From positions 124,001 to 188,000 of the forward strand of contig NZ_JACHWH010000005.1 in assembly GCF_014191255.1 (NCBI RefSeq): a stretch of DNA of 64,000 bases, read 5' to 3'. The notes beneath the pieces were generated by a model that ran no database searches, had not been told where the DNA came from, and saw only the letters and a list, made by a program, of their open reading frames with translations. The translations under genes and the position numbers were made by a program. The stretch is from Amycolatopsis bartoniae (GTDB taxonomy: Bacteria > Actinomycetota > Actinomycetes > Mycobacteriales > Pseudonocardiaceae). Shown piece by piece: positions 1 through 64,000 of this stretch (position 1 is its first letter; every line of letters starts with the position of its first letter).

Positions 1-52
1 CGCTCACGCTCCCCTGCTGCCGCTCGGGCGCCGGCGCCTTGACGGTGGTCAT
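1..52 (-). CDS. ABC sugar transporter permease, N-terminal fragment (runs off left edge)
   Basis: On the minus strand an ATG at 52-50 overlaps the TGA of the upstream RbsA-type ATPase (ATGA), and the frame stays open to the window edge, reading MTTVKAPAPERQQGSVS. Only 17 residues are visible, so no domain can be recognised. The assignment as an RbsC/MglC-type permease is inferred from its place directly after a sugar ABC ATPase in a translationally coupled operon. Confidence 0.55.
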   Translation of the reverse strand, partial: MTTVKAPAPERQQGSVS

Positions 53-1605
53 CGGTTCGTCCCTTCCTCGGCGATCAGGCCCAGCTCGGCCGCGTCGGCC
101 GGGTTCTCGTCGGGCCGCAGGGTCGCGAAGTGCATGATGGTCTCCTGCGTCGCCTCACCGGCGTCGAGCACACGCGTGACGCGGCCCTCGCTCATCACCA
201 CGACGCGGTGCGACATGCGCAGGATCTCCGGCAGTTCCGAGGAGATCATGAGGATCGACTTGCCCTGCCCGGCGAGCTCGCCGAGCAGCTGGTAGATCTC
301 CTCCTTCGCGCCGACGTCGATCCCCCGCGTCGGCTCGTCGAAGATCAGCACGTCGCAGTCCTTGGCCAGCCACTTGGCGATCACCACCTTCTGCTGGTTG
401 CCGCCGGAGAGGTTCTTGGTGGTCTGGTCCACCGACGGCGTCTTGATCCGCAGCGTGCCCGCGTACTGCTCCGTGCTCGCGCGCAGCTCCCGGTCGCGCA
501 CGAAACCGGCGCGCGTGAACCGGTCCCGCAGTGCCGACAACGCGATGTTGGCCTTGACGTCCTGGTCGAGCAGGAGCCCGAACTGCTTGCGGTCCTCGGA
601 CAGGTACCCGATGCCCAGCCGCGCCGCGTCCGCCGGGTTCGCGATGCGGACCTTCTTGCCATGCACCGTGATCGTGCCCGCGCTCGCCTTGTCGGCACCG
701 ACGAGCGCGCGGGCCACCTCGGTGCGGCCGGCGCCCATGAGCCCGGCGAACCCGAGGATCTCGCCGTGGCGCAGGTCGAACGTGACGTCGGTGAGCAGTT
801 CCTTGGTGCTCAGTCCTTCGACCCGCAGCACGACCTCGCGGTCGGGCCGCACGTCTTCGGGACGGGTGCCGGTGTCGAGGGCACGGCCGACCATCAGCGC
901 GATGATCTCCGGCGTGGTCGCCGTCGCCACGTCGAGAGTGTCGATGTACTCGCCGTCGCGGATCACGGTGACCCGGTCGGCTATCCGTTTGATCTCCTCC
1001 ATGCGGTGGGAGATGTAGATGACGCCGGTGCCCGGGCGCACGAACCGGCGGATCAGCTCGTGCAGCGTCTCGACCTCGGCGTCGTTGAGCGCGGCCGTGG
1101 GCTCGTCCATGATGAGCACGCGGGGCTCGTAGGAAAGCGCTTTCGCGATCTCCACCATCTGCTGGCTCGCGACGCTGAGCCCGCCGACGACCGCGCGCGG
1201 GTCGAGCTTCAGGTGCAGGCGATCGAGCAGCTCCGCGGCGTCGGCGTTGAGCCTGCGCTCGTCGAGCAGCAGCCGGGCGCGCCGGGGTTCGCGGCCGATG
1301 AAGATGTTCTGCGCGACCGTCAGGTGCGGCACCAGGTTGAACTCCTGGTGGATGATGCTGATGCCCAGTTCGAGCGCGTGCCGCGGGCCCGCCGGCTCGT
1401 AGGGTTCGCCGCCGAGCCGGAAGTTCCCGGCCTCCGCGGTGTGGATGCCCGAGAGCAGCTTCATGAGCGTGGACTTGCCCGCGCCGTTCTCGCCGACCAG
1501 CGCGAGCACCTCGCCCGAACGCAGGTCCAGCCGCATGTCGTGCAGGGCCCGCACGCCGGGGAAGGTCTTCTCGACGCCCTCGACCTCGAGCAGCGGTTCC
1601 GTCAT
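49..1605 (-). CDS. Sugar ABC transporter ATP-binding protein (RbsA/MglA family, two ATPase domains)
   Basis: This 518-residue protein would power import of a monosaccharide, here probably L-fucose, at the cytoplasmic face of the membrane. The first domain has Walker A GENGAGKST at residues 38-46, the signature-like LSVASQQMVEIAKAL and the Walker B LIMDEPT. The second domain has the degenerate GLMGAGRTEV loop typical of the sugar RbsA family, then LSGGNQQKVVIAKWL and LIFDEPT. The ATG at 1605 is chosen over an upstream start because homology begins at MTEPLLEVEGV and the ATG overlaps the lactonase stop (ATGA). It lies between the fucose catabolic genes and a permease. A GAAAGCGCTTTC palindrome lies in the coding sequence at 1133-1144. 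Confidence 0.93.
   Translation of the reverse strand: MTEPLLEVEGVEKTFPGVRALHDMRLDLRSGEVLALVGENGAGKSTLMKLLSGIHTAEAGNFRLGGEPYEPAGPRHALELGISIIHQEFNLVPHLTVAQNIFIGREPRRARLLLDERRLNADAAELLDRLHLKLDPRAVVGGLSVASQQMVEIAKALSYEPRVLIMDEPTAALNDAEVETLHELIRRFVRPGTGVIYISHRMEEIKRIADRVTVIRDGEYIDTLDVATATTPEIIALMVGRALDTGTRPEDVRPDREVVLRVEGLSTKELLTDVTFDLRHGEILGFAGLMGAGRTEVARALVGADKASAGTITVHGKKVRIANPADAARLGIGYLSEDRKQFGLLLDQDVKANIALSALRDRFTRAGFVRDRELRASTEQYAGTLRIKTPSVDQTTKNLSGGNQQKVVIAKWLAKDCDVLIFDEPTRGIDVGAKEEIYQLLGELAGQGKSILMISSELPEILRMSHRVVVMSEGRVTRVLDAGEATQETIMHFATLRPDENPADAAELGLIAEEGTNR
1133..1144. repeat. Intragenic GAAAGCGCTTTC palindrome
   Basis: A perfect 12-bp palindrome lies inside the ABC ATPase gene and is read as AKALS using codons AAA-GCG-CTT-TCC. 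AAA and CTT are rare in this window, where lysine is nearly always AAG, which suggests the DNA sequence itself is selected. It has the half-site and central CG of LacI-family operators. Confidence 0.5.
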
Positions 1606-2435
1606 GTCACACGCTCCGGTGTCCCGTAGACCGCGTCCGCCGTTCCCGCCAGCACGCGTGCCTGCTCGGTTTCCGACAGTTCCCCGATGAGCGCCGAGAG
1701 GATCTCCCACGACCGCGCGTACCCTCCATAGAGGACGGTCATGGGCCAGTCTCCGCCGTACATCAGGCGTTCCGGCCCGAACGCTTCGAGTGCGTCGTGC
1801 ACCGCGGGCCGGGTCGCTTCGACGGTGAAGGGTTCGGCCTGCAGGCCGGAGATTTTCGCGACGGTGTTGGGCCGCGCCGCGACTTGTCTCAGTGCACCGC
1901 GCCAGGCCTGGTAGGCGGCGAGATCACGCGGCGGCTTGCCGAGGTGGTCGACCACGATCGTCAGTTCCGGCACCGCGTCCGCCAGGTCGGCGACCCGTGC
2001 GAGGTGCCGGGGCCACGCGTCGGGCACGTCGAAGGGCAGGCCGCGTTCGGCGAGCATCGCGAGTGACCGGCGGACCTCCGGCAGTGCGAGGAACTCGTCG
2101 CGCGGGTCGTCGTGCACGAGGTGCCGGACCCCCCGGAACTTCGCGTGCTGCTGCCAGCGGTCGAGCTGGCGCTCCGCCGTGCCCGGGTCGTCGAGCCGCA
2201 CCCAGCCGACGACGCCGGAGATCCAGTCGTGCCCGGCGGCCTGGTCGAGCAGGAACCGCGTGTCGGCCTCGGAGTCCTCGGCCTGCACGAGGATCGCGGT
2301 GTCGATTCCGGCACTGTCCAGTTCGGACCGTGCCTGCTGCGCGGTGAACGTGGCGTGCAGCGGGCCGTCGGGAATCCAGGCGTAGTCGCTCACCGTGAGG
2401 TCCCACAGGTGCAGGTGCGTGTCGACGACGTTCAT
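1602..2435 (-). CDS. Amidohydrolase-family sugar lactonase (probable L-fuconolactonase)
   Basis: This 277-residue TIM-barrel protein of the amidohydrolase_2 family would open L-fucono-1,5-lactone to L-fuconate in the cytoplasm. The metal-binding pair sits at the very N-terminus (DTHLHLW, residues 5-11). The later barrel motifs VVDHLGKP and MYGGDWP carry the expected histidine and aspartate. The ATG at 2435 overlaps the aldo/keto reductase stop (ATGA), and its own TGA overlaps the ATG of the ABC ATPase, so the three genes are translationally coupled. Substrate is inferred from context: the neighbours supply every other step of the non-phosphorylative L-fucose pathway. A rhamnono- or galactonolactonase is the main alternative. 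Confidence 0.85.
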   Translation of the reverse strand: MNVVDTHLHLWDLTVSDYAWIPDGPLHATFTAQQARSELDSAGIDTAILVQAEDSEADTRFLLDQAAGHDWISGVVGWVRLDDPGTAERQLDRWQQHAKFRGVRHLVHDDPRDEFLALPEVRRSLAMLAERGLPFDVPDAWPRHLARVADLADAVPELTIVVDHLGKPPRDLAAYQAWRGALRQVAARPNTVAKISGLQAEPFTVEATRPAVHDALEAFGPERLMYGGDWPMTVLYGGYARSWEILSALIGELSETEQARVLAGTADAVYGTPERVT

Positions 2436-3388
2436 GCGCGGACCAGCCCCCTCTCCCGCAGTGCCGTCCACAGTGCACCGGGCACGGTTTCCTGGAGCCG
2501 CGTCGAGTTTTCCCTTACTTCCCAGGGACTTGCCGCGCCCACCACCACACTGCGGACGCTGTGGTCGCGCAAGGGGTACTGGAGTGCCGCGGTCGGCAGC
2601 TCCACGCCGAACTCGGCACACACGGCGGCGATTTCCCGTGCCCTGGCGAGGACTTCGGGCGGCGCGGCCTCGTACTCGTACCGGGCCTGAGCCGACGGGG
2701 ACGGCGTGGCGAGCAAACCCGAGTTGAACACGGCCGCGGCCACGACACCGACCGAGTGGGCGCGGCACTCGGGCAGCACGTCGTCGAGCGCGGGCTGTTC
2801 GAGCAGCGTGAACCGGCCCGCGACCATGACCAGGTCCAGCAGCCCGGTCCGCGCTGCGGCGGCGAGGGCCTTGGTGCACTTCGAGCCGACGCCGACCGCT
2901 CGCACCAAGCCCTCGTCCCGCAATGCCACCACGGCCGGGACGCCTTCGGCCAGCGCGGGTTCGAGGTCGTACAGCTCCGGATCGTGCAGGTACACGATGT
3001 CCACCGCGTCGAGGCCGAGGCGCGTCAACGAGTCTTCGAGGCTGCGCCGGATCCCGTCGGCGGAGAAGTCCCACACGCGGCGGTGGTCGGCGGGCACGGC
3101 GAAAGCGTTTTCTTCGTCCAGGCGGCCCGCGCCGCCAGGATCGGGCACCAGCAGCCTGCCGACCTTGGTGGAGACGACGTACTCCCCGCGCGGCTTGCTG
3201 GCGAGGAACACACCGAGCCGCCGTTCGGACAGGCCGAGCCCGTAGTGGGGCGCGGTGTCGAAGTACCGGACGCCGCAGTCCCACGCCGCCTCCAGCACGG
3301 CGTACGCCTGCTCGTCGCTCATCGGCGCGTACAGGTTCCCGAGACCCGCGGCCCCGAGCGCGAGCCGGCCGAGCGGCGGGCTAGGCAT
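2432..3388 (-). CDS. Aldo/keto reductase (probable L-fucose 1-dehydrogenase)
   Basis: This 318-residue AKR would oxidise L-fucose to the lactone with NAD(P)+, the first step of the pathway. Family features are the catalytic segment YFDTAPHYG, the lysine in STKVGRLL, the histidine in VYLHDPE and the C-terminal cofactor segment [10 protein letters not shown]. The sequence resembles the D-threo-aldose 1-dehydrogenase/pyridoxal dehydrogenase branch. The ATG at 3388 is preferred to the longer frame from 3403 because it overlaps the dehydratase stop by only 8 bp and starts directly at the family N-terminus ([12 protein letters not shown]). A near-palindrome, GAAAACGCTTTC on the minus strand, is encoded at 3101-3112. 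Confidence 0.85.
3101..3112. repeat. Intragenic GAAAACGCTTTC near-palindrome
   Basis: On the minus strand this site reads GAAAACGCTTTC inside the aldo/keto reductase gene (codons for ENAF). It differs by one base from the perfect palindromes at 1133 and 3703 and resembles the catabolite-responsive element type bound by LacI/CcpA-family proteins. It is the third such site in this operon. Confidence 0.4.
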
Positions 3389-4658
3389 GGGTGTACTCCA
3401 CAATGGACGTCTCGTGCATCTGCGTGCCCGCGCCCGGCGCCTTCGGCGCGTAGTACCGTCCGTTGTGGACGTCGACCGGGGTCACGAAATGCTCGTGCAG
3501 GTGATCCACGTACTCGATCATCCGGTTTTCCAGGCTGCCGGACACCGCCACGTAGTCGAACATCGCCAGGTGCTGCACCGCCTCGCACAACCCGACGCCC
3601 CCGGCGTGCGGGCACACGCGGACGCCGAACTTGGCCGCCAGCAACAGGATCGCGATGTTCTCGTTGATCCCGGCCACCCGGGTGGCGTCGAGCTGGAGCA
3701 CGGAAAGCGCTTTCGCCTGCAGGAACTGCTTGAACAGCACGCGGTTCGCGGCGTGCTCGCCCGTCGCGACGGGGATCGGCGCCACCGCCTCGGCGATGGC
3801 CGCGTGGGCCAGCACGTCGTCGGGGCTCGTGGGCTCCTCGACCCACGCGAGGTCGAAACCTTGCAGTGCCCGCACCCACCGGATCGCGTCGGCCACGTCC
3901 CAGCGCTGGTTCGCGTCGACAGCGATGCGGATGTCCGGCCCGCACACCTCGCGGGCCAGGCGCAGCCGCCGGATGTCGTCGTCGAGGTCGGCGCCGACCT
4001 TGAGCTTGATCTGGGAGAACCCGTCCGCCACGGCCTCGCGGCACAGCCGGGCGAGCTTCTCGTCGTCGTAGCCGAGCCAGCCGGGAGTGGTGGTGTAGGC
4101 GGGATACCCTTCGGACAGCAGCCGCGCCTCGCGTTCGGCTCGGCCGGCCCGCGCGTCGCGCAGGATGGTAAGCGCCTCGTCGCGGGTGAGCGCGTCGGTG
4201 AGGTACCGGAAGTCGACGAGGTTGACGATCTCCTCGGGGCTGAGCGAGGAAAGCAGCTGCCACAACGGTTTTCCCTCGCGCTTGGCGCGCAGGTCCCACA
4301 GCGCGGTGACCGCCGCGCCGATGGCCATGTGCATGATCCCCTTCTCGGGGCCCAGCCAGCGCAGCTGCGAGTCGTGCACCAGCTCGCGCCAGACGTCGCC
4401 GAGGTCGCCCAGCGTCGCGTCGAGGTCACGGCCGACGAGGTGGCCTTCGAGCGCCCGCAACGCGGCGACCTGCACGTCGTTGCCGCGGCCGATCGTGAAG
4501 ACGAACCCGTGCCCCTCGAACCCGTCCCCGGCGTCGGTGAGCACGCGCAGGTAGGCGGCCGAGTAGTCGGGGTCCGGGTTCATCGCGTCGGATCCGTCGA
4601 GTGTCCGGGAGGTCGGAAACCGCACGTCGTGGGTCTGCAGGGCGACGATTCGAGCCAC
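3381..4658 (-). CDS. fucD: L-fuconate dehydratase, enolase superfamily
   Basis: This 425-residue mandelate-racemase-type enolase would dehydrate L-fuconate to 2-keto-3-deoxy-L-fuconate. The active site is complete: K218 and K220 (IKLKVG), metal ligands D248 (VDANQ), E274 (VEEPTS) and E301 (TGEHAANR), and the D324/H351 dyad (QLDATR; CPHAGG). From memory these positions match the numbering of characterised Xanthomonas FucD exactly, which supports both the assignment and the start. The GTG at 4658 follows the Shine-Dalgarno GAAGGAG; an in-frame ATG at 4715 lies in the promoter and is rejected. It is the first gene of the leftward operon and holds a GAAAGCGCTTTC palindrome at 3703-3714. Confidence 0.93.
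3703..3714. repeat. Intragenic GAAAGCGCTTTC palindrome
   Basis: A perfect palindrome in the fuconate dehydratase gene is again read as AKALS through codons AAA-GCG-CTT-TCC, the same four codons as at 1133 in an unrelated protein. The identical choice of rare codons argues for selection on DNA sequence. Confidence 0.5.
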
Positions 4659-4704
4659 GCACACTCCTTCGGGAGAGGCCGCAGTATGGCCTGCGTCACG
4701 CCGA

Positions 4705-4734
4705 ACCTTAGACATCGGATGTATCGAGCGTCAA
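4705..4734 (-). promoter_or_regulatory. Promoter of the leftward fucose operon with GntR operator in the spacer
   Basis: On the minus strand a -35 box TTGACG (4734-4729) and a -10 box TAAGGT (4710-4705) are separated by 18 bp. The spacer holds the perfect inverted repeat ACATCCGATGT (4722-4712). The same half-sites occur before the GntR/FCD gene at 7328-7338. Binding there would block RNA polymerase directly. The divergent pair starting at 4799 would share this 140-bp control region. Confidence 0.65.
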
Positions 4735-4798
4735 GGCTCGCCCGGGAGACGATTCTTCCCTAACATGCGGCGTAGACACCCGACCAAAGGAGTGACCA

Positions 4799-5641
4799 GT
4801 GAAGCTCGCCCGGCTGGGAGCCGCGGGCCAGGAACGGCCCGTGGCCGTCGACGGCGGCACGACCTACGACCTGGTCGGACTGACGGCCGACCTCGACGGC
4901 GCCTTCCTCGCGGCGGACGGGATCGCGAAGGTCCGGTCCGCGCTGGCGGCCGGTGCGCTGCCGGAGCTGGCGGGCGCGCAGGAGCTGCGGGTCGGCTCCC
5001 CGGTCGCCCGGCCCGGCGCGGTGGTGTGCATCGGCATGAACTACGCGGCGCACGCCGCCGAGTCCGGGGCCGCCCCGCCCGAGGTGCCGATCATGTTCCT
5101 CAAGACGCCCAACACCGTCGCCGGCCCGAACGACCCGGTGCCGATCCCGCGGGGCAGCGAGCGCACCGACTGGGAGGTGGAGCTCGGGGTAGTGATCGGC
5201 AAGCGCGCGCTGTACCTGGGATCACCGGAGGAAAGCCTCGCGCACGTGGCGGGTTTCGTGTGCGGCAACGACGTTTCCGAGCGGCAGTTCCAGCTCGCCG
5301 ACTCCGGCGGGCAGTGGAGCAAGGGCAAGTGCGCGCCGGGGTTCAACCCGCTCGGGCCGTGGCTCGTGCCGGCGGACGAGGTGGACCACGCGAACCTGCG
5401 GTTGCGCAGCTGGGTCAACGGCGAGCCGCGGCAGGACTCCAGCACGGCGGACATGGTGTTCGGGGTGGAGCACCTCGTGTGGCACCTGAGCCAGTACCTG
5501 GCGCTCGAACCGGGCGATGTGATCATGACCGGCACGCCGCAAGGTGTCGCGCTGTCGGGGAAGTACCCGTACCTGAAGGCGGGGGACGTGGTGGAGATCG
5601 AGATCGAGGGACTCGGGCGGCAGCGGCAGGAGTTCGTGTGA
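4799..5641 (+). CDS. Fumarylacetoacetate-hydrolase family protein (probable 2,4-diketo-3-deoxy-L-fuconate hydrolase)
   Basis: This 280-residue FAH-fold enzyme would cleave 2,4-diketo-3-deoxy-L-fuconate to pyruvate and L-lactate, the last pathway step. Family motifs are CIGMNYAAHA, the metal/acid segment TDWEVELGVVIG, FVCGNDVSERQ, the lysine segment KGKCAPGFNPLGPW and DVIMTGTPQGVA. The GTG at 4799 is preceded by a strong AAAGGAG. It is divergent from the dehydratase operon, and its TGA overlaps the GTG of the following SDR gene. Other diketo-acid or fumarylpyruvate substrates are possible, but the neighbours make the fucose assignment coherent. Confidence 0.85.
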   Translation: MKLARLGAAGQERPVAVDGGTTYDLVGLTADLDGAFLAADGIAKVRSALAAGALPELAGAQELRVGSPVARPGAVVCIGMNYAAHAAESGAAPPEVPIMFLKTPNTVAGPNDPVPIPRGSERTDWEVELGVVIGKRALYLGSPEESLAHVAGFVCGNDVSERQFQLADSGGQWSKGKCAPGFNPLGPWLVPADEVDHANLRLRSWVNGEPRQDSSTADMVFGVEHLVWHLSQYLALEPGDVIMTGTPQGVALSGKYPYLKAGDVVEIEIEGLGRQRQEFV

Positions 5642-6375
5642 GCGAGTTCGACGGCCTCGTGGCCGTGGTGACCGGTGGCGCCTCGGGGATCGGCGCGGCG
5701 GTGGTTTCGGCCTTGCGGGAGCGGGGCGCGCGGGTCGCGGCGCTGGACCTGCGGGAGGTCACGCCGGACGGGGTGCGGATGGACGTGACGGACGACGAGT
5801 CGGTGCGCCACGCGATCGCGACGGTGGTGGAGCGCTTCGGCGGGCTGGACGTCGTGGTGAACAACGCGGGGATCGGCGCGCAGGGCACGGTGGCGGACAA
5901 CGACGACGCCGAGTGGCTGCGGGTGCTGGACGTGAACCTGCTCGGGATGGTGCGCGTGAGCCGGGCCGCGTTACCGCACCTGCGCCGCTCCCGGGCGGCG
6001 GCGATCGTGAACGTGGGCTCGATCGCGGCGACGGCGGGGTTGCCGCAGCGGGCGTTGTACAGCGCGTCGAAGGGCGCGGTGGTGGCGCTGACGCGCGCGA
6101 TGGCGGCGGACCACCTGGCGGAGGGCATCCGGGTCAACTGCGTCAACCCGGGTACCGCGGACACCCCGTGGATCGGGCGGCTGCTGGAGAAGGCCGACGA
6201 CCCGGCGGCGGAACGCGCCGCGCTGGAGGCGCGCCAGCCGCACGGCCGCCTCGTCTCGGCGGCGGAGGTCGCCCACGCGGTGGCCTACCTGGCCAGCCCG
6301 CTGGCGGCGTCGACGGCAGGCGCGGGAATCGCCGTGGACGGCGGGATGCAGAACCTGCGGTTGCGGCCCCGGTAG
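5638..6375 (+). CDS. SDR-family oxidoreductase (probable 2-keto-3-deoxy-L-fuconate dehydrogenase)
   Basis: This 245-residue classical short-chain dehydrogenase would oxidise 2-keto-3-deoxy-L-fuconate to the 2,4-diketo compound with NAD+. It shows the nucleotide loop TGGASGIG near residue 11, NNAG near residue 80, the catalytic serine in NVGSIAAT, YSASK for the Tyr/Lys pair, and NCVNPGTADTPW. The acidic residue after strand 2 (ALDLRE) favours NAD. The GTG at 5638 overlaps the hydrolase stop (GTGA), so the two genes are coupled. Confidence 0.85.
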   Translation: MSEFDGLVAVVTGGASGIGAAVVSALRERGARVAALDLREVTPDGVRMDVTDDESVRHAIATVVERFGGLDVVVNNAGIGAQGTVADNDDAEWLRVLDVNLLGMVRVSRAALPHLRRSRAAAIVNVGSIAATAGLPQRALYSASKGAVVALTRAMAADHLAEGIRVNCVNPGTADTPWIGRLLEKADDPAAERAALEARQPHGRLVSAAEVAHAVAYLASPLAASTAGAGIAVDGGMQNLRLRPR

Positions 6376-6608
6376 GGGGCAGGCGCGGCGGCACGGGACT
6401 CGCGGTCGCGGTAGCGATCGGTGACGGGTGGCGGCTTCCGAGCTTTCCCGAGGGCGGGCGCGGCAGGCGCGGATCGGTGGCCGGTGGCGGCTTCCGGTTC
6501 ACCGGCCGCTCGCGGGATGGCGGCGCTACCAGCCTTCCCCGGGCGGACGTGAGCCGAGTCCGTTTTCCGTGCGCCACCGGCCAGCCACCGCGCCCCGCCC
6601 CCGGGAAA

Positions 6609-7292
6609 CTAAGCCCTCTCCACGAGGGTTTGCCGGATCCACTGTTCCACGCCCGCGATGTGCACCGTCGCCACGGCGGCTGCCACGTCGGGTTGTCTCG
6701 CCGCCAGCGCCTGCTGGATCGCGCGGTGCTCGGACAGCGTCCGGGCCAGTACGCCCTCCTCCGTGATCCCGCGCCACGTGCGAGCCCGCTGCGTGCGGCC
6801 CGAGATGCTCTCCACCAGCGACGCCAGTACCGGGTTCCCCGCGCCCGCCGCGATCCTGCGGTGGAACTCCAGGTCGTTCGCGACCAGCTCCTCCACCGAC
6901 GGCTCCTCCCCCAGCGAACCCAGCAGCACGCCGAGTCCGTCGATGTCCACTTCGGACATCCGCTGCGCCGCCAGCCCCGTGACGGCGGGCTCGATGAGGC
7001 GCCGTGCCTCCAGGAACTGCAGCACCGTGTCGTCGCGGTGGAAGTCCACCACGAACCCCATCGCGTCCATGAGCACCGACGGGTCGAGGCTCGTCACGTA
7101 GGTGCCGTCGCCGCGCCGCACGTCGAGCACGTGGATGAGCGACAGCGCGCGCACCGCCTCCCGCAGCGAGTTGCGGGACAGACCGAGGCGCTCGGCGAGG
7201 TCCGCCTCCCGCGGCAGCCGGTCGCCGGGCCCGAGCTCGCCGTCCACGATCATCTGCTTGATCGCCTCGATGGCGTCGTCCGTCACCGACAT
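6609..7292 (-). CDS. GntR-family transcriptional regulator, FadR/FCD subfamily
   Basis: This 227-residue regulator has an N-terminal winged helix (LPREADLAERLGLSRNSLREA, with further residues in the same motif, about residues 26-50) and a C-terminal helical FCD effector domain with a metal-type histidine segment FHRRIAAG. It probably senses a fucose pathway acid and represses the flanking operons. The ATG at 7292 follows GGAAGGAGG; a longer in-frame start at 7379 would run through the promoter and operator and is rejected. The ACATCGGATCT site just upstream implies autoregulation. Confidence 0.88.
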   Translation of the reverse strand: MSVTDDAIEAIKQMIVDGELGPGDRLPREADLAERLGLSRNSLREAVRALSLIHVLDVRRGDGTYVTSLDPSVLMDAMGFVVDFHRDDTVLQFLEARRLIEPAVTGLAAQRMSEVDIDGLGVLLGSLGEEPSVEELVANDLEFHRRIAAGAGNPVLASLVESISGRTQRARTWRGITEEGVLARTLSEHRAIQQALAARQPDVAAAVATVHIAGVEQWIRQTLVERA

Positions 7293-7327
7293 CGCCCGGG
7301 CCTCCTTCCGGCTACTCCGGGCAGGAT

Positions 7328-7338
7328 ACATCGGATCT
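7328..7338. promoter_or_regulatory. Probable GntR/FCD operator before its own gene
   Basis: ACATC-G-GATCT matches the perfect palindrome at 4712-4722 except for one base, and the flank GATACATC is also conserved. It lies 36 bp upstream of the regulator start and overlaps a candidate minus-strand -10 box, TATCCT (7328-7323). Confidence 0.55.
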
Positions 7339-7415
7339 TTCCCGGTACGAGCACGGCGATTGGCGTATTTCGGCAGCACAGGGCGCGGTCAGATCGGATG
7401 ACTCGGGCGTCGCGC

Positions 7416-8423
7416 TCAGGGCCGGCGAGCGAGCACGAGGCGCCCGAGCGGACTCATGGCGATCTCGGCGTCCGCGAACCCCGCACCGGTGGCTTCGACG
7501 GCCAGGTCCTCCGCGGAACGCCCGTAGGTGATGCCGCGGCGGGTGTCGAACAGCCGGTCCAGCAGGGTGCGCGTGGTGGTTTCCTGCTGCGGCACCAGCT
7601 CCTGCAGGAGGAGCAGCCCACCCGGGCGCAGCGCGCGGAAGATCACCGCCAGCACGGCGTCCCGGGACGAGTCGGGGAAGAACGGCTGCGCCCAGAACGC
7701 CGCCGCGAACTCCGCCTCGTCCCGCAGCCCGGTCGCGTCGGCCTCGCGGATCTCCACCCGGTCGCCCAAGCCCGCCTCCCGCGCGCGGTCCCGCAGCTCC
7801 GCGGCGACCTCCGGCACGAGCTCGACACCGACCGCCCGCAGGCGCGGGTACAACGCGAGCGAGGTCAGCAGCGCGCCGCCCACACCGCTGCCGAGGTCGA
7901 GCAGCGGCCCGCCCGCCGCGAGCGCGTCGCGGTAGGCCGGGACGGCCTCGAAGACCATGCCGTAGAGCTCACGGGAGCCCGGGGTGGCGCGGACCCCGGC
8001 ATTGCGGGCGATGGTCAGGGCCTGTGCCCCGGTGAGGCCGCCCGCGCTCCCGTCGACCGCGGCGGCGATCTGCTCCTTCGCCAGCTCGATCGCATCGAGC
8101 GTGGCGGGCAGCTCGATGCCGGTGCCGCCGGCCAGGAGGGCGCCGAACGCCGGGGTCAGGCGGAACACGTCGTCGTCACCGCTCTCGGCGACCCCGGCCG
8201 AGGCGAGGACGGCCAGTGCGTCCGCGACCACCGCCGCGTCGCGGCCGCCGGCCAGGTCCGCGGCGGTGGCGCCGTCCCGGAGCCGGTCGAGCCAGCCCGC
8301 GCGGTGAGCGGCGCCGAGGAGCGCGACGAGCTCCGCGCCCTGGGCCCAGTCCTTGATCGTCGTGTGCGCGGACAACGCCTGCTGCAGGCTCGCGACGTCC
8401 CCGCCACTCCCGGTGTGCGTCAT
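7416..8423 (-). CDS. SAM-dependent methyltransferase with N-terminal winged-helix-like domain
   Basis: This 335-residue protein has an N-terminal helical region of the O-methyltransferase dimerisation type (residues about 15-110) and a class I Rossmann domain. The SAM loop LLDLGSGVGG is near residue 172, the acidic strand-2 end AVGVELVPE follows, and then DATGLRDEAEF and ALRPGGLLLLQELVP. The ATG at 8423 follows AAGGGGGAAC. The substrate cannot be deduced from the sequence or the neighbours. Confidence 0.75.
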   Translation of the reverse strand: MTHTGSGGDVASLQQALSAHTTIKDWAQGAELVALLGAAHRAGWLDRLRDGATAADLAGGRDAAVVADALAVLASAGVAESGDDDVFRLTPAFGALLAGGTGIELPATLDAIELAKEQIAAAVDGSAGGLTGAQALTIARNAGVRATPGSRELYGMVFEAVPAYRDALAAGGPLLDLGSGVGGALLTSLALYPRLRAVGVELVPEVAAELRDRAREAGLGDRVEIREADATGLRDEAEFAAAFWAQPFFPDSSRDAVLAVIFRALRPGGLLLLQELVPQQETTTRTLLDRLFDTRRGITYGRSAEDLAVEATGAGFADAEIAMSPLGRLVLARRP

Positions 8424-8475
8424 GGTTCCCCCTTCGTCCGGACGACCCTATCGATGCGATGACAACGCTGGGCGG

Positions 8476-9057
8476 TCAGCCGAGACTTTCCGCCAGCGGC
8501 CCGCGGAGCCAAACCCGCACCTGGCCGCGCCCGCGCAACCGCACCACGACCAGGCCCGGATGCCGGTCCTCGGTGATCAGCCGCCGCACCCGGTCGCGCA
8601 TGAGCGGCTGCCGCCGCCACGAGTCCCGGACAATGTGCTGCGGGTCGGTGAAGAAGGTGTGCAACGGCGGCTCGACGTTGCCGCCCGCAATGGGTGAGCC
8701 CCGGCCGAAGCGGCGCTGCACTGTCCGCACCACCACGCGGGTCAGGACGAGCGCCCGCGGGTGGTCCAGCCAGACGAGCACCTGGGCCCGGGCGGCCAGC
8801 TGCTCCCGCACGTCCTCGCCCTGCCACTCGATCGCCCACACCGGGCGCTCGGTGAAGCGCAGCACGTCCTCGCGCCACGTGGGCCGGACTGTCCATCCGG
8901 GAGCGTGGTAAAAGGACTCGAACGGCACGAACGGCACCCCCAGCCGTTCGCACAACCGGCGGGCGAGCGTGGACTTCCCGGCTCCGGGCGGGCCCGCGAC
9001 GGCGATGCGCGACAACCGCGGGACTTCCAGGGGGTCGTGCGGACCGAGGACGCGCAT
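8476..9057 (-). CDS. Small P-loop NTPase / adenylate-kinase-like protein
   Basis: This 193-residue protein has a Walker A loop GPPGAGKST near residues 22-30, followed by LARRLCERLGVPFVPFESF and an adenylate-kinase/FlaR-like layout, with VLVWLDHPRALVLTRVVVR as the Walker B-like strand. It is probably a nucleotide or small-molecule kinase of unknown substrate. Its ATG lies only 2 bp after the stop of the LLM oxidoreductase, so the two are likely coupled. Confidence 0.72.
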   Translation of the reverse strand: MRVLGPHDPLEVPRLSRIAVAGPPGAGKSTLARRLCERLGVPFVPFESFYHAPGWTVRPTWREDVLRFTERPVWAIEWQGEDVREQLAARAQVLVWLDHPRALVLTRVVVRTVQRRFGRGSPIAGGNVEPPLHTFFTDPQHIVRDSWRRQPLMRDRVRRLITEDRHPGLVVVRLRGRGQVRVWLRGPLAESLG

Positions 9058-9059
9058 TC

Positions 9060-10067
9060 CTAGTCCCGCGCCCGGAGCGCCGGGGCGATCTGCTCCATCA
9101 CCGCCCGCAGGGTGTGCGCCGCCTCATCGAAGGTCTGGTCTCCGAAGTACAGCGCCAGCTCGAAGTAGTTCACCCCCGACGCCTCGGCCTGGTGCACCAT
9201 CTCCTCGCGCACCGACTCCGCCGTACCCACCAACGCCCCGCCGCTCACCAGTAACCGCCCGGGGTCGAAAGCGCGGTCCGGCCGGTAGTCGCCGTGGTGG
9301 TGCCACAACCGCGTGAGCCGCTCGAAGAACACCCCGTAAGCCCGCCCGAACACGTCCAGCGCCTGCTCCCGGCTCGGCGCGATCACGACGGTCGCCGCGA
9401 TCCCCACGCACGGCCGCGGCCCGCGCGCACCCGCGGCGTGCCACGCCTCCCAGTACGCCCGGACCGCCTCCGCGCCGCTCCCGCCGTTCCAGCGGCCCAC
9501 GAAGTTCACGCCGTTGCGCCCGGCCCACTCCGCCGTCGCCGTGTTGCTCGACGCGTACCACAACGGCGGGTGCGGGCGCTGCACCGGCAACACCGACAGC
9601 TCGGCGTCGTAGGAACGCAGCAGCCTGCCCTCGTGCCGCATCCGGCCCGTGCTCAGCGCCCCCGTCAGCGCCTCCAGCGCCTCGGCGTAGATCGCCTTCG
9701 CCTGCCCCGCCTCGACGCCGAAGATGCCCAGCTCGTACGGGCTCACGCCCGACCCCACCCCCAGGTCCAGCCTGCCACCGGTGAGCTGGTCGAGCACCGC
9801 GACCTCCTCGGCGAGGCGGAAGACGTCGTGCGCGGGCAGGACGTTCACCAGCGCCCCGAGCCGCATCCGCTCCGTGCGCTGGCTCAGCGCCGCGAGCAGC
9901 AGGTTCGGCGACGGGCACACCGACAACGGCGTGCCGTGGTGCTCGGTCACGTGGTAGTGATCGACGCCGAGGCACTCGGCTTCGGCGGCGAACCGCAGCC
10001 GCCCGGCCAGCACGTCACCCGCTCCCCCGGCACCCAGGTCGACCGAGTCGAAGATCCCGAACTTCAT
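9060..10067 (-). CDS. LLM-class flavin-dependent oxidoreductase (luciferase-like)
   Basis: This 335-residue TIM-barrel flavoprotein of the bacterial luciferase/alkanal monooxygenase type shows MKFGIFDSVDLG at the start, VDHYHVTEHHG, LGALVNVLPAHDVFRLAEEVA, DQLTGGRLDLGVGSGV and HPPLWYASSNTATAEWAG. It would use reduced flavin from a partner reductase, and the substrate is unknown. The ATG at 10067 is preferred to 10118 because family homology starts there. It is the first gene of a leftward pair with the small NTPase and is divergent from the peptide importer. Confidence 0.85.
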   Translation of the reverse strand: MKFGIFDSVDLGAGGAGDVLAGRLRFAAEAECLGVDHYHVTEHHGTPLSVCPSPNLLLAALSQRTERMRLGALVNVLPAHDVFRLAEEVAVLDQLTGGRLDLGVGSGVSPYELGIFGVEAGQAKAIYAEALEALTGALSTGRMRHEGRLLRSYDAELSVLPVQRPHPPLWYASSNTATAEWAGRNGVNFVGRWNGGSGAEAVRAYWEAWHAAGARGPRPCVGIAATVVIAPSREQALDVFGRAYGVFFERLTRLWHHHGDYRPDRAFDPGRLLVSGGALVGTAESVREEMVHQAEASGVNYFELALYFGDQTFDEAAHTLRAVMEQIAPALRARD

Positions 10068-10182
10068 CGCGCGCACCCCCACATTCGTCCCATAGTGTGA
10101 GAAGGACTGGACCACCATGGGAAATTGCCGCCGGATTCTCTAGGGTCTCGTCGTCCAGTTTTCCCGAACTCCAGAGGAACCG

Positions 10183-11124
10183 TTGTCCGACATCCTGTCG
10201 CCGGGCGGCGCGCCGGTGCCCGCCGCCGCCCCGGCGGCTCGCGGGCTGCTGCGCACGCTGCGGCGTGACCGGTGGGCCCAGGCCAGCGCCGTCGTCATCG
10301 TCCTGGTGGTGCTCACCGCGCTCGCCGCCCCGCTGCTCGCGCTGGCCGAGGGCCAGGACCCGTACACCTACCACACCGACCTGCTCGACCCGTCGAACGG
10401 CACGGGCGCGGGCGCGCTCGGCGGGATCAGTGGCAGCCACTGGTTCGGCGTCGAGCCGCTGACCGGGCGGGACCTGTTCGCCGTCGTCGCGTACGGCGCG
10501 CGCACGTCGTTCCTCATCGGGCTCGCGGCGACGGTCGTGTCGATGGTCGTCGGCGTGCTGCTGGGCGCCAGCGCCGGGTACACCGGCGGCTGGTGGGACA
10601 CCGTGGTGAGCCGGGTGACCGACGTGCTGCTCGGGTTCCCGCAGCTGATCTTCATGATCTCCGTGGGTGCCGTCGCCCCGGCCGCGATCCCCCGGCCGCT
10701 GCTGCTGATCGCGGTGATCGGCCTGTTCGGCTGGCCGCGCGTGGCCCGCGTGGTGCGGGCCCAGACGCTGAGCCTGCGGGGCCGCGACTTCGTGCGCGCC
10801 GCGCGGGCGCTGGGCGCGGGCGGGGTGCACGTGTTCCGGCGCGAGCTGCTGCCCAACCTGTGGGCGCCGATCATCGTGCTGGCCACCGTGACCATCCCGT
10901 ACAACATCGGGCTGGAGGCCGCGCTGTCGTTCCTCGGCGTCGGGATCCCGCCGCCCACGCCGAGCTGGGGCCGTTCCATCAGCGACGCGATCAACTGGGT
11001 GCAGACCGATCCGATGTTCCTGATCTTCCCCGGCGCCGCGCTGTTCGTCGCGACGCTGGCCTTCAACATGCTGGGCGACGGGCTGCGCGACGCGCTCGAC
11101 CCGAAGACGGCGGTGCGCCGGTGA
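10183..11124 (+). CDS. Peptide/nickel ABC transporter permease, DppC type
   Basis: This 313-residue inner-membrane permease has one N-terminal membrane helix (about residues 35-58), then a periplasm-exposed segment and five more hydrophobic segments. The EAA loop ARALGAGGVHVFRRELLPNL lies near residues 207-226. The end, MLGDGLRDALDPK, is typical of DppC/OppC. The start is TTG at 10183 with AGAGGAA upstream. It is the first gene of a five-part importer and overlaps the DppB-type gene by 4 bp. Confidence 0.9.
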   Translation: MSDILSPGGAPVPAAAPAARGLLRTLRRDRWAQASAVVIVLVVLTALAAPLLALAEGQDPYTYHTDLLDPSNGTGAGALGGISGSHWFGVEPLTGRDLFAVVAYGARTSFLIGLAATVVSMVVGVLLGASAGYTGGWWDTVVSRVTDVLLGFPQLIFMISVGAVAPAAIPRPLLLIAVIGLFGWPRVARVVRAQTLSLRGRDFVRAARALGAGGVHVFRRELLPNLWAPIIVLATVTIPYNIGLEAALSFLGVGIPPPTPSWGRSISDAINWVQTDPMFLIFPGAALFVATLAFNMLGDGLRDALDPKTAVRR

Positions 11125-12119
11125 CCCGCACGCTGCGCTTCCTCGGCGCGAGGTTCGGCGGGATGCTGCTCGTGCTGCTCGTGGTCAGCTTCGGCATGTT
11201 CGCCGTGTTCTACCTGCTGCCGACCGATCCCGCGATCTGGTCGTGCGGCAAGCCGTGCACCCCGGAGAACCTGGCGATCGCGCGCCAGTTCATGGGTTTC
11301 GACAAGCCGTGGTTCCAGCAGTACCTCGACTTCCTCGGCGGGATCTTCACCGGCCGCACCTTCGGCACGGGTGCGACGGCGATCGTCTGCGCCGCGCCGT
11401 GCTTCGGCTACTCCTTCCAGCAGAACGAGCCCGTGCTGTCGCTGATCGGCGACCGGCTGCCGGTCACCGTGTCCCTCGCCGTGGGTTCGGCGATCATCTG
11501 GCTGGTGGCGGGCGTCGCGACGGGCGTGCTGTCCGCGCTGCGGCGGGGCAGGTTCACCGACCGCGCCGCGATGACAGTGACGCTCGCGGGCGTCTCCGCC
11601 CCCGCGTACCTGGTGGGGCTGCTGGGCATCCTGCTGTTCGGCTTCACGCTCGACGTGGTGCCGGTGAACGGCTATGTGCGGCTCGCGGACAGCCCGGTCG
11701 ACTGGGCGTGGCACCTGGTGCTGCCGTGGCTGGTGCTGGCGTTCATCAACGCCGCGGTGTACGCGCGGCTGGCCCGCGGCCAGATGCTGGAGGTCCTCGG
11801 CGAGGACTTCATCCGCACCGCGCGGGCGACCGGCCTGCCCGAACGGACGGTCGTCGGGAAGTACGCGCTGCGCAACGTGCTGCTGCCCGTGGTCACGGTG
11901 TTCGCCATCGACCTGGGCTCGCTGCTCGGCGGTGCGGTGATCACCGAGCGGGTGTTCGCGCTGCCCGGCCTCGGCGGGCTGCTGGTGGACGCCGTCCATC
12001 AGGTGGACCTGCCGCTGCTCATGGGCGTCACCGTGTTCGCCGCCTTCTTCGTCGTCCTCGCGAACTTCGTGGTGGACGTCCTCTACGGGGTCCTCGACCC
12101 CCGCGCGCGAGTCAGCTAG
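11121..12119 (+). CDS. Peptide ABC transporter permease, DppB type
   Basis: This 332-residue permease starts with the family-typical membrane helix (FGGMLLVLLVVSFGMFAVFY) and continues with VSLAVGSAIIWLVAGVATG, the EAA loop IRTARATGLPERTVVGKYAL and GGAVITERVFALPGLGGLL. It pairs with the DppC-type protein. The GTG at 11121 overlaps the preceding stop (GTGA). An insertion with two CxxxC-like cysteine clusters (SCGKPC near residue 38; CAAPC near residue 93) faces outward and is unusual for the family. Confidence 0.9.
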   Translation: MTRTLRFLGARFGGMLLVLLVVSFGMFAVFYLLPTDPAIWSCGKPCTPENLAIARQFMGFDKPWFQQYLDFLGGIFTGRTFGTGATAIVCAAPCFGYSFQQNEPVLSLIGDRLPVTVSLAVGSAIIWLVAGVATGVLSALRRGRFTDRAAMTVTLAGVSAPAYLVGLLGILLFGFTLDVVPVNGYVRLADSPVDWAWHLVLPWLVLAFINAAVYARLARGQMLEVLGEDFIRTARATGLPERTVVGKYALRNVLLPVVTVFAIDLGSLLGGAVITERVFALPGLGGLLVDAVHQVDLPLLMGVTVFAAFFVVLANFVVDVLYGVLDPRARVS

Positions 12120-12132
12120 GAAAGGGAAAACG

Positions 12133-13821
12133 ATGGATCGCAGGGACTTCCTCAGGGCGATGGGCCTCACGGCCGCCGTGTCGGGGACGGGGGCGCTGCT
12201 GGCGGCGTGCCACGCCAACGAGCAGTCGGGCGGCGGCGCGCTGACCGTCTCGTCCGGCGGCACGCTCTACATCCTCTACGACGGCACCTCCCAGCGCCTC
12301 GACCCGGCGAAGAGCCAGAGCCTCGCGATCACCCTGTCCGGGCTCATCCACCGCCGCCTGACGGCGTGGAAGACCTCCGCCGACGGCCCCGCGACGGTGG
12401 TCCCGGACCTGGCCACCGACACCGGCCGCGCGAGCGCCGACGGGAAGACGTGGACGTTCACGCTCAAGGACGGCCTCAAGATGTCCGACGGCACGCCGAT
12501 CACGAGCGCGGAGATCAAGTACGGCGTCGAGCGCTCGTTCGACCCGGCGTTCTCCGGCGGCCTGGGCTACCACAAGACGTTGCTGGCAGGCGGCGGCGCC
12601 TACACCGGCCCGTTCAAGGGCGGCGACCTCGCCTCGATCGAGACCCCGGACGCGAAGACCATCGTGTTCCACCTCGCCCGCCCCTACGGCGACTGGCCGT
12701 GGATCGTGAGCATGCCCGCGTTCGCGCCGGTGCCGAAGGGCAAGGGCACGGACGCGAACTACGACAGCGCCCCCGTCGCCTCCGGCCCGTACCAGCTGGA
12801 GTCGCTCACCAAGGGTGTGGAGCTGCGGCTGTCGCGCAACCCGAACTGGGACCCCAAGACCGACGTGGCCCGCACGGGCCTGCCGGACGCGGTCGTGATG
12901 CAGCTGGGCCAGGACACCGGCGTGACGGCACAGCGGCTGCTGGCCAGCGCGGGCAACGACGCGTTCGCGTTCGGCGCCGCGTTCGTCAATCCCGCGCAGC
13001 TCGCCCAGATCCGCACCAACCCGGCGGCGAAGAACCAGCTCGTCACCTCCGAGTCCGGCGCGCTGGCCTACCTCGCGCTGAACACCCGCCGCGGCCCGCT
13101 CGCGAACGTCAAGGTGCGCCAGGCGTTCCAGTACGCCGTGGACAAGACCGCGTTCCAGATCGCCAGCGCGGGCAGCGCCGACCTCGCCGGCCCGATCGCC
13201 ACCACGCTGATCACCGAGGGCATCGCCGGGCGCGAGGTGTTCGATCTGTACCCGGCGCCGCCGAGCGGGGACGTGGCCAAGGCCAAGCAGCTGCTCGCCG
13301 AGGCCGGTTTCCCCAACGGCATCCAGAACCTGGACTTCCCGGTGTCCACGGACAACAACGACGCCGACAAGGCCCAGGCCATCCAGGCCGCGTTGCAGCG
13401 CGCGGGCATCCAGACGAAGCTGCGCCCGCTGGACGAGGACGCGTGGCAGGCCGTGGTCACCGGCAACGACGACAACGCCTACGACCTCACGCTCGGCTCG
13501 TGGCAGCCCGACTTCCCCAGCGCGAACTCCAACATCCAGCCGCTGTTCGGCACCTCCGAGATCGGCAACGGCGGCTACAACCAGTCCCGCTACTCGGTGC
13601 CCGACGTGGATGCCCTGATCGCGCAGGCGCAGGGCACCATCGACCCGGCGGCCGCCGGGAAGCTGTGGGCGCAGACCGACCGGCGGATCCTGCAGGACTC
13701 CCCCGTGGTGCCGCTGATCTACACGCGCAACTCGTTCCTGCACGGGTCGAAGGTCGGCGACTTCGAGATCGGCCAGTTCCCGGCCTACCCGAACTACCTG
13801 CAGATCGGCCTGGCGAAGTAG
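12133..13821 (+). CDS. Peptide ABC transporter substrate-binding lipoprotein (SBP family 5), Tat-type signal
   Basis: This 562-residue solute-binding protein captures oligopeptides or another family-5 ligand outside the membrane. The N-terminus has a twin-arginine motif (DRRDFLRAMG) and a lipobox LLAAC, so it is probably exported folded and lipid-anchored. Family segments include SLAITLSGLIHRRLT, WTFTLKDGLKMSDGTPIT, VASGPYQLESLTKG and VKVRQAFQYAVDKTAF. It lies 13 bp after the permease gene with GGAAAGGGAAA as the ribosome-binding site. Its TAG overlaps the GTG of the ATPase gene. Confidence 0.92.
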   Translation: MDRRDFLRAMGLTAAVSGTGALLAACHANEQSGGGALTVSSGGTLYILYDGTSQRLDPAKSQSLAITLSGLIHRRLTAWKTSADGPATVVPDLATDTGRASADGKTWTFTLKDGLKMSDGTPITSAEIKYGVERSFDPAFSGGLGYHKTLLAGGGAYTGPFKGGDLASIETPDAKTIVFHLARPYGDWPWIVSMPAFAPVPKGKGTDANYDSAPVASGPYQLESLTKGVELRLSRNPNWDPKTDVARTGLPDAVVMQLGQDTGVTAQRLLASAGNDAFAFGAAFVNPAQLAQIRTNPAAKNQLVTSESGALAYLALNTRRGPLANVKVRQAFQYAVDKTAFQIASAGSADLAGPIATTLITEGIAGREVFDLYPAPPSGDVAKAKQLLAEAGFPNGIQNLDFPVSTDNNDADKAQAIQAALQRAGIQTKLRPLDEDAWQAVVTGNDDNAYDLTLGSWQPDFPSANSNIQPLFGTSEIGNGGYNQSRYSVPDVDALIAQAQGTIDPAAAGKLWAQTDRRILQDSPVVPLIYTRNSFLHGSKVGDFEIGQFPAYPNYLQIGLAK

Positions 13822-15419
13822 TGAGCGAGGCCCTGCTGTCGCTGCGTGACGTCTCGATCTCCTTCGGCGCCGTCGAAGCCGTCCGCGGGGTCGGCTTCGA
13901 CGTGCGGCCGGGGGAGGTCGTCGCGCTCGTGGGCGAGTCCGGCTCCGGCAAGTCCGTGACGGCGCTGTCGTTGCTGGGCCTGCTGCCGGACACGGCGACC
14001 GTGCGCGGATCGGCGACGCTGTCCGGTCGCGACCTGTACACAGTGGACAGTGCCGCACTGCGCGAGGTGCGCGGCGGCGAGATCGGCATGGTGTTCCAGG
14101 AGCCGATGAGCGCGCTGAACCCGGTGTTCCGCATCGGCACACAGCTCGTCGACGCGGTGCGCGCGCACCGGAAGGTGTCGCGCGCGCAGGCGCGGCAGCG
14201 GGCGCGGGAGCTGCTGGAGCTCGTGGAGCTGGACGCGGCGCGGGTGCTGCGGTCCTATCCGCACCAGCTGTCCGGCGGGCAGTTGCAGCGCGTGGTGATC
14301 GCGATGGCGCTGGTGCACGAGCCGGCGCTGCTGCTGGCCGACGAGCCGACCACGGCGCTCGACGTGACCGTGCAGGCCGGGATCCTGCGGCTGCTGCGCT
14401 CGCTGCGGGACCGGCTGGGCACGGCGATCCTGCTCGTCACGCACGACATGGGTGTGGTGGCCGATCTCGCCGACCGCGTGGTGGTGCTGCGTGACGGGCG
14501 GGTGGTCGAGCAGAACACGGCGACCGGACTGTTCGGGGCGCCGGCGGCGGAGTACACGCGGGAGCTGCTGGATTCGGTGCTGTCACTGGGTTCCGGCTCT
14601 CCGGCGCCGAAACGGGCCGCGGATCCGCTGGTGTCGCTGAAGGATCTCGAAGTGACCTACCGCGGTGGCGTGCGGGCGGTCGACGGCGTATCGCTGACGA
14701 TCGGCTCCGACGAGGTGCTCGGGCTGGTGGGCGAGTCGGGGTCGGGCAAGAGCACGATCTCGTCGGTGCTGACGGGCCTGGTGTCGCCGACGGGCGGCGA
14801 GGTGCGGGTGGCGGGCGTCGACCTGGCGCGGGCGAACGCGCGGCAGTGGCGCGAGGTGCGGCGGCAGATCGGCGTGGTGTTCCAGAACCCGGCGTCGGCG
14901 CTGAATCCGCGGGCGACGATCGGCGCGAGCATCGCGGAACCGCTGGTGGTGCACGGGATGGGCGGCGATCACCGGGCGAGGGTGGCCGAGCTGCTCACCG
15001 CGGTGCGGCTCGATCCGGGCTGGCGCGGGCGGTATCCGCACGAGCTGTCGGGCGGTCAGCGCCAGCGGGTCGGCATCGCGCGGGCGCTCGCGCTGCGGCC
15101 GAAGCTGCTCATCGCGGACGAGCCGACGAGCGCGCTGGACGTGTCGGTGCAGGCGTCGGTGCTGGCGCTGCTGGCCGAGCTGCAGCGGGAGCTGGCGTTC
15201 GCGTGCCTGTTCATCTCGCACGACCTCGCGGTGGTCGAGCGGGTGGCCGACCGCGTGGCGGTGCTGCACCGCGGCCGCGTGGTGGAGGAGGGCACGGTGC
15301 CGGACGTCCTCGGCGCCCCGCGGGAGGCCTACACGCGCCGCCTGGTCGCGGCGGCCCCGGTGGCGGACCCGGCGCGCCAACGCGAGCGGCGGGAGGCCTG
15401 GGAGGCGCTGGCGGACTGA
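13821..15419 (+). CDS. Peptide ABC transporter, fused DppD-DppF ATPase
   Basis: This 532-residue protein joins the two ATPases normally encoded separately. Domain 1 has Walker A GESGSGKS at residues 38-45, signature [15 protein letters not shown] and Walker [14 protein letters not shown]. Domain 2 begins near residue 270 with a second GESGSGKST near 302, [15 protein letters not shown] and [13 protein letters not shown]. The GTG at 13821 shares a base with the preceding TAG. With one fused ATPase, two permeases and one binding protein the importer is complete. Confidence 0.93.
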
Positions 15420-15457
15420 GGGGCCAGGTTGGTTCCGCGGCCCGGCATGTCCAGACG

Positions 15458-16123
15458 CTAGCTCAACCGGATCACGATGCCTGTCACGCCGTTCAGCACG
15501 CTGGCCACTCCGGCTCGTACGGCGGCCGCCGCGCGGGCCGGGGTGAACGATGCCGGGTCGTAGCCCGTCGACGTGCCCAGGCCCTCGCCGCGGAAGGAGG
15601 CGCCCGGCCAGTTCGCCGCCGTCACGTTCGCCGTCGGCTCGGCCAGTTCCGCGCCCACCACGAGGAACTGCTGGTCCAGGTGGTTCGCCGACACCAGCGC
15701 GAGCGCGTCGACCAGCGCGTTGCCCGCCGCGATCACCAGGTCCGGCTGCAAGGCCATCGCCTCGCTGATGCTCTCCGGATAGCCGTGCGGATCGTCGGCC
15801 GTCACCGTCTTCAGGCTGACCTGCTCGTCGGCCGCCCACTCCCGCACCGCCGAGACGAGCGTGGCCGTCTGCGGGTCGCTTCCCGCGCTCAGCAGCACCA
15901 CGCGGTACCCCGCGGACGGGCGGACGCCGTCCCACGAGCCGGGGCTCGGCGTGATCGTCGCCTCCGGGGTGGGCGCCGCCGTGGTGAACCCTGGCCCGAG
16001 CGTGCCGATGGAGCTGGGCCGGGCGTGCGGCTGGGACCAGTCGTCCGCGGCACCGCAGCCACTGAGGAGCACCACGGCCGCCAGGGCCAGTGGTCGCGCA
16101 CGCACGCCGAACTTCCGGAACAC
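15458..16123 (-). CDS. Secreted lipoprotein, periplasmic-binding-protein-like (BMP-like)
   Basis: This 221-residue protein has a lipoprotein signal (LALAAVVLLSGCG, cysteine near residue 23) and a Pro/Thr-rich linker. A single Rossmann-like lobe follows: YRVVLLSAGSDPQTATLVSAV (first part of a longer strand-helix), then LQPDLVIAAGNALVDAL and QQFLVVGAEL. This looks like a shortened basic-membrane-protein-type ligand binder. It is much shorter than a full two-lobe binding protein (about 300 or more residues), so it may be a sensor or a remnant. It converges on the importer operon 38 bp away. Confidence 0.6.
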   Translation of the reverse strand: MFRKFGVRARPLALAAVVLLSGCGAADDWSQPHARPSSIGTLGPGFTTAAPTPEATITPSPGSWDGVRPSAGYRVVLLSAGSDPQTATLVSAVREWAADEQVSLKTVTADDPHGYPESISEAMALQPDLVIAAGNALVDALALVSANHLDQQFLVVGAELAEPTANVTAANWPGASFRGEGLGTSTGYDPASFTPARAAAAVRAGVASVLNGVTGIVIRLS

Positions 16124-16254
16124 GACGTCTTTCCTACCCGATCAGCCGGGTTTTGCGCCGCATGTCGGGATGCGGTCGCCGGGTGTTCACGCGCGGGCCG
16201 CCCGTCGTTCGCCTGCTGCCAGCAGTCTGCGCGGGACAACGGAAAGAGGAACGC

Positions 16255-17451
16255 ATGCTTCGCCCCTCCCGGGCCATCTTCGCCGTCGTGGCGGCGGCGC
16301 TGGTGGTCGCCCTCAACGCCGTGCCCGCGTCCGCACACGGCTTCTCCTCCACCGTGTACGCCGACGTCACCTCGCCGCGCAGCGGGCACGTGCGCGCGGA
16401 CCTCGGGCTGGAGTACGACCTGCTCGTCGTGTCCGCCGCCGACTACGAGCACGACGACCCGCTGTTCCGCCAGGGCACCGCGGCGTTCGACGCACACGAC
16501 TCCGCCGCACAGGCCGCGGCGCTCGAAACCCACGCCGGCTCGGTGGTGCGGTACGCGACCGAGCGCTTCCAGGTCACCGCCGACGGTCAGCGGTGCACGC
16601 CCGTGCGGGACGGCGCGTTCACGATGGAACAGCGCGAAGGCGTGCCCTACACCCGGCTGGTGCTGGACTACCAGTGCGCCGCGGCCGAGGCCCACGAGGT
16701 CCACAGTGGACTGTTCACGGACGCCGAGGGCTACGTGCGTGACACGAAGACGATCGTCACCTACGACCTCGACCTCACCTCGGGCAGCGCGGCGCTCGAC
16801 GCGCGGCAGCCCTCGTTCTCCACGCGGCAGAGCTGGACGCAGCGGTTCTGGGAGTTCTTCCGGCTCGGCGCGGAGCACCTGCTGACCGGGCTCGACCACA
16901 TCCTGTTCCTGCTCGCGCTCATCGCGGGTTCCCGCCGCCTGCGGGAGATCGTACTGGCGGCGACCACGTTCACCCTCGCGCACTCGGTGACGTTCGTACT
17001 CGCCGCGCTCGGGCTCGTGCGCGCACCCGCCGCGGTCATCGAACCGCTGATCGCGCTGTCGATCGCCGTGGTCGCGGCTTGGCCACTGGTGCGGGCGTGG
17101 CGGCGCGGGTCGCGGACGGACGAGCTGGACACCGGCGGGCACTTCAGCCTCGACCGCGCGGGCTGGATCCGGCTCGCGGTGGTCTTCTGCTTCGGCCTCG
17201 CGCACGGGCTCGGGTTCGCCTCGGTGCTGGGCATCGACACGGCCTGGTCGTGGACGCTGCTGTGGTCGCTGCTGGTGTTCAACCTCGGCATCGAGGTGGT
17301 GCAGCTGGCGATCATCGCGCTGGTCTTCCCGCTGCTGGCCCTGCTGCGCCACCGCGCGAAGCTCGCCCCGCGCCTGGCCACCGGCGCGATCGCGGCGGGC
17401 GTGTCCGTCATGGGCCTGAGCTGGTTCGTGGAGCGGGTCTTCGCCCTCTGA
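16255..17451 (+). CDS. HupE/UreJ-family membrane protein with signal peptide and extracytoplasmic domain
   Basis: This 398-residue protein has a cleavable signal ending PASAHGF, an extracytoplasmic domain of about 170 residues, and a C-terminal membrane domain with about six helices from residue 210. The membrane part carries the HupE/UreJ histidine motifs (EHLLTGLDHILFLLAL, TTFTLAHSVTF and GLAHGLGFASVLG). Members are linked to metal, hydrogenase or urease maturation, but none of those genes are nearby. The ATG at 16255 follows AAAGAGGAA, and a longer frame from 16090 is rejected. Confidence 0.82.
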   Translation: MLRPSRAIFAVVAAALVVALNAVPASAHGFSSTVYADVTSPRSGHVRADLGLEYDLLVVSAADYEHDDPLFRQGTAAFDAHDSAAQAAALETHAGSVVRYATERFQVTADGQRCTPVRDGAFTMEQREGVPYTRLVLDYQCAAAEAHEVHSGLFTDAEGYVRDTKTIVTYDLDLTSGSAALDARQPSFSTRQSWTQRFWEFFRLGAEHLLTGLDHILFLLALIAGSRRLREIVLAATTFTLAHSVTFVLAALGLVRAPAAVIEPLIALSIAVVAAWPLVRAWRRGSRTDELDTGGHFSLDRAGWIRLAVVFCFGLAHGLGFASVLGIDTAWSWTLLWSLLVFNLGIEVVQLAIIALVFPLLALLRHRAKLAPRLATGAIAAGVSVMGLSWFVERVFAL

Positions 17452-17540
17452 TCGCCGGCACGCCCTGTTCCGTTCACCTGATCGGCACAGAGGACATCAA
17501 CGCTGTCATCGGTCTTCTCCCCCAACCGGACAGGAAACAC

Positions 17541-19118
17541 ATGAAAGTACGCAGATCACTGGCCTACAGCGCCGCGGCGGCAGCCGTGGGGCTCGCGGTC
17601 GCCTTCACCAGCGGCCCGGCCGTCGCGGTCGCGGCCACGCCCGCGGCCTCGCCGGTCACCGGTATCGTCCTCGGTGTCGGCGCCAAGGAGACCCAGCGCG
17701 TGGTCAGCTGGTACGCCTCGACCGGTGCCGCGCAGGTGGTGCAGGTCGTGCCGACCTCGAAGCTCAACCACGGCCAGTTCCCGCGGGGCGCCCAGACGTT
17801 CCCGGCCACCGTCGCCGCGAACGTCGTCAACGGCGGCTACAACGGACACGCCACGATCGACGGGCTGAAGCAGAACACCAGCTACTCCTACCGCGTCGGC
17901 TCCGGTGACAGCTGGTCGCCGGTGTACACGTTCAAGACGCGGAAGTTCAGCGGCGACTTCGACTTCCTCTTCTTCGGCGACCCGCAGATCGGCTCCTCCG
18001 GCGACACCGCGCGCGACGGCGCGGGCTGGGCGGACACCGTGAACGTGGCGCTCACCGCGAACCCGGACGCCGAACTGCTGGTCTCCGGCGGCGACCAGGT
18101 CGAGTCGGCCAACAACGAGGACCAGTGGAAGGCGTTCCTCGCGCCCGACCAGCTGCGCCAGTACCCGTGGGCGGCCACGATCGGCAACCACGACGTGGGC
18201 GGCAAGGCGTACGAGCAGCACTTCTGGACGCCGAACACCGACCGTTCGGCGCCGTTCTACAACGGTGCCGCGGACACCCGTTCCGGCGGCGACTACTGGT
18301 ACCTCTACAAGGACGTGCTGTTCATCGACCTGAACAGCAACGCCTACGCGAGCGGCTCGGACGACGCCCACATCGGCTACGTCACCGACGTGGTCAAGAA
18401 ACAAGGCGGCAAGGCGAAGTACACCGTCCTCGTCTACCACCACTCGATCTACTCGCCGGCCGACCACGCCAACGACGCCGACAACCAGCAGCGCCGCCAG
18501 GACTTCCCGACGGCGTTCTCGAACCTCGGTGTCGACCTGGTCCTGCAGGGTCACGACCACAGCTACTCGCGCAGCTACGTGATCAAGAACGGCCAGAAGG
18601 CGAACCCGGCCGAGCAGCCCGGGGCCACGCAGGTGGTCCAGGGCCCGGGCGGGGTCATCTACGTGACGGCGAACTCCGCGTCGGGGTCGAAGTACTACGA
18701 CCTCACCGACCCGGACACCGCCGCGGACCCGGACTACGGGCCCGACCCGCTCAACCCGGACAACCACTGGGCCAACTCGGTGGAGAACCAGGAGCACGTC
18801 CGCACCTACGTCAAGGTCGAGGTGCGCGACGACAAGCTGGTCGTGCAGGACATCCGCAGCGGCACCTGCGCGGCACCGAACGCCGCGGTGGAGCTGGGCA
18901 AGGTGTCGTGGTGCGGGCCGGACAGCGGTGCCACGCCCGCCCAGCGCGTCGGGTCCACTGTGGACAAGGTGGTGATCCAGCCCTACGGCCGGAACGACCA
19001 CGACGGCCACGGGCGCCCGCCGGGCCGGCCGGACTGGCTCGACTGGCCGTGGCTGGGCTGGCTGCAGCAGCCGGGCCAGGGCGGTCCGGCGCACCAGACG
19101 CTGACCGAGCTGCGCTGA
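17541..19118 (+). CDS. Secreted purple-acid-phosphatase-like metallophosphoesterase
   Basis: This 525-residue exported phosphoesterase has a signal peptide (hydrophobic stretch to about residue 33), an N-terminal fibronectin-like domain typical of purple acid phosphatases, and a calcineurin-type catalytic domain. All metal motifs are present: FFGDPQIG (about 146), SGGDQV, IGNHDVGG (about 214), VYHHS (about 300) and QGHDHSYSR (about 336). It probably scavenges phosphate from organic esters. The C-terminus is a Pro/Trp-rich tail. A strong hairpin terminator follows at 19125. Confidence 0.88.
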   Translation: MKVRRSLAYSAAAAAVGLAVAFTSGPAVAVAATPAASPVTGIVLGVGAKETQRVVSWYASTGAAQVVQVVPTSKLNHGQFPRGAQTFPATVAANVVNGGYNGHATIDGLKQNTSYSYRVGSGDSWSPVYTFKTRKFSGDFDFLFFGDPQIGSSGDTARDGAGWADTVNVALTANPDAELLVSGGDQVESANNEDQWKAFLAPDQLRQYPWAATIGNHDVGGKAYEQHFWTPNTDRSAPFYNGAADTRSGGDYWYLYKDVLFIDLNSNAYASGSDDAHIGYVTDVVKKQGGKAKYTVLVYHHSIYSPADHANDADNQQRRQDFPTAFSNLGVDLVLQGHDHSYSRSYVIKNGQKANPAEQPGATQVVQGPGGVIYVTANSASGSKYYDLTDPDTAADPDYGPDPLNPDNHWANSVENQEHVRTYVKVEVRDDKLVVQDIRSGTCAAPNAAVELGKVSWCGPDSGATPAQRVGSTVDKVVIQPYGRNDHDGHGRPPGRPDWLDWPWLGWLQQPGQGGPAHQTLTELR

Positions 19119-19124
19119 TTTCCC

Positions 19125-19154
19125 GGGCAGGGGCGGGCTTTCCCGCCCCTGCCC
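19125..19154 (+). terminator. Perfect 13-bp hairpin terminator
   Basis: The arms GGGCAGGGGCGGG (19125-19137) and CCCGCCCCTGCCC (19142-19154) pair perfectly around a CTTT loop, 7 bp after the phosphatase stop. There is no clear T-tract afterwards, as is usual in high-GC actinomycetes. Confidence 0.75.
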
Positions 19155-19178
19155 GCCCTTTCGGAAGGAACCTCCCGG

Positions 19179-20141
19179 ATGCACCCCATCGCCCGCGCGG
19201 CCGCCCTCGCGCTGCTCACCCTGACCGGCCTCGCCTCGGCGCCCGTGGCCGCGGCGCAGGACGCCGCGCCCTGGACGGTGGCGACCGCCGCCAACGACTT
19301 CGGCGCGGGGCGGGAGAACTACAGCTACACCGTCGACGCGGGCGGGCAGGTCGACGACGGTCTCGTGGTCGCGAACCCCGGCACCGCCCCCCTCGACCTG
19401 GCGGTGTACAGCGCGGACGCCTTCACGACGCGGGAGGGCAGGCTCGACCTCCTCACGCGGGACAAGCCCTCGACCGGCGTGGGCGCGTGGGTGCGTCCCG
19501 GCGCCGCCCACGTGACGGTGCAGCCGGGACAGACCACCGAGGTGCCGTTCACGGTGACCGTCCCGGCCGACGCGGCGCCGGGTGACCACACGGGCGGCAT
19601 CGTCACGTCCCTGACGGAGAACGGCGTGGAGCGGCGGGTGGGCCTCCGGATCCAGGTGCGCGTCGGCGGCGAGCTGCGGCCGCAGCTGGCGGTGGAGAAC
19701 CTGGACGTGGACTACTCGGGCACGCTCTCCGGTTCCGGCGACGCGACGCTGACGTACACGGTCCACAACACCGGCAACGCCACGGTTTCCGCCCGTCAGG
19801 CAGTATCGGTGTCGGGCCCGTTCGGCAGCTGGCGCGCGACGGCGGACCCGGTCCCCGACACACCTTCGTTGCTGCCCGGTGAGACGCGGGACGTCTCCGT
19901 CCCGGTGCACGGCGTGGTCCCGGCGCTGGCGCTGACGGGAACGGTCACGCTGACGCCACTGCTCACCGACGCGTCCGGTTCCGTGGCGCCACTGGCGGCG
20001 GTCTCCACGACGGCCCACGGCGCCGCGGTGCCGTGGGCGCTGGTGGGGCTGATCGTCGTGGTGGCCGCGGTGGCCGTCTTCGCGCTCCGGCGGCGGCGGT
20101 CACCGGTCGAAGAACCCGAGAAGGTCGACGTCACCGTCTGA
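19179..20141 (+). CDS. Secreted, membrane-anchored DUF916-like (WxL-interacting-protein-like) protein
   Basis: This 320-residue protein has a signal peptide (to PVAAAQ, about residue 26), two Ig-like beta domains (YSYTVDAGGQVDDGLVVANP; TVQPGQTTEVPFTVTVPADA; TYTVHNTGNATVSA) and a C-terminal membrane helix (about residues 285-306) followed by RRRR. The layout and the PGDHTGGIV segment match the DUF916/peptidoglycan-associated family. Role: probable cell-surface scaffold; partner unknown. The ribosome-binding site GGAAGGAA precedes the ATG. Confidence 0.7.
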   Translation: MHPIARAAALALLTLTGLASAPVAAAQDAAPWTVATAANDFGAGRENYSYTVDAGGQVDDGLVVANPGTAPLDLAVYSADAFTTREGRLDLLTRDKPSTGVGAWVRPGAAHVTVQPGQTTEVPFTVTVPADAAPGDHTGGIVTSLTENGVERRVGLRIQVRVGGELRPQLAVENLDVDYSGTLSGSGDATLTYTVHNTGNATVSARQAVSVSGPFGSWRATADPVPDTPSLLPGETRDVSVPVHGVVPALALTGTVTLTPLLTDASGSVAPLAAVSTTAHGAAVPWALVGLIVVVAAVAVFALRRRRSPVEEPEKVDVTV

Positions 20142-20322
20142 AAACCTCACCAGGACCCTCGGCGACCGGACAATTGCTCCAGCAGGGTGGACATCGACGG
20201 AAACGGCACGTTTTGCCCGGAAGCACCGCTAGCCTGTCGCCAGGATTTCGCATCCGCCCTGGGGGAACAGGGGGCGTGCGCATCGCGCACCGGAGGCGAC
20301 GACGGAGTCCCTGGAGGCAGGA

Positions 20323-20853
20323 ATGCGTCCCTTTCCTTCGCTACGGCCGAAATCGGCGCTGCCCACGAGGCGCACGGTGCTGGCGGGCTCGGCCGCGGTC
20401 GCCGCGCTCGCCACGGTGAGCGCGGCACCGGCCGCGGCGGCCCCGCTGAGCGCGGCCGACGAGGACCTGCTCGTCCAGGTGGCCCGCACCGTGGCGGTGC
20501 TGCCCGTGCCGTTCCCGGCGTTCGACGAAACGGGGCCCGCCACCGGAAGGGCCACCCAGCCGAGGTTGTCCGCGGTGCTCGGCCGGGTGGACCCCGCCGG
20601 GCGGGCGGCGCTGGCCGACGGGCTCGGCCGGCTGCGGACGGCCGGCCCGCTCCCCGGCGAGCCGGAGGCGCTGGTCAGGGCGATCGGCCGGGTGGCGGAC
20701 ACCGCCGGGGCCCTGCCGGGGCTGACGGCGGTCGTCGCCACCGCGCTCGCCACGATCTCGTCCCGGTTCGAGCCGGGCCGCCGCCCCGCCGCCGAGCTGT
20801 GGCTCGACTACGCGCGCAGGTTCGCCGCGATGCCGGTCGGGGGTGCGAGATGA
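20323..20853 (+). CDS. Tat-exported small protein of unknown function
   Basis: This 176-residue protein carries a clear twin-arginine signal (LPTRRTVLAGSAAVAALA) with a cleavage site after APAAAA near residue 45. The mature part is a small helical domain with ADEDLLVQVARTVAVLPVPF and a conserved-looking ELWLDYARRF end. It resembles secreted small subunits that accompany oxidoreductases, but no family can be named. A good ribosome-binding site, GGAGGCAGG, precedes the ATG. The stop overlaps the ATG of the peptidase gene (ATGA), so the two are translationally coupled. Confidence 0.72.
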   Translation: MRPFPSLRPKSALPTRRTVLAGSAAVAALATVSAAPAAAAPLSAADEDLLVQVARTVAVLPVPFPAFDETGPATGRATQPRLSAVLGRVDPAGRAALADGLGRLRTAGPLPGEPEALVRAIGRVADTAGALPGLTAVVATALATISSRFEPGRRPAAELWLDYARRFAAMPVGGAR

Positions 20854-22415
20854 CGTTCTCCCGGCAGACCCACAACCAGCTGCTGCAAGGCCGTGACGAC
20901 CTGATCAGCGGCTTCGCCCAGCGCCGCGGGTTCAACGGCGCCGGTGTCGCCTACCGCGTCCGCGACGGGGAGACCACGGACGAGCCGGTGGTCGTGGTGT
21001 TCGTGACGAAGAAACGGCCGCCGGGTTTGCTGCTCGAAGAGGACCTGCTGCCGCGGCAGGTCAACGTCGGCGGGGTCAACCACGGGGTCGACGTCTTCGA
21101 AGCCGGGCCCTTCGTGCTCGGCGGGACGACGACGTTCGACCCGACGGTCGAGGCGACGCTCACGAAGAAGTACCGTCCGCTGCGCCAGGGCGGCCAGATC
21201 AGCAACATCGGGATGCAGGGCTACGGCACCCTCGGCGCGATCGTGCGCGACCTCACCGACAACTCGCCCTCGATCCTGTCGAACAACCACGTGCTGGTGC
21301 TGAACAACTCCAGCACCTCGGTCGGGCAGGCGATCACCCAGCCCTACACCGGCAGCCCCGCCGACACCGTCGCGCGCGTCACCCGTTTCGTGCCTTACAC
21401 GTTCGGCGTCACGCGGCCCAACCTCACCGACGCCGCGCTCGCGAAGCTCACCGACGACCAGGCGAAGGAGATCACCGACGCCGTCGCGGAGGACCTGATG
21501 GCGCCCTACAGCGTCGACCACCCGTGCGTCGGGCTGTTCTTCGCGGCCGATCCCACCAACTTCTACGGCGTCTCCGCGAAGATCGACAACACGCTGGAGG
21601 CCCTCGGCGCCGACCTGCTCACCCCGGAGGCGATCTACGTGCCCGGTCCGCCGGACCTCGGCGCGCCGGTCGAGAAGGTGGGCGCCCGCACCGGGTACGC
21701 CTCGTCGCGCATCCACGCGATCAACATGAAGTTCCCGGTGTTCCTGGAGATCAACGGCGGCTCGCGGATCGGCTGGTTCACCGACCTGGTCGGCACGACG
21801 CGCTTCGGCTGGCCGGGCGACTCGGGCTCGACGGTCCGGCTCGGCGGGGACGGCGAGACGCGGCTGCCGATCGACCTGGGGCTCAGCAAGTGCGAGGCGA
21901 CGAGCGCGGTGGCCTCGATGTACGACCTGCCGCTGGAGAACGACATCCCGCTCGCTGACCGCATTCGCGACCAGTTCATGGCGGCCAGCACCACCGGCAG
22001 CTTCCTGACCCAGCTGTTCTACCTGAACAACAGCGTGATCCTGGACCGGACCCAGGGCGTCGAGGCGTCGGACAGCGAGAAGGCCGGCGCGGCCAGCATG
22101 TACGACAAGTACCGGGACTTCATCGACTCGGCGCTGGCGGCGCCGGACCGCCCCGGACTGGTGGTGACCCGGGAGAACATCGACGACGCGGCGCTCGGCC
22201 TGGCCTCGTTGCAGACCCGGATGACCACCGAGGAAACCGACGCCACCAACGAGATCTTCACGTCGCTGGTGCGCCAGACCGAAGGGATGAACCACCAGCA
22301 GCTCGTGGCGTTCATGAACCGCACCGACGTGTTCGACAAGGTCTGGGACACCACCGCCGCGGTGCCGACGATCCGCGCGCTCGGTTCGCTCTACCCCGCC
22401 CACCGGCCCCGCTGA
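20850..22415 (+). CDS. Trypsin-like serine peptidase without signal peptide
   Basis: This 521-residue protein has a chymotrypsin-type catalytic triad in order: H147 (LSNNHVLVL), D194 (NLTDAALAKL) and S325 (GWPGDSGSTV). An N-terminal region of about 100 residues (VVVVFVTKKRPPGLLLEEDL) and a helical C-terminal region of about 150 residues flank it. No signal peptide or membrane helix is visible, which is odd for this fold in bacteria and suggests a cytoplasmic protein-processing role or an unusual export route. It is coupled to the Tat-exported protein upstream by an ATGA overlap and lies 12 bp before the prenyl synthase gene. Confidence 0.82.
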   Translation: MTFSRQTHNQLLQGRDDLISGFAQRRGFNGAGVAYRVRDGETTDEPVVVVFVTKKRPPGLLLEEDLLPRQVNVGGVNHGVDVFEAGPFVLGGTTTFDPTVEATLTKKYRPLRQGGQISNIGMQGYGTLGAIVRDLTDNSPSILSNNHVLVLNNSSTSVGQAITQPYTGSPADTVARVTRFVPYTFGVTRPNLTDAALAKLTDDQAKEITDAVAEDLMAPYSVDHPCVGLFFAADPTNFYGVSAKIDNTLEALGADLLTPEAIYVPGPPDLGAPVEKVGARTGYASSRIHAINMKFPVFLEINGGSRIGWFTDLVGTTRFGWPGDSGSTVRLGGDGETRLPIDLGLSKCEATSAVASMYDLPLENDIPLADRIRDQFMAASTTGSFLTQLFYLNNSVILDRTQGVEASDSEKAGAASMYDKYRDFIDSALAAPDRPGLVVTRENIDDAALGLASLQTRMTTEETDATNEIFTSLVRQTEGMNHQQLVAFMNRTDVFDKVWDTTAAVPTIRALGSLYPAHRPR

Positions 22416-22427
22416 CGGGTCCGGGGA

Positions 22428-23342
22428 ATGGACTACCAGGCCGCCGTGCGGTCGCGAATGCGCGAGCTGTGCGAGGACCTGCCGTCCGCGCTGAAGCCCG
22501 CGGTGGTGCCGTTCGTCGACCGGGCGGGCAAGGGCGCCAGGGCGGCGCTAGTCGCCGCCGCCGCGGCGGGCGGCCGAGCCGACCGGACGGAGCTCGTCCG
22601 GCTGGGCGCGATCGTCGAGCTGCTGCACCTGGCCTCGCTGATCCACGACGACGTGGTGGACCGGGCCGCCACCCGGCGGGACCTGCCCAGCGCGCACGAG
22701 CGGGTCGGCCCGGACCTGGCCCTGCTCGCGGGCACGGCCTGCGTGGCGCTGGTCGGCCAGGAGTCCGCCGACCTCGGGCCGCGGACGGCGGCCGCCGTTG
22801 CCCGCTGCACCGCGGCACTCGCGCTGGGCCAGCTGATGGACGTGGAGCGTGCCTACGACACGGGGCTGGACCTGGACGCCTACGTCGCCATAGTGGTCAG
22901 GAAGACCAGCGAGCTGTTCGTGCTGAGCTGCGTGCTCGGTGCCGGTGCCGCCGGGCGCGAGCCCGCGTTCGCGGCGGCGGTCGCGGAGTTCGCCCGGCAG
23001 CTCGGGGTGTGCTTCCAGATCGAGGACGACTGCAAGGACTTCCTGCCCGCGGGCTCGGGAAAACCCGCCGGTACGGACCACCGGCTCGGCTTCTACGGGC
23101 TGCCCACGCTGCACGCCCTGGCCGTCCGCCCCGGCGAGCTGGCCGCGCTCCTGCTCGCGCCGGAGATCGGCGACGCGGAGCTGGCCCGGATCCGGGAACT
23201 CGTGCTCGGCGCGGGTGGTCTGGACCGGGCCGTCCGGGAAGCCCGCCGCCGCCGCGAACTCGCGTTCGCCGCGCTCGCGCCGGTCGAACCGGAACCCGCG
23301 ACGGCGCTGAGAGAGGTGGCCGACGCGCTGTGGACGTTCTGA
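22428..23342 (+). CDS. Trans-isoprenyl diphosphate synthase (polyprenyl synthetase family)
   Basis: This 304-residue enzyme would condense IPP with an allylic diphosphate. Both aspartate-rich motifs are intact: DDVVD at residues 74-78 (LASLIHDDVVD) and DDCKD at about 200-204 (CFQIEDDCKD), followed by GKPAGTDHRLGFYGLPTL, the equivalent of the usual GKPTLP-type region. Length is a little below the usual 320-350. It overlaps the next gene by 13 bp. Chain length is not predictable with confidence; the residues before the first motif (IVELLHLASLIH) lack large aromatics, which would permit a longer product. Confidence 0.88.
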   Translation: MDYQAAVRSRMRELCEDLPSALKPAVVPFVDRAGKGARAALVAAAAAGGRADRTELVRLGAIVELLHLASLIHDDVVDRAATRRDLPSAHERVGPDLALLAGTACVALVGQESADLGPRTAAAVARCTAALALGQLMDVERAYDTGLDLDAYVAIVVRKTSELFVLSCVLGAGAAGREPAFAAAVAEFARQLGVCFQIEDDCKDFLPAGSGKPAGTDHRLGFYGLPTLHALAVRPGELAALLLAPEIGDAELARIRELVLGAGGLDRAVREARRRRELAFAALAPVEPEPATALREVADALWTF

Positions 23343-25231
23343 TCGCCGGTGCGGGACCGGCCGGGAGCACCGCGGCCCGGGCGCTCGCCGAAGCGGGGCT
23401 CGACGTCGTGGTGCTCGAACGGCGTGACCCGCTCCCGGAGTACCACGTCGCACTCGAACCCGGGCCGGTCCCGGGCGGTACGGCCGGGGTCGTGTTGTCG
23501 TTCGGGGACGCGCCACCGAGGCGTTTCGACGACGCGCGGGTCCAGGTGCTGCCGTACCGGGACGCGGTGCTGTCGGTGCGGGAAGCCGCGGTCGCCGCCG
23601 GAGCGCGGCTCGTCGAGGCGGAGCCCGCCCGGGTTCGGCGTGGTGACGCGGAAATCGAGGACGTCGTGCGGCGCTTCGGCGAACCCGTCGTGCTGCTGGA
23701 CGCCACCGGAGCCACCGGCGCCGGGCCCGGCCGGGGCTGGGCCACCACCGGTACCTGGCGCGGCTGCGCACTCGCGGACGAGGTGCTCACCCACCTCACC
23801 CAGCCGGGCGCGAACCTTTCCACCGTCCCGCTCGTGGTCCGGGCGGTGCCCGTGCCCGGCGGGCGCGCCACCATCACGGTCACCACCATGTCGGCCAGTC
23901 CCCTTCCCCACCAGGAGGTCGCCGCTGTGGTCCGGGGCGCCGACCCCCGGCTCGCTGGGGCGCTGCCCGTCGGCGCCCTCGTGGACCATCCGGTCAACGC
24001 CGGGTTCACCCCGGACGGGGCCACCCCGGACGGCGTGCTGACGCTCGGCGAAGCGGCGGGGCTGGTCAACCCGTTCACCGGGGACGGGATCGCCAACGCC
24101 GTCCGCAGCGGCGAGCTGGCGGCGCAGGCGGTGCTGGCGTCCCCCGGCGACGCGGAGCGCATCGCCCACGCGTACCGCCGGGGCCTGCGCTCGGCGTTCG
24201 TCGGCTACTTCCAGTCGGCCCGGCACGCGGTGCGGCACTACCACCTCGCGTGGCGGATCCTGGCGAGCTCGTCCACCTCGGAGCACCCGTTCCACCGGCA
24301 GAGCCATCGCGCGGTGCTGCTGGGCGGGGCCATGGCGCACGACAGCCTGCGGCAGCGGCGCCACCCGGACGAGGTCACGGTGTACCTCGCGCCGTTCACG
24401 CTCGCCTGCAACGAGGTCATGGTGCGGCGGATCGGGGACGAATGGCCGCTGCTCGCGATGCACACCCTCGGTGGCCGGGAACCGGTCCGGCACGCGCTGC
24501 GACCGTCCACTTTGTTCGCGGGGGCACTGCTCTCGGCGGGCGGCCACCCGGACGTCCGGCACGCCCCCGTGGCGGCCGCCATCGAGCTGGCGTTGCTCGG
24601 GGCGCTGGCGCACAGCGTGCCCGCGAGCGAGGCCGAGCCGCTCGCGCGCGGGGTCGACTGGCGGTACGCCTCGGCGGTGATCGCGGCGGACTATCTCCTG
24701 GCCACCGCCACCGAGGTCCTCACCACGACCCGCCCGGAGCTGGCGGCCGCGTTCTCGGCGTGGCTGGCCTCCCTGGTCGCGTTGCGGGCGGAGGAACGGG
24801 TCGTGCCGCTGTGGGAAAGCTTCTTCGAGTTCCCGGCCCGGACGGGAGCGCACCTGGCGGGGGCCGGCGATGCGGACGTGGCGGCGGTGCGCCGGTTGGG
24901 CCGGACGTGCGGCCGGCTGTTCCTGCTCGCGGAGGATCTCGCGCTGCTGCACGGACGGCGCTCGCGGCTGGACACGACACTGGGTGGCGCCCTCGCGGCG
25001 GGGTTGTCCGGGTTGCCGGACCTGGCGGGCACCGCCGACGAGGAGGAAATCCGGTACCGTCGGCCCGCGTTGTCGGCGGTGTGCGAGGAGTCGCTGGCGG
25101 CCGAACTGTCGGCGGCGGACCGCGCGGTGGCCGGGCTCGCCGACGCCCGCTGCCGCCGGGTGCTGAACCACTTCGCGCGCTCGCTGGCGGAGCCCGTCGC
25201 GGCGTACCGTCCGGAGGAGGTGGCCGGGTGA
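23330..25231 (+). CDS. Geranylgeranyl-reductase-like flavoprotein fused to a degenerate prenyl-synthase domain
   Basis: This 633-residue protein has an N-terminal FAD domain (GAGPAG at residues 7-12, VVVLERRD, and GEAAGLVNPFTGDGI near 240-256) of the geranylgeranyl reductase family, which saturates prenyl double bonds. From about residue 390 the sequence follows the polyprenyl synthetase helix pattern (RPSTLFAGALL, AAAIELALLGALAH, VIAADYLLATATEVL, GRLFLLAEDLALLHG). Both DDxxD motifs are gone: the first is AHSVP, and the second keeps only ED. The GTG at 23330 follows GAGAGGTGG and overlaps the active synthase gene. Inference: a reductase tethered to a non-catalytic synthase subunit. Confidence 0.75.
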   Translation: MDVLIAGAGPAGSTAARALAEAGLDVVVLERRDPLPEYHVALEPGPVPGGTAGVVLSFGDAPPRRFDDARVQVLPYRDAVLSVREAAVAAGARLVEAEPARVRRGDAEIEDVVRRFGEPVVLLDATGATGAGPGRGWATTGTWRGCALADEVLTHLTQPGANLSTVPLVVRAVPVPGGRATITVTTMSASPLPHQEVAAVVRGADPRLAGALPVGALVDHPVNAGFTPDGATPDGVLTLGEAAGLVNPFTGDGIANAVRSGELAAQAVLASPGDAERIAHAYRRGLRSAFVGYFQSARHAVRHYHLAWRILASSSTSEHPFHRQSHRAVLLGGAMAHDSLRQRRHPDEVTVYLAPFTLACNEVMVRRIGDEWPLLAMHTLGGREPVRHALRPSTLFAGALLSAGGHPDVRHAPVAAAIELALLGALAHSVPASEAEPLARGVDWRYASAVIAADYLLATATEVLTTTRPELAAAFSAWLASLVALRAEERVVPLWESFFEFPARTGAHLAGAGDADVAAVRRLGRTCGRLFLLAEDLALLHGRRSRLDTTLGGALAAGLSGLPDLAGTADEEEIRYRRPALSAVCEESLAAELSAADRAVAGLADARCRRVLNHFARSLAEPVAAYRPEEVAG

Positions 25232-25461
25232 TCGAGCCGATCGGCGCCCTCCCGGGAGCCCGTCGCGGCGCGCCGTCCGGAAGAGGTGACCGGATGATCG
25301 GGGTCGTGGGTGCCGAACGCTTCGCACACTCCGGCGGAAAGCGCTTTCTCGCGCTGGCTGGAGGAGGTGGCCCGATGATCGGGGTCGTGGGGGCTGAACG
25401 CTCCGTGCCCTCCGGCAGAAAGCGCTTTCTCGTGTGCCGTCCGGAGGAGGTGACCGGATGA
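25228..25461 (+). CDS. Small repeat-derived ORF (77 codons)
   Basis: A GTG at 25228 overlaps the stop of the fusion gene (GTGA) and opens a 77-residue frame made of repeat units 1 and 2 (each RMIGVVGAER...KRFL). Its TGA (25459-25461) overlaps an ATG at 25458 that opens the next frame through units 3-5. The ribosome-binding site GGAGGAGG is good. The product is Arg/Gly-rich with no known domain. It may be a by-product of repeat expansion rather than a real protein. Confidence 0.3.
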   Translation: MIEPIGALPGARRGAPSGRGDRMIGVVGAERFAHSGGKRFLALAGGGGPMIGVVGAERSVPSGRKRFLVCRPEEVTG

Positions 25462-25700
25462 TCGGGCTCCTGGGCGCCGAACGCTCCGCGCACTCCGCCA
25501 GAAAGCGCTTTCTCCCGCCGTCCGGAAGAGGTGACCGCGTGATCGGGCTCCTGGGCGCCCAACGCTCCGCACACTCCGCCAGAAAGCGCTTTCTCGCGCT
25601 GGCTGGAAGAGGTGACCGCGTGATCGGGCTCCTGGGCGCCCAACGCTCCGCGCACTCCGCCAGAAAGCGCTTTCTCCCGCCGTCCGGAAGAGGTGGCCGG
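25273..25700 (+). repeat. Five-unit 81-bp tandem array, each unit with ribosome-binding site, start codon and GAAAGCGCTTTC
   Basis: Units begin with CCGTCCGG or CTGGCTGG, then GGARGAGGTG, a start codon (ATG or GTG) followed by ATCGGG, a conserved GAACGCTCCGC-like stretch, and the palindrome. Palindromes lie at 25337, 25418, 25501, 25582 and 25663 (each 12 bp), so periods are 81, 83, 81 and 81 bp. A partial unit without a palindrome precedes (the fusion-gene stop and the GTG at 25228), and a partial unit forms the start of the lipoprotein gene at 25701. Because 81 is 27 codons, units 3-5 stay in the lipoprotein frame. No spacer diversity is seen, so it is not a CRISPR array. Confidence 0.9.
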
Positions 25701-26609
25701 GTGAGCAGGCTCGTCGGCGCTCTGCTGGAGGTGCTGCTGCTGGGCGGCTGCGTCACCCCGCCGCCACCGGCCGCGCCGCCGCCCGGTTTCCGGCTGCTCG
25801 CGGGCCGCTACCAGCTGGCCCGTGACCTGACGAACCCGGCGCTGGACTGGGTGCGTGCGAACGTGGGCAGCGCCCCCTCGGCGGCGGAGCCCATCGAGCA
25901 GCAGATCGCCTACACCCCCGTCGCCCACCGCTTCCGTGCCGGGGACACCGGGCGCGTGCACGACTACGTGGCGCAAGCCGCGCAGCAACGCTGGTTGCCG
26001 ATGCTCGTCGCCGCCTTCACCGAGCCCGGGCAGTGCCCCGGTCCGGACCAGGTCGCCGTGACGGACCTCGCGCGCGGGCTCGGCGGCGAGAAGGCCATCG
26101 TCGTCCTCGAACCCCGGCTCCTGACCGGCGACTGCCCCGGCGTCACGACCTACCTCGCCGCCGCTGTCCGCATCCTGCGCGCCACCGCGCCGAACGTCTT
26201 CGTCTTCCTCGACGTCTCCGGAACCGACGACCCCAGCCGCTACGCCGCCGGCCTGACCGAAGCCGGACTCGCCCAGGCCGCGGGCGTCACGCTGAACGTC
26301 GGCGGCTACACCCCCGCCGCCGAACTCGCCGCCCCCGCCCGGCGGCTCTTCGACGCCGTCTCGGCGAGCACCGGGCGCCGCGACTACTTCCTGCTCGCCG
26401 ACAGCTCACGCAACGGCGCCGCGGTGACAGGGAACTGCAATCCGCCCGGCGCGAAACTGGGCTCGCCCGGCACCTTCTCCGACGAGCCCGGCGCGCTGCA
26501 GCAGGCGTGGCTGACCGTTCCGGGGATCTCCGACGGCCCCTGCGGCACCGCGCCCGAGTCCCACCCCGGGGAGTTCGTCCCCGCACTGGCCCGGTCCCTG
26601 ACCGGTTGA
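25701..26609 (+). CDS. GH6-like lipoprotein, probably catalytically inactive
   Basis: This 302-residue lipoprotein (lipobox LLLGGC) matches the glycoside hydrolase family 6 fold in order: LPMLVAAFTEPGQC, AIVVLEPRLL, VFVFLDVSG, GVTLNVGGY, FLLADSSRNG, CNPPGAKLG and PGISDGPC. In active GH6 cellulases the first block carries the acid Asp (RDC) and the second reads EPD; here these are GQC and EPR, so two acidic residues are lost, while the SDG aspartate remains. It may bind but not cut glucan. The GTG at 25701 with GGAAGAGGTG is chosen because it alone gives a signal peptide; the frame is open upstream to the ATG at 25458, through the repeats. Confidence 0.72.
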   Translation: MSRLVGALLEVLLLGGCVTPPPPAAPPPGFRLLAGRYQLARDLTNPALDWVRANVGSAPSAAEPIEQQIAYTPVAHRFRAGDTGRVHDYVAQAAQQRWLPMLVAAFTEPGQCPGPDQVAVTDLARGLGGEKAIVVLEPRLLTGDCPGVTTYLAAAVRILRATAPNVFVFLDVSGTDDPSRYAAGLTEAGLAQAAGVTLNVGGYTPAAELAAPARRLFDAVSASTGRRDYFLLADSSRNGAAVTGNCNPPGAKLGSPGTFSDEPGALQQAWLTVPGISDGPCGTAPESHPGEFVPALARSLTG

Positions 26610-26630
26610 CAACGAAGAACTGGGGAGAGA

Positions 26631-27662
26631 ATGAAGAAAACCACCAGAACACTGTCCACTGTGGCCACTGCCGGGCTGCTCGTCCTCGGCCTCGCCACAC
26701 CGGCGAGCGCCGCGGAGCCGGTCGCCCTGCCCGGAACGGGCCCGGCGCTGGCCGCGTTGTCGGCGCACCGCGCACCGGCGGCGCCGGCCCGCCGGATGTC
26801 CGTCACGTCCGCGGAGAACGACCTCAACGGCGACGGCATCGACGACGTGCTGACCCGGGACCGCGCCTCCACCGGAATCGACCTCTACACCGGAACCGGC
26901 GGCCTCAACGGCACTTCGACCCTCGCCGGGCCCACCCGCGTGCGCACGGCGACACCGAACCGGGTGTGGTTCGGGCAGGGTGACCTCAACGGCGACGGCC
27001 GGGCGGACATCGCGAGCATCGACGGGTCCGGCGTCATGTACGCCGCCTACAACCAGGGCACCAGCACGCCGTCGTTCGCGGCGGACGTGTCCTTCCTCTC
27101 CGGCTTCACCCCGTCGTCGCCGGTGTGCCTGGGCGATTTCGTGGGCAGTGACCCGAACAACCCGCTGGAGCCGGACGGCCGCGCGGACCTCGTCCTGAAG
27201 AACCCCAGCACCAAGGCGATCGACCTCTACGTCAACGACGGCACGGTGAACGGCAAGCCGTCCTACAGCTACCGCGGCGCCCTGCTGACGGGAGCCGACT
27301 ACGTCACCGGCATCCACCTCGCGGACCTGACCGGTGACTACTTCAAGGACATCCTGGTCACCATGACCGACGGCACGCTCTGGCTGCTGGACCTGTTCGC
27401 CGACGTCGACTCCGCCGGAAACCCCGTGGCGAAGTGGTTCCGGATCATCGACTCCGGCATGAACGCCGCCGACCACCTCCTGTTCCCCGACTTCAACCAG
27501 GACGACTACCCGGACTTCGCCGCCCGGCTGACCGCCACCGGGGAGCTGCGCGGCGTGCTGCACTCGGGAACGTGGAACCCGGCGGCGCCGGCGACCGTGT
27601 TCGACTCCGCCACCGGGCAGCTCGTGCGCTCCGGCTGGACCGGCTACGACTGGGTGTTCTGA
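26631..27662 (+). CDS. Secreted FG-GAP/VCBS repeat protein
   Basis: This 343-residue protein has a signal peptide (to ASAAEP, about residue 25) and beta-propeller-type calcium-binding repeats: DLNGDGIDDVLTRD, DLNGDGRADIAS, EPDGRADLVLK, LTGDYFKDILV and FNQDDYPDFAA. Such proteins are usually secreted ligand binders or adhesins. It lies 21 bp after the GH6-like lipoprotein with GGGGAGAG before the ATG, so they are likely cotranscribed. No enzyme domain is seen. Confidence 0.85.
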   Translation: MKKTTRTLSTVATAGLLVLGLATPASAAEPVALPGTGPALAALSAHRAPAAPARRMSVTSAENDLNGDGIDDVLTRDRASTGIDLYTGTGGLNGTSTLAGPTRVRTATPNRVWFGQGDLNGDGRADIASIDGSGVMYAAYNQGTSTPSFAADVSFLSGFTPSSPVCLGDFVGSDPNNPLEPDGRADLVLKNPSTKAIDLYVNDGTVNGKPSYSYRGALLTGADYVTGIHLADLTGDYFKDILVTMTDGTLWLLDLFADVDSAGNPVAKWFRIIDSGMNAADHLLFPDFNQDDYPDFAARLTATGELRGVLHSGTWNPAAPATVFDSATGQLVRSGWTGYDWVF

Positions 27663-27776
27663 GGCCGCCTATCGAACCGGCGGAAAATCCGATCGTGGCC
27701 GGTGACACCGGCGGTCCGCGCCCGCGCGGCCGCCGGTGTTCACCTTTCCGGCATCCGCCGCTGCTGGGATCGGGTG

Positions 27777-28610
27777 ATGACCACGATGATCCAGATCAGC
27801 GACACGCACCTCAGCGGCGACGGACACCCGGAACACGGGCTCGTCGACACCGCCGCGGTGCTGGAGTCCGCGCTCGGCAAGGTCCTCGCGAGCGGTGTGG
27901 ACGTGAAAGCCCTGCTGCTCACGGGAGATCTCGCCGACGAAGGCGCGCCCCAGGCGTACCGGCGGCTGCGGGAACTCGTCGAGCCCGCGGCCGAAAAGCT
28001 CGGCGCCCGCCTGATCTACGCGATGGGCAACCACGACGAGCGCGCCGCGTTCCACACCGAACTACTGTCCACAGTAGACAAAGGATCCGTCGACGCCGTG
28101 CACTGGATCGATGGTCTGCGGGTGGTCGTGCTCGACAGCACCACTCCCGGGCGGCACGAGGGTCGCCTCGAACCGGAGCAGCTGGAGTGGCTGCGCCGCG
28201 AGCTGGCCACCCCCGCGCCGCTGGGGACCGTGCTCGTCGTCCACCACCCGCCGCTGCCCTCGCCCGTGCCGACGGTGCACCTGCTGCGCCTGCGGGACTC
28301 CGCCGCGCTCGCCGGCGTGCTCCGCTGCTCGGACGTCGGCATGGTGCTCACCGGCCACGCGCACCGCACCGGCTGCGGCGCGCTCGCCGGCGTGCCCGTG
28401 TGGGTCTCGCCCGCGATCGCCTACCGCGTGGACGCCCTGCCGCCCCGCGCGCGCCTGCGCGGGGTGACCGGCAGCGGTTTCAGCCGCATCGACCTGATCG
28501 ACGGCGTCTTCGTCGCGACCGCCCTCGACCTCGGCCCGGCCACGCCGGCGTACGAGCACGACGAGGCCGGGCGGCTGCGCCTCGTGCGCGCCGCGACCGG
28601 GCTCAGCTGA
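27777..28610 (+). CDS. Calcineurin-like phosphoesterase (cyclic-nucleotide phosphodiesterase type)
   Basis: This 277-residue cytoplasmic phosphoesterase has all class III cNMP phosphodiesterase motifs: ISDTHLSGDG at residues 6-15, LTGDLADEG, AMGNHDERA, VVHHPPLP and LTGHAHRTG. This matches the CpdA/Rv0805 type that hydrolyses cAMP. Tandem GTG (27774) and ATG (27777) codons are both possible starts; a longer frame from 27702 lacks homology. It converges on the LysR gene with an 8-bp overlap. Confidence 0.85.
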   Translation: MTTMIQISDTHLSGDGHPEHGLVDTAAVLESALGKVLASGVDVKALLLTGDLADEGAPQAYRRLRELVEPAAEKLGARLIYAMGNHDERAAFHTELLSTVDKGSVDAVHWIDGLRVVVLDSTTPGRHEGRLEPEQLEWLRRELATPAPLGTVLVVHHPPLPSPVPTVHLLRLRDSAALAGVLRCSDVGMVLTGHAHRTGCGALAGVPVWVSPAIAYRVDALPPRARLRGVTGSGFSRIDLIDGVFVATALDLGPATPAYEHDEAGRLRLVRAATGLS

Positions 28611-29475
28611 CCACTTCGAGGCAGGACAGGAACGCGTCGCGCACCGGGTCCTCCTCCGCCCGCCACACCGCGCAAACCTCCACGGCGGGCGACGGGTCCG
28701 ACAACGGTACCGGCACCACGTCCTGCCCGGCCGCGACCCGGGTGGCCGACGCGAAACCCACGAGCGGCCGCACCGACAGCAGGATCGCGGTGGCCACCGG
28801 GTCGTCGGTCAGCTGCGCCACGTCGAGCCGGATGCCCGCGCGCCGCGCGGCCGAGGTGATCGCGTCGTGCATCGCCGGACTCCGCGCGCGGTCGAACAAC
28901 ACGCACGGCTGCCCGGCCAGCTCGGCGAACGGCACGCGCTCCCGGCCGGCCCACGGGTGCTCCCGCCCGACGACCGCGACCATCGGCAGCCGTACCAGCG
29001 CGCGGGAGCGGAAGTTGCCGGTGACCGGGCGCCCGTAGCCCAGCACGACGTCCAGGTCTCCCGCGGCCAGCGCGGCGAGCTGCGGGCCCGTCCGCCGCTC
29101 CCGCGGCTCCACCACGACTTCCGGGAACTCCGCGTGCATCCGGGCCAGCGTCGGGGACAGCACGTGCCGCGCGGCCGGGAAGTTGTAGCCCACGCGCACC
29201 GTGCCCGCGCGGCCGTCGGCGGCCGCCCTCGCGGCGCGCACGGCCTTGCCCGCCCCCGCCACCACCACGCGCGCTTCGGTTTCGAACGCCCGGCCTGCCG
29301 GGGTTAGCCGCACGGCGTGCGACGTCCGTGACACCAGCTCGACGCCCACCGAGCGTTCCAGCCGCTGCAGCTGCTGGCTCAACGACGGCTGCGTGACGTG
29401 CAGGCGCGCCGCGGCCCGCCCGAAGTGCAGTTCCTCGGCGAGTGCGAGGAACGACACCAGATGCCTCAGCTCCAT
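28603..29475 (-). CDS. LysR-family transcriptional regulator
   Basis: This 290-residue regulator begins at the family-typical MELRHLVSFLALAEE with the helix-turn-helix HFGRAAARLHVTQPSLSQQL, followed by a periplasmic-binding-type effector domain (GTVRVGYNFPAARHVLSPTL and later segments). The ATG at 29475 follows GGAGGTGG; an upstream frame to 29727 is low-complexity and rejected. The 262 bp upstream (29476-29737) show no recognisable gene, and no divergent target is present, so what it controls is unknown. Confidence 0.88.
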   Translation of the reverse strand: MELRHLVSFLALAEELHFGRAAARLHVTQPSLSQQLQRLERSVGVELVSRTSHAVRLTPAGRAFETEARVVVAGAGKAVRAARAAADGRAGTVRVGYNFPAARHVLSPTLARMHAEFPEVVVEPRERRTGPQLAALAAGDLDVVLGYGRPVTGNFRSRALVRLPMVAVVGREHPWAGRERVPFAELAGQPCVLFDRARSPAMHDAITSAARRAGIRLDVAQLTDDPVATAILLSVRPLVGFASATRVAAGQDVVPVPLSDPSPAVEVCAVWRAEEDPVRDAFLSCLEVVS

Positions 29476-29737
29476 GTTCCCACCTCCGCTGCCAGCGTGG
29501 CCCGTTCGGGCAAACCGCGGGTGAACCGGGGCGGGCCAGGACGCCGCCACCGCGGGGCCCTCCGCCGGCGGCTCGACGGACTGGCGCGACGCCGAACCAG
29601 CCTCGTACGACGGCGGCGGAGACTGGGCGGACTTCGGCGGCTGGGCGGGCGCTGGTCCTGTTCGGCGGGCTGTGCGGGCCACTGCTGGTGCCACCACCGC
29701 CAGCCGGATACTTCGCTTTCGCCGCATCGAAACCCTC

Positions 29738-30499
29738 TTACGAACCGGTGAACCGGGCGGGCCGGTGCTCGATGAACGCCCGCACCCCTTCGGCGAAGTC
29801 CTCGCTGGCGAACAACCTCAGCTGCCCGGCCCGCTCCCGCGCCAGCGCCCCGTCCAGGTCCGGCAGGGTGCTCGCCCGCAGCGCCTTCTTCGTCTCCGCG
29901 TACGCGGCGGTCGGGCCGGCGGCGAGCCGGGCCACCACCTCGTCCACCTCCGCGGACAGCGCCTCGTCGGGCGCGACGGCCGAGATCAGTCCCCAGTCCA
30001 GCGCCTGCCGCGCCGGGATCCGTTCCGCCAGCAACGCCATCCGCGCCGCACGAGCCCGGCCCACCGCGGCCGCGACGGTGGCCGTCGCCCCGCCGTCGGG
30101 CATCAGGCCGACCCCCGCGAAGGCCAGCAGGAAGTACGCCGACTCGGCCGCCCAGATCAGGTCACACGCGAGCGCGATGGAGCAGCCCACCCCGGCGGCG
30201 CCGCCGTTCACCGCCGCCACCACGGGTTTCGGCGTCCCCGCGATCGCCCCGACCAGCCGGTTCGCCTGGTCGATGCCCTCCGTGCCGTCACCGTCCACAC
30301 TGGACAGATCGGCGCCGGAGCTGAACGCCCTGCCCGTACCGCCGAACACGATCACCCGCACCCGGGGGTCGGCGGCCGCCTCCTCCACCGCGTCCGCCGC
30401 GCGCCGCAGGACGCCGGCGGTCAGGGCGTTGAGCCGCTCGGGCCGGTCGAACACGATCCGCAGCACCGCGTCCGCGCGTTCCACGAGCAGCCCGGTCAT
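29738..30499 (-). CDS. Enoyl-CoA hydratase/isomerase family protein
   Basis: This 253-residue crotonase-fold protein shows FDRPERLNALT, the oxyanion-hole segment FSSGADLSSVD, AAVNGGAAGVGCSIALACD and AFAGVGLMPDGGATATV. The position of the usual hydratase Glu in the last block holds an Asp/Gly pair, so isomerase or another crotonase reaction is as likely as hydration. The ATG at 30499 follows CGGAGGTG and overlaps the stop of a short acyl-CoA ligase remnant. Confidence 0.85.
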   Translation of the reverse strand: MTGLLVERADAVLRIVFDRPERLNALTAGVLRRAADAVEEAAADPRVRVIVFGGTGRAFSSGADLSSVDGDGTEGIDQANRLVGAIAGTPKPVVAAVNGGAAGVGCSIALACDLIWAAESAYFLLAFAGVGLMPDGGATATVAAAVGRARAARMALLAERIPARQALDWGLISAVAPDEALSAEVDEVVARLAAGPTAAYAETKKALRASTLPDLDGALARERAGQLRLFASEDFAEGVRAFIEHRPARFTGS

Positions 30500-30573
30500 C
30501 GCGCACCTCCGGTCAGCGCGGACAGGTCCGGGAACTCGGTGGCGTTGCGCCGGAGCAGTCGCGGCAGGGTCAC
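30496..30573 (-). pseudogene. N-terminal remnant of an acyl-CoA ligase, now a 25-codon ORF
   Basis: On the minus strand a GTG at 30573 opens a frame containing LPRLLRRNATEFPDLSAL, closely matching the N-terminus of AMP-forming fatty acyl-CoA ligases. After ALT the frame reads GGAR and stops, the TGA overlapping the ATG of the enoyl-CoA hydratase. The rest of the ligase (about 500 residues) is absent, as after an in-frame internal deletion that kept the original ATGA junction. It could now serve as a coupling leader peptide. Confidence 0.6.
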
Positions 30574-30764
30574 CTCGCCTATCCCAGACCGAGCCACCCC
30601 TTCTGTCAATACTTCCGAATCCGGCTGCGCTCCCCCGCATACCGACTACTGTCCGAACTGCGGGTCGCGCGGCGGCGACACGCCGCCACGTGGCTGGGCC
30701 TGCTGTCCTAAGTGGACGCCGGAACACCTCCGGCGGTGCTGCGGTTCCCGGGTGCCCGTGGCGC

Positions 30765-31382
30765 TCAACGTCGTCGCGCGGCCACCGCCGCGAAGATCCC
30801 GCCGCACTCCTCCACCAGCTCGTCCTCGGTCAGCTCCAGGGTGCCGTCCAGCCAGCTGGTCAGGGTCTGCGCCAGGCCGCCCACGAGGAACTGCGCGGCC
30901 AGCTCCAGCGCCGGGGTCTCGGGCAGGCCGTAGAAGTCGCGCGCCTGCCCGCCGAGCAGCCCGGCGAAGAACCGGGACGATTCGAGCCTCCGGCGGGTCA
31001 GCAGCGGCTCGGTGAGGGTCACCGAGAACAGCACCCGGCCGCGGCGGGGGTCGCCCGCCACCGCCCGCACGATCGCGGCCAGCCCGGCGCGGATCTTCGC
31101 CGGCGCGTGCGGCGGCGCGTCCTCGACCGCGGCCAGCGTGCGGCTCGCGACGAGCGTGACGACGTGCTCGTACACCGCGGACACCAGCTCGTCGCGGTCG
31201 GTGAAGCTCTCGTAGAAGTACCGCGCCGTCAGCCCCGCCCGCTGGCACACGCCGCGCACGGTGAGCTGCCCGCCGTCCCCGGCGAGCAGGTCGAGCCCGG
31301 CCTCGACGAGCTGCGCCCGCCGCTCGGCCTTCCGCCCCGCCCCCGTGACCCCGCCGTACGTCCGCATCCCGGCTGATCCCAT
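30765..31382 (-). CDS. TetR-family transcriptional regulator
   Basis: This 205-residue repressor has an N-terminal helix-turn-helix (LTVRGVCQRAGLTARYFYESF, with the core about residues 40-60) and a C-terminal all-helical effector domain. It is divergent from the MpaB-family gene across 80 bp containing an inverted repeat (31423-31446), the likely operator. A start at 31367 is also possible; no strong ribosome-binding site decides between them. A 7-bp hairpin, GGCGGCG-ACA-CGCCGCC, at 30671-30687 lies downstream and may terminate it. Confidence 0.85.
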   Translation of the reverse strand: MGSAGMRTYGGVTGAGRKAERRAQLVEAGLDLLAGDGGQLTVRGVCQRAGLTARYFYESFTDRDELVSAVYEHVVTLVASRTLAAVEDAPPHAPAKIRAGLAAIVRAVAGDPRRGRVLFSVTLTEPLLTRRRLESSRFFAGLLGGQARDFYGLPETPALELAAQFLVGGLAQTLTSWLDGTLELTEDELVEECGGIFAAVAARRR

Positions 31383-31422
31383 GCGGACATCTTGACAGAA
31401 GCCGGGCGACGATCGTTCCCTT

Positions 31423-31446
31423 ATCTGAGAACACACGTATTCAGAT
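31423..31446. promoter_or_regulatory. Inverted-repeat operator between TetR and MpaB-family genes
   Basis: ATCTGA (31423-31428) and TCAGAT (31441-31446) are exact inverted repeats around AACACACGTAT-type sequence. The site lies in the only intergenic space of the divergent pair, as expected for a TetR dimer operator. Confidence 0.5.
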
Positions 31447-31462
31447 TGCGGGGAGGCCACCC

Positions 31463-32263
31463 GTGCCCGACGAGAACGCCGTCGTCGGCGCCGCGTTCCT
31501 GGCCGGCGGCGCCAACGTGATCATGCAGCTCGCGCGGCCGGGCGTCGGCTACGGCGTGCTGGAGAGCCGGGTGGAGAGCGGGCGGCTGGAGCGGCACCCG
31601 GTCAAGCGCACCAGGACCACCTTCAGCTATCTCGCCGTCGCGATGATGGGCACCCCGGAGGAGAAGGCCGCGTACCGCAAGGCGGTCAACGCCCAGCACG
31701 CACAAGTCCGGTCCACTGAGGACAGTCCGGTGCGCTACAACGCGTTCGACCCGGACCTGCAGCTGTGGGTCGCCGCGTGCCTCTACCGCGGTTTCGAGGA
31801 CACCCACCAGGCGTTCCTCGGGCCGCTGCGACGCGAGGAACGGGAGCGCTTCTACCAGTCCGCGGCGACGCTGGGCACCACGCTGCAGATGCCCGCCGAG
31901 GCGTGGCCCCCGGACCGCGACGCGTTCGAGGAGTACTGGACCGGTTCGCTGGACCGGATCCGGATCGACGAGCCGGTGCGGCGGTTCCTGCTCGACCTCG
32001 CCGACCTGAAGTTCCTGCCTCGCCCGCTGCCCGCCCTGCTGGGCCGGTTCCACCGGTTCGTCACCACCGGGTTCCTGCCGGAGCCGTTCCGCGCACGGCT
32101 GGGGCTGCCGTGGAGCGCGGGCGACCAGCGCCGGTTCGAACGGCTCGTCGCGGCCGTGGGCCTACTGGTGCGCCTCCAGCCGCCGTCCCTGCGGCGGTTC
32201 CCCTACGACCTGCTGCTGTGGGACGTCCGGCGCCGCATCCGCACCGGCAAGCCGCTGGTCTGA
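31463..32263 (+). CDS. Oxygenase MpaB-family (DUF2236) protein
   Basis: This 266-residue protein matches the DUF2236/latex-clearing-protein-like family of haem oxygenases: GGANVIMQLARPGVGYGVLE with the early histidine-free helix, RHPVKRTRTTFSYL, NAQHAQVRS, FDPDLQLWVAACLYRG and LGRFHRFVTTGFLP. Histidines in NAQHAQ and the RHPVK segment fit haem ligation. The GTG at 31463 follows GGGGAGG. It is likely controlled by the adjacent TetR; the substrate is unknown. Confidence 0.8.
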   Translation: MPDENAVVGAAFLAGGANVIMQLARPGVGYGVLESRVESGRLERHPVKRTRTTFSYLAVAMMGTPEEKAAYRKAVNAQHAQVRSTEDSPVRYNAFDPDLQLWVAACLYRGFEDTHQAFLGPLRREERERFYQSAATLGTTLQMPAEAWPPDRDAFEEYWTGSLDRIRIDEPVRRFLLDLADLKFLPRPLPALLGRFHRFVTTGFLPEPFRARLGLPWSAGDQRRFERLVAAVGLLVRLQPPSLRRFPYDLLLWDVRRRIRTGKPLV

Positions 32264-32264
32264 C

Positions 32265-33293
32265 TCACCGGGTGCTCGCGCGCACCGTCGCCGCCCACCC
32301 GGGCTCGCGGCGCGGCGCGCCGTCGCCGAGCGCGATCAGCGCGCACGCGCGGCCCTGGTCGAACAGCGACTGCGCGATCGTGGTGAGGCCCTCGCGCCCG
32401 GCGTCGGGGTCGTCGTCCCAGCCCGCCACGGCGATGTCGGCGGGAACGGAGAGCCCGCGGCGCCGGGCGGCGTCCAGGACGGCGAAGGCGAGCTGGTCGC
32501 TCATCGCCACCACCGCGTCGGCGCGCACGTCGAACAGCGCGTCGGCCATGGCTTCGGCCTCGTAGCGGTCGTTGCGGGCGACCACGGCCACGGGCAGCCC
32601 GCGTGGATCGAGGCCCGCCTCCCGGCAGTGGTCGTAGACGCCGAGGAGGCGTTCGCGGGTGACCGGGAACGGCACCGCTTCGGCGACGGGCCCGGTCTCC
32701 AGCCGCGGCTCGCGGTCCCGGTCGAACGGCAGGCTCAGCACGGCCGGGCGGCGGGCACCGGCGAACGTGCGCGCGGCCAGGTCCCGGGCGGACGCGCGGT
32801 TGTCGATGGTGACCAGTTCGGCGCCGGGAACCGCCGGACCGCCGTGGATGGCGACGGGTTTGCCCAGCCCGGTCACCACTTCGAGCACCGGGTCGGTGTC
32901 CACAGTTGTCCAGACGATGTAGCCGTCGACGGCCGCCGACCGCACGCGCTCGCCGTCCTGCTCCGCGCCGGTGGTCGGGATGAGGTTCAGCCCGACCCCG
33001 CGCTCGCGGCACACCTCCGCGACCCCCGCCAGGAACCGGCGCGCCTGCGGGTCCTCGAACGCGTACGCGAGGTGCTCCCCCAGCACGACGCCGAGCGCGC
33101 CGTTGTGGCGGCGGCGCAGGGACCGCGCGGTCGGGTCCGGGCCGTGGTAGCCCAGCTCGGCGGCCACCTCCCGCACGCGGCGCAGCGTCTCGGGCGCGAC
33201 CCGGTCCGGCCGGTTGTAGCAGTACGACACCGTCATCGGCGACACGCCGCAGCGGCGCGCGACGTCGGCCATGGTGACGCGCGGGCTGGACAT
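32265..33293 (-). CDS. LacI-family transcriptional regulator
   Basis: This 342-residue repressor has the LacI helix-turn-helix and hinge (VTMADVARRCGVSPMTVSYC; residues 6-26) and a periplasmic-binding-type effector domain (NGALGVVLGEHLAYAFEDPQ; DAVVAMSDQLAFAVLDAARR; IAVAGWDDDPDA). It is divergent from an MFS exporter with only 30 bp between them and ends 1 bp from the MpaB-family gene. It probably controls the MFS gene and itself. Confidence 0.9.
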   Translation of the reverse strand: MSSPRVTMADVARRCGVSPMTVSYCYNRPDRVAPETLRRVREVAAELGYHGPDPTARSLRRRHNGALGVVLGEHLAYAFEDPQARRFLAGVAEVCRERGVGLNLIPTTGAEQDGERVRSAAVDGYIVWTTVDTDPVLEVVTGLGKPVAIHGGPAVPGAELVTIDNRASARDLAARTFAGARRPAVLSLPFDRDREPRLETGPVAEAVPFPVTRERLLGVYDHCREAGLDPRGLPVAVVARNDRYEAEAMADALFDVRADAVVAMSDQLAFAVLDAARRRGLSVPADIAVAGWDDDPDAGREGLTTIAQSLFDQGRACALIALGDGAPRREPGWAATVRASTR

Positions 33294-33317
33294 GGGCCCA
33301 TCCTATCTGTGTATCGT
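33287..33317 (+). promoter_or_regulatory. Probable leaderless promoter of the MFS gene
   Basis: TGGACA (33287-33292) and TATCGT (33312-33317) are spaced 19 bp apart, and the ATG at 33324 lies at the expected transcription start, with no ribosome-binding site. The LacI gene starts at 33293 on the other strand, so its 5' end overlaps this promoter. Confidence 0.4.
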
Positions 33318-33323
33318 TAAACA

Positions 33324-34475
33324 ATGCTCGACAAGCGCACGGCGATCGCGCTGGGCACGCTCACCGCCGCCTGCTTCGTGTCCGTGACCTCGGAGAACCT
33401 GCCGGTCGCGCTGCTGCCCCAGCTCGCGGCGGGGTTCGGCGTGTCCGGCCCGGCCGTCGGCCTGCTGTCCACCGGCTACGCGATCGTGGTCGCGATCTCG
33501 GTGGTGCCGCTGGTGGCGCTGACCTCCCGCTGGGACCGGCGGTCCACCGCGCTGGTCACGATCGCGGCGGTGGCGGTGTCCAACGTGCTGCTGGCGCTCG
33601 CCCCCGGTTACGGCGTCGCGGTGCTGGCCCGGGTCGTGTCCGCGGCGGGGCACGGGGTGTTCTGGTCGATCGTCGCGCCGGTCGCCACGCGCCTGCTCGG
33701 GCCGGAGCGGTCCGGCCGTGCGACGGCGGTGGTCTTCGCCGGGAACTCGCTCGCCTTCCTGCTGGGGCTGCCGCTGAGCTCGTGGCTGGGGGCGACGATC
33801 GGCTGGCGGCCGACGGTCCTCGCGGTGGCCGGGGCCGCGGCGCTGTCGGCGGTCGTGATCCGCGCGACGGTGCGCCCGCTGCCCCCGGAGCACTCGGCGC
33901 GCCCGGTGATCCGCCGCGCCGTCACCGCCCGGGCGCTGGCGCCGGTGAACCTGGTGACGCTGGTCGTGGTGCTGGGCCATTTCGCGGCCTACACCTACGT
34001 CACGGTGATCATCGCGGATTACGTGCACGTGACGGGTTCCGCGACGTCGGGCCTGCTGCTCGGCTACGGCGCGGCGGGCTTGCTGGGGCTGGTCCTCATC
34101 GGACGGCGGGTGGACCACCGTCCCCGCGCCACGGCGCTGTTCGTCACCGGTGGCGCGGCGGCGTGCCTGCTGGTGCTGTCGACGGCGGGCGCACTGTCCA
34201 CTATGGTCGCCGGGATCGCGGTCGTGCTGTGGGCGGTGCCGGCGGGCGGGATGGCGGTGATCCTGCAGGCCGCGGTGCTGCGCGTGGCGCCCGACCGGGC
34301 CGACCTGGCCTCCGCGGCGTACGTGGTGGCGTTCCAGATCGGCATCGCCGCGGGCGCCGCGATCGGCGGCCTCTGCCTGGACACGGGCACCCTCCCCGCC
34401 GCACTGGCGATCGCCGCGGCCTGCGGCCTCTCCGCGGCGCTCGTGATCCGCCGATCGGCCGCCTTTCCGGCGTAG
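33324..34475 (+). CDS. MFS transporter (AraJ/Cmx-like drug or sugar efflux)
   Basis: This 383-residue membrane protein has about 12 hydrophobic helices and the MFS motif A-like segment TSRWDRRSTALV after helix 2, with RVVSAAGHGVFWSIVAPVA for helix 4-5, as in chloramphenicol or arabinose efflux proteins. The ATG at 33324 is preceded by TATCGTTAAACA with no Shine-Dalgarno, consistent with a leaderless mRNA. Probably regulated by the divergent LacI protein. Confidence 0.85.
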   Translation: MLDKRTAIALGTLTAACFVSVTSENLPVALLPQLAAGFGVSGPAVGLLSTGYAIVVAISVVPLVALTSRWDRRSTALVTIAAVAVSNVLLALAPGYGVAVLARVVSAAGHGVFWSIVAPVATRLLGPERSGRATAVVFAGNSLAFLLGLPLSSWLGATIGWRPTVLAVAGAAALSAVVIRATVRPLPPEHSARPVIRRAVTARALAPVNLVTLVVVLGHFAAYTYVTVIIADYVHVTGSATSGLLLGYGAAGLLGLVLIGRRVDHRPRATALFVTGGAAACLLVLSTAGALSTMVAGIAVVLWAVPAGGMAVILQAAVLRVAPDRADLASAAYVVAFQIGIAAGAAIGGLCLDTGTLPAALAIAAACGLSAALVIRRSAAFPA

Positions 34476-34506
34476 CGGGTGTCAGTACCAGCTCTCCGCG
34501 CGCCGG

Positions 34507-35661
34507 TCAGGCCCTGCGCGCGGCGGTGACCAACGCGCTCAGCAGTCGCAGGTGGTCGGCGTCGGCCTGGACGGGGAACAGGAAGCGTCGGCGCAGGAAG
34601 GCGTAGGACAGCTCGTGCCGTGGGTCGACCAGCGCCTGTTGTCCGCCGGCACCGCTGTGGCCGAACGCGCCGGCGCCGAGGACCGGGTAGGTCTCCGACG
34701 AGGCGTGGAATCCGGTGGCCCACGCCTTCGGCTGCCGCAGGACCAGGTCGAAGCCGTGGGACTGGATCTGGCCGAACGCCGACGCGGTGGCGGGTTCGAG
34801 CAGCGGGCCGGCACCGTCGACCGGCGACACGAGAGCCGAGTACAGCTTGGCCAGGCTGCGGGCGGTGCCGACACCGCCGAACGAGGCGGGCCCGCGGGAG
34901 CGGATGAGCGGAAGGTTGGGCAGTTCCCACACCTCCCGGTTGCGCGGATGGTGGCGGTTGAAGGCGATGCCGCTGAGGCTGTCAGGAGCGGTGGCGGCCG
35001 CGGCGAGCTCGCGCAGGCGTTCCGGGGTTGCCGTCATCGGTTGCGCGCTGAGGAACCGGTCGTCCTGATCTTCGGGCAGGCCCAGGTGCAGGTCGAGCTT
35101 CAGCGGGGCCTGGAGCCGTTCGGCGAAGTGCTCCTGGACGGTGCGACCGGTGGCGCGGCGCACCACCTCCCCGCTCAGCGCGGCCATCACCAGCGCGTGG
35201 TATCCCGCTGCCCGGCCCGGTCGCCAGAACGGGCGCTGCGCACCGAGTCGTTCGGCCACGACCTGGTCGTCGGCGAGTTCCTCCATCGTGAACCCGTCCG
35301 TGGCGCCGACCAGGCCGGCCCGGTGGGCGAGCAGTTCGCGCACCAGGAGGTCCTGCTTGCCCTCGACCGCGAACTGCGGCCAGTAGTGGCTCACCTTCCG
35401 GTCCAGGTCCACCACGCCGTCCTGGACCAGCAGCGCCACCACCAGGTGGGCGACCCCCTTGCTCGCCGAGTAGATCCCCATGATCGAGCCGGCGTGCACG
35501 TCCGGCCCGGCCCACAGGTCGACCACCTTCTCCCCGCGGTGGTAGGCCGCCACCTGGACGTCCAGGTCGGCACCCTCCGCGGCCAGCAGCGCGGCGAACT
35601 GCTCGCGCACGGCCTCGAATCCCGGCGCGACCGTGCCCTGCACGCCGCCCGCGTCCCACAT
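34507..35661 (-). CDS. Serine hydrolase, beta-lactamase/EstB (family VIII esterase) fold
   Basis: This 384-residue protein has the SxxK motif in IYSASKGVAHL (about residue 69), a tyrosine motif GYHALVMAAL (about 160) and HSGAGGQ near the C-terminus, where penicillin-binding proteins have KTG. This fits family VIII carboxylesterases. There is no signal peptide, so it is probably cytoplasmic. The ATG at 35661 follows GGGAGG. An inverted repeat 56 bp upstream may be its operator. Confidence 0.85.
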   Translation of the reverse strand: MWDAGGVQGTVAPGFEAVREQFAALLAAEGADLDVQVAAYHRGEKVVDLWAGPDVHAGSIMGIYSASKGVAHLVVALLVQDGVVDLDRKVSHYWPQFAVEGKQDLLVRELLAHRAGLVGATDGFTMEELADDQVVAERLGAQRPFWRPGRAAGYHALVMAALSGEVVRRATGRTVQEHFAERLQAPLKLDLHLGLPEDQDDRFLSAQPMTATPERLRELAAAATAPDSLSGIAFNRHHPRNREVWELPNLPLIRSRGPASFGGVGTARSLAKLYSALVSPVDGAGPLLEPATASAFGQIQSHGFDLVLRQPKAWATGFHASSETYPVLGAGAFGHSGAGGQQALVDPRHELSYAFLRRRFLFPVQADADHLRLLSALVTAARRA

Positions 35662-35716
35662 CGTGCCTCCCGCTGTCCGGTGACGGCCGATCCGTCGAAC
35701 ACGACTCAGCATAGGT

Positions 35717-35741
35717 CATTAGTAACCAGCGGACACTAATG
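35717..35741. promoter_or_regulatory. Inverted repeat upstream of the serine hydrolase gene
   Basis: CATTAGT (35717-35723) and ACTAATG (35735-35741) are exact inverted repeats separated by 11 bp. On the minus strand TATGCT follows just downstream as a possible -10 box. AT-rich arms in this GC-rich window suggest an operator for a TetR- or MarR-type protein. Confidence 0.4.
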
Positions 35742-35808
35742 GACCCGCGTCCTGGCGTTCGGGACGTCCCGCCCGGATCAAGCGGCCACCCACCGGGGGG
35801 TGAAGGGA

Positions 35809-35991
35809 GAAAGCGCTTTCGGGCCGCGGCGCGGGGGCGAGCGCGTGCCGCTCCCGCCAGTGCATGCTGGAAAGCGCTTTCACAGCCACCACCTGCCGTA
35901 CCGCGTGGGCCAAGCGTGCGCGAGGTGCCACCGCCCCCGCGATCCGATGGCGCGGCAGAAAGCGCTATCCCGCTGGCGGGAAAGCGCTTTC
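35809..35991. repeat. Cluster of four GAAAGCGCTTTC-type palindromes in a gene-free region
   Basis: The interval 35662-36177 (516 bp) has no recognisable gene. It holds perfect palindromes at 35809-35820, 35870-35881 and 35980-35991, and one with a single mismatch (GAAAGCGCTATC) at 35958-35969. The last two are 22 bp apart, two helical turns. Flanks are not shared with the 25.3-kb array, so only the 12-bp core is conserved. The cluster lies 187-369 bp upstream of the DHA2 exporter gene. Confidence 0.75.
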
Positions 35992-36177
35992 CCCACCCAC
36001 GTTCGCCGTGCCGCGAACCATCAGGGGCCGGGCACGGGCACGCTGCCACCGTCCCAGCGCCCACTGGGGCGACGGCGACGGCGTTTTCCGCACGAGCACC
36101 CCAGCAGCTCCCCGTGACAACCGCCGCCCCGCCCACACGCCGTACGATCAACCCAGGCGGCGGAAGAGAGGGTGTGC

Positions 36178-37542
36178 GTGGGGTTCCAGCGGGGTGTCGC
36201 GCTGCTCGTGGCCGCGGCGTTCTTCATGGAGATCCTCGACAGCACGGTCATCGCGCCCGCCGTACCGCGGATCGCGGGGGACTTCGGGGTCAGCGCGGTC
36301 GCGGTCAACGTCGCGATCACCGCCTACGTGCTCACCGTGGGTGTGCTGATCCCGGTCAGCGGCTGGCTCGCCGTCCGCTTCGGCGTACGCCGGGTCTTCT
36401 GCCTCGCGCTCGCCGTGTTCGTGCTCGCGTCAGCGGGCTGCGCCGTGGCGCCTGACCTCGCCGTGCTGACCGGGTGCCGGGTCGTGCAGGGGGCAGGCGG
36501 CGCGATGATGGTGCCGGTCGGGCGGCTCGCGGTGCTGCGGACCACCCCCAAGCCCGACCTCGTGCGCGCGATCGCCTACCTCACCTGGCCCGCGCTACTG
36601 GCACCCGTCGTCGCCCCGGTGGCCGGCGGCCTGCTGGCCGAGTACGCGTCCTGGCGGTGGATCTTCCTCGTCAACGTGCCGCTCGGGCTGGCGGCGCTCG
36701 CCGTGGCCGTGCGGATCGTGCCGCGGTCGCGTGCGGAGCGGCCACCCCCGTTCGACCTCGCCGGGTTCGTGCTCACGGCCGTCGCCGTGGGGGCGCTGAT
36801 CGTGGCGCTCGACGGGCTCGGCTCGGGTTTCGGCCCGCGCACGGCCGTGGCGCTCGTCGTGGCCGTCGTCGCGCTCGTGCTCTCCATGCGGCACCTGCTG
36901 CGGGCGCGGCATCCGCTGGTGGATCTGCGGACCCTGCGAGTGCGGACGTACCGGCTCACCGCGGCCAGCGGCTCGGTGTACCGCGCGGTGATCACCTCGA
37001 TCCCGTTCCTGTTGCCGCTGCTGTTCCAGCTCGGGTTCGGCTGGAGCCCGGCGCAGGCCGGGGCCGCGGTGATCGCGTTGTTCGCCGGCAACGTCGGCAT
37101 CAAACCGGCCACGACACCGCTGATGCGCCGCTTCGGCATCCGCCGCGTCCTGCTCGGCGCGATCGCCGCCGGGGCCGCCTGCCTGGTGGGCATGGCGTTC
37201 GTGCGCGCCGCGACGCCGCTGCCGCTGCTGCTCGCACTGCTGGTGGCCAGCGGCGTGGCGCGCTCGATCGGCTTCACCGCGTACAACAGCATCGCCTTCG
37301 CGGACGTGCCACCGGAGCGCATGACGCACGCGAACACCTTGTTCTCCGCGTTGCAGGAGCTCGGCGCCGGGTTGGGGGTGGCGGCCGGGGCGCTGCTCAT
37401 CCGGCTGGGTCAGGCGGTGGTGCCCGGACCCGTGGGCCCCTACGGCGTCGCGTGCGTGCTGCTCGCGCTGATCCTGCTCGGACCGGCGGTCGCGGCCTGG
37501 CGCCTGCCGGTGACGGCGGGCGACGCCGTCACCGGGCGCTGA
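36178..37542 (+). CDS. MFS transporter, DHA2/EmrB-QacA family
   Basis: This 454-residue protein with about 14 hydrophobic helices begins with ALLVAAAFFMEILDSTVIAPA, the DHA2 hallmark LDxTVxxxAxP, followed by motif A GWLAVRFGVRR and motif C GGLLAEYASWRWIFLVNVPL. It would export drugs or metabolites using the proton gradient. The GTG at 36178 is favoured over 36172 because GGAAGAGAG then sits 8 bp upstream. The upstream cluster of LacI-type palindromes suggests carbon-source control. Converges with the mannosidase gene, overlapping 14 bp. Confidence 0.88.
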   Translation: MGFQRGVALLVAAAFFMEILDSTVIAPAVPRIAGDFGVSAVAVNVAITAYVLTVGVLIPVSGWLAVRFGVRRVFCLALAVFVLASAGCAVAPDLAVLTGCRVVQGAGGAMMVPVGRLAVLRTTPKPDLVRAIAYLTWPALLAPVVAPVAGGLLAEYASWRWIFLVNVPLGLAALAVAVRIVPRSRAERPPPFDLAGFVLTAVAVGALIVALDGLGSGFGPRTAVALVVAVVALVLSMRHLLRARHPLVDLRTLRVRTYRLTAASGSVYRAVITSIPFLLPLLFQLGFGWSPAQAGAAVIALFAGNVGIKPATTPLMRRFGIRRVLLGAIAAGAACLVGMAFVRAATPLPLLLALLVASGVARSIGFTAYNSIAFADVPPERMTHANTLFSALQELGAGLGVAAGALLIRLGQAVVPGPVGPYGVACVLLALILLGPAVAAWRLPVTAGDAVTGR

Positions 37543-40522
37543 CCCGCAGGGTCACGATCTCGAACGGCCGGAAAGCGATGTCCACCGGCTCCCCCGCCGC
37601 CCACGACGAACGCTGCGCCACGCCGTCGGCCGGCTCCCGTTCGAGCAGGTCCGTCGTCCACGCGCGGCCCGCCGGCGCCGAGAACGCCACGCGCGCCCGG
37701 GCCCGGCCGCCCCGCGCCTCGTACAGCCGCACGACCAGGTCCCCGGACCGGTCCTCCGCCAGCTTCACCGCCTCCACCACCACCGCGGGCGACGAGACCG
37801 TGAGCAGCGGCGCCACCGGGCCGCCGCCGGTGACCGTGCGCACCGGGAGGTTCAGCCGGTAGCCCGTGTCGAGCGCTTCGAGCACCGACTCCGCGGGCCG
37901 CAAAGCCGTGCGCAGCACGTGCGTGCCCTGGTCCGCGTGCGGGTCGGGATAGCGCGGCGCCCGCAGCAGCGACTGCCGTACCAGCGTGACCGTGGAGCCG
38001 TCGGCCGCCCAGCGGCGGCTGATGTCGTGGCCGTACGTCGAGTCGTTGGCGAGCGCCACCCCGAAACCGGGCTCGCCGACGTGCACCCAGCGGTGTGCTG
38101 CCGTCTCGAAACGGGCGTTGTCCCATGACGTGTTCGCGTGCGTGGGCCGCTGCACGTGCCCGAACTGCACCTCCGACGACGCCCGGTCGGCGTGCACCGC
38201 GAGCGGGAACGCGAGCTTCAGCAGCTTTTCCCTTTCGTGCCAGTCTATCCTGGTCTCGATGTCCAGCTCCTTCGCGCCGCGGGCCAGCCGGAACGTCTGC
38301 ACGAAGGCCGAGTCGCGGTACGACCGCCGCACGACAAGCGCGTCGCCCTCGACCGTCACCGAGTCCGCCGTGCGCAGCTCGTCGACGTGGTGCCGGTAGT
38401 GCTCGTCGAGATCCCAGGCGTCCCAGCGGTTCGGCAGGTCGCGGAAGACCTGGAGCAGCGCCGCGGCCTCGCCGTCCGCGATCAGCTCGCGTCCGGATCG
38501 TACGTCCACAAAGGACCGCAGCAGTGCGGCGCCGTCGAACGCCGCTCGCACCACACCGTTGTCCAGCACCCAGCCGTCGTGCACAACGGGAGGAACCAGA
38601 GCGGGCCCGGAACCCACCGCGGCCCCGAGCGCCGGCACCCCGGCCGCGGCCACCGGCGCCGCATTGAACATCACGGACTCGGCACCGGGCCCGGCCAGCA
38701 GCCGTTGCGCGGATTCGATCAGCGGCGTGAGCGTCTCGGCGAGCGCGGCGTAGTTGCGTTCGGCCTCCTGGTGCACCCACGCGATGGACGAGCCCGGCAG
38801 GATGTCGTGGAACTGCTGCAACAACACGGTTCGCCACGCGGCGTCCAATTCTTCGTACGGGTACTCGCCGAGGCCACGCCACGCGGCCGTCGCGTGCCAC
38901 AGCTCCGCCTCGCGCAGCAGGTGCTCACTGCGGCGGTTGCCCTGCTTCGTCTTCGCCTGTGACGTGTAGGTGCCGCGGTGCAGTTCGAGGTACAGCTCAC
39001 CCGACCACGTCGCCGGTGCCGGGTGCGCCGCCTTCGCGAGGTCGAAGAACCGTTGCGGTGTCCCGATTTCCACCGTCGGCGAACCCTCCAGCGAGCGGGT
39101 CCGGACGGCGGCCTCCAGCATCTCCCTCGTCGGCCCGCCACCTCCGTTGCCGAAGCCGAACGGCGTGAGCGAGACGTTCGAGACCCCCTTCTCGGCGTAC
39201 TGTCGCTGCGCGCGGGCGAGGTCGGCGCCGGAGAGGTCGGAGTTGTAGGTGTCGGTGGGCGGGAAGTGCGTGAACACGCGGCTGCCGTCGATGCCCTCCC
39301 ACCAGAAGGTGTGGTGCGGCATGCGGTTGGTCTGGTTCCACGAGATCTTCTGCGTGAGGAACGAGTGCGCCCCGGCGGCACGCGCGAGCTGCGGCAGGGC
39401 GGCGCTGTAGCCGAACGAGTCGGGCAGCCACACCTCGTCGGGCTCGAAGCCGAACTCCCGCAGGAAGAAACCCTTGCCGTGCACGAACTGCCGCGCCAGC
39501 GCCTCGCCGCCGGGCAGGTTCGTGTCCGACTCCACCCACATGCCGCCGACGGGCACGAACCGCCCCTCGGCCACCCGCTTGCGGATGCGCTCGAACAGCG
39601 CCGGGTAGTGCTCCTTGATCCACGCGTACTGCTGGGCGCTGGAGCAGGCGAACACGAAGTCCGGATACTCGTCCATCAGCGCGAGCACGTTCGAAAACGT
39701 CCGGGCGCACTTGCGGATCGTCTCGCGCGTCGGCCACAGCCACGCGGAGTCGATGTGCGCGTGGCCGACCGCGATCACGTGGTGCGCGCTGGCGTGAGCG
39801 GGGGACGCGAGCACTCCGGAAAGCGCTTCCCGGCCCGCCGCCGCGGTTTCCGCGACCCGGTCGGGGTCCACGACGTCGCACATCCGCTCCAGCGCCCGCA
39901 GGATCTCGGCGCGGCGCGGGAGCGACGGGTCCAGCTCGTCGCGCAACCCGGCGAGCGTCCAGCAGTCCCGCAGCAGGTGGTAGACGGTGAGGTCGCGCTC
40001 GACGAGGTCGATCCGGTGCAGCGTGTAGATCGGCTCGGTGCCGGCGGTGGCCTTGTCGCCCAGGGGCGTGGGCTGGAAGAGGTAGCCGCCGGCCACGTCC
40101 GGGTTCGACGCCGCCTCGACGTAGAGGTCGATCGGCCCGGGCTCGACGGGCACCGTGTTGTTCAGCGGCTCCAGGCCCTTGACGATCGAGCCGTCCGGCC
40201 GGTACACCAGCCCCTCGGCCTGGAAACCGGGGTACTGACCGGAAAACCCGAGGTCGAAGACGACCTCCAGCGCGCCGCCCCAGCCTTCGGGGACTGCCCC
40301 GGTGACGTGGAACCACGTCGTGCCCCAGGGCTTGCCCCACGGCGTTCCGGTCGCGAACGGGACGTACGACTGCGCCACGGCGTCCGCGAACGGCACCGGT
40401 TCGCCGGGCACCTCCCACGCGGTCACGTCGAGCGCGAGGCACCGCCGCTCCAGTGCGGGCGCGACGCGCTCCCGGACGAAACGCTCGATGCGGGCCTCGA
40501 TCTGCGCGGTGACGTCGTGCAC
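37529..40522 (-). CDS. Alpha-mannosidase, glycoside hydrolase family 38
   Basis: This 997-residue enzyme would remove alpha-mannose from oligosaccharides. Key GH38 features are the N-terminal beta domain (DLGFSGQYPGFQAEGLVY), the zinc site AVGHAHIDSAWLWP near residue 250, the nucleophile Asp in LPDSFGYSAALP near 368, HFPPTDTYN and HRGTYTSQA, and a C-terminal beta-sandwich. No signal peptide, so it is intracellular. The GTG at 40522 lacks a clear Shine-Dalgarno, but the frame upstream falls in the adjacent pseudogene. A GAAAGCGCTTCC near-palindrome is encoded at 39819-39830. Confidence 0.92.
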   Translation of the reverse strand: MHDVTAQIEARIERFVRERVAPALERRCLALDVTAWEVPGEPVPFADAVAQSYVPFATGTPWGKPWGTTWFHVTGAVPEGWGGALEVVFDLGFSGQYPGFQAEGLVYRPDGSIVKGLEPLNNTVPVEPGPIDLYVEAASNPDVAGGYLFQPTPLGDKATAGTEPIYTLHRIDLVERDLTVYHLLRDCWTLAGLRDELDPSLPRRAEILRALERMCDVVDPDRVAETAAAGREALSGVLASPAHASAHHVIAVGHAHIDSAWLWPTRETIRKCARTFSNVLALMDEYPDFVFACSSAQQYAWIKEHYPALFERIRKRVAEGRFVPVGGMWVESDTNLPGGEALARQFVHGKGFFLREFGFEPDEVWLPDSFGYSAALPQLARAAGAHSFLTQKISWNQTNRMPHHTFWWEGIDGSRVFTHFPPTDTYNSDLSGADLARAQRQYAEKGVSNVSLTPFGFGNGGGGPTREMLEAAVRTRSLEGSPTVEIGTPQRFFDLAKAAHPAPATWSGELYLELHRGTYTSQAKTKQGNRRSEHLLREAELWHATAAWRGLGEYPYEELDAAWRTVLLQQFHDILPGSSIAWVHQEAERNYAALAETLTPLIESAQRLLAGPGAESVMFNAAPVAAAGVPALGAAVGSGPALVPPVVHDGWVLDNGVVRAAFDGAALLRSFVDVRSGRELIADGEAAALLQVFRDLPNRWDAWDLDEHYRHHVDELRTADSVTVEGDALVVRRSYRDSAFVQTFRLARGAKELDIETRIDWHEREKLLKLAFPLAVHADRASSEVQFGHVQRPTHANTSWDNARFETAAHRWVHVGEPGFGVALANDSTYGHDISRRWAADGSTVTLVRQSLLRAPRYPDPHADQGTHVLRTALRPAESVLEALDTGYRLNLPVRTVTGGGPVAPLLTVSSPAVVVEAVKLAEDRSGDLVVRLYEARGGRARARVAFSAPAGRAWTTDLLEREPADGVAQRSSWAAGEPVDIAFRPFEIVTLRVSAR
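39819..39830. repeat. Intragenic GAAAGCGCTTCC near-palindrome
   Basis: On the minus strand the alpha-mannosidase gene reads GGAAGCGCTTTC here (codons GAA-GCG-CTT-TCC for EALS), one base from the perfect palindrome, again using the rare CTT codon. Confidence 0.35.
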
Positions 40523-40547
40523 AGGCCCAGTCTGGCAGCGTTTCCGC

Positions 40548-40985
40548 TCAGCCGCCGGTAGCGGTGCGGAAGCCCAGGTTCCCACTGGAGCTGTCGGGGG
40601 TGTTCGCGGTACGGGCGGCCACACGATAGCGGTTGCAGTAGGAGTCGTGACACAGGTATGAGCCCCCGCGCATGGAGCGGGCGCTGTGCGCAGGGTCGAA
40701 CCAATCGGCGCACCACTCCCACACGTTGCCCGACACGTTGTACAGGCCGAAACCGTTGGGCTGGTACGCGTCCACCGGGGCTGTACCGGCGTAGCCGTCG
40801 TCCTCGGTGTTGCGCACCGGGAAGCGCCCCTGCCAAATGTTGCACCGCGGTTCGCGCCAATATGCCCCGGAGAGACCGCACCACCACGGCGTCTGTTCAG
40901 GCCCTCGGACCCCACGCGGAAGGTTCCGCCCGGGGAGCGCCAGCAGCCCGTCCGTGTTCCCCGCATCGAGATCAATCTCCTGCGC
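40548..40985 (-). pseudogene. Formylglycine-generating enzyme (SUMF1-like) remnant with internal deletion and frameshift
   Basis: On the minus strand an N-terminal fragment ([10 protein letters not shown], from about 40975) is followed, in another frame, by the C-terminal third: [46 protein letters not shown], then [16 protein letters not shown] and GFRTATGG before the stop at 40548. The cysteine pair CHDSYC that activates sulfatases is preserved. The middle of the roughly 300-residue protein, including most of the fold, is missing. No sulfatase gene is nearby. Confidence 0.8.
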
Positions 40986-41013
40986 GGCGACGACCTCCTA
41001 CGGCTTCACACTA

Positions 41014-42168
41014 TCAGCCGCCGCTGGCGAAAGGCCCGGTGAAGGCGAGCTTGCCGAACCGCTCCCCCATGCGGCGGTGGGTCGCCGCGTCGGGGTGGAG
41101 CTCGTCCGGCAGCGGGTGCTCGGCGAAGTCGGCCTCGCCGTAGAGCTCGCGGCCGTCGAGGTAGTGCAGGTTCGCGTCGGTCGCCGCGCGCTGGGCGACG
41201 AGCCGGGCCAGCTCGTCCCGGATCACGCGCAGCGTCAGCTTTCCCGCCGAGCGCTCGGCCGGGTCGCCGGTGGCCCGGAACCGGAGCCTGCCGGCGCTCA
41301 TCGCGGCGAAGTCGAACGCACCCGGGCCGGGCGTGTCCTCGTGGATCGGGCAGAAGATCGGCGAGACCACCAGCAGCGGCACGTCCGGATGCCCCTCGCG
41401 AAGGGTGTCGAGGAACCCGTGCACCGCCGGGCCGAACGCCCTCAGCCGCAGCAGGTCGCTGTTCACCAGGTTGATGCCGATCTTGACGCTGATCAGGTCG
41501 GCCGGCGTGTCCCGCATCGTGCGCGCGGTGAACGGGTCCAGCAGCGCGCTGCCGCTCAACCCGAGGTTGACCAGCTCCACCCCGCCCATCGCGGCAGCGA
41601 CCGCGGGCCAGGTCGCACTCGGGCTCGCGGCGTCGGAACCGTGGCTGATCGAGCTGCCGTGGTGCAGCCACACCCGGTCCCCCCGCGGCGGGGCGGACTC
41701 GACCGGCGCATCGGTGCGCAAGGCGACCAGCTCGGTGATCTCGTTGTGCGGCAACCAGATCTCGACGTCCTTCAGCCCGGCATCGAGACCGAAGTGGACT
41801 GTCGCAACAGGACCTGACAGTTCTTCGACCGCTCCCGTGGTCAGGTCCGTGCGCACGGTGTTGCCGCCGGACGCACTCGCCTGGGCGGCCAGGCGGCCGT
41901 CGACGAGCAGGTCGTACACGCCGTCCGGGCGCGGCGGCGCCCCGACGTAGACGCGCTTGGTGGGCAGCGTGTCCAGCTCGACGACGGTGGCCCGGGTTCG
42001 CAACGCCAGCCGCACGCCCGACGGCTGGGCTTCGGCCATCGCGAGCTGCTGGTCGGCGCACTGGGCGCGGGCCCAGGCGGGCAGCCGGTGCGGCAGCAGG
42101 CCGTGCGCGGTGCGCTCCAGCTCCTGCGCGCCGCGCACCAGCTCGGCGGTGATGTCGGTGGTGATCAT
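41014..42168 (-). CDS. SGNH/GDSL-family hydrolase with N-terminal beta domain
   Basis: This 384-residue protein has an N-terminal beta-sandwich (about residues 40-175) and an SGNH catalytic domain. The block I serine lies in WLHHGSSISHG, block III in SVKIGINLVNSD and the Asp/His pair in PDELHPDAATH near the C-terminus. This layout is typical of carbohydrate or acyl esterases. There is no signal peptide. The ATG at 42168 follows GAGGGGACGGAA and overlaps the TetR stop (ATGA), so regulator and enzyme are one operon. Confidence 0.82.
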   Translation of the reverse strand: MITTDITAELVRGAQELERTAHGLLPHRLPAWARAQCADQQLAMAEAQPSGVRLALRTRATVVELDTLPTKRVYVGAPPRPDGVYDLLVDGRLAAQASASGGNTVRTDLTTGAVEELSGPVATVHFGLDAGLKDVEIWLPHNEITELVALRTDAPVESAPPRGDRVWLHHGSSISHGSDAASPSATWPAVAAAMGGVELVNLGLSGSALLDPFTARTMRDTPADLISVKIGINLVNSDLLRLRAFGPAVHGFLDTLREGHPDVPLLVVSPIFCPIHEDTPGPGAFDFAAMSAGRLRFRATGDPAERSAGKLTLRVIRDELARLVAQRAATDANLHYLDGRELYGEADFAEHPLPDELHPDAATHRRMGERFGKLAFTGPFASGG

Positions 42169-42740
42169 TTCCGTCCCCTCGGCCAGGTGGTGAGCAGCGA
42201 GTCGAGGACCTCCAGGATCCGGTCCCACGACTCCTGCGAGTCCGGTGTGCTGTGGCTGAAACCGCCGTCCGCCTCGGAGTCGACGAACCCGCGGAAGACG
42301 CTGCCCAGCAGCCGGACGGCGTGCGTTTCGTCCTCCGCCGGCACGGCGTAGCCCCGCAGGATCGCCCTCATCAGCTGCGAGTGCCTGCGTCCGACACTGA
42401 CGGCCGCGGTCTCTGGATCGAGCCGGAGCTGCGCGGCCGCGAAACGCCCCGGATGCTCGCGGGCGTAGTCGCGGTAGACGTTGGCGAACGCGACCAGTGC
42501 GTCCTTCCCGGCCCGCCCGGCGAGCGCCTCGGCGGCCCGGTCGGCCAGCTCGGCGAGCGCGAGCAGGGCGATGCCGGTCCTGAGGTCCTGCGTGCTGCGC
42601 ACGTGCGAGTACAGGCTCGCGACCTTGACGTCGAACCGCTTGGCCAGCGCCGACGCGGTGACCTGCGCGAACCCGGCCTCGTCGGCCAGCTCCGCCCCCG
42701 CCTCGACGAGCCGTTCCCTGCTCAGTCCCGCGCGTGCCAC
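42165..42740 (-). CDS. TetR-family transcriptional regulator
   Basis: This 191-residue regulator has an N-terminal helix-turn-helix (VTASALAKRFDVKVASLYSH, about residues 27-46) and a C-terminal WHG-like domain (FRGFVDSEADGGFSHS). It is cotranscribed with the SGNH hydrolase through an ATGA overlap. A perfect palindrome, CCTAAAGGCTTTAGG, lies 39 bp upstream and is the probable autoregulatory operator. Confidence 0.88.
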   Translation of the reverse strand: MARAGLSRERLVEAGAELADEAGFAQVTASALAKRFDVKVASLYSHVRSTQDLRTGIALLALAELADRAAEALAGRAGKDALVAFANVYRDYAREHPGRFAAAQLRLDPETAAVSVGRRHSQLMRAILRGYAVPAEDETHAVRLLGSVFRGFVDSEADGGFSHSTPDSQESWDRILEVLDSLLTTWPRGRK

Positions 42741-42754
42741 AACCCTCTCCTCGT

Positions 42755-42796
42755 TTGCCTAAAGAGAGGCTAGCAATTCCTAAAGGCTTTAGGCAA
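42755..42796. promoter_or_regulatory. Palindromic operator region upstream of TetR/SGNH operon
   Basis: CCTAAAG-G-CTTTAGG (42779-42793) is a perfect 15-bp palindrome. A further half-site, TTGCCTAAAG (42755-42764), is an exact inverted partner of CTTTAGGCAA (42787-42796). The site overlaps the last codons of the upstream LacI gene and lies directly before the TetR gene. Confidence 0.6.
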
Positions 42797-43799
42797 GCCG
42801 GGTGCTGTCGCGGACGATCAGCTCCGCCGGAACCGTCGACCGTTCCGGCGGCGTCACGCCCTCGATCCACCGCCGCAGCCGGTCGAAGGTGAGCCGCCCG
42901 AGGGCGAGGAAGTCCTGGCGGACGGTGGTCAGCGGCGGCGAGAAGTAGGCCGCCTCGGGCACGTCGTCGAACCCCGCCACGTGCACCTGTTCCGGCACCG
43001 CGACCCCCGCCTCCGCGAAGGCCCGCAACACGCCGAGCGCCATCTGGTCGTTGGCGACGAACACCGCGTCCACCCCGCGTTCGGCGAGCAGCGCGCGCCC
43101 CGCCTCGTAGCCCGACCGCGGGCTCCAGTCCCCCCGCACCACCGGCAGCACGCGCGCGCCGCGCTCGGTCAGCACCGCCCGCCAGGTGTCCTCGCGGGTG
43201 TGCGCCTCCAGCCAGTCCCGCGGCCCGGCGACGTGCCAGACGGTCTCGTGCCCCAGCGAGAACAGGTGCGCCAGGATCCGCCGCACGGCGTCGTCCTGGT
43301 CGACCGCCACGACCGGCACCGCGACCTCCGCCGTCGCCGTGACCGCGACCAGCGGCACGTCCACCGGCACGACGTCGAGCGCGGGCCGCGCCGCGACGTG
43401 CGGGGCGATCACCACGATGCCCTCCACCCCCTGCGCACGCAGCCGTTCCACGCCCGCCTTGACCGTCGCGGGTTCGGACCGGCCGACGCTGGCGATCGAA
43501 ATCGCGTACCCCGCTTCGCGCGCCGCGTGCTCGATGCCGAACAGGGTGCTCGCCGGGCCGTACAGCGTCGAATCCAGCGCCACCACGCCCAGCGTGCGCG
43601 AGCGGCCGGTGGCCAGGGCGCGCGCGACGGAGTTCGGGCGGTAGCCCAGCTCCTCGATGGCCGCGAGCACCTTGCGGCGGGTGTCCGCGCGCACCGGCCC
43701 GCCGTTGATCACGCGGGACACGGTCATGTGGGAGACCCCGGCCAGCGCGGCGACGTCGGTCAGCGCGGGCTGCCGGGCGTTGCGTGCCGTTTCAGCCAC
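42789..43799 (-). CDS. LacI-family transcriptional regulator of the GH43 gene
   Basis: This 336-residue repressor has the canonical LacI DNA-binding head (LTDVAALAGVSHMTVSRVIN, about residues 13-32), the hinge helix PNSVARALATGRSRTLG and a sugar-binding core (VFVANDQMALGVLRAF; VHVAGFDDVPEAAYF). It is divergent from the GH43 gene, and candidate operators of the TGTTRGCGATMAC type lie at 43813 and 43937. Likely inducer: arabinose-containing oligosaccharide. Confidence 0.9.
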   Translation of the reverse strand: MAETARNARQPALTDVAALAGVSHMTVSRVINGGPVRADTRRKVLAAIEELGYRPNSVARALATGRSRTLGVVALDSTLYGPASTLFGIEHAAREAGYAISIASVGRSEPATVKAGVERLRAQGVEGIVVIAPHVAARPALDVVPVDVPLVAVTATAEVAVPVVAVDQDDAVRRILAHLFSLGHETVWHVAGPRDWLEAHTREDTWRAVLTERGARVLPVVRGDWSPRSGYEAGRALLAERGVDAVFVANDQMALGVLRAFAEAGVAVPEQVHVAGFDDVPEAAYFSPPLTTVRQDFLALGRLTFDRLRRWIEGVTPPERSTVPAELIVRDSTRLA

Positions 43800-43812
43800 C
43801 TCCCGCGCCGAG

Positions 43813-43826
43813 TGTTGGCGATAACG
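43813..43826. promoter_or_regulatory. Candidate LacI operator next to its own gene
   Basis: TGTTGGCGATAACG lies 14 bp upstream of the LacI start and shares GTTRGCGATMAC with the site at 43937-43950. Both have the central CG/GC and TGTT half-sites of LacI-family operators. Confidence 0.5.
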
Positions 43827-43887
43827 GCGTCGCGGTCAACTGCCCGGCGTGGCACTCCACCGGACGGCCCAAGCTTCCGGTTTTTCC

Positions 43888-43950
43888 TTGACCGCGGGCC
43901 GGGTCCGTTCGTAACGTCCGATTCCGTCGCACGCGATGTTAGCGATCACA
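43888..43950 (+). promoter_or_regulatory. Promoter and downstream LacI operator of the GH43 gene
   Basis: TTGACC (43888-43893) and TAACGT (43912-43917) are 18 bp apart and form a good housekeeping promoter. TGTTAGCGATCACA (43937-43950) lies about 20 bp after the -10 box, positioned to block elongation when LacI is bound. Confidence 0.55.
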
Positions 43951-43994
43951 TTCCGCTGGGACCACCGGATCACGATTCCACCGAAGGGGTCGTC

Positions 43995-45452
43995 ATGATC
44001 AATCCCACCCTCGGCCGCCGGGCGCTGTTCGGCGCGGCGACCGGCGCCGCCGCCACCCTGGCCTGGTCCCCCGCCGCGAGCGCCTCGCCCGCCCCGGCCG
44101 GACCGTTCGAGCTGACCACCCGGAACCCGCTCGTCGAACAGCGCGCGGACCCGTGCCTCACCCGGCCCGTGAACGGCATGTACTACCTCACGGGTTCGGT
44201 GCCCGAGTACGACCGCGTCGTCGTGCGGGGCGCGCCGACGATCGACGGCCTCGCGACCACCCGGGAACGCACCGTGTGGCGGCGGCCGGCGGCGGGCCGG
44301 ATGGCGGGCTACATCTGGGCGCCGGAGCTGTGCCGGATCGACGACCGGTGGTACATCTACTTCGCGGCGGGCGACTCCGACGACCCGTTCCGCATCCGCA
44401 CCTACGTCCTGGAGCAGCGGGCGGCCGACCCGCGCGCCGACGGCTGGGTGCTGCGCGGGCAGATGAGCACGGCCTGGGACACGTTCACCCTCGACTCGAC
44501 CTCCTTCGAGCACAACGGGAAGCGGTACTTCCTGTGGGCGCAGAAGGAACCGGGCATCGACACGAACAGCAACCTCTACCTCGCCGAGATGGCGTCCCCG
44601 CTGGCGCTGGCGACCGCGCCGGTGCGGATCTCCGTGCCCACCCTGGACTGGGAGATCCAGGGCTTCAAGGTCAACGAGGGACCGGCGGTGCTCGTCCGCA
44701 ACGGCCGCGTGTTCATCACCTACTCGGCCAGCGCGACGGACGCGCGGTACTGCATGGGACTGCTGACGGCGGACGCGCGCTCGAACCTGCTCGACCCGGC
44801 CTCGTGGAGCAAGTCGCCGCAGCCGGTGTTCACGACCAACGAGCAGACGAAGCAGTACGGGCCGGGGCACAACTCGTTCACCGTGGCCGAGGACGGGAAG
44901 ACCGACGTGCTGGTCTACCACGCCCGCGACTACCGCGACATCACCGGCGACCCGCTGTTCGACCCGAACCGGCACACGCGCGTGCAGAAGCTGTACTGGC
45001 ACGACGACGGCACCCCGAGTTTCGGCGTGCCGGTGGGCAAGGGCGGGCCGGCCGTCCGGTTCTCGCCCTACGACGCCCCGCGCGCGTACGTCCGGCACTC
45101 CGACTACGTGCTGCGGGTGGACCCGGACGTGCGGGAGCTGGCGGACAGCCAGTTCCGCTTCGTGCCGGGCTTCCTGGAGCCGGGCCGCACGGCGCTGCAG
45201 TCGGTGAACTTCCCGGACCGTTACGTCGTGGTGGACGGCACCACCCTGCGGATCGACCCGTACACGGAGTCCGACGCCTACGGTCACGCCTCGGGTTTCG
45301 TGCGCGTGCCCGGTCTCGCCGACCACCGTGCCGTGTCGCTGCGCCTGTCGGCCGATCCGGCCGCCTACGTCGGCCACGACGGAAGCCGGCTCACCGTCGT
45401 CCGTCCACACGGGAGAGGCGACCAGGAGCGGGCCACGTTCTGGCTGTCCTGA
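43995..45452 (+). CDS. Secreted GH43-type arabinanase/arabinofuranosidase with C-terminal AbfB-like domain
   Basis: This 485-residue protein has a Tat-type signal (GRRALFGAATGAAATLAW, cleavage after ASA) and a five-bladed propeller: NPLVEQRADPCLTR with the catalytic-base Asp, GYIWAPELCRI, TSFEHNGKRYFLWAQKEPG and FKVNEGPAVL with the likely acid Glu. The C-terminal 130 residues resemble the AbfB/CBM42 arabinose-binding trefoil (YVRHSDYVLRVDP; NFPDRYVVVDG; YGHASGFVRVPGL). It would release arabinose from plant polysaccharide outside the cell. Controlled by the divergent LacI. Confidence 0.85.
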   Translation: MINPTLGRRALFGAATGAAATLAWSPAASASPAPAGPFELTTRNPLVEQRADPCLTRPVNGMYYLTGSVPEYDRVVVRGAPTIDGLATTRERTVWRRPAAGRMAGYIWAPELCRIDDRWYIYFAAGDSDDPFRIRTYVLEQRAADPRADGWVLRGQMSTAWDTFTLDSTSFEHNGKRYFLWAQKEPGIDTNSNLYLAEMASPLALATAPVRISVPTLDWEIQGFKVNEGPAVLVRNGRVFITYSASATDARYCMGLLTADARSNLLDPASWSKSPQPVFTTNEQTKQYGPGHNSFTVAEDGKTDVLVYHARDYRDITGDPLFDPNRHTRVQKLYWHDDGTPSFGVPVGKGGPAVRFSPYDAPRAYVRHSDYVLRVDPDVRELADSQFRFVPGFLEPGRTALQSVNFPDRYVVVDGTTLRIDPYTESDAYGHASGFVRVPGLADHRAVSLRLSADPAAYVGHDGSRLTVVRPHGRGDQERATFWLS

Positions 45453-45459
45453 ACGGATC

Positions 45460-46302
45460 TCACGCCTTCACCGCTCCCGCGGTCAGGCCCCGCACGAGTG
45501 CCTTCTGCAGCAGCAGGAAGCCCACCACCACCGGGACGCTCACCACGAGGGACGCCGCCATCACCTGGTTCCAGTACACGTCGACCTGGGTCGCGTACGC
45601 GCGCAGGCCGACGGCGAGCGTGCGGGTCTCGGTCGTGGTCAGCACGGACGCGAACAGCACCTCGGTCCACGCCGTCATGAACGCGTAGATCGTCACCGCC
45701 GCGACGCCGGGCAGCGCGGCGGGCAGGACGACCCGCACCAGCGCGCCGATCGGCGTTGCGCCGTCCACGAGCGCGGCCTCGTCCAGCTCGCGCGGGATCG
45801 AGTCGAAGTAGCCCACCAGCAGCCAGATCGCGAACGGCAGCGCGAACGTCAGGTACGTGACGATGAGCCCGAACCTGCTGCCGAACAACGACGTGCCCGT
45901 CGCGCGGTCGAGGTTGACGTAGATCAGGAACAGTGGCAGCAGGAACAGGACCCCCGGCAGCATCTGGGTCGACAGCACCATGCCGAGGAACCCCGTCCGC
46001 GCGCGGAACCGGTACCGGCTCAGCGCGTAGGCGGCCACGATCGCGATCAGCACCGACAGGACGCTCGCACCCAGCGAGATCACGGCGCTGTTCACGAAGT
46101 ACTGCGCGAGCGGCACCGTCCGCCACATGTCCACGAACGGCTGCAGGGTGAACTTCGACGGCCACACCGTGAAGGCTCCCTGCACGTCGCGCAGCGGTTT
46201 CACCGACGACACCAGCATCACGTACAGCGGCACCGCGACGAAGACCGTCAGCACCACGATCACGACGACGCGCACCGCGCGCACGGCAGCGCTATCGCGC
46301 AT
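45460..46302 (-). CDS. Sugar ABC transporter permease, MalG/CUT1 type
   Basis: This 280-residue permease has six hydrophobic helices and the EAA loop ELDEAALVDGATPIGALVRV about 90 residues from the end, as in CUT1 importers. It ends in GLTAGAVKA, the usual MalG tail. It overlaps the MalF-type gene by 11 bp and is the last gene of the importer operon driven from 48.6 kb. It converges with the GH43 gene. Confidence 0.92.
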   Translation of the reverse strand: MRDSAAVRAVRVVVIVVLTVFVAVPLYVMLVSSVKPLRDVQGAFTVWPSKFTLQPFVDMWRTVPLAQYFVNSAVISLGASVLSVLIAIVAAYALSRYRFRARTGFLGMVLSTQMLPGVLFLLPLFLIYVNLDRATGTSLFGSRFGLIVTYLTFALPFAIWLLVGYFDSIPRELDEAALVDGATPIGALVRVVLPAALPGVAAVTIYAFMTAWTEVLFASVLTTTETRTLAVGLRAYATQVDVYWNQVMAASLVVSVPVVVGFLLLQKALVRGLTAGAVKA

Positions 46303-47263
46303 CGGCGTTCCTCCGTCCGGAGACGAACATGTACACCCCGGACACCAGCAGCAGGAACGCCAGCACCAGCACCGACATCGCCGAGCCGAGCCCGAAGTTC
46401 CACGTCACGAACGAGGACTGGTAGATGTGCACGGCCAGGATGTCGGCCTGCGCGGGCGCCGCCGCCCCGAAGAGCGTGTAAGGAACCGTGAACTCGTTGA
46501 AGCTCCACAGGAACAACACGAGCATCAGCACCCGGTTGACCGGGCGCAGCATCGGCAGCGTCACCCGCCGCAGCTGCTGCCACGCTCCGGCACCGTCCAC
46601 TTCGGCCACCTCGTACAGCTCCTGCGGAATGCTCTGCAACCCCGCGGTGATGGTGAGGAACGCGTACGGCCACAGCCGCCACACGGTCACCACCACCAGG
46701 CTGGCGAAGCTGTTGCCGCCGACGAGCCAGAACGGCCGTTCGTCGAACAACCCCAGCCCGTCCACGAGCACGCGGTTCACCAGCCCGGTGTCCCGCTGCA
46801 GCATGAACCGCCACGTGATGACGGCGGCGAAGACCGGCAGCGCGAACGGCACCAGGAACAGGGTCCGCAGGATCCCCCTGCCGGGGAACGGTTTCTGCAG
46901 CGCCACCGCGCCGGCCAGGCCGAGCAGCCAGCACACCGCCACGACGACGACCGAGTAGGCGAGGGTCACCAGGAACGAGTGCAGCAGCTGCGCCCCCGCC
47001 GGGGAGGCGAGGTTCGCGGCGAGCGCGAAGTTGTCCCCGCCCACGAACGGCGAGCGCGTCCAGTTCCGCAACGTGAACTGGTTGATCTGCTGCACGCTCA
47101 TCCAGATGCCGACGAGCATCGGGATGACATGCACCGCCAGTTCGGCGACCAGCGCGGGCAGCAGCAGCGCGTAGGGCAGCCAGCGCCGCGAGCCGGAGCG
47201 GCGCGGGCGGTGGCCGTGCGGCCGGGCCTGCGTGGCCGGCCGCACGGGTGTCCGTAGGGTCAT
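46292..47263 (-). CDS. Sugar ABC transporter permease, MalF/CUT1 type
   Basis: This 323-residue permease has an Arg-rich cytoplasmic N-terminus, then six helices and the EAA loop LYEVAEVDGAGAWQQLRRVT. It pairs with the MalG-type protein to import an oligosaccharide. The ATG at 47263 overlaps the binding-protein stop (ATGA). No ATPase gene is in the operon, so it probably uses a shared MsiK-type ATPase encoded elsewhere, as is common in actinomycetes. Confidence 0.92.
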   Translation of the reverse strand: MTLRTPVRPATQARPHGHRPRRSGSRRWLPYALLLPALVAELAVHVIPMLVGIWMSVQQINQFTLRNWTRSPFVGGDNFALAANLASPAGAQLLHSFLVTLAYSVVVVAVCWLLGLAGAVALQKPFPGRGILRTLFLVPFALPVFAAVITWRFMLQRDTGLVNRVLVDGLGLFDERPFWLVGGNSFASLVVVTVWRLWPYAFLTITAGLQSIPQELYEVAEVDGAGAWQQLRRVTLPMLRPVNRVLMLVLFLWSFNEFTVPYTLFGAAAPAQADILAVHIYQSSFVTWNFGLGSAMSVLVLAFLLLVSGVYMFVSGRRNADAR

Positions 47264-48564
47264 CCGCCGCTCTTCATCTGCTGGTTGGCCGCCGCGAGCT
47301 TGGCCTTGACGGCCGAGTCGTCGACCCGCGTGCCACTCGCGGCCTGCGCGAACAGGTCCTTCACCGCGGTGCCGATCAGGGTCTCGAACTGCGACTCCTG
47401 CGGGATCATCGGCATCGACTCCGCCGCGTCCGCCAGCACCTGCCGGAACGTGCCGATGAGCGGCGTCTGGAACTGCGGGTCCTGGTACGCGGCGCTCACC
47501 ACGGGCAGCGAGCCGAGTTTGGCGTTGAGCGTCTTCTGCTCGTCCACCCCGGTCATGAAGTTGATGAAGCTCAGCGCGCCGTCGAGGTTCTTGCTGCCGG
47601 CGAAGGCGGCGATGTTGATCCCCGCGACGTGGCTGGAGACCTTCGCGCCACCGGGCGGGAGCGGGTCCACGACCGGGATCGGCACGACACCGTACTGGCT
47701 CTCGTCCATCCCGTCGCCCTTGAGCGGGGTCACCGCGTTGTTCTGGAACATGATCATCGCGGTCTTGCCGCTCGCGAAGTCGCGCATCAGCTCGGTGTTG
47801 TTCTCGTGCTCGGCGTCGCTGGGGTTGACCACCCCGCTGGAGAGCAGGTCCACGTACTGCCGCACCCCCGCCACCATCTGCGGGGAGTCGAAGCCCGGCT
47901 CGCCGTTCGCGAACAGCTGCGCGCCGTGCTGCCTGCCGAACATGAAGGCGAAGTGCGCGCCCTCGGTGTAGCTGGCGCCCTCCACCCCCATCCCCCATTC
48001 ACCCTTCGCGGGGTCGGTGAGCTTCTTCGCCGCGTCCAGGAGCTCCTGCCAGGTGGTCGGCGGCTTCAGCCCGGCGTCGGCGAACTTCTTCTTGTTGTAG
48101 AACAGCCCGTACGCCAGGCCGTAGAGCGGCACCGCCGCGGGCGGCTGCCCGGCGGCGCCGGTGGCGGCCAGGCTGCTGGCCAGGAACTTCTCCCGGCCCC
48201 CGACCTTGGCGAACGTGGCGTCGTCGAACGGCTGCAACGCTCCCGTCGCCTGCAGCGAGGCCGACCACGTGTTGCCGATGTTGAGCACGTCGGGACCGGA
48301 GCCGCTGGTGGTCGCCGCGAGTATCCGGTTGAGCAGGTCGGGCCACGCGATGACCTCCAGGTTCACGTGGATACCGGTCTGCTGCTCGAACTTGTCGAGC
48401 TCCGGCTGCAGGACCTGCCGGTCCTCGTCCAGGCTGCTCGCCTGGTTGCTGGCCCAGTAGGTGAGGGTCTTCCCGTCCGAGGACGAGGAGCCCGAGCCGC
48501 ACGCCGTGAGCCCCAGCACGAGCAGCAGGGCGGCCAGTACGGCCGCGGTCTTCGATGACCTCAC
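47260..48564 (-). CDS. Sugar ABC transporter substrate-binding lipoprotein (CUT1)
   Basis: This 434-residue solute-binding protein has a lipoprotein signal with lipobox LGLTAC and the family-1 pattern TLTYWASNQASSLDEDRQVL, KFEQQTGIHVNLEVIAWPDL, PLYGLAYGLFYNKKKFADAG and GKTAMIMFQNNAV. The GTG at 48564 follows GGGAGCGA; an upstream start at 48606 would put the promoter inside the gene. Ligand is inferred to be a mannose- or glucose-containing oligosaccharide from the linked beta-mannosidase and beta-glycosidase. Confidence 0.9.
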   Translation of the reverse strand: MRSSKTAAVLAALLLVLGLTACGSGSSSSDGKTLTYWASNQASSLDEDRQVLQPELDKFEQQTGIHVNLEVIAWPDLLNRILAATTSGSGPDVLNIGNTWSASLQATGALQPFDDATFAKVGGREKFLASSLAATGAAGQPPAAVPLYGLAYGLFYNKKKFADAGLKPPTTWQELLDAAKKLTDPAKGEWGMGVEGASYTEGAHFAFMFGRQHGAQLFANGEPGFDSPQMVAGVRQYVDLLSSGVVNPSDAEHENNTELMRDFASGKTAMIMFQNNAVTPLKGDGMDESQYGVVPIPVVDPLPPGGAKVSSHVAGINIAAFAGSKNLDGALSFINFMTGVDEQKTLNAKLGSLPVVSAAYQDPQFQTPLIGTFRQVLADAAESMPMIPQESQFETLIGTAVKDLFAQAASGTRVDDSAVKAKLAAANQQMKSGG

Positions 48565-48616
48565 GTTCGCTCCCGGTGGAGTAGGGACGCTGGTGACGCG
48601 AGTCACACGATGGCAA

Positions 48617-48636
48617 TGAACCGGTTAAGTTGTCAA
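48617..48636 (-). promoter_or_regulatory. Promoter with LacI operator before the sugar importer
   Basis: On the minus strand a consensus -35 box TTGACA (48636-48631) is followed directly by ACTTAACCGGTTCA (48630-48617). The palindrome core AACCGGTT matches the operator at 49706-49717, including the extended ACTTAACCGGTT. A -10 box such as CATCGT would follow at the right distance. The site lies in the 68-bp gap between the LacI gene and the importer. Confidence 0.65.
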
Positions 48637-49643
48637 TGCCGCACGGCCGTACTTGCCCGGGGAACCAGCACCGGCTGGGTCGTCCGGACATCCGCGGCGG
48701 CCTCCCCGGCGAGCACGGACAGCAGCAGCCGGACCGCCTCCTCGCCGTGCTTCGGGATCGGCCTGCTGACCGCCGTCAGCGCGGGACGCACCAGGCGGCA
48801 GAGGGCCGAGTCGTCCCACGCGACGATCGAGAGCTGACCAGGCACGGACAGCCCCAGCTCCTGGGCCACGCCCAGCGCGGCGATCGCCATGACGTCGTTG
48901 TCGAACACCATCGCGGTGGGCCGCCGCGCCGCGGTCAGCACCCGCCGCACCGCGACGGCCGCCTCCTCGTCGGAGTAGTCGGTGTGCACGGTGCGCGCGT
49001 TCAGGTCCAGCGCCGCGGCGGCGGCGTCGAAGGCGGCGGTCCTGGTGCGGGTGTGCACGAAACCGGCGGGCCCGGCGACCCGCACCACGTCGCGGTGGTT
49101 CAGCGCGGCGAGGTAGTGCAGCACCTCGGTCATCGCCGCGCCGTCGTCGGTCCACACGCACGGCAGCCGGTCGCCGTCCTCCGGGCGGCCCAGCACCACG
49201 GCGGGCAGGCCGAGCTCCGCGAGCAGCGGCACGCGCGGGTCGCCGATCCGCAGGTCGACGATGAGGACGCCGTCGACGCGGCGCTCGGCCCACCAGCGCC
49301 GGTAGGTCGCGAGCTCGGCCTCGGGATCGTCGGTGACCTGCAGCAGCAGCGCGAACGGGCCGTCCGCGAGTGCCGTCTCGATGCCGGCGATGAGCTGCAT
49401 GAAGTACGGCTCGGCGGCGAGCACCCTGGCGGGCCGGTCGACGATGAGGCCGATCGCGCCCGCCCGGCCGTCCGACAGCGCCCTGGCCGCACTGCTGGGC
49501 GCCCAGCCGAGGCTCCGCGCGATCTCGAGGATGCGCTCGCGCGTCGACTCGGCCACCCCCGGCCTGCCGTTGAGCGCGTACGAGACCGCCCCCTTCGACA
49601 CCCCCGCCGCCTTGGCGATGTCGGCGATCGTCGGGCGCTTCAT
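48633..49643 (-). CDS. LacI-family regulator of the importer and beta-mannosidase genes
   Basis: This 336-residue repressor has the DNA-binding head MKRPTIADIAKAAGVSKGAV and hinge SSAARALSDGRAGAIG, and an effector domain with VDGVLIVDLRIGDPR and MAIAALGVAQELGL. The ATG at 49643 with GGAAGAGG is preferred over the GTG 6 bp upstream. It lies between two promoters that carry the same TTAACCGGTT operator, so it probably controls the importer, the glycosidases and itself. Confidence 0.9.
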   Translation of the reverse strand: MKRPTIADIAKAAGVSKGAVSYALNGRPGVAESTRERILEIARSLGWAPSSAARALSDGRAGAIGLIVDRPARVLAAEPYFMQLIAGIETALADGPFALLLQVTDDPEAELATYRRWWAERRVDGVLIVDLRIGDPRVPLLAELGLPAVVLGRPEDGDRLPCVWTDDGAAMTEVLHYLAALNHRDVVRVAGPAGFVHTRTRTAAFDAAAAALDLNARTVHTDYSDEEAAVAVRRVLTAARRPTAMVFDNDVMAIAALGVAQELGLSVPGQLSIVAWDDSALCRLVRPALTAVSRPIPKHGEEAVRLLLSVLAGEAAADVRTTQPVLVPRASTAVRH

Positions 49644-49700
49644 TCCCACCTCTTCCGGTCCTCGCGCGGCTCCTCCCGGGCGAACCCTAGCCGATCACCA

Positions 49701-49729
49701 TTGACTTAACCGGTTAACCTCAGTACACA
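49701..49729 (+). promoter_or_regulatory. Leaderless promoter with LacI operator in the spacer, beta-mannosidase gene
   Basis: TTGACT (49701-49706) and TACACA (49724-49729) are separated by exactly 17 bp, and the perfect palindrome TTAACCGGTTAA (49706-49717) fills the spacer. The ATG at 49737 is 8 bp after the -10 box, so transcription and translation start at about the same base. Confidence 0.65.
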
Positions 49730-49736
49730 CGAGAGC

Positions 49737-52160
49737 ATGGCTCTGCAGCGGCGCACCCTCCACGACGGCTGGCGGCTGACCCCGGTCGGCGGCTCCGGGC
49801 TCGGTGCCGTGCCGCCGGAGGTCGCCGCGGCCCCCGTGCCGGCGACGGTGCCGGGCTGCGTGCACACCGACCTGCTGGCCGCGGGGCTGATCCCCGACCC
49901 GTACCTGGACGACAACGAGGCGCGGCTGGCCTGGATCGGCCGGGTGGACTGGCGCTACGAGACGGAGTTCGACCACCAGCCCGGCGAGTCCACTGTGGAC
50001 CTGGTGTGCGCGGGCCTCGACACCGTGGCGCGGGTGGAGCTCAACGGCACCGAGGTCGGCACGACAGCGAACATGCACCGCACCCACCGGTTCGGCGTCT
50101 CGGACCTGCTGACGCCCGGCACCAACCGCCTCGCCGTCACCTTCACCAGCGCACTCGACCACGCCGAGGCGATGCGCGCGCACTACGGCGACCGGCCGCA
50201 CACCAACGCGCACCCGTACAACCTGGTGCGCAAGATGGCGTGCAACTTCGGCTGGGACTGGGGGCCGGACCTCGTCACCGCGGGCATCTGGCGCCCGCTC
50301 GCGCTGGAGTCGTGGCGCCGGGCTCGGCTGGCCTCGGTCCGTCCACTCGCGACGGTCGACGGCGAGACCGGACGGGTGGCGGTGCACGTCGCGCTCCAGC
50401 GGGAGGACGCGGATCCCGTGCTGGTCCGGGTGCGATGCGACGGCCAGGAGTTCAAGGCCACGGTGACCGGCGAGTCCACAGTGGTCACCCTGGAGGTGCC
50501 GGAACCGCGGCTGTGGTGGCCACGCGGGTACGGTGAGCAGCACCGGTACCCGCTCGAAGTCGTCCTGGCGCAGCCGGACGGCACCGAGCTCGACAGCTGG
50601 TCCGGCGCGGTCGGGTTCCGGTCGCTGGCGCTGGACACGAGCCCCGACGAGCACGGCACCTCGTTCCGGTTCGTCGTCAACGGGAAACCCGTGTTCGCCC
50701 GGGGTGCCAACTGGATTCCGGACGACTGCTTCCCGCACCGCGTCGACCGCGAGCGCTACGCCCGCCGCTTCGCCCAGGCGACCGCGGCGGGGGTGAACCT
50801 GCTGCGCGTGTGGGGCGGCGGGATCTACGAGAGCGACGACTTCTACGACCTCGCCGACGCCCAGGGCATCCTCGTCTGGCAGGACTTCCTGTTCGCCTGC
50901 GCGGCCTATCCCGAGGAGGAGCCGCTGCGGGGCGAGGTCGCCGCCGAGGCGCGGGAGGCCGTCACGCGGCTGGCGCCGCATCCGAGTCTCGTGCTCTGGA
51001 ACGGCAGCAACGAGAACCTCTGGGGGCACGAGGACTGGGGCTGGCGCGAGCGGCTCGGCGACCGGACGTGGGGGCTGGGCTACTACACCGACCTGCTGCC
51101 GAAGATCGTCGCCGAGCTGGATCCCACCCGGCCCTACTGCCCCAGCAGCCCCTGGTCGGTCTCCGCCGGCCGCCACCCGAACGATCCGGACCACGGGTGC
51201 ACGCACGTGTGGGACGTGTGGAACCAGCGCGACTACCTCGGTTACCTCGACTACGCGCCGCGGTTCGCCGCCGAGTTCGGCTTCTGCGGCGCGCCCGCGT
51301 TGTCCACGTTGCGCCGTGCGGTCACCGACGAGCCGCTCACCCCGCGGTCTCCCGGCGTGGTGCGGCACAACAAGGCGGCCGACGGCCCGGCGAAGCTCGA
51401 CCGCCGGCTGGCCGAGCACTTTCCCGTGCCCGCGGAATTTCCCGCGTGGCACTGGGCGACGCAGCTCAACCAGGCCCGGGCGGTCCGCCTCGGCGTCCAG
51501 CACTTCCGCGCGCAGGCTCCGCGGTGCGCCGGAACGATCGTGTGGCAGCTCAACGACTGCTGGCCGGTCATCTCCTGGTCCGTTGTGGACGGTGACGGGC
51601 GGCTGAAACCGGCCTGGTACGCGCTGCGGGACAGCTACGCCGACCGGCTGGTGACGTTCGGCGAGCGGGACGGCAAGCTCGTGTTGAGCGCGATCAACGA
51701 CACGGACACGCCGTGGGAGGCTCCGGCCCTGCTGCGGCGGGTTTCCTTCGACGGAAGCGAAGAAGCACAGTCGTCGGAGCTTTCCGTGCCGCCCCGTGGG
51801 GTCACGCGGCAGGAGGTTCCTGTCGGAGGTTCCGCCACCGACGTGTTCGTGGCCGACGTTCCGGGCTCTCCCCGTGCGACGTGGTTTTCCGCGCCCGACC
51901 TCGAACTCCGGCTGCCGGAGGCGCGCTACTCGGTGGAGTCCCGGACCGTCGCCGAAGGGTGCGAGCTGACGGTCACCGCGGAGAGCCTGCTGGTCGACCT
52001 CACGCTGCTCGCGGACCAGGTGTCGGAAAGCGCTGTGCCCGACCGCGCGCTGGTCACGCTGCTGCCCGGGGAGTCCGTCACGTTCGGTGTCCGGGGCGCC
52101 CCGTCCGCCGACTTTTCCGCAGTCCTACACACCGCGAACGAACTCGCCAGGAGGGCCTGA
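49737..52160 (+). CDS. Beta-mannosidase, glycoside hydrolase family 2
   Basis: This 807-residue intracellular enzyme would remove terminal beta-mannose from imported manno-oligosaccharides. It has the GH2 sugar-binding domain (PATVPGCVHTDLLAAGLIPD), immunoglobulin domain, and TIM barrel with NLLRVWGGGIYESDDFYD, the acid/base Glu in VLWNGSNENLWG near residue 425 and the nucleophile Glu in AAEFGFCG near 513. GGGIYE with WNGSNEN is diagnostic for beta-mannosidases. No signal peptide. Its TGA overlaps the ATG of the GH1 gene. Confidence 0.92.
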   Translation: MALQRRTLHDGWRLTPVGGSGLGAVPPEVAAAPVPATVPGCVHTDLLAAGLIPDPYLDDNEARLAWIGRVDWRYETEFDHQPGESTVDLVCAGLDTVARVELNGTEVGTTANMHRTHRFGVSDLLTPGTNRLAVTFTSALDHAEAMRAHYGDRPHTNAHPYNLVRKMACNFGWDWGPDLVTAGIWRPLALESWRRARLASVRPLATVDGETGRVAVHVALQREDADPVLVRVRCDGQEFKATVTGESTVVTLEVPEPRLWWPRGYGEQHRYPLEVVLAQPDGTELDSWSGAVGFRSLALDTSPDEHGTSFRFVVNGKPVFARGANWIPDDCFPHRVDRERYARRFAQATAAGVNLLRVWGGGIYESDDFYDLADAQGILVWQDFLFACAAYPEEEPLRGEVAAEAREAVTRLAPHPSLVLWNGSNENLWGHEDWGWRERLGDRTWGLGYYTDLLPKIVAELDPTRPYCPSSPWSVSAGRHPNDPDHGCTHVWDVWNQRDYLGYLDYAPRFAAEFGFCGAPALSTLRRAVTDEPLTPRSPGVVRHNKAADGPAKLDRRLAEHFPVPAEFPAWHWATQLNQARAVRLGVQHFRAQAPRCAGTIVWQLNDCWPVISWSVVDGDGRLKPAWYALRDSYADRLVTFGERDGKLVLSAINDTDTPWEAPALLRRVSFDGSEEAQSSELSVPPRGVTRQEVPVGGSATDVFVADVPGSPRATWFSAPDLELRLPEARYSVESRTVAEGCELTVTAESLLVDLTLLADQVSESAVPDRALVTLLPGESVTFGVRGAPSADFSAVLHTANELARRA

Positions 52161-53497
52161 TGCGCGCGATGCCGGAGGGGTTCCGCTGGGGGGTGGCCAC
52201 GGCCGCCTACCAGATCGAGGGCTCCGTCTCCGCCGACGGCCGGGGACCGTCCATCTGGGACACGTTCAGCGCCACGCCGGGCGCGGTCCGGCACGGGGAC
52301 ACCGGGGCCATCGCGTGCGACCACTACCGGCGCTGGAAGCAGGACTTCGCCCTGCTGTCCGAGCTGGGCGTGTCGGCGTACCGGTTCTCCCTGGCGTGGC
52401 CGCGGATCCTGCCCGAGGGCACGGGCCAGGTCAACCAGTCCGGTCTGGACCACTACCGCAGGCTCGTCGACGACCTGCTCGCGCGGGGCATCGAGCCGGT
52501 CGTCACGCTCTACCACTGGGACCTGCCGCAGGCGTTGCAGGACCGGGGTGGCTGGACGAACCGCGCGACGATCGACGCGTTCGCCCGCTACGCCGAGGTG
52601 GTGGCGGAGGCGCTCGGCGACCGGGTGCCGCGGTGGATCACACTGAACGAGCCGTGGGTGTCGTCGTTCGTCGGCTACGGCAGCGGGCGCCACGCGCCGG
52701 GAATCGCCGACGGGCGCTCCGCGTTGCTCGCCGCGCACCACCTGCTGTGCGCGCACGGCGCGGCGGTGCCGGTGCTGCGCGAAACGAGCGGGCAGGTCGG
52801 CGTCACCGTGAACCTCTCCCCCGTGCGGCCCGTGACGCCGGAGGACGCCGACGCGGCCCGGCGGGTGGACGGGTGCCAGAACCGCTGGTTCCTGGACCCG
52901 CTGCTGGCCGGGCGGTATCCGGAGGACATGATCGAGTGGTACGGGTTCGCGGACGCCGAGCCGGGTGACCTGGAGTCGATCGCCGCGCCGCTGGACTTCC
53001 TGGGGGTCAACTACTACACGCGCACGTGGGTGGCCTCGGGCGACCGCGACGTGCCGCACCCGGTGCACCCGAGCCTCGACGCGCACCAGGTCCTGCCCGA
53101 GAAGCTGCCCCGCACGCTGATGGGCTGGACGATCGAGCCGGACGGCCTGCGTGAGCTGCTGGTGCGGCTGCGCACCGACTACCCGGGGCTGCCGCCGGTG
53201 CTGATCACGGAGAACGGCGCGGCGTTCGACGACTACGTCGACCCGGAGGGCGGGGTGGACGACGAGGAGCGGATCGCGTTCCTGGCCGGCCACCTGTCCG
53301 CGCTGGCGGACGCGATCGACGCGGGCGTGGACGTGCGGGGGTACTTCTGCTGGTCACTGCTGGACAACTTCGAGTGGGCGGAGGGCTACGGCCGCCGGTT
53401 CGGCCTGTACCACGTGGACTACGCGACGCAGCACCGCCTGGCCAAGGCGAGCGCCCGCTGGTACGCGGACGTCGTGAAGCGCAACGGGCTGCCGTAG
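52160..53497 (+). CDS. GH1 beta-glycosidase (beta-glucosidase/beta-mannosidase type)
   Basis: This 445-residue TIM-barrel enzyme has WGVATAAYQIEGS, the acid/base Glu in ITLNEPWVSS near residue 161, LDFLGVNYYTR and the nucleophile Glu in VLITENGAAF near 352, followed by GYFCWSLLDNFEWAEGY. The typical length for bacterial GH1 is 440-460. It is translationally coupled to the beta-mannosidase (TGATG), so together they would convert imported glucomanno-oligosaccharides to monomers. Intracellular. Confidence 0.93.
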   Translation: MRAMPEGFRWGVATAAYQIEGSVSADGRGPSIWDTFSATPGAVRHGDTGAIACDHYRRWKQDFALLSELGVSAYRFSLAWPRILPEGTGQVNQSGLDHYRRLVDDLLARGIEPVVTLYHWDLPQALQDRGGWTNRATIDAFARYAEVVAEALGDRVPRWITLNEPWVSSFVGYGSGRHAPGIADGRSALLAAHHLLCAHGAAVPVLRETSGQVGVTVNLSPVRPVTPEDADAARRVDGCQNRWFLDPLLAGRYPEDMIEWYGFADAEPGDLESIAAPLDFLGVNYYTRTWVASGDRDVPHPVHPSLDAHQVLPEKLPRTLMGWTIEPDGLRELLVRLRTDYPGLPPVLITENGAAFDDYVDPEGGVDDEERIAFLAGHLSALADAIDAGVDVRGYFCWSLLDNFEWAEGYGRRFGLYHVDYATQHRLAKASARWYADVVKRNGLP

Positions 53498-53535
53498 GGC
53501 GATGAGTTCCGGCCGCCGCCGGGGTCTGCACCTGT

Positions 53536-54114
53536 ATGACCGTTACCTACACCTTCGACGTCTTCTCCAGTCTCGACGGCTTCGGCGCCGCCACCGGGGA
53601 CTGGACCGGTTACTGGGGCAAGCAGGGGCCCGAGCTGCTCGAACACCGCCTCGCGCTGTACCGCGAGGAGCAGCGAATGGTCTTCGGCGCCACGACTTTC
53701 CGCGCGTTCACGCAGATGCTGGCCGCGAGCACCGAAGGGGACGACGTGCGCGACCCCTGGGTCACCCGGATGCGGCACCTGCCCACCACGGTCGTGTCGA
53801 ACACGCTGAAGGAACCCCTCGACTGGCCCGACGCGACCGTCCTGCCCGGGGACGCCGTCGAGGTCGTCGCCCGGCTCAAGGAGGAGTCCGGCGTGCCCCT
53901 GCGCTCGCACGGCAGCCTGTCGCTGAACCGGGCGCTCATGGCCGCCGGGCTGGTCGACCGCGTCCAGGTGACGCTCTTCCCCGTGATCACCGGGCGGACC
54001 GGCGCGGACCGGATCTTCGAGAACGCCGCCGACTTCGACCTCGAACTCCTCGAAAACCGGACGCTGGACGGCCGCATCCAGGAGCTCGTCTACCGCCCCA
54101 CGCTGCACGGCTGA
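53536..54114 (+). CDS. Dihydrofolate-reductase-like protein (RibD C-terminal family)
   Basis: This 192-residue protein has the RibD_C/DHFR-like pattern: YTFDVFSSLDGFG at the start, RMVFGATTFRAF, TTVVSNTLKEPLDWP, LRSHGSLSLNRALMAAGLVD and VQVTLFPVITGRTG. Such stand-alone proteins are NADPH-binding reductases of unknown substrate. It has no obvious link to its neighbours. Confidence 0.8.
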   Translation: MTVTYTFDVFSSLDGFGAATGDWTGYWGKQGPELLEHRLALYREEQRMVFGATTFRAFTQMLAASTEGDDVRDPWVTRMRHLPTTVVSNTLKEPLDWPDATVLPGDAVEVVARLKEESGVPLRSHGSLSLNRALMAAGLVDRVQVTLFPVITGRTGADRIFENAADFDLELLENRTLDGRIQELVYRPTLHG

Positions 54115-54146
54115 AACACTTCCGGCGCCGCGGCGATCACACTGGA

Positions 54147-55157
54147 GTGACTGACGAGATCACGCGTGCCCTGGTGCGCCTGCCCGGGATCAGCCCGCGG
54201 GCCTACGAACACCCCGTCGACCGCGGGGCGCTCGCGACCCTGCGCGCGGTGCCCGGGTTCGCGCAGGTGCTGCGGACCGTGGCGGGGGCGTTCAGCGAGC
54301 GCGGCGAGCGGCTGATGGCGCTCGCGTCGGCGATCCGCGTCGGGCCGCGGCAGTACCCCGGGCTGGACCGGCTGCGCCACGAGTGCGCCGAAGTGCTGGA
54401 TCTGGACCGCGTGCCGAACCTGTTCGTGGCGCGTGATCCCGACGTCACCGCGATGGCGATCGGCATGGACGAGCCGTTCCTCGTCCTCTCCAGCGGCGCC
54501 GTCGACCTCCTCGACGCCGACGGGCTGCGGTTCGTGATCGGGCACGAGATGGGGCACGTGCTGTCCGGGCACGCCGTCTACCGCACGATGATGCTGCGCC
54601 TCCTGCAGCTGCAGCTGTCCATGGCGTGGCTGCCGGTGGGCGCGCTCGGGCTGCGGGTGATCCTCGCGGCGCTGCGCGAGTGGTTCCGCAAGGCCGAACT
54701 GTCGTGCGACCGCGCGGGCCTGCTGTGCGGGCAGGACCCCGCCGCGGCGCTGCGCGTGCACGTCCTGCTGGCGGGCGGCACCGATCCGGCGCGGGTGGAC
54801 ATCCGGTCGTTCCTGGAGCAGGCGGCCGAGTACGAGTCCGTCGAGGACGTGCGGGACAGCCTGCACAAGCTGCGGCACGTCGAGGGCATGACCCACCCGT
54901 TCGCGGTCGTCCGCGCCGCACAGCTGCAGCGGTGGGCCGCGGACGAGGAGTACCGCGCGATCCTCGCCGGCGAGTACCCGAGGCGCGAGGACGACCAGCC
55001 GGCGAGCGACTGGAGCGAGGACCTGAAAGCCGCCGCCCGCTCCTACAAGGAGGCGCTCGCGACGTCGGCGGACCCGCTGGCGAAGGTGTTCAGCGAGGTC
55101 GGGGAAGCCGTCTCCGGCGCGGCGGGCAAGGTGTGGAGCCGGTTCTCCGGTGAGTGA
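54147..55157 (+). CDS. M48-family metallopeptidase
   Basis: This 336-residue zinc peptidase has the HExxH motif in FVIGHEMGHVLSGH near residue 133 and the third-ligand segment AELSCDRAGLL. The usual early domain with VPNLFVARDPDVTAMAIG precedes it. Hydrophobic helices around WLPVGALGLRVILAAL suggest membrane association, as in HtpX-like proteins. The start is GTG at 54147. It overlaps the next gene by 8 bp, so the two probably act together. Confidence 0.85.
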   Translation: MTDEITRALVRLPGISPRAYEHPVDRGALATLRAVPGFAQVLRTVAGAFSERGERLMALASAIRVGPRQYPGLDRLRHECAEVLDLDRVPNLFVARDPDVTAMAIGMDEPFLVLSSGAVDLLDADGLRFVIGHEMGHVLSGHAVYRTMMLRLLQLQLSMAWLPVGALGLRVILAALREWFRKAELSCDRAGLLCGQDPAAALRVHVLLAGGTDPARVDIRSFLEQAAEYESVEDVRDSLHKLRHVEGMTHPFAVVRAAQLQRWAADEEYRAILAGEYPRREDDQPASDWSEDLKAAARSYKEALATSADPLAKVFSEVGEAVSGAAGKVWSRFSGE

Positions 55158-55632
55158 AACCGTGCTGTGGCAAGGGAAGTCGCCGCAACGCCTCGGCTCG
55201 CGGCGGCAGTACCTCACGGATCTGGGCGCGCTCGTGCTCGGCATCGGGCTGACGGCGTTGCTCATGGCCCTGCTGGGCAAGCTGGACCAGCTGCCGTACT
55301 ACGCGGTGGGCCTGACCGCTTTCCTCGCCCTCTCGCTGGTGCCGCGCGTGCTGCTGACGCGAAACCAGCTGATGACCGGCGACTACACCATCACCGACCG
55401 CCGCATCCTCGTCGAGGACCGTGTCTGGGGCATTCCCGTCCGGCGCGACGAGCTGCTCTCGGAGCTGAAGACGCCGGAGCTGCTCGACGGCTCGGTGGCC
55501 TTCGGTGACCCGAAGAGCGGCGCCGTCGCCGGGACGCGGCAGGACGGCGTGGTCATCCCGCCGCTCGTCCTGTGGCACGTGCCGGAGCCGGAGCGCGTGC
55601 TGGAGATCGTGCGCCGGGCTCAGCAGGGGTGA
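55150..55632 (+). CDS. Small membrane protein with PH-like domain
   Basis: This 160-residue protein has two membrane helices (about residues 24-44 and 52-66) and a bacterial pleckstrin-like region: YTITDRRILVEDRVWGIPVR, DELLSELKTP and SVAFGDPKSGAV. Such proteins are common unknown-function partners in actinomycete membranes. The GTG at 55150 overlaps the M48 peptidase gene, suggesting a joint role in membrane-protein quality control. Confidence 0.7.
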   Translation: MSETVLWQGKSPQRLGSRRQYLTDLGALVLGIGLTALLMALLGKLDQLPYYAVGLTAFLALSLVPRVLLTRNQLMTGDYTITDRRILVEDRVWGIPVRRDELLSELKTPELLDGSVAFGDPKSGAVAGTRQDGVVIPPLVLWHVPEPERVLEIVRRAQQG

Positions 55633-55925
55633 GCCCGGCCAGCACCAGGTTCACCAGCCGCCGCATCACGGGGCGCGACCGCGTGCGCAACGACGCGATG
55701 GCCAGCAGGCCCACGTGGACGTCTTCCGCCGTCACGTCCTGACGGATCGCCCCCGCGCGGCGGGCGTGCTCGACCAGGCGGTCCAGCCCCCGCGCGTGCG
55801 CCCTCCGCTGGTCGGCGAACGCCTCGCCGCCGCCGAAGAGCACCTCGTGCAGCCCGCGGTCGCTCAGCTGCCACTGCGCGAACCGCGTGATCACGCGGCG
55901 CAGCGCCCGGCCCGCGTCGGGGTCG
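55553..55925 (-). pseudogene. C-terminal fragment of a TetR-family regulator
   Basis: The minus-strand frame encodes RVITRFAQWQLSDRGLHEVL, ADQRRAHARGLDRLVEHARR and DVTAEDVHVGLLAIASLRTR, a typical TetR C-terminal effector domain. The DNA-binding head is missing, and the homology stops abruptly next to a truncated quinone reductase on the other strand. The frame runs on into the PH-like gene before stopping. A single deletion across a divergent regulator-enzyme pair explains this. Confidence 0.7.
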
Positions 55926-55929
55926 GCCA

Positions 55930-56316
55930 GCGGTGTCGCCGGTGGACACCGGGCTGCGGTCCGGCGCCACTCCCGCCGCGCAACACCTCGCCCTGCCGCA
56001 CGTTCCCGGGGTGGACGCGGCGGGCACGATCGACGAGCTCGGCGACCAGGGCGTTGGACGCGCTCGCTGTCACCGACGGGATGACCTTGCTCGCCGACGG
56101 TGCCGCGGGTGGTGTCGGCAACGTCGCCGTGCAGCTCGCGATCGCCCGTGGCGCAACGGTTTTCGGCCGGGCGCGCGCGGAGAGCCACGACTTCGTCGCC
56201 GGGCTCGGCGCCACCCCGGTGGCCGAAGGCGTGCCGGGCCCGAAGCCGCCCGAGCCCACGCCCTGGCGGAAACCGGGCCGCGGCGGGGCAAGATCGCCCT
56301 CACCGCGGACCGGTAG
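55930..56316 (+). pseudogene. Fragmented NADPH:quinone oxidoreductase (zinc-less MDR family)
   Basis: Three pieces of one enzyme appear in order. First comes VSPVDTGLRSGA and LPHVPGVDAAGTIDELG in one frame; then ALDALAVTDGMTLLADGAAG and GGVGNVAVQLAIARGATVFG in another; finally GKIALTADR and the stop. Each junction lacks 30-130 residues compared with a full-length enzyme of about 310. The first residues are also missing at the boundary with the TetR fragment. Confidence 0.72.
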
Positions 56317-56319
56317 CGG

Positions 56320-57222
56320 TCACCGTCCGTCGAAGGTCCACACCGCCTGCGCGCCCGGGCCGACGACCAGCGTGGAGTGGCCGATCCGCTCCTCGTGCCG
56401 GGCCACCGGGGCGTTCAGCACGAACTCGATCCGCCGCAGCCCCACCTGGTCGAGCGGCACCACGTCGAACCGGAGCGTGGTGCCGCCGCCGGAGGCGACG
56501 ACTCCGCCGGGCACGGTCCGTACCGCGAACCCGCCCGCGCGCAGCAGCGGGACCGTGTCGGCGAGGTCGCCTTCGGTGACGGCGAACCGGACCGCGCCGA
56601 CGTCCCGCATGAGGTGGTCGCGGTAGGCGTCGGGCAGGTAGCGCTCGCGGCTGACGTCACCGGGATAGCTCGCCGGTTCGGTGTTGCTGCGGGGGTCGGC
56701 GAAGTACTCCGGCCGGTACTCCATCGCCCAGGCGTCGAAGGCGTCGTACTGCTCGGTGGTGAGCACGGCGTCGAACCACGGCACCGGCACGCCGTCGCCG
56801 AAGTCGCGCGTCTGCTGGAACGGCACGGGTGTCACGCCCTGCGCCGCCAGCCGGTCGGACACCGCGGGCAGATCGCCCGCGTGCTCGGTCGAAACGCCCA
56901 GGCCGCCCGCACCGAGGTTCCCGTCCTGTCCCGGCACGTCACCGGCCCCGAACAGCTCCAGGTAGGTCTCGCGGCCCATCAGGTAGCGGCCCGTCCAGGT
57001 CTGCCCGCCGGCACCGGTGGTGGTGCGGAGCTGGAAGTTCGCGAACTCCCTCAGGTAGGCGGAGTTCTCGATGGCATCGGCGGTCTCCCGGTCGAGCACT
57101 CCGAACGCGTGGTTGAAGAACAACAACTGCCGGCCGTCCTCCGTGGCGCTGCCCGTGGCCGTCCCGGTGAGGACGGTGGCGAGAGCCAGCACGACGACCA
57201 GAAACATCCGGCGAAATGTCAT
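56320..57222 (-). CDS. Secreted DUF5829-like protein
   Basis: This 300-residue protein has a signal peptide (MFLVVVLALATVLTGTATGS, cleavage near residue 26) and the pattern LFFNHAFGVLDRETADAIEN, FANFQLRTTTGAGGQTWTGR, YLMGRETYLELFGAGD that I recall from the DUF5829 family in actinomycetes. The paired N- and C-terminal halves (GVLDRETADAIE; DTVPLLRAGGFAVR) recall glyoxalase/VOC-like metal-binding folds. No function is known. It lies alone, next to pseudogene debris. Confidence 0.7.
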   Translation of the reverse strand: MTFRRMFLVVVLALATVLTGTATGSATEDGRQLLFFNHAFGVLDRETADAIENSAYLREFANFQLRTTTGAGGQTWTGRYLMGRETYLELFGAGDVPGQDGNLGAGGLGVSTEHAGDLPAVSDRLAAQGVTPVPFQQTRDFGDGVPVPWFDAVLTTEQYDAFDAWAMEYRPEYFADPRSNTEPASYPGDVSRERYLPDAYRDHLMRDVGAVRFAVTEGDLADTVPLLRAGGFAVRTVPGGVVASGGGTTLRFDVVPLDQVGLRRIEFVLNAPVARHEERIGHSTLVVGPGAQAVWTFDGR

Positions 57223-57267
57223 GGGGCGAGCGTAGGACGGCAGAAGGGGCGTTCGTGGCGTTTTCGG

Positions 57268-58563
57268 TCAATCCAGCCGGCGCGGGTTCGCGACGAGCAG
57301 CCGGTCGGTGACCGCGGCCCGCACGGCGGGCAGCACGTCCGCCGGCTCCACCTCGCCCGCCCGCAGGGCTCGCGCCAGCTCCGCCTGCGTCGCGAAACCC
57401 AGCGCGGCCAGCCTTTCCCGGTGCCGCCGTTCCTGGGCGTCGCCGTGACGCAGCTCCCGTTCGACGATGCCCAGCGCGTTCGCCGCCACCCGCGCCTGGA
57501 ACCGCAACCGCCCCTCGGTGCCGGGCATGACCTCCGTGCGCAGGAACTCCCCCACCGCCTCGACCAGTTCCGCCGCGCTCGGCCTGCCGTGCAGGTCCGA
57601 CGCCGCGCCCGCCGCGATCTCGGCGGGAGCGGCGGGAAAACCCAGGGCCTCCAGCAGGTCGTGCTCCTGCTCGCACACCCGCCGCCCGACCGCCGCCAGC
57701 TCCACCGACCGGATCCGCCCGCTCAGGTGCCGTTCCGCCTGGTGCAGGCACAGCACCGCCCACCGCAGCGTGCCGAACACCTCCCACCAGTGCAGGGCGG
57801 GGGGATCCGGCCGGAACCCCGCCACCTCGGCGTACCCGTCGAGCAGGTCCTTCCGGCTGCCGAACCCGCCCGCCGGGTGCGGTGAGCCGAACCGCCAGGC
57901 CTTGACGCACAGCCAGCCCAGGTCCTCCAGCGGGTCGCCGCGGTGCGCCAGCTCCCAGTCGAGCACCGCGGCCAGGCCGTCCGGACCGATGATCAGGTTG
58001 CCGGTGCGGAAGTCCCCGTGCACCACGGTATTCCCCGCCGGTTCCGGCCGGTGCTCCCGCAGCCAGCGCAGCCCGATCTCCAGCGACGGGAGGGGACGGC
58101 CGATCTCGTCATAAGTGTCCACAAGGGAGTCTAGTGCGTCCACATCGGACAAGCCAGGCACTGGCGGCATGGCGTGGATGCGGGCGGCCACCCGGCCCAG
58201 CTCCGCCGCGAGCTTCGGCCGCACGCCCTCGAACTCCGGTTCCCGCAACAGCTTCCGCGGAATCGTCTCGCCGTCGACGTGCTCCGTGATGAGGTACGGC
58301 GAGCCGAGCACGGCCGCGTCGGCGGAGAAGTCGACCAGCCGCGGTACCGGGACGCCCGCTTCGCGCGCGACCGCGAGCAACGCGGCCTCCCGGGCCATCT
58401 CGCCGGGCCTGCTGTCTCCCGGCGGATCGCGGCGCAGCACCAGCCGCCCGCCCGGTTCGGCGGAGAACGCCCAGGTCTCCCGGCTCGCGCCACCGGTCAG
58501 GCGCCGCAGGCCGGAGATCTCCGCGCCCAGCCTGCGCCCCAGCGCCTCCGCCAGCTCGTTCAT
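57268..58563 (-). CDS. APH/ACAD10-like phosphotransferase fused to DUF6285-like domain
   Basis: This 431-residue protein has an aminoglycoside-phosphotransferase-like kinase fold: RRLTGGASRETWAF, LRRDPPGDSR, the catalytic loop VVHGDFRTGNLII near residue 179 and VLDWELAHRGDPLEDLGWL. The last 115 residues (AAELVEAVGEFLRTEVMPGT; FQARVAANALGIVERELRHG) match what is usually a separate small DUF6285 protein. Kinases of this type lie beside acyl-CoA dehydrogenases and are thought to phosphorylate hydroxy-acyl substrates. The ATG at 58563 overlaps the dehydrogenase stop (ATGA). Confidence 0.85.
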   Translation of the reverse strand: MNELAEALGRRLGAEISGLRRLTGGASRETWAFSAEPGGRLVLRRDPPGDSRPGEMAREAALLAVAREAGVPVPRLVDFSADAAVLGSPYLITEHVDGETIPRKLLREPEFEGVRPKLAAELGRVAARIHAMPPVPGLSDVDALDSLVDTYDEIGRPLPSLEIGLRWLREHRPEPAGNTVVHGDFRTGNLIIGPDGLAAVLDWELAHRGDPLEDLGWLCVKAWRFGSPHPAGGFGSRKDLLDGYAEVAGFRPDPPALHWWEVFGTLRWAVLCLHQAERHLSGRIRSVELAAVGRRVCEQEHDLLEALGFPAAPAEIAAGAASDLHGRPSAAELVEAVGEFLRTEVMPGTEGRLRFQARVAANALGIVERELRHGDAQERRHRERLAALGFATQAELARALRAGEVEPADVLPAVRAAVTDRLLVANPRRLD

Positions 58564-59813
58564 CGCCTGCCCGGCCCCGCGAACCCGAACAGGTAGCCCG
58601 CGATCCTGCGTAGCTGGATCTCCTCGGCGCCCTCGGTGATCCGGTAGCGGCGGTGGTGGCGGTAGATGTGCTCGAACGGCGTGTGCCGCGTGTAACCAAG
58701 CCCGCCGTGCACCTGCATCGCGCGGTCGGCGGCGTCGCACACCAGCCGGTTCGCGCGGTAGTTGCACATCGACACCTTGTCGCTGATCAGCAGATGGTCG
58801 GTGCGGTCGAGCTCCCACGCCGTCTTGCGCACGAGCGTGCGCACCAGCTCGGCCTCGGTCTGCAGCTCGGCCAGCGGCCACTGGATCGCCTGCCGCTCCG
58901 CCAGCGGGCGGCCGAAGGTGACGCGTTCCCGCGCGTAGGCGACGCTGCGGTCGATGCAGTACTGCGCGGCACCGACCCCGGAGGCGGCCTGGCGGATCCG
59001 GTTCTCGTGCACGAAGTGCTGCGCCAGCGCCAGTCCCTCGCCGACCTCACCGAACACCGCGGCCGCGGGCACGCGGACGTCGCGCAGCGTCACCTCGGCG
59101 TGGTCGGTGGGCATGGTGAAGGTCCACCAGTGGAAGTCGACCGAGAACCCCGGCGAGTCGGTCGGCACGATGAACGCCGTGATCCCGTGCGGGTCCCCGC
59201 CGTCGCCCGAGGTGCGGGCGAAGATCACGTCGTGCGTCGCGGAGTGCAGGCCGGAGTTGAACCGCTTGGCGCCGTTGAGGATCCAGCTGTCGCCGTCGGG
59301 CACCGCGGTCGTCTCCAGCCACGTCGCGTCGCTGCCGTGGTCGGGTTCGGTGAGCCCGAACGCGACCCGCCTGCGGCGCGTGATCATGCCCTCGACGAAC
59401 TCCTCCCGCTGCTCGGGCGTGCCGAACGCGAGAAACATGTGGACGAACGGGAAGTTGCCCACCACCGAGGACTCGTTCTGCAGATCGTTGTGCAGGCCAA
59501 GGCCCTTCGCCGCGAGGTGCTCGCGGATCACCGCCATGTCGAGGTTGCCGCCGTCGCGGCCACCGGCCTCCTCCGGCAGCCCGTAGCGCAGCCAGCCCGC
59601 GCGGTCGGCACGCGTGAACATCTCCTCCAGCAACGCTTCCCAGTCCTCGCTGGGCGTGCCACCGCCCTCGAAGTCGGTGCGCGCGAACTCGCGACGGTGG
59701 TCGAAGAAGCGCTCGTTGTCGTCCTGCCGTTGCAGCGGCCAGATCTCGTCCTCCAGGAACTGGTCCAGCTCGGCCAGCAGCTGCCGCAGCGCCGTGGGCA
59801 ACTCGAAGTCCAT
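58560..59813 (-). CDS. Acyl-CoA dehydrogenase (ACAD10/11-associated type)
   Basis: This 417-residue FAD enzyme has AFGLTEPDHGSDATWLETTA for flavin contact, LNGAKRFNSGLHSATHDVIF, NRIRQAASGVGAAQYCIDRS, VTFGRPLAERQAIQWPLAEL and QVHGGLGYTRHTPFEHIYRH near the C-terminus. It would oxidise an acyl- or phosphoacyl-CoA made with the coupled kinase. The ATG at 59813 with AAGGAGA is preferred over the GTG at 59819. It is divergent from an SDR gene over 48 bp. Confidence 0.9.
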   Translation of the reverse strand: MDFELPTALRQLLAELDQFLEDEIWPLQRQDDNERFFDHRREFARTDFEGGGTPSEDWEALLEEMFTRADRAGWLRYGLPEEAGGRDGGNLDMAVIREHLAAKGLGLHNDLQNESSVVGNFPFVHMFLAFGTPEQREEFVEGMITRRRRVAFGLTEPDHGSDATWLETTAVPDGDSWILNGAKRFNSGLHSATHDVIFARTSGDGGDPHGITAFIVPTDSPGFSVDFHWWTFTMPTDHAEVTLRDVRVPAAAVFGEVGEGLALAQHFVHENRIRQAASGVGAAQYCIDRSVAYARERVTFGRPLAERQAIQWPLAELQTEAELVRTLVRKTAWELDRTDHLLISDKVSMCNYRANRLVCDAADRAMQVHGGLGYTRHTPFEHIYRHHRRYRITEGAEEIQLRRIAGYLFGFAGPGRR

Positions 59814-59861
59814 GGGCACTCTCCTTGCGCGGGAACCGGAAACTCAGGCACTATCGGCGAA

Positions 59862-60629
59862 ATGACGAACCCGTTCGACCTCACGGGGCACGCGTCGGTG
59901 GTCACCGGCGGCAACTCGGGCATCGGCCTGGCCATGGCGCACGCGCTCGCGGCCGCCGGGGCCGATGTCGCCGTGTGGGGCACCAACGCCGAGCGCAACG
60001 ACCAGGCCGCCGCCGAGCTCGCCCGCCACGGCACGAAGGTGCTCGCGGTGCGCTGCGACGTCGGCGACGAGGACGAAGTGGACGCTGCGCTGACACAGAG
60101 TGCGGAGTCCTTGGGGCGCCTGGATTCCTGCTTCGTCAACGCCGGGGTCGCCGGGGTGTCCGCCCGGTTCACCGAGACGTCGCTGGCGGAGTTCCGCCGC
60201 GTCACCCGGGTCGACCTCGACGGCGCGTTCCTCACGCTGCGCGCCGCGGCCCGGCGGATGCTGGAGCAGGGCACGGGCGGCAGCCTGGTCGGCACGGCGA
60301 GCGTGGCGGCGGTGCAGGGCCAGCCGCGCGGGCAGGCCTACGCCGCGAGCAAGGCCGGGCTGATCGCGATGATCCGGTCGATCTCGGTCGAGCTGGCCCG
60401 GCACGGCATCCGCGCCAACGCCATCGTGCCCGGCTGGGTCCACACGCCACTGGCCGCGCCGGCGCTGGACTCCGAGGGTTTCCAGCGCCGGGTGCTGCCG
60501 CGGATGCCGGTGGGCCGCTGGGGCCGCCCGGACGACTTCGGCGCGCTCGCGGTGTACCTGGCGAGCCCGGCCGGCGCGTTCCACACCGGCGACAGCATCA
60601 CCGTCGACGGCGGCTACCTGAACTTCTGA
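59862..60629 (+). CDS. SDR-family oxidoreductase
   Basis: This 255-residue short-chain dehydrogenase has VVTGGNSGIGLAMAHALAAA near residue 14, FVNAGVAG in place of NNAG, the catalytic serine in GTASVAAVQG, YAASK and IVPGWVHTPLA. It probably oxidises a 3-hydroxyacyl or related intermediate with the flanking fatty-acid genes. There is no Shine-Dalgarno; CACTAT (59849-59854) with TTGCGC 18 bp upstream places transcription start at the ATG, so the mRNA may be leaderless. Confidence 0.88.
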   Translation: MTNPFDLTGHASVVTGGNSGIGLAMAHALAAAGADVAVWGTNAERNDQAAAELARHGTKVLAVRCDVGDEDEVDAALTQSAESLGRLDSCFVNAGVAGVSARFTETSLAEFRRVTRVDLDGAFLTLRAAARRMLEQGTGGSLVGTASVAAVQGQPRGQAYAASKAGLIAMIRSISVELARHGIRANAIVPGWVHTPLAAPALDSEGFQRRVLPRMPVGRWGRPDDFGALAVYLASPAGAFHTGDSITVDGGYLNF

Positions 60630-60631
60630 CC

Positions 60632-61498
60632 TCACGGCTCGCCGGGGAACGGGGGCACGCCCTCGGGGTAGTCGCTCCCGGCCCGGCCCGGGAACTGCGC
60701 CGGGCGCTTCTCCAGGAAGGCCAGCACCCCTTCCCTCGCGTCCTTGCCCGCGCCCAGCTGCAGCAACGCTCGTGAGTCCGCGCGGTGGGCGTCCCACGGC
60801 GTGGCCGAGCCGAGCATCCCCCACAGCAGCTGCCGGGACACCGCGACGGAGACCGCCGACGTGTTGTCCGCGATCTCCCGCGCGATCGCCCGTGCCGCGG
60901 GGAGCAGCTCGTCCGGCGGCACCACTCGCGACACGAGCCCGCCGGCGCGGGCTTCGGCGGCGTCGAACACGCGGCCGGTGGCGACCCACTCCATCGCCTG
61001 CGAGATGCCGACGATCCGCGGCAGGAACCACGTCGAGGCGGCTTCGGGCAGGATGCCGCGCCGGGCGAAGACGAACCCGAACTTCGCGCTCTCACTGGCG
61101 ATGCGAATGTCCATGGGCAGGGTCATCGTGACGCCGACGCCGACCGCGGGGCCGTTGAACGCCCCGATGACGACCTTCTTGCACGCGGCGATCCGCAGGG
61201 CCACCGCGCCTCCGGCGTCCCGCGGCACGCCGTCGATCTCGCCGAAACCTCGCACCTCGCCGACTTCGTCCTTGTCGAACGTGCCCGCCCCCCGTTCGAG
61301 GTCCGCGCCCGCGCAGAACCCGCGCCCGGCACCGGTCACGACGACCACGCGCACGGAGTCGTCGGCGTCCGCCTCGCCGAACGCCGCGATCAGCTCGTGC
61401 GCCATTTCCAGCGTGAACGCGTTGAGCCGCGCCGGGCGGTTCAACGTGATCGTGGCGATCCCGTCGGCGGCCTCGTAGGTGATCTCCCCGTAGCTCAC
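60632..61498 (-). CDS. Enoyl-CoA hydratase/isomerase
   Basis: This 288-residue crotonase-family protein has ITLNRPARLNAFTLEMAHEL, the oxyanion segment GFCAGADLERGAG, AFNGPAVGVGVTMTLPMDIR and FARRGILPEAASTWFLPRIV with the catalytic Glu retained. It resembles EchA-type hydratases that often accompany acyl-CoA dehydrogenases. The GTG at 61498 overlaps the upstream dehydrogenase stop (GTGA). It converges with the SDR gene 2 bp away. Confidence 0.9.
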   Translation of the reverse strand: MSYGEITYEAADGIATITLNRPARLNAFTLEMAHELIAAFGEADADDSVRVVVVTGAGRGFCAGADLERGAGTFDKDEVGEVRGFGEIDGVPRDAGGAVALRIAACKKVVIGAFNGPAVGVGVTMTLPMDIRIASESAKFGFVFARRGILPEAASTWFLPRIVGISQAMEWVATGRVFDAAEARAGGLVSRVVPPDELLPAARAIAREIADNTSAVSVAVSRQLLWGMLGSATPWDAHRADSRALLQLGAGKDAREGVLAFLEKRPAQFPGRAGSDYPEGVPPFPGEP

Positions 61499-62541
61499 CG
61501 GCGCGACTCCTCCAGCCGGTCCGCGAGGCGGGCCAGCTGCACGTCCTGGCCACCGAACAGCAGCTCGCTGCTCTTGGCCCGCTTGTAGTACAGGTGCGCG
61601 TCGTGCTCCCAGGTGTAGCCGATGCCGCCGTGCAGCTGCAGACCGGTGGCCGCCGCCTGGAAGTACGCCGGACCGGTGAACGCCTGGGTAGCCGCGGCGG
61701 CGAGCGGCAGCGCGTCCGGGTCGTGGTCGGCGGCCCAGGCGGCGTGGCGCAGCAGGGACTCGGCGCGTTCGCTCGTGCTGTAGAGGTCCGCGAGCGCGTG
61801 CTTGACCGCCTGGTAGGAGCCGATTGCGCGGCCGAACTGCACCCGCACCTTGGCGTACTCGACGGTGGTCTCCAGCACCTTCGCGATCCCGCCGACCTGC
61901 TCTGCCGCCAGCGCCACGGACGCGAGGTCCCGCACCCTGTCCAGTACCGCGGCGGGATCCGCGGTGTCCACCCGGGACGCGGGAGTCGCGGAGAACTCCA
62001 GCTTCGCCTGCCCACGCGTGGAGTCCAATGTGGTCAGTGGCGTGCGGTGCACGTCCCCGGTGACCACGAACCATCCCGAGGCCGTGTACACGACGAAAAG
62101 CTCGGCGACGTCACCGGAGAGCACGAACGGCGCCTGCCCGTCCAGCACCCAGCCGCCGTCGCGCTCGGACGCGGTCACCCCCTCGAAGGCCACCGCGCCG
62201 ATCTTCTCACCGGACGCCAGCGCGGGCAGGAACTCGGTGTCCCCCAACGCCATCAGGGCGTCCACGGCCAGCACCGCGGATGCGAAGAACGGCACCGGCG
62301 CGAGTGCGCGGCCCAGCTCCTCCAGCACCACGCACCGTTCGACGTGGCCCGCGCCCGCACCGCCCTGCTCCTCCGGCACGACGAGCCCGGTCAGCCCCAG
62401 CTCACCGGCCAGGCGTTGCCACAGCGCGCGGTCGTAGCGTTCTCCACCGTCCACAACGGACCGGACGTCGTTGTGATCGGCGAGCAGCTTCCGCACCGTC
62501 GACCGCAGTTGCCGCTGTTCGGTGTCGAGCACCAGCTGCAC
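61495..62541 (-). CDS. Acyl-CoA dehydrogenase (short FadE-type subunit)
   Basis: This 348-residue protein is an acyl-CoA dehydrogenase of the type that forms heteromers in actinomycete steroid and fatty-acid catabolism: LVVPEEQGGAGAGHVERCVV, LASVALAAEQVGGIAKVLET, VQFGRAIGSYQAVKHALADL and LQLHGGIGYTWEHDAHLYYK. The middle FAD-contact motif is weak, consistent with a partner subunit role beside the 390-residue protein encoded 13 bp upstream. The GTG at 62541 follows GAGGAGAGG; a GTG at 62562 is less likely. Confidence 0.87.
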   Translation of the reverse strand: MQLVLDTEQRQLRSTVRKLLADHNDVRSVVDGGERYDRALWQRLAGELGLTGLVVPEEQGGAGAGHVERCVVLEELGRALAPVPFFASAVLAVDALMALGDTEFLPALASGEKIGAVAFEGVTASERDGGWVLDGQAPFVLSGDVAELFVVYTASGWFVVTGDVHRTPLTTLDSTRGQAKLEFSATPASRVDTADPAAVLDRVRDLASVALAAEQVGGIAKVLETTVEYAKVRVQFGRAIGSYQAVKHALADLYSTSERAESLLRHAAWAADHDPDALPLAAAATQAFTGPAYFQAAATGLQLHGGIGYTWEHDAHLYYKRAKSSELLFGGQDVQLARLADRLEESRR

Positions 62542-62554
62542 GATCCCTCTCCTC

Positions 62555-63727
62555 TCAGCCACGGCGCTGCGTGCCCACCCGCAGCTCGCGGAAGGGCACG
62601 TCGCGGTCGACGACGGGTTCGCGGGGCAGGCCGAGGATCCGGTCCCCGATGATGGTGCGCTGGATCTGGTCGGTGCCCCCGGCGATGCTCGCCGACGGCG
62701 TCTGGTTGATCGCCAGCGCCAGCTCGTTCGCGGCCACGTCGCTGGGGTCCCAGGCCGTCGCGTGCGGCCCGGAGATCAACCCCGCCACCGCCACGGCCTG
62801 CTGCATCAGCTGCGCACCGGCGAGCTTGGCGACCGACCCCCGCGCGCCCGGCGGCGAGCCGGCCTCGGCCTCCTGGCGCAGCCGCGCGTTGAACAACGCC
62901 AGCGCCCGTTCCGCCGCGTACAGCTTCGCCAGCTCGGCGCGCACCACCGGATCGGTGTCGCGGCCGTACTTGCGGGCCAGCTTGGCGAGGTTCTCGTGCG
63001 CCAGCGGGTCGTGGCGCTTGCGGACGAACCCGCCGATCGACACGCGCTCGTGGCCGAGCATGGTGACCGCGGCGAGCCAGCCCTGGCCGACCTGACCGAG
63101 CACGGCGTCGGCGGGCACGCGCAGGTTCTCGAAGTACACCTCGTTGAACGGGGCGCGCCCGGTCATGTCCTTCAGTGGCCGGACGGTGACCGCGGGATCG
63201 TGCATGTCGATGAGGAACATCGTCAGGCCCTGGTGCTTGGGCACGTCCGGGTCGGTGCGGGCGAGCAGCGCGCCGCGGTCGGCGAGGTGCGCGACCGTCG
63301 TCCACACCTTCTGCCCGTTGATGACCCACTCGTCCCCGTCACGCACCGCTTTCGTCTGGAGGCTCGCGACATCGGAACCGGCGCCCGGCTCGGAGAACAG
63401 CTGGCACCAGATCTCGTCCCCGCGCAGCAACGGCCGGAGGTACCGCGCCTTCTGCTCGGGCGTGCCGAGGTCGACGATCGTCGGCCCGCACATGCCCATG
63501 CCGATGCGGAACACCGAGTTCGGCAGGTCGTAGGAGGCCGACTCCTGGTCGAAGACCTGCTGCTCGGCGCCGGAAAGCCCCTGCCCGCCGAACTCCGCGG
63601 GCCAGGTGAGGCCCGCCAGCCCGGCGTCGTACAGCGCGGCCTGGAACCGCTTGGCGGTCTCCAGCTCCTCGCCGTCGGGCACGTTCTCCGCGAGCCACGC
63701 GCGGACCTTCTCGCGGAACTCGCTCAT
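62555..63727 (-). CDS. Acyl-CoA dehydrogenase (FadE-type)
   Basis: This 390-residue FAD enzyme has WPAEFGGQGLSGAEQQVFDQ, QLFSEPGAGSDVASLQTKAV for flavin binding, VINGQKVWTTVAHLADRGAL, FNEVYFENLRVPADAVLG and, at the C-terminus, SIAGGTDQIQRTIIGDRILG. It probably forms a complex with the smaller dehydrogenase downstream. The ATG at 63727 follows GAGGAGGC and overlaps the stop of a 30-codon ORF that bridges to a thiolase gene. Confidence 0.92.
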   Translation of the reverse strand: MSEFREKVRAWLAENVPDGEELETAKRFQAALYDAGLAGLTWPAEFGGQGLSGAEQQVFDQESASYDLPNSVFRIGMGMCGPTIVDLGTPEQKARYLRPLLRGDEIWCQLFSEPGAGSDVASLQTKAVRDGDEWVINGQKVWTTVAHLADRGALLARTDPDVPKHQGLTMFLIDMHDPAVTVRPLKDMTGRAPFNEVYFENLRVPADAVLGQVGQGWLAAVTMLGHERVSIGGFVRKRHDPLAHENLAKLARKYGRDTDPVVRAELAKLYAAERALALFNARLRQEAEAGSPPGARGSVAKLAGAQLMQQAVAVAGLISGPHATAWDPSDVAANELALAINQTPSASIAGGTDQIQRTIIGDRILGLPREPVVDRDVPFRELRVGTQRRG

Positions 63728-63816
63728 GCCGCCTCCTCACCGGACGCGGCAAGCCGCGGCAGTATCACGACGTCGGCGAGCATGGTGCTGGATGGTTCGG
63801 TCGCAAGCTCCCTCAC
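63724..63816 (-). CDS. 30-codon bridging ORF between thiolase and acyl-CoA dehydrogenase genes
   Basis: A GTG at 63816 overlaps the TGA of the thiolase gene, and the frame (VRELATEPSS then TMLADVVILPRLAASGEEAA) ends in a TGA that overlaps the ATG of the dehydrogenase. Both ends therefore use 4-bp overlaps and no base is left untranslated. It may be a coupling peptide that carries ribosomes between the genes, or the remains of a deleted gene. No homology is recognised. Confidence 0.4.
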   Translation of the reverse strand: MRELATEPSSTMLADVVILPRLAASGEEAA

Positions 63817-64000
63817 GAGAGCAGCTCCAGGATCGTCGCGTTGGCCTGCCCGCCGCCTTCGCACATCGTCTGCAGGCCGTAGCGGATCCCGGCGGCGCGC
63901 ATCTGGTGCACGAGCGTGGTCATGATCCGCGCGCCGCTCGCGCCGAGCGGGTGCCCGAGCGCGATGGCGCCGCCGTGCGGGTTCAGGGTCTTGGCGTCGG
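63813..64000 (-). CDS. Thiolase (acetyl-CoA acetyltransferase family), C-terminal fragment at window edge
   Basis: The last 61 codons of a thiolase are visible: TLNPHGGAIALGHPLGASGA carries the catalytic histidine, and GLQTMCEGGGQANATILELL carries the catalytic cysteine near the C-terminus. The usual CxGGG appears as CEGGG. The gene continues beyond 64000 and is the most upstream visible member of the leftward acyl-CoA catabolic operon. Confidence 0.9.
   Translation of the reverse strand, partial: DAKTLNPHGGAIALGHPLGASGARIMTTLVHQMRAAGIRYGLQTMCEGGGQANATILELLS

Follow-up and report, generated by a model that had tools for sequence, protein, structure and literature searches.

The stretch of DNA analyzed here, referred to as the window (64,000 nucleotides), contains a cassette of four genes, all of which lie on the forward strand. 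The first (20323..20853) encodes a small protein of 176 amino acids (158 amino acids from position 20377) with a twin-arginine-type signal, and it overlaps the next gene by 4 nt. The second (20850..22415) encodes a NAL1-like trypsin-fold protein of 521 amino acids with a C-terminal extension, assigned from a profile match and its triad. It is followed by the gene for an active-type trans-prenyl diphosphate synthase of the long-chain type (22428..23342; 304 amino acids; PF00348, 1.4e-45). The last gene (23330..25231) has a GTG start at 23330 and its stop codon at 25229-25231 and encodes a fusion of 633 amino acids, in which an FAD domain of the geranylgeranyl reductase (GGR) superfamily precedes a predicted dead prenyl synthase domain. 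The original prediction had described such a two-domain protein in a gene overlapping an intact synthase gene; frame and coordinates proved to be exact, and the overlap amounts to 13 nt.

The identical domain fusion was found in 12 genomes, including that of the window, in searches that scored the best few candidates per genome in overlapping genome samples. Nine of the fusions (those of the window and eight relatives) are referred to as type B and the other three, including L234 and L235, as type A. The dN/dS values of the two halves of the fusion were 0.16 to 0.32 in three pairs of relatives. Given its occurrence in 12 genomes and these values, the fusion is neither a chance product nor a misassembly. 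In a tree of the GGR domain, into which 25 of 88 GGRs were taken, the 12 fusions lie on one side of a single branch (support, 98/90). The order NAL1-like gene, synthase gene, and fusion gene is the same in all 12 genomes. The spacing at the gene junctions ranges from -16 to +75 nt, values that are approximate because alignment was used to set the start codon of several genes. A profile search of genome contigs with a 10-row alignment of the fusion picked up generic GGR motifs and was inspected for the best 80 of at least 180 relatives; in these, the matched GGR domain stops at or before model position 331, and no NAL1-like gene was found nearby. Among plasmids, one record carried a GGR-family gene whose match spans 26% of the fusion, and no NAL1-like protein was found; the search of phages did not find the fusion. 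PADLOC returned one weak match, to the FAD motif of the fusion (0.0019); the remaining three proteins of the cassette had no match.

As to the first two genes, an RR-type N terminus was read by eye in the small protein of all nine type B cassettes, and the Pfam model TAT_signal matches the small protein with an E value of 0.015 (15.7 bits; cut-off, 22.7). Positions 30-160 of the NAL1-like profile match structures of rice NARROW LEAF 1 at 2.5e-11, and the score of Pfam NAL1_N on the protein encoded at 20850-22415 is 25.9 bits, slightly below the cut-off of 27. The triad His147/Asp194/Ser325 is present in 10 of 10 NAL1-like proteins, a set compiled without L234 and L235. The full-length form occurs in exactly those 8 of 297 genomes of the family that carry the fusion. 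Shorter NAL1-like genes, with open frames of 342 amino acids, were observed in two genomes (G074 and G170), and none of the genes around them matched the models of the synthase or the small protein.

The C-terminal half of the fusion (residues 346-633; 24365..25228) is predicted to adopt an isoprenoid synthase fold. Its AF2 model is all helical (pLDDT, 86.1; pTM, 0.85) and matches Rv0562, octaprenyl diphosphate synthases, and others with a Foldseek probability of 1.00; in addition, a three-sequence profile of this part matches 9imq (Rv0562) at 2.9e-14. The fusion protein alone scores 14.6 bits with PF00348 (cut-off, 27). The assignment of a prenyl synthase domain withstands the objection that this half might have another fold, since its model matches long-chain prenyl synthases. 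The sequence AHSVP was correctly read at the first aspartate-motif site (residues 427-431; 24608..24622), and the second site reads AEDLA (residues 534-538; 24929..24943). Neither DDxxD nor DDxxxxD occurs in the fused domain of the window, as had been claimed for DDxxD, and both aspartate motifs are missing from all 12 fused domains. DDxxD is present in each of the 80 ordinary synthases compared, a set of 81 extracted sequences from which L184 was removed because it is the dead domain of G490 itself. The fused domain is thus predicted to be catalytically dead. Its mean entropy is 2.06 at site 1 and 1.38 at site 2, versus 0.48 and 0.69 in the partner synthases, and 1.30 and 1.27 in the first two segments, versus 2.08 and 1.87 in the partners. 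Constraint is thus lost at the catalytic segments of the fused domain and is higher than in the partners at the first two segments.

The neighboring synthase had been considered intact, and this is borne out by the PF00348 match and by the retention of both DDxxD motifs and of the other catalytic positions checked in all 12 partner synthases. Judged by sequence, the gene for an active synthase is paired with that for an inactive synthase-fold protein in 12 of 12 cassettes. We compared distances among cassette parts for 10 cassettes, without L234 and L235. The dead domain and its partner showed the highest correlation of the six pairs of parts (r = 0.94 for 10 cassettes and 0.89 for 9), but this result is unspecific, since all six pairs correlate (r = 0.70 to 0.94, with at most 1 in 10,000 permutations as high), as they would under co-inheritance alone. 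In the synthase tree, which was made without L234 and L235 and used 24 of 70 rows labeled "can," the partner from L089 is not firmly grouped with the other nine of the ten partners (2 changes). The top NCBIfam match of the neighboring synthase (P0002) is NF041169, with 150 bits, which would be in line with a polyprenyl transferase that is cargo of a family 2 encapsulin. However, the cut-off of this model is 450 bits, and the SrpI-like shell genes found in this genome are located elsewhere (C2:25265 and C2:26676) and precede a different synthase gene, at C2:27578; we therefore regard a role as encapsulin cargo as extremely unlikely.

The N-terminal FAD domain (residues 1-315, the end being approximate; 23330..24274) was assigned from its match to TIGR02032, "geranylgeranyl reductase family protein" (E value, 2.4e-18; 66.9 bits versus a cut-off of 158.8), and from the GGR tree. 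The window domain lies below the curated cut-off of every NCBIfam model shown. The top five Foldseek matches of the full fusion model are four GGRs (3oz2, 4opi, 4opg, and 3atq) and one FixC; below the GGRs, the list consists mostly of flavin monooxygenases and halogenases with modest TM-scores. The TIGR02032 match and the four GGR structures uphold the earlier assignment of a GGR-like FAD domain. The scanned fusions also match the maturases LodB (9 of 10), GoxB (7 of 10), and QhpG (10 of 10), which we take to reflect the common FAD fold.

We then inspected the motifs of this domain, using for comparison the 45 best-scoring of the 88 GGRs. (i) The motifs for FAD binding are kept. GxGxxG is found in all 12 fusions, reading GAGPAG in the window (residues 7-12; 23348..23365), and both GxGPAG and the AGLxNPFTGxG stretch are kept in all nine type B proteins. 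The second FAD motif of the window, GEAAGLVNPFTGDG (residues 240-253; 24047..24088), is kept with GE in place of GD, and GD is replaced by GE or GG in three of the nine type B proteins. (ii) The active-site cysteine, reported to be important in GGRs (PMC10821996, PMC6309074), is present in the three type A and in none of the nine type B fusions, and the aligned position in the window is Tyr38 (23441..23443). (iii) The PxYxWxFP site (residues 167-174; 23828..23851) reads PLVVRAVP in the window, so that VVRAVP aligns with YxWxFP, a motif missing from all nine type B proteins (Tyr in 0, Trp in 4, and Phe in 0 of 9). All 45 GGRs compared have the Tyr, Trp, and Phe of this motif, its last Pro being Gly in 32 of them, and the cysteine and YxWxFP are reported for all GGRs listed as active in PMC6309074. 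Among the 12 fusions, the whole motif occurs only in L234 and L235, whose reductase site is complete (FPRDKCCGDG and YGWVFP).

The label "reductase" is therefore unsupported for the window and the other type B proteins, in which the GGR cysteine and YxWxFP are gone and the FAD motifs remain. The original prediction of a prenyl reductase thus lacks support for the protein for which it was made and is supported for L234 and L235, which the mechanism of a tethered reductase fits because the whole site is intact there. By parsimony, the complete GGR site appears to be the ancestral state of the fusion. We judge it improbable that, as originally proposed, the protein of the window still works as a prenyl reductase that would, when tethered to the synthase, generate a partly saturated prenyl diphosphate. 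The GGR superfamily match, the GGR fold, the complete site of L234 and L235, and the presence of a separate synthase gene beside a GGR-family gene at 6 of the best 80 GGR loci (5 of them in Actinomycetota) argue for it, whereas the substitutions at the cysteine and at YxWxFP and the long stem branch of type B in the GGR-domain tree (1.07) argue against it. We give equally little credence to the type B flavin domain being a structural or sensory pseudo-enzyme, FAD-bound or empty, that regulates or anchors the synthase. The absence of the two GGR catalytic motifs from all type B proteins, the GE or GG for GD in three of them, and a dN/dS that exceeds that of every other cassette part in the two type B pairs examined (0.32 and 0.31) are consistent with such a role, but purifying selection on the domain persists, and GxGPAG and AGLxNPFTGxG are retained throughout type B.

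Neighboring GGR and synthase genes, as at the six loci above, are presumably menaquinone genes, and each of the 10 scanned fusions shows some match to the NCBIfam MenJ model. Both observations would agree with a displaced menaquinone side-chain pair, composed of a MenJ-type reductase and a polyprenyl synthase. Against such a function, the genome of the window contains another GGR-family gene (C1:700587) and a synthase gene (C1:720457), 20 kb apart, and this synthase (L197) groups in the synthase tree with ordinary synthases, apart from the cassette synthase. A menaquinone role is hence very improbable.

Known functions of inactive synthase subunits are the setting of chain length and the steering of flux. 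The explanation that we favor, by a modest measure, is that the cassette encodes a heteromeric prenyl synthase in which a flavin module acting on the prenyl chain is attached to the inactive subunit. It draws on the constant gene order of the 12 cassettes, the retained catalytic positions of the partners and the missing motifs of the fused domains, the fold of the C-terminal model, the pattern of constraint, the distance correlation, the single branch of the fusions, the complete site of L234 and L235, and the precedents from mint, Micrococcus, and rice described below. The 304-amino-acid subunit would elongate the chain, and the C-terminal domain of the fusion would dimerize with it as the inactive partner subunit. 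The flavin domain would thereby be held beside the active site or the product exit and would act on the long prenyl chain during or after its elongation. As the module is fused to a dead synthase copy in a small, conserved operon that also encodes a live synthase, it is probably brought to the growing lipid chain by the fusion. The ancestral flavin domain, like those of L234 and L235, would be an intact GGR that saturates a part of the double bonds. Once the fusion existed, type B would have lost the reductase cysteine and the YxWxFP cavity by replacement. Since FAD-binding motifs and selection were kept, the type B module may now carry out an altered flavin chemistry on the chain, or it may sense or gate synthesis. 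Several data weigh against this explanation, namely, the state of the flavin domain in the window (no cysteine, no YxWxFP, GE for GD, and scores below the NCBIfam cut-offs), the predominance of monooxygenases and halogenases below the GGRs in the Foldseek list, the unspecific nature of the distance correlation, the loose placement of the L089 partner, and the presence in the operon of NAL1-like and, in type B, twin-arginine-signal proteins, for which it does not account. A more speculative and rather doubtful proposal is a self-contained and so far undescribed export-linked prenyl system, in which a flavin-modified long-chain prenyl group, produced on the heteromeric synthase, would be attached in the cytoplasm to the small protein exported by the twin-arginine route, or loaded there on its behalf, the NAL1-like protease would serve in maturation or quality control, and the type B flavin module would make a new, non-reductive change to the chain. 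The probabilities that we assign to the favored explanation and to its alternatives overlap, a working reductase and a pseudo-enzyme being narrower readings of the flavin module. With a steering subunit and a flavin module in one bacterial polypeptide, the idea of channeling can be tested with two purified proteins, and the occurrence, on a shared scaffold, of flavin sites that are either intact (L234 and L235) or lost (type B) offers a natural comparison of a prenyl reductase turning into something else.

The proteins of the cassette resemble several known systems. The protein encoded at 20850-22415 shares NAL1_N similarity and a His-Asp-Ser triad with NARROW LEAF 1; it differs in being bacterial, in having its own C-terminal extension, and in occurring, in the family search, only in fusion genomes. 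With GGRs and MenJ, the fusion shares the FAD fold and motifs and, in L234 and L235, the full active site; the GGR relatives inspected carry no synthase domain, and the window protein lacks the cysteine and YxWxFP. Two unlike subunits are also found in mint GPPS (LSU/SSU), Micrococcus HexA/HexB, and Bacillus HepS/HepT, and in mint GPPS and HexPPS (HexA/HexB), one subunit is described as catalytic and the other as regulatory (PMC7839719). No fusion of a second subunit to a flavoprotein is described in the consulted parts of that article, and neither a GGR-synthase fusion nor a fused inactive subunit was found in the excerpts retrieved from the open-access PMC literature. In rice, the catalytically inactive synthase homologue OsGRP pairs with the active prenyl synthase GGPPS1 and is reported to bring it into a complex with GGR (PMC9399743). 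P0001 matches Os02g0668100, chain 5xn6_C, by sequence (E value, 0.0013), and the title of entry 5xn6 names the GGPPS1-OsGRP heterodimer. The rice complex consists of separate proteins at the thylakoid, whereas here the inactive subunit and the flavin domain form one bacterial polypeptide, the partner is of the long-chain type, and the GGR site is lost in the window and intact in L234 and L235. The proposed heteromeric synthase may thus best be read, by analogy, as a single-polypeptide equivalent of the rice GRP-GGPPS1-GGR complex.

The fusion gene (window 23330 to 25231, + strand) encodes 633 residues from a GTG codon to a stop codon and, as originally predicted, overlaps an intact prenyl synthase gene (22428 to 23342, 304 amino acids), with which it shares 13 nt. 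The best flavoprotein family for the fusion was NCBIfam TIGR02032 (E value, 2.4e-18; 66.9 bits, below the cutoff of 158.8), matched near residues 2 to 34 and 234 to 298. Single-sequence searches detected the C-terminal half weakly: PF00348 scored 14.6 bits against a cutoff of 27, and phmmer retrieved the Rv0562 structure 9imq at 9.2e-05 and the rice chain 5xn6_C at 0.0013. A three-sequence profile of this half retrieved 9imq at 2.9e-14, plus 50 further distinct sequences at ≤0.01. The AF2 model of the whole fusion, based on a 10-row alignment, had a mean pLDDT of 81.2 and a pTM of 0.76, with weak stretches at residues 161 to 163, 333 to 344, 382 to 389, 435 to 440, and 625 to 633. Foldseek placed the geranylgeranyl reductases (GGRs) 3oz2, 4opi, 4opg, and 3atq at ranks 1, 2, 4, and 5 and FixC at rank 3; the remaining matches among the 50 listed were mostly flavin monooxygenases and halogenases, and TM-scores by target length were ≤0.58 among the matches listed. 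Residues 346 to 633, modeled separately, were entirely helical (pLDDT, 86.1; pTM, 0.85), and all 50 Foldseek matches listed were prenyl synthases by title (one being an ACP-HEPS2 model), with a probability of 1.00 throughout, Rv0562 and Escherichia coli octaprenyl diphosphate synthase on top, and TM-scores by query length of 0.57 to 0.73. Since this model resembles prenyl synthases, the isoprenoid synthase fold claimed for the C-terminal half holds on predicted structure, and the objection that this half has another fold falls away.

The claim that the fused synthase domain lacks DDxxD motifs was also confirmed, as they are present in none of the 12 fusions, whereas the 12 partner synthases keep all 20 positions checked. 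Of the catalytic columns, the fused domains retain the Arg aligned with R38 in all 12 cases and R84 and D201 (second motif) in 8 each; the others are kept in at most 2 (D74 in L234 and L235, alignment dependent). Mean entropy at site 1 was 0.48 in the partners versus 2.06 in the fused domains, and that of the first two segments was 2.08 and 1.87 versus 1.30 and 1.27. In a synthase tree of 54 rows, the dead domains lie on one side of a branch (support, 100/98). Ala and Ser directly precede the first motif in 12/12 partners, and Ala does so in 70 of the 80 ordinary synthases compared; because short-chain synthases usually carry bulky residues there, the partners are read as being of the long-chain type. 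Distances between dead domain and partner gave the highest correlation of the six pairs of cassette parts tested (r = 0.94; 0.89 without L089), but the correlation was strong for all six and is therefore also compatible with plain co-inheritance.

We consider it on balance probable that the two proteins form a heteromeric synthase, in which the fused dead domain would be the noncatalytic subunit and the flavin module would act on or gate the prenyl chain. According to PMC6309074, every GGR shown to be active has both the YxWxFP motif and the active-site Cys; PMC10821996 describes the Cys as essential in the Sulfolobus enzyme and the motif as lining the cavity. We compared these sites with those of 45 GGRs. 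(i) The type B fusions (the window and eight relatives) retain the GxGPAG and NPFTG stretches. The Cys is absent from all nine (His or Tyr in eight, Pro in L003), and within YxWxFP the Tyr, Trp, and Phe are found in 0, 4, and 0 of them, respectively. (ii) Among the type A fusions, L089 retains the Cys and YGW, with His replacing Phe, and L234 and L235 have the Cys and a complete YxWxFP. The original assignment of the flavin domain as a prenyl reductase thus agrees with the intact site of L234 and L235 but not with the residues lost in the window protein and the other type B fusions. That the window protein truly reduces a prenyl chain appears unlikely to us, and we give as little credence to the fused flavin domain being a pseudoenzyme; each of these readings overlaps partly with that of the heteromer. 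The dN/dS values of the FAD and dead parts were 0.16 to 0.32 in three pairs (dS up to 1.61 in one, near saturation), so neither half looks to be decaying. The 12 fusions fall on one side of a branch in the tree of FAD domains (support, 98/90), with type A supported at 97/88 and type B at 100/100 with a stem length of 1.07. Tree and motif retention are therefore most simply explained by one fusion event, from an intact reductase, with the flavin site altered later in type B.

Fusions were recognized by a strong match across the linker and the synthase-like domain, in family, class, phylum, and order genome samples that overlap one another. In the window's own family, 179 of 297 genomes matched at 1e-12 and only 8 at 2.6e-98 or better, followed by a stop-bearing piece at 1.9e-24. 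At the class level, 147 of 394 genomes matched at 1e-12, and only the window's own genome and G490 (7.6e-43) stood out. The phylum search gave 22 of 296 genomes at 1e-25, consisting of the window's own genome and 21 weaker matches; none of the latter starts before query position 36, and they were taken as ordinary synthases. In the family of G490, 48 of 297 genomes matched at 1e-25, with the linker covered in G490 only; one of three genomes in the family of G040 has the fusion, and the order search (8 of 338 genomes at 1e-40) newly added G1396 and G1407. The search for further proteins with the same domain pair thus located the fusion in 12 genomes, the window's included (G000, G026, G040, G134, G152, G178, G193, G198, G296, G490, G1396, and G1407), and it is rare and scattered. 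The phage records of the collection contained no match, and the plasmid records contained one, covering 26% of the fusion. Isolated pieces of the C-terminal domain occur in G314 (L090, 8452 to 8988) and in G016 of the same genus (L023, 3224 to 3475); the NAL1-like protein search of family genomes gave no match in either, and the pieces are perhaps remnants of a lost cassette.

In all 12 genomes, the fusion follows a NAL1-like gene (window 20850 to 22415) and the synthase gene on a single strand, and the spacing at the junctions ranges from −16 to +75 nt (start codons approximate). The full-length NAL1-like protein (E < 1e-200) is found in exactly the 8 of 297 family genomes that have the fusion; weaker, partial matches occur in 46 others, of which two were examined, and each of these stands by itself. 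Its profile matched rice NAL1 structures at 2.5e-11 across positions 30 to 160, and the His-Asp-Ser triad is kept in 10/10 proteins. All nine type B cassettes encode, before the NAL1-like gene, a small protein whose N terminus was judged by eye to be of the twin-arginine type; of five scanned, two matched Pfam TAT_signal below the cutoff and three gave no match. At this position (window 20323 to 20853; L021, L022, and L083 to L088), there are two small-protein families, both twin-arginine type, that lack clear mutual resemblance. One covers six of the nine cassettes; the proteins of L085, L086, and L088 share 31 to 48% identity (E values, 5e-20 to 8e-58), and their resemblance to the window's protein is confined to 25 residues in L085 (E = 0.007). 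The L085 protein matches DUF6801 slightly above the cutoff. No such gene was seen before the NAL1-like gene in the type A cassettes (L089, L234, and L235). In L234 and L235, the cassette adjoins genes that we take to be rpsP-like and trmD/rplS-like and is preceded by a 1,254-residue PKD-domain protein (Pfam) and a 66-residue peptide that by eye resembles the N-terminal part of NAL1 and has no Pfam match.

Directly 3′ of the window's fusion gene lies a tandem array (25269 to 25720) of ~5.6 copies of an 81-bp unit, five of which contain the palindrome AGAAAGCGCTTTCT, exactly in four and with one mismatch in the other. The exact palindrome is present 15 times genome-wide, including these 4, and the pattern read backwards is absent. 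Farther downstream is an FG-GAP-repeat protein (26631 to 27662), and a gene similar by eye follows the fusion in the window's closest relative (L083, 6656 to 7360). Elsewhere in this genome, contig C1 carries a synthase gene 20 kb from a further member of the GGR family, and the cassette is probably not a displaced copy of the menaquinone side-chain pair. Contig C2 (25265 to 28270) has two tandem SrpI-like encapsulin shell genes followed by a polyprenyl synthase; with the encapsulin-synthase cluster located there, the partner is probably not an encapsulin cargo.

There is precedent for heteromeric prenyl synthases in which one subunit is inactive. The new part is the fusion of such a subunit to a flavoprotein, in an operon shared with a NAL1-like protein and a putative exported protein; a full-text search of the open-access literature gave no report of this GGR-synthase fusion among the matches listed. 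For the heteromeric reading that we favor, precedents are described in two articles. Mint GPPS and Micrococcus HexA/HexB illustrate that a noncatalytic subunit can be indispensable and may determine how long the chain becomes (PMC7839719). In rice, the inactive GRP partners OsGGPPS1, making this enzyme more efficient and recruiting it to a GGR-containing complex (PMC9399743). The bacterial fusion differs from the rice system in that the GRP-like and GGR-like parts are joined in a single chain.
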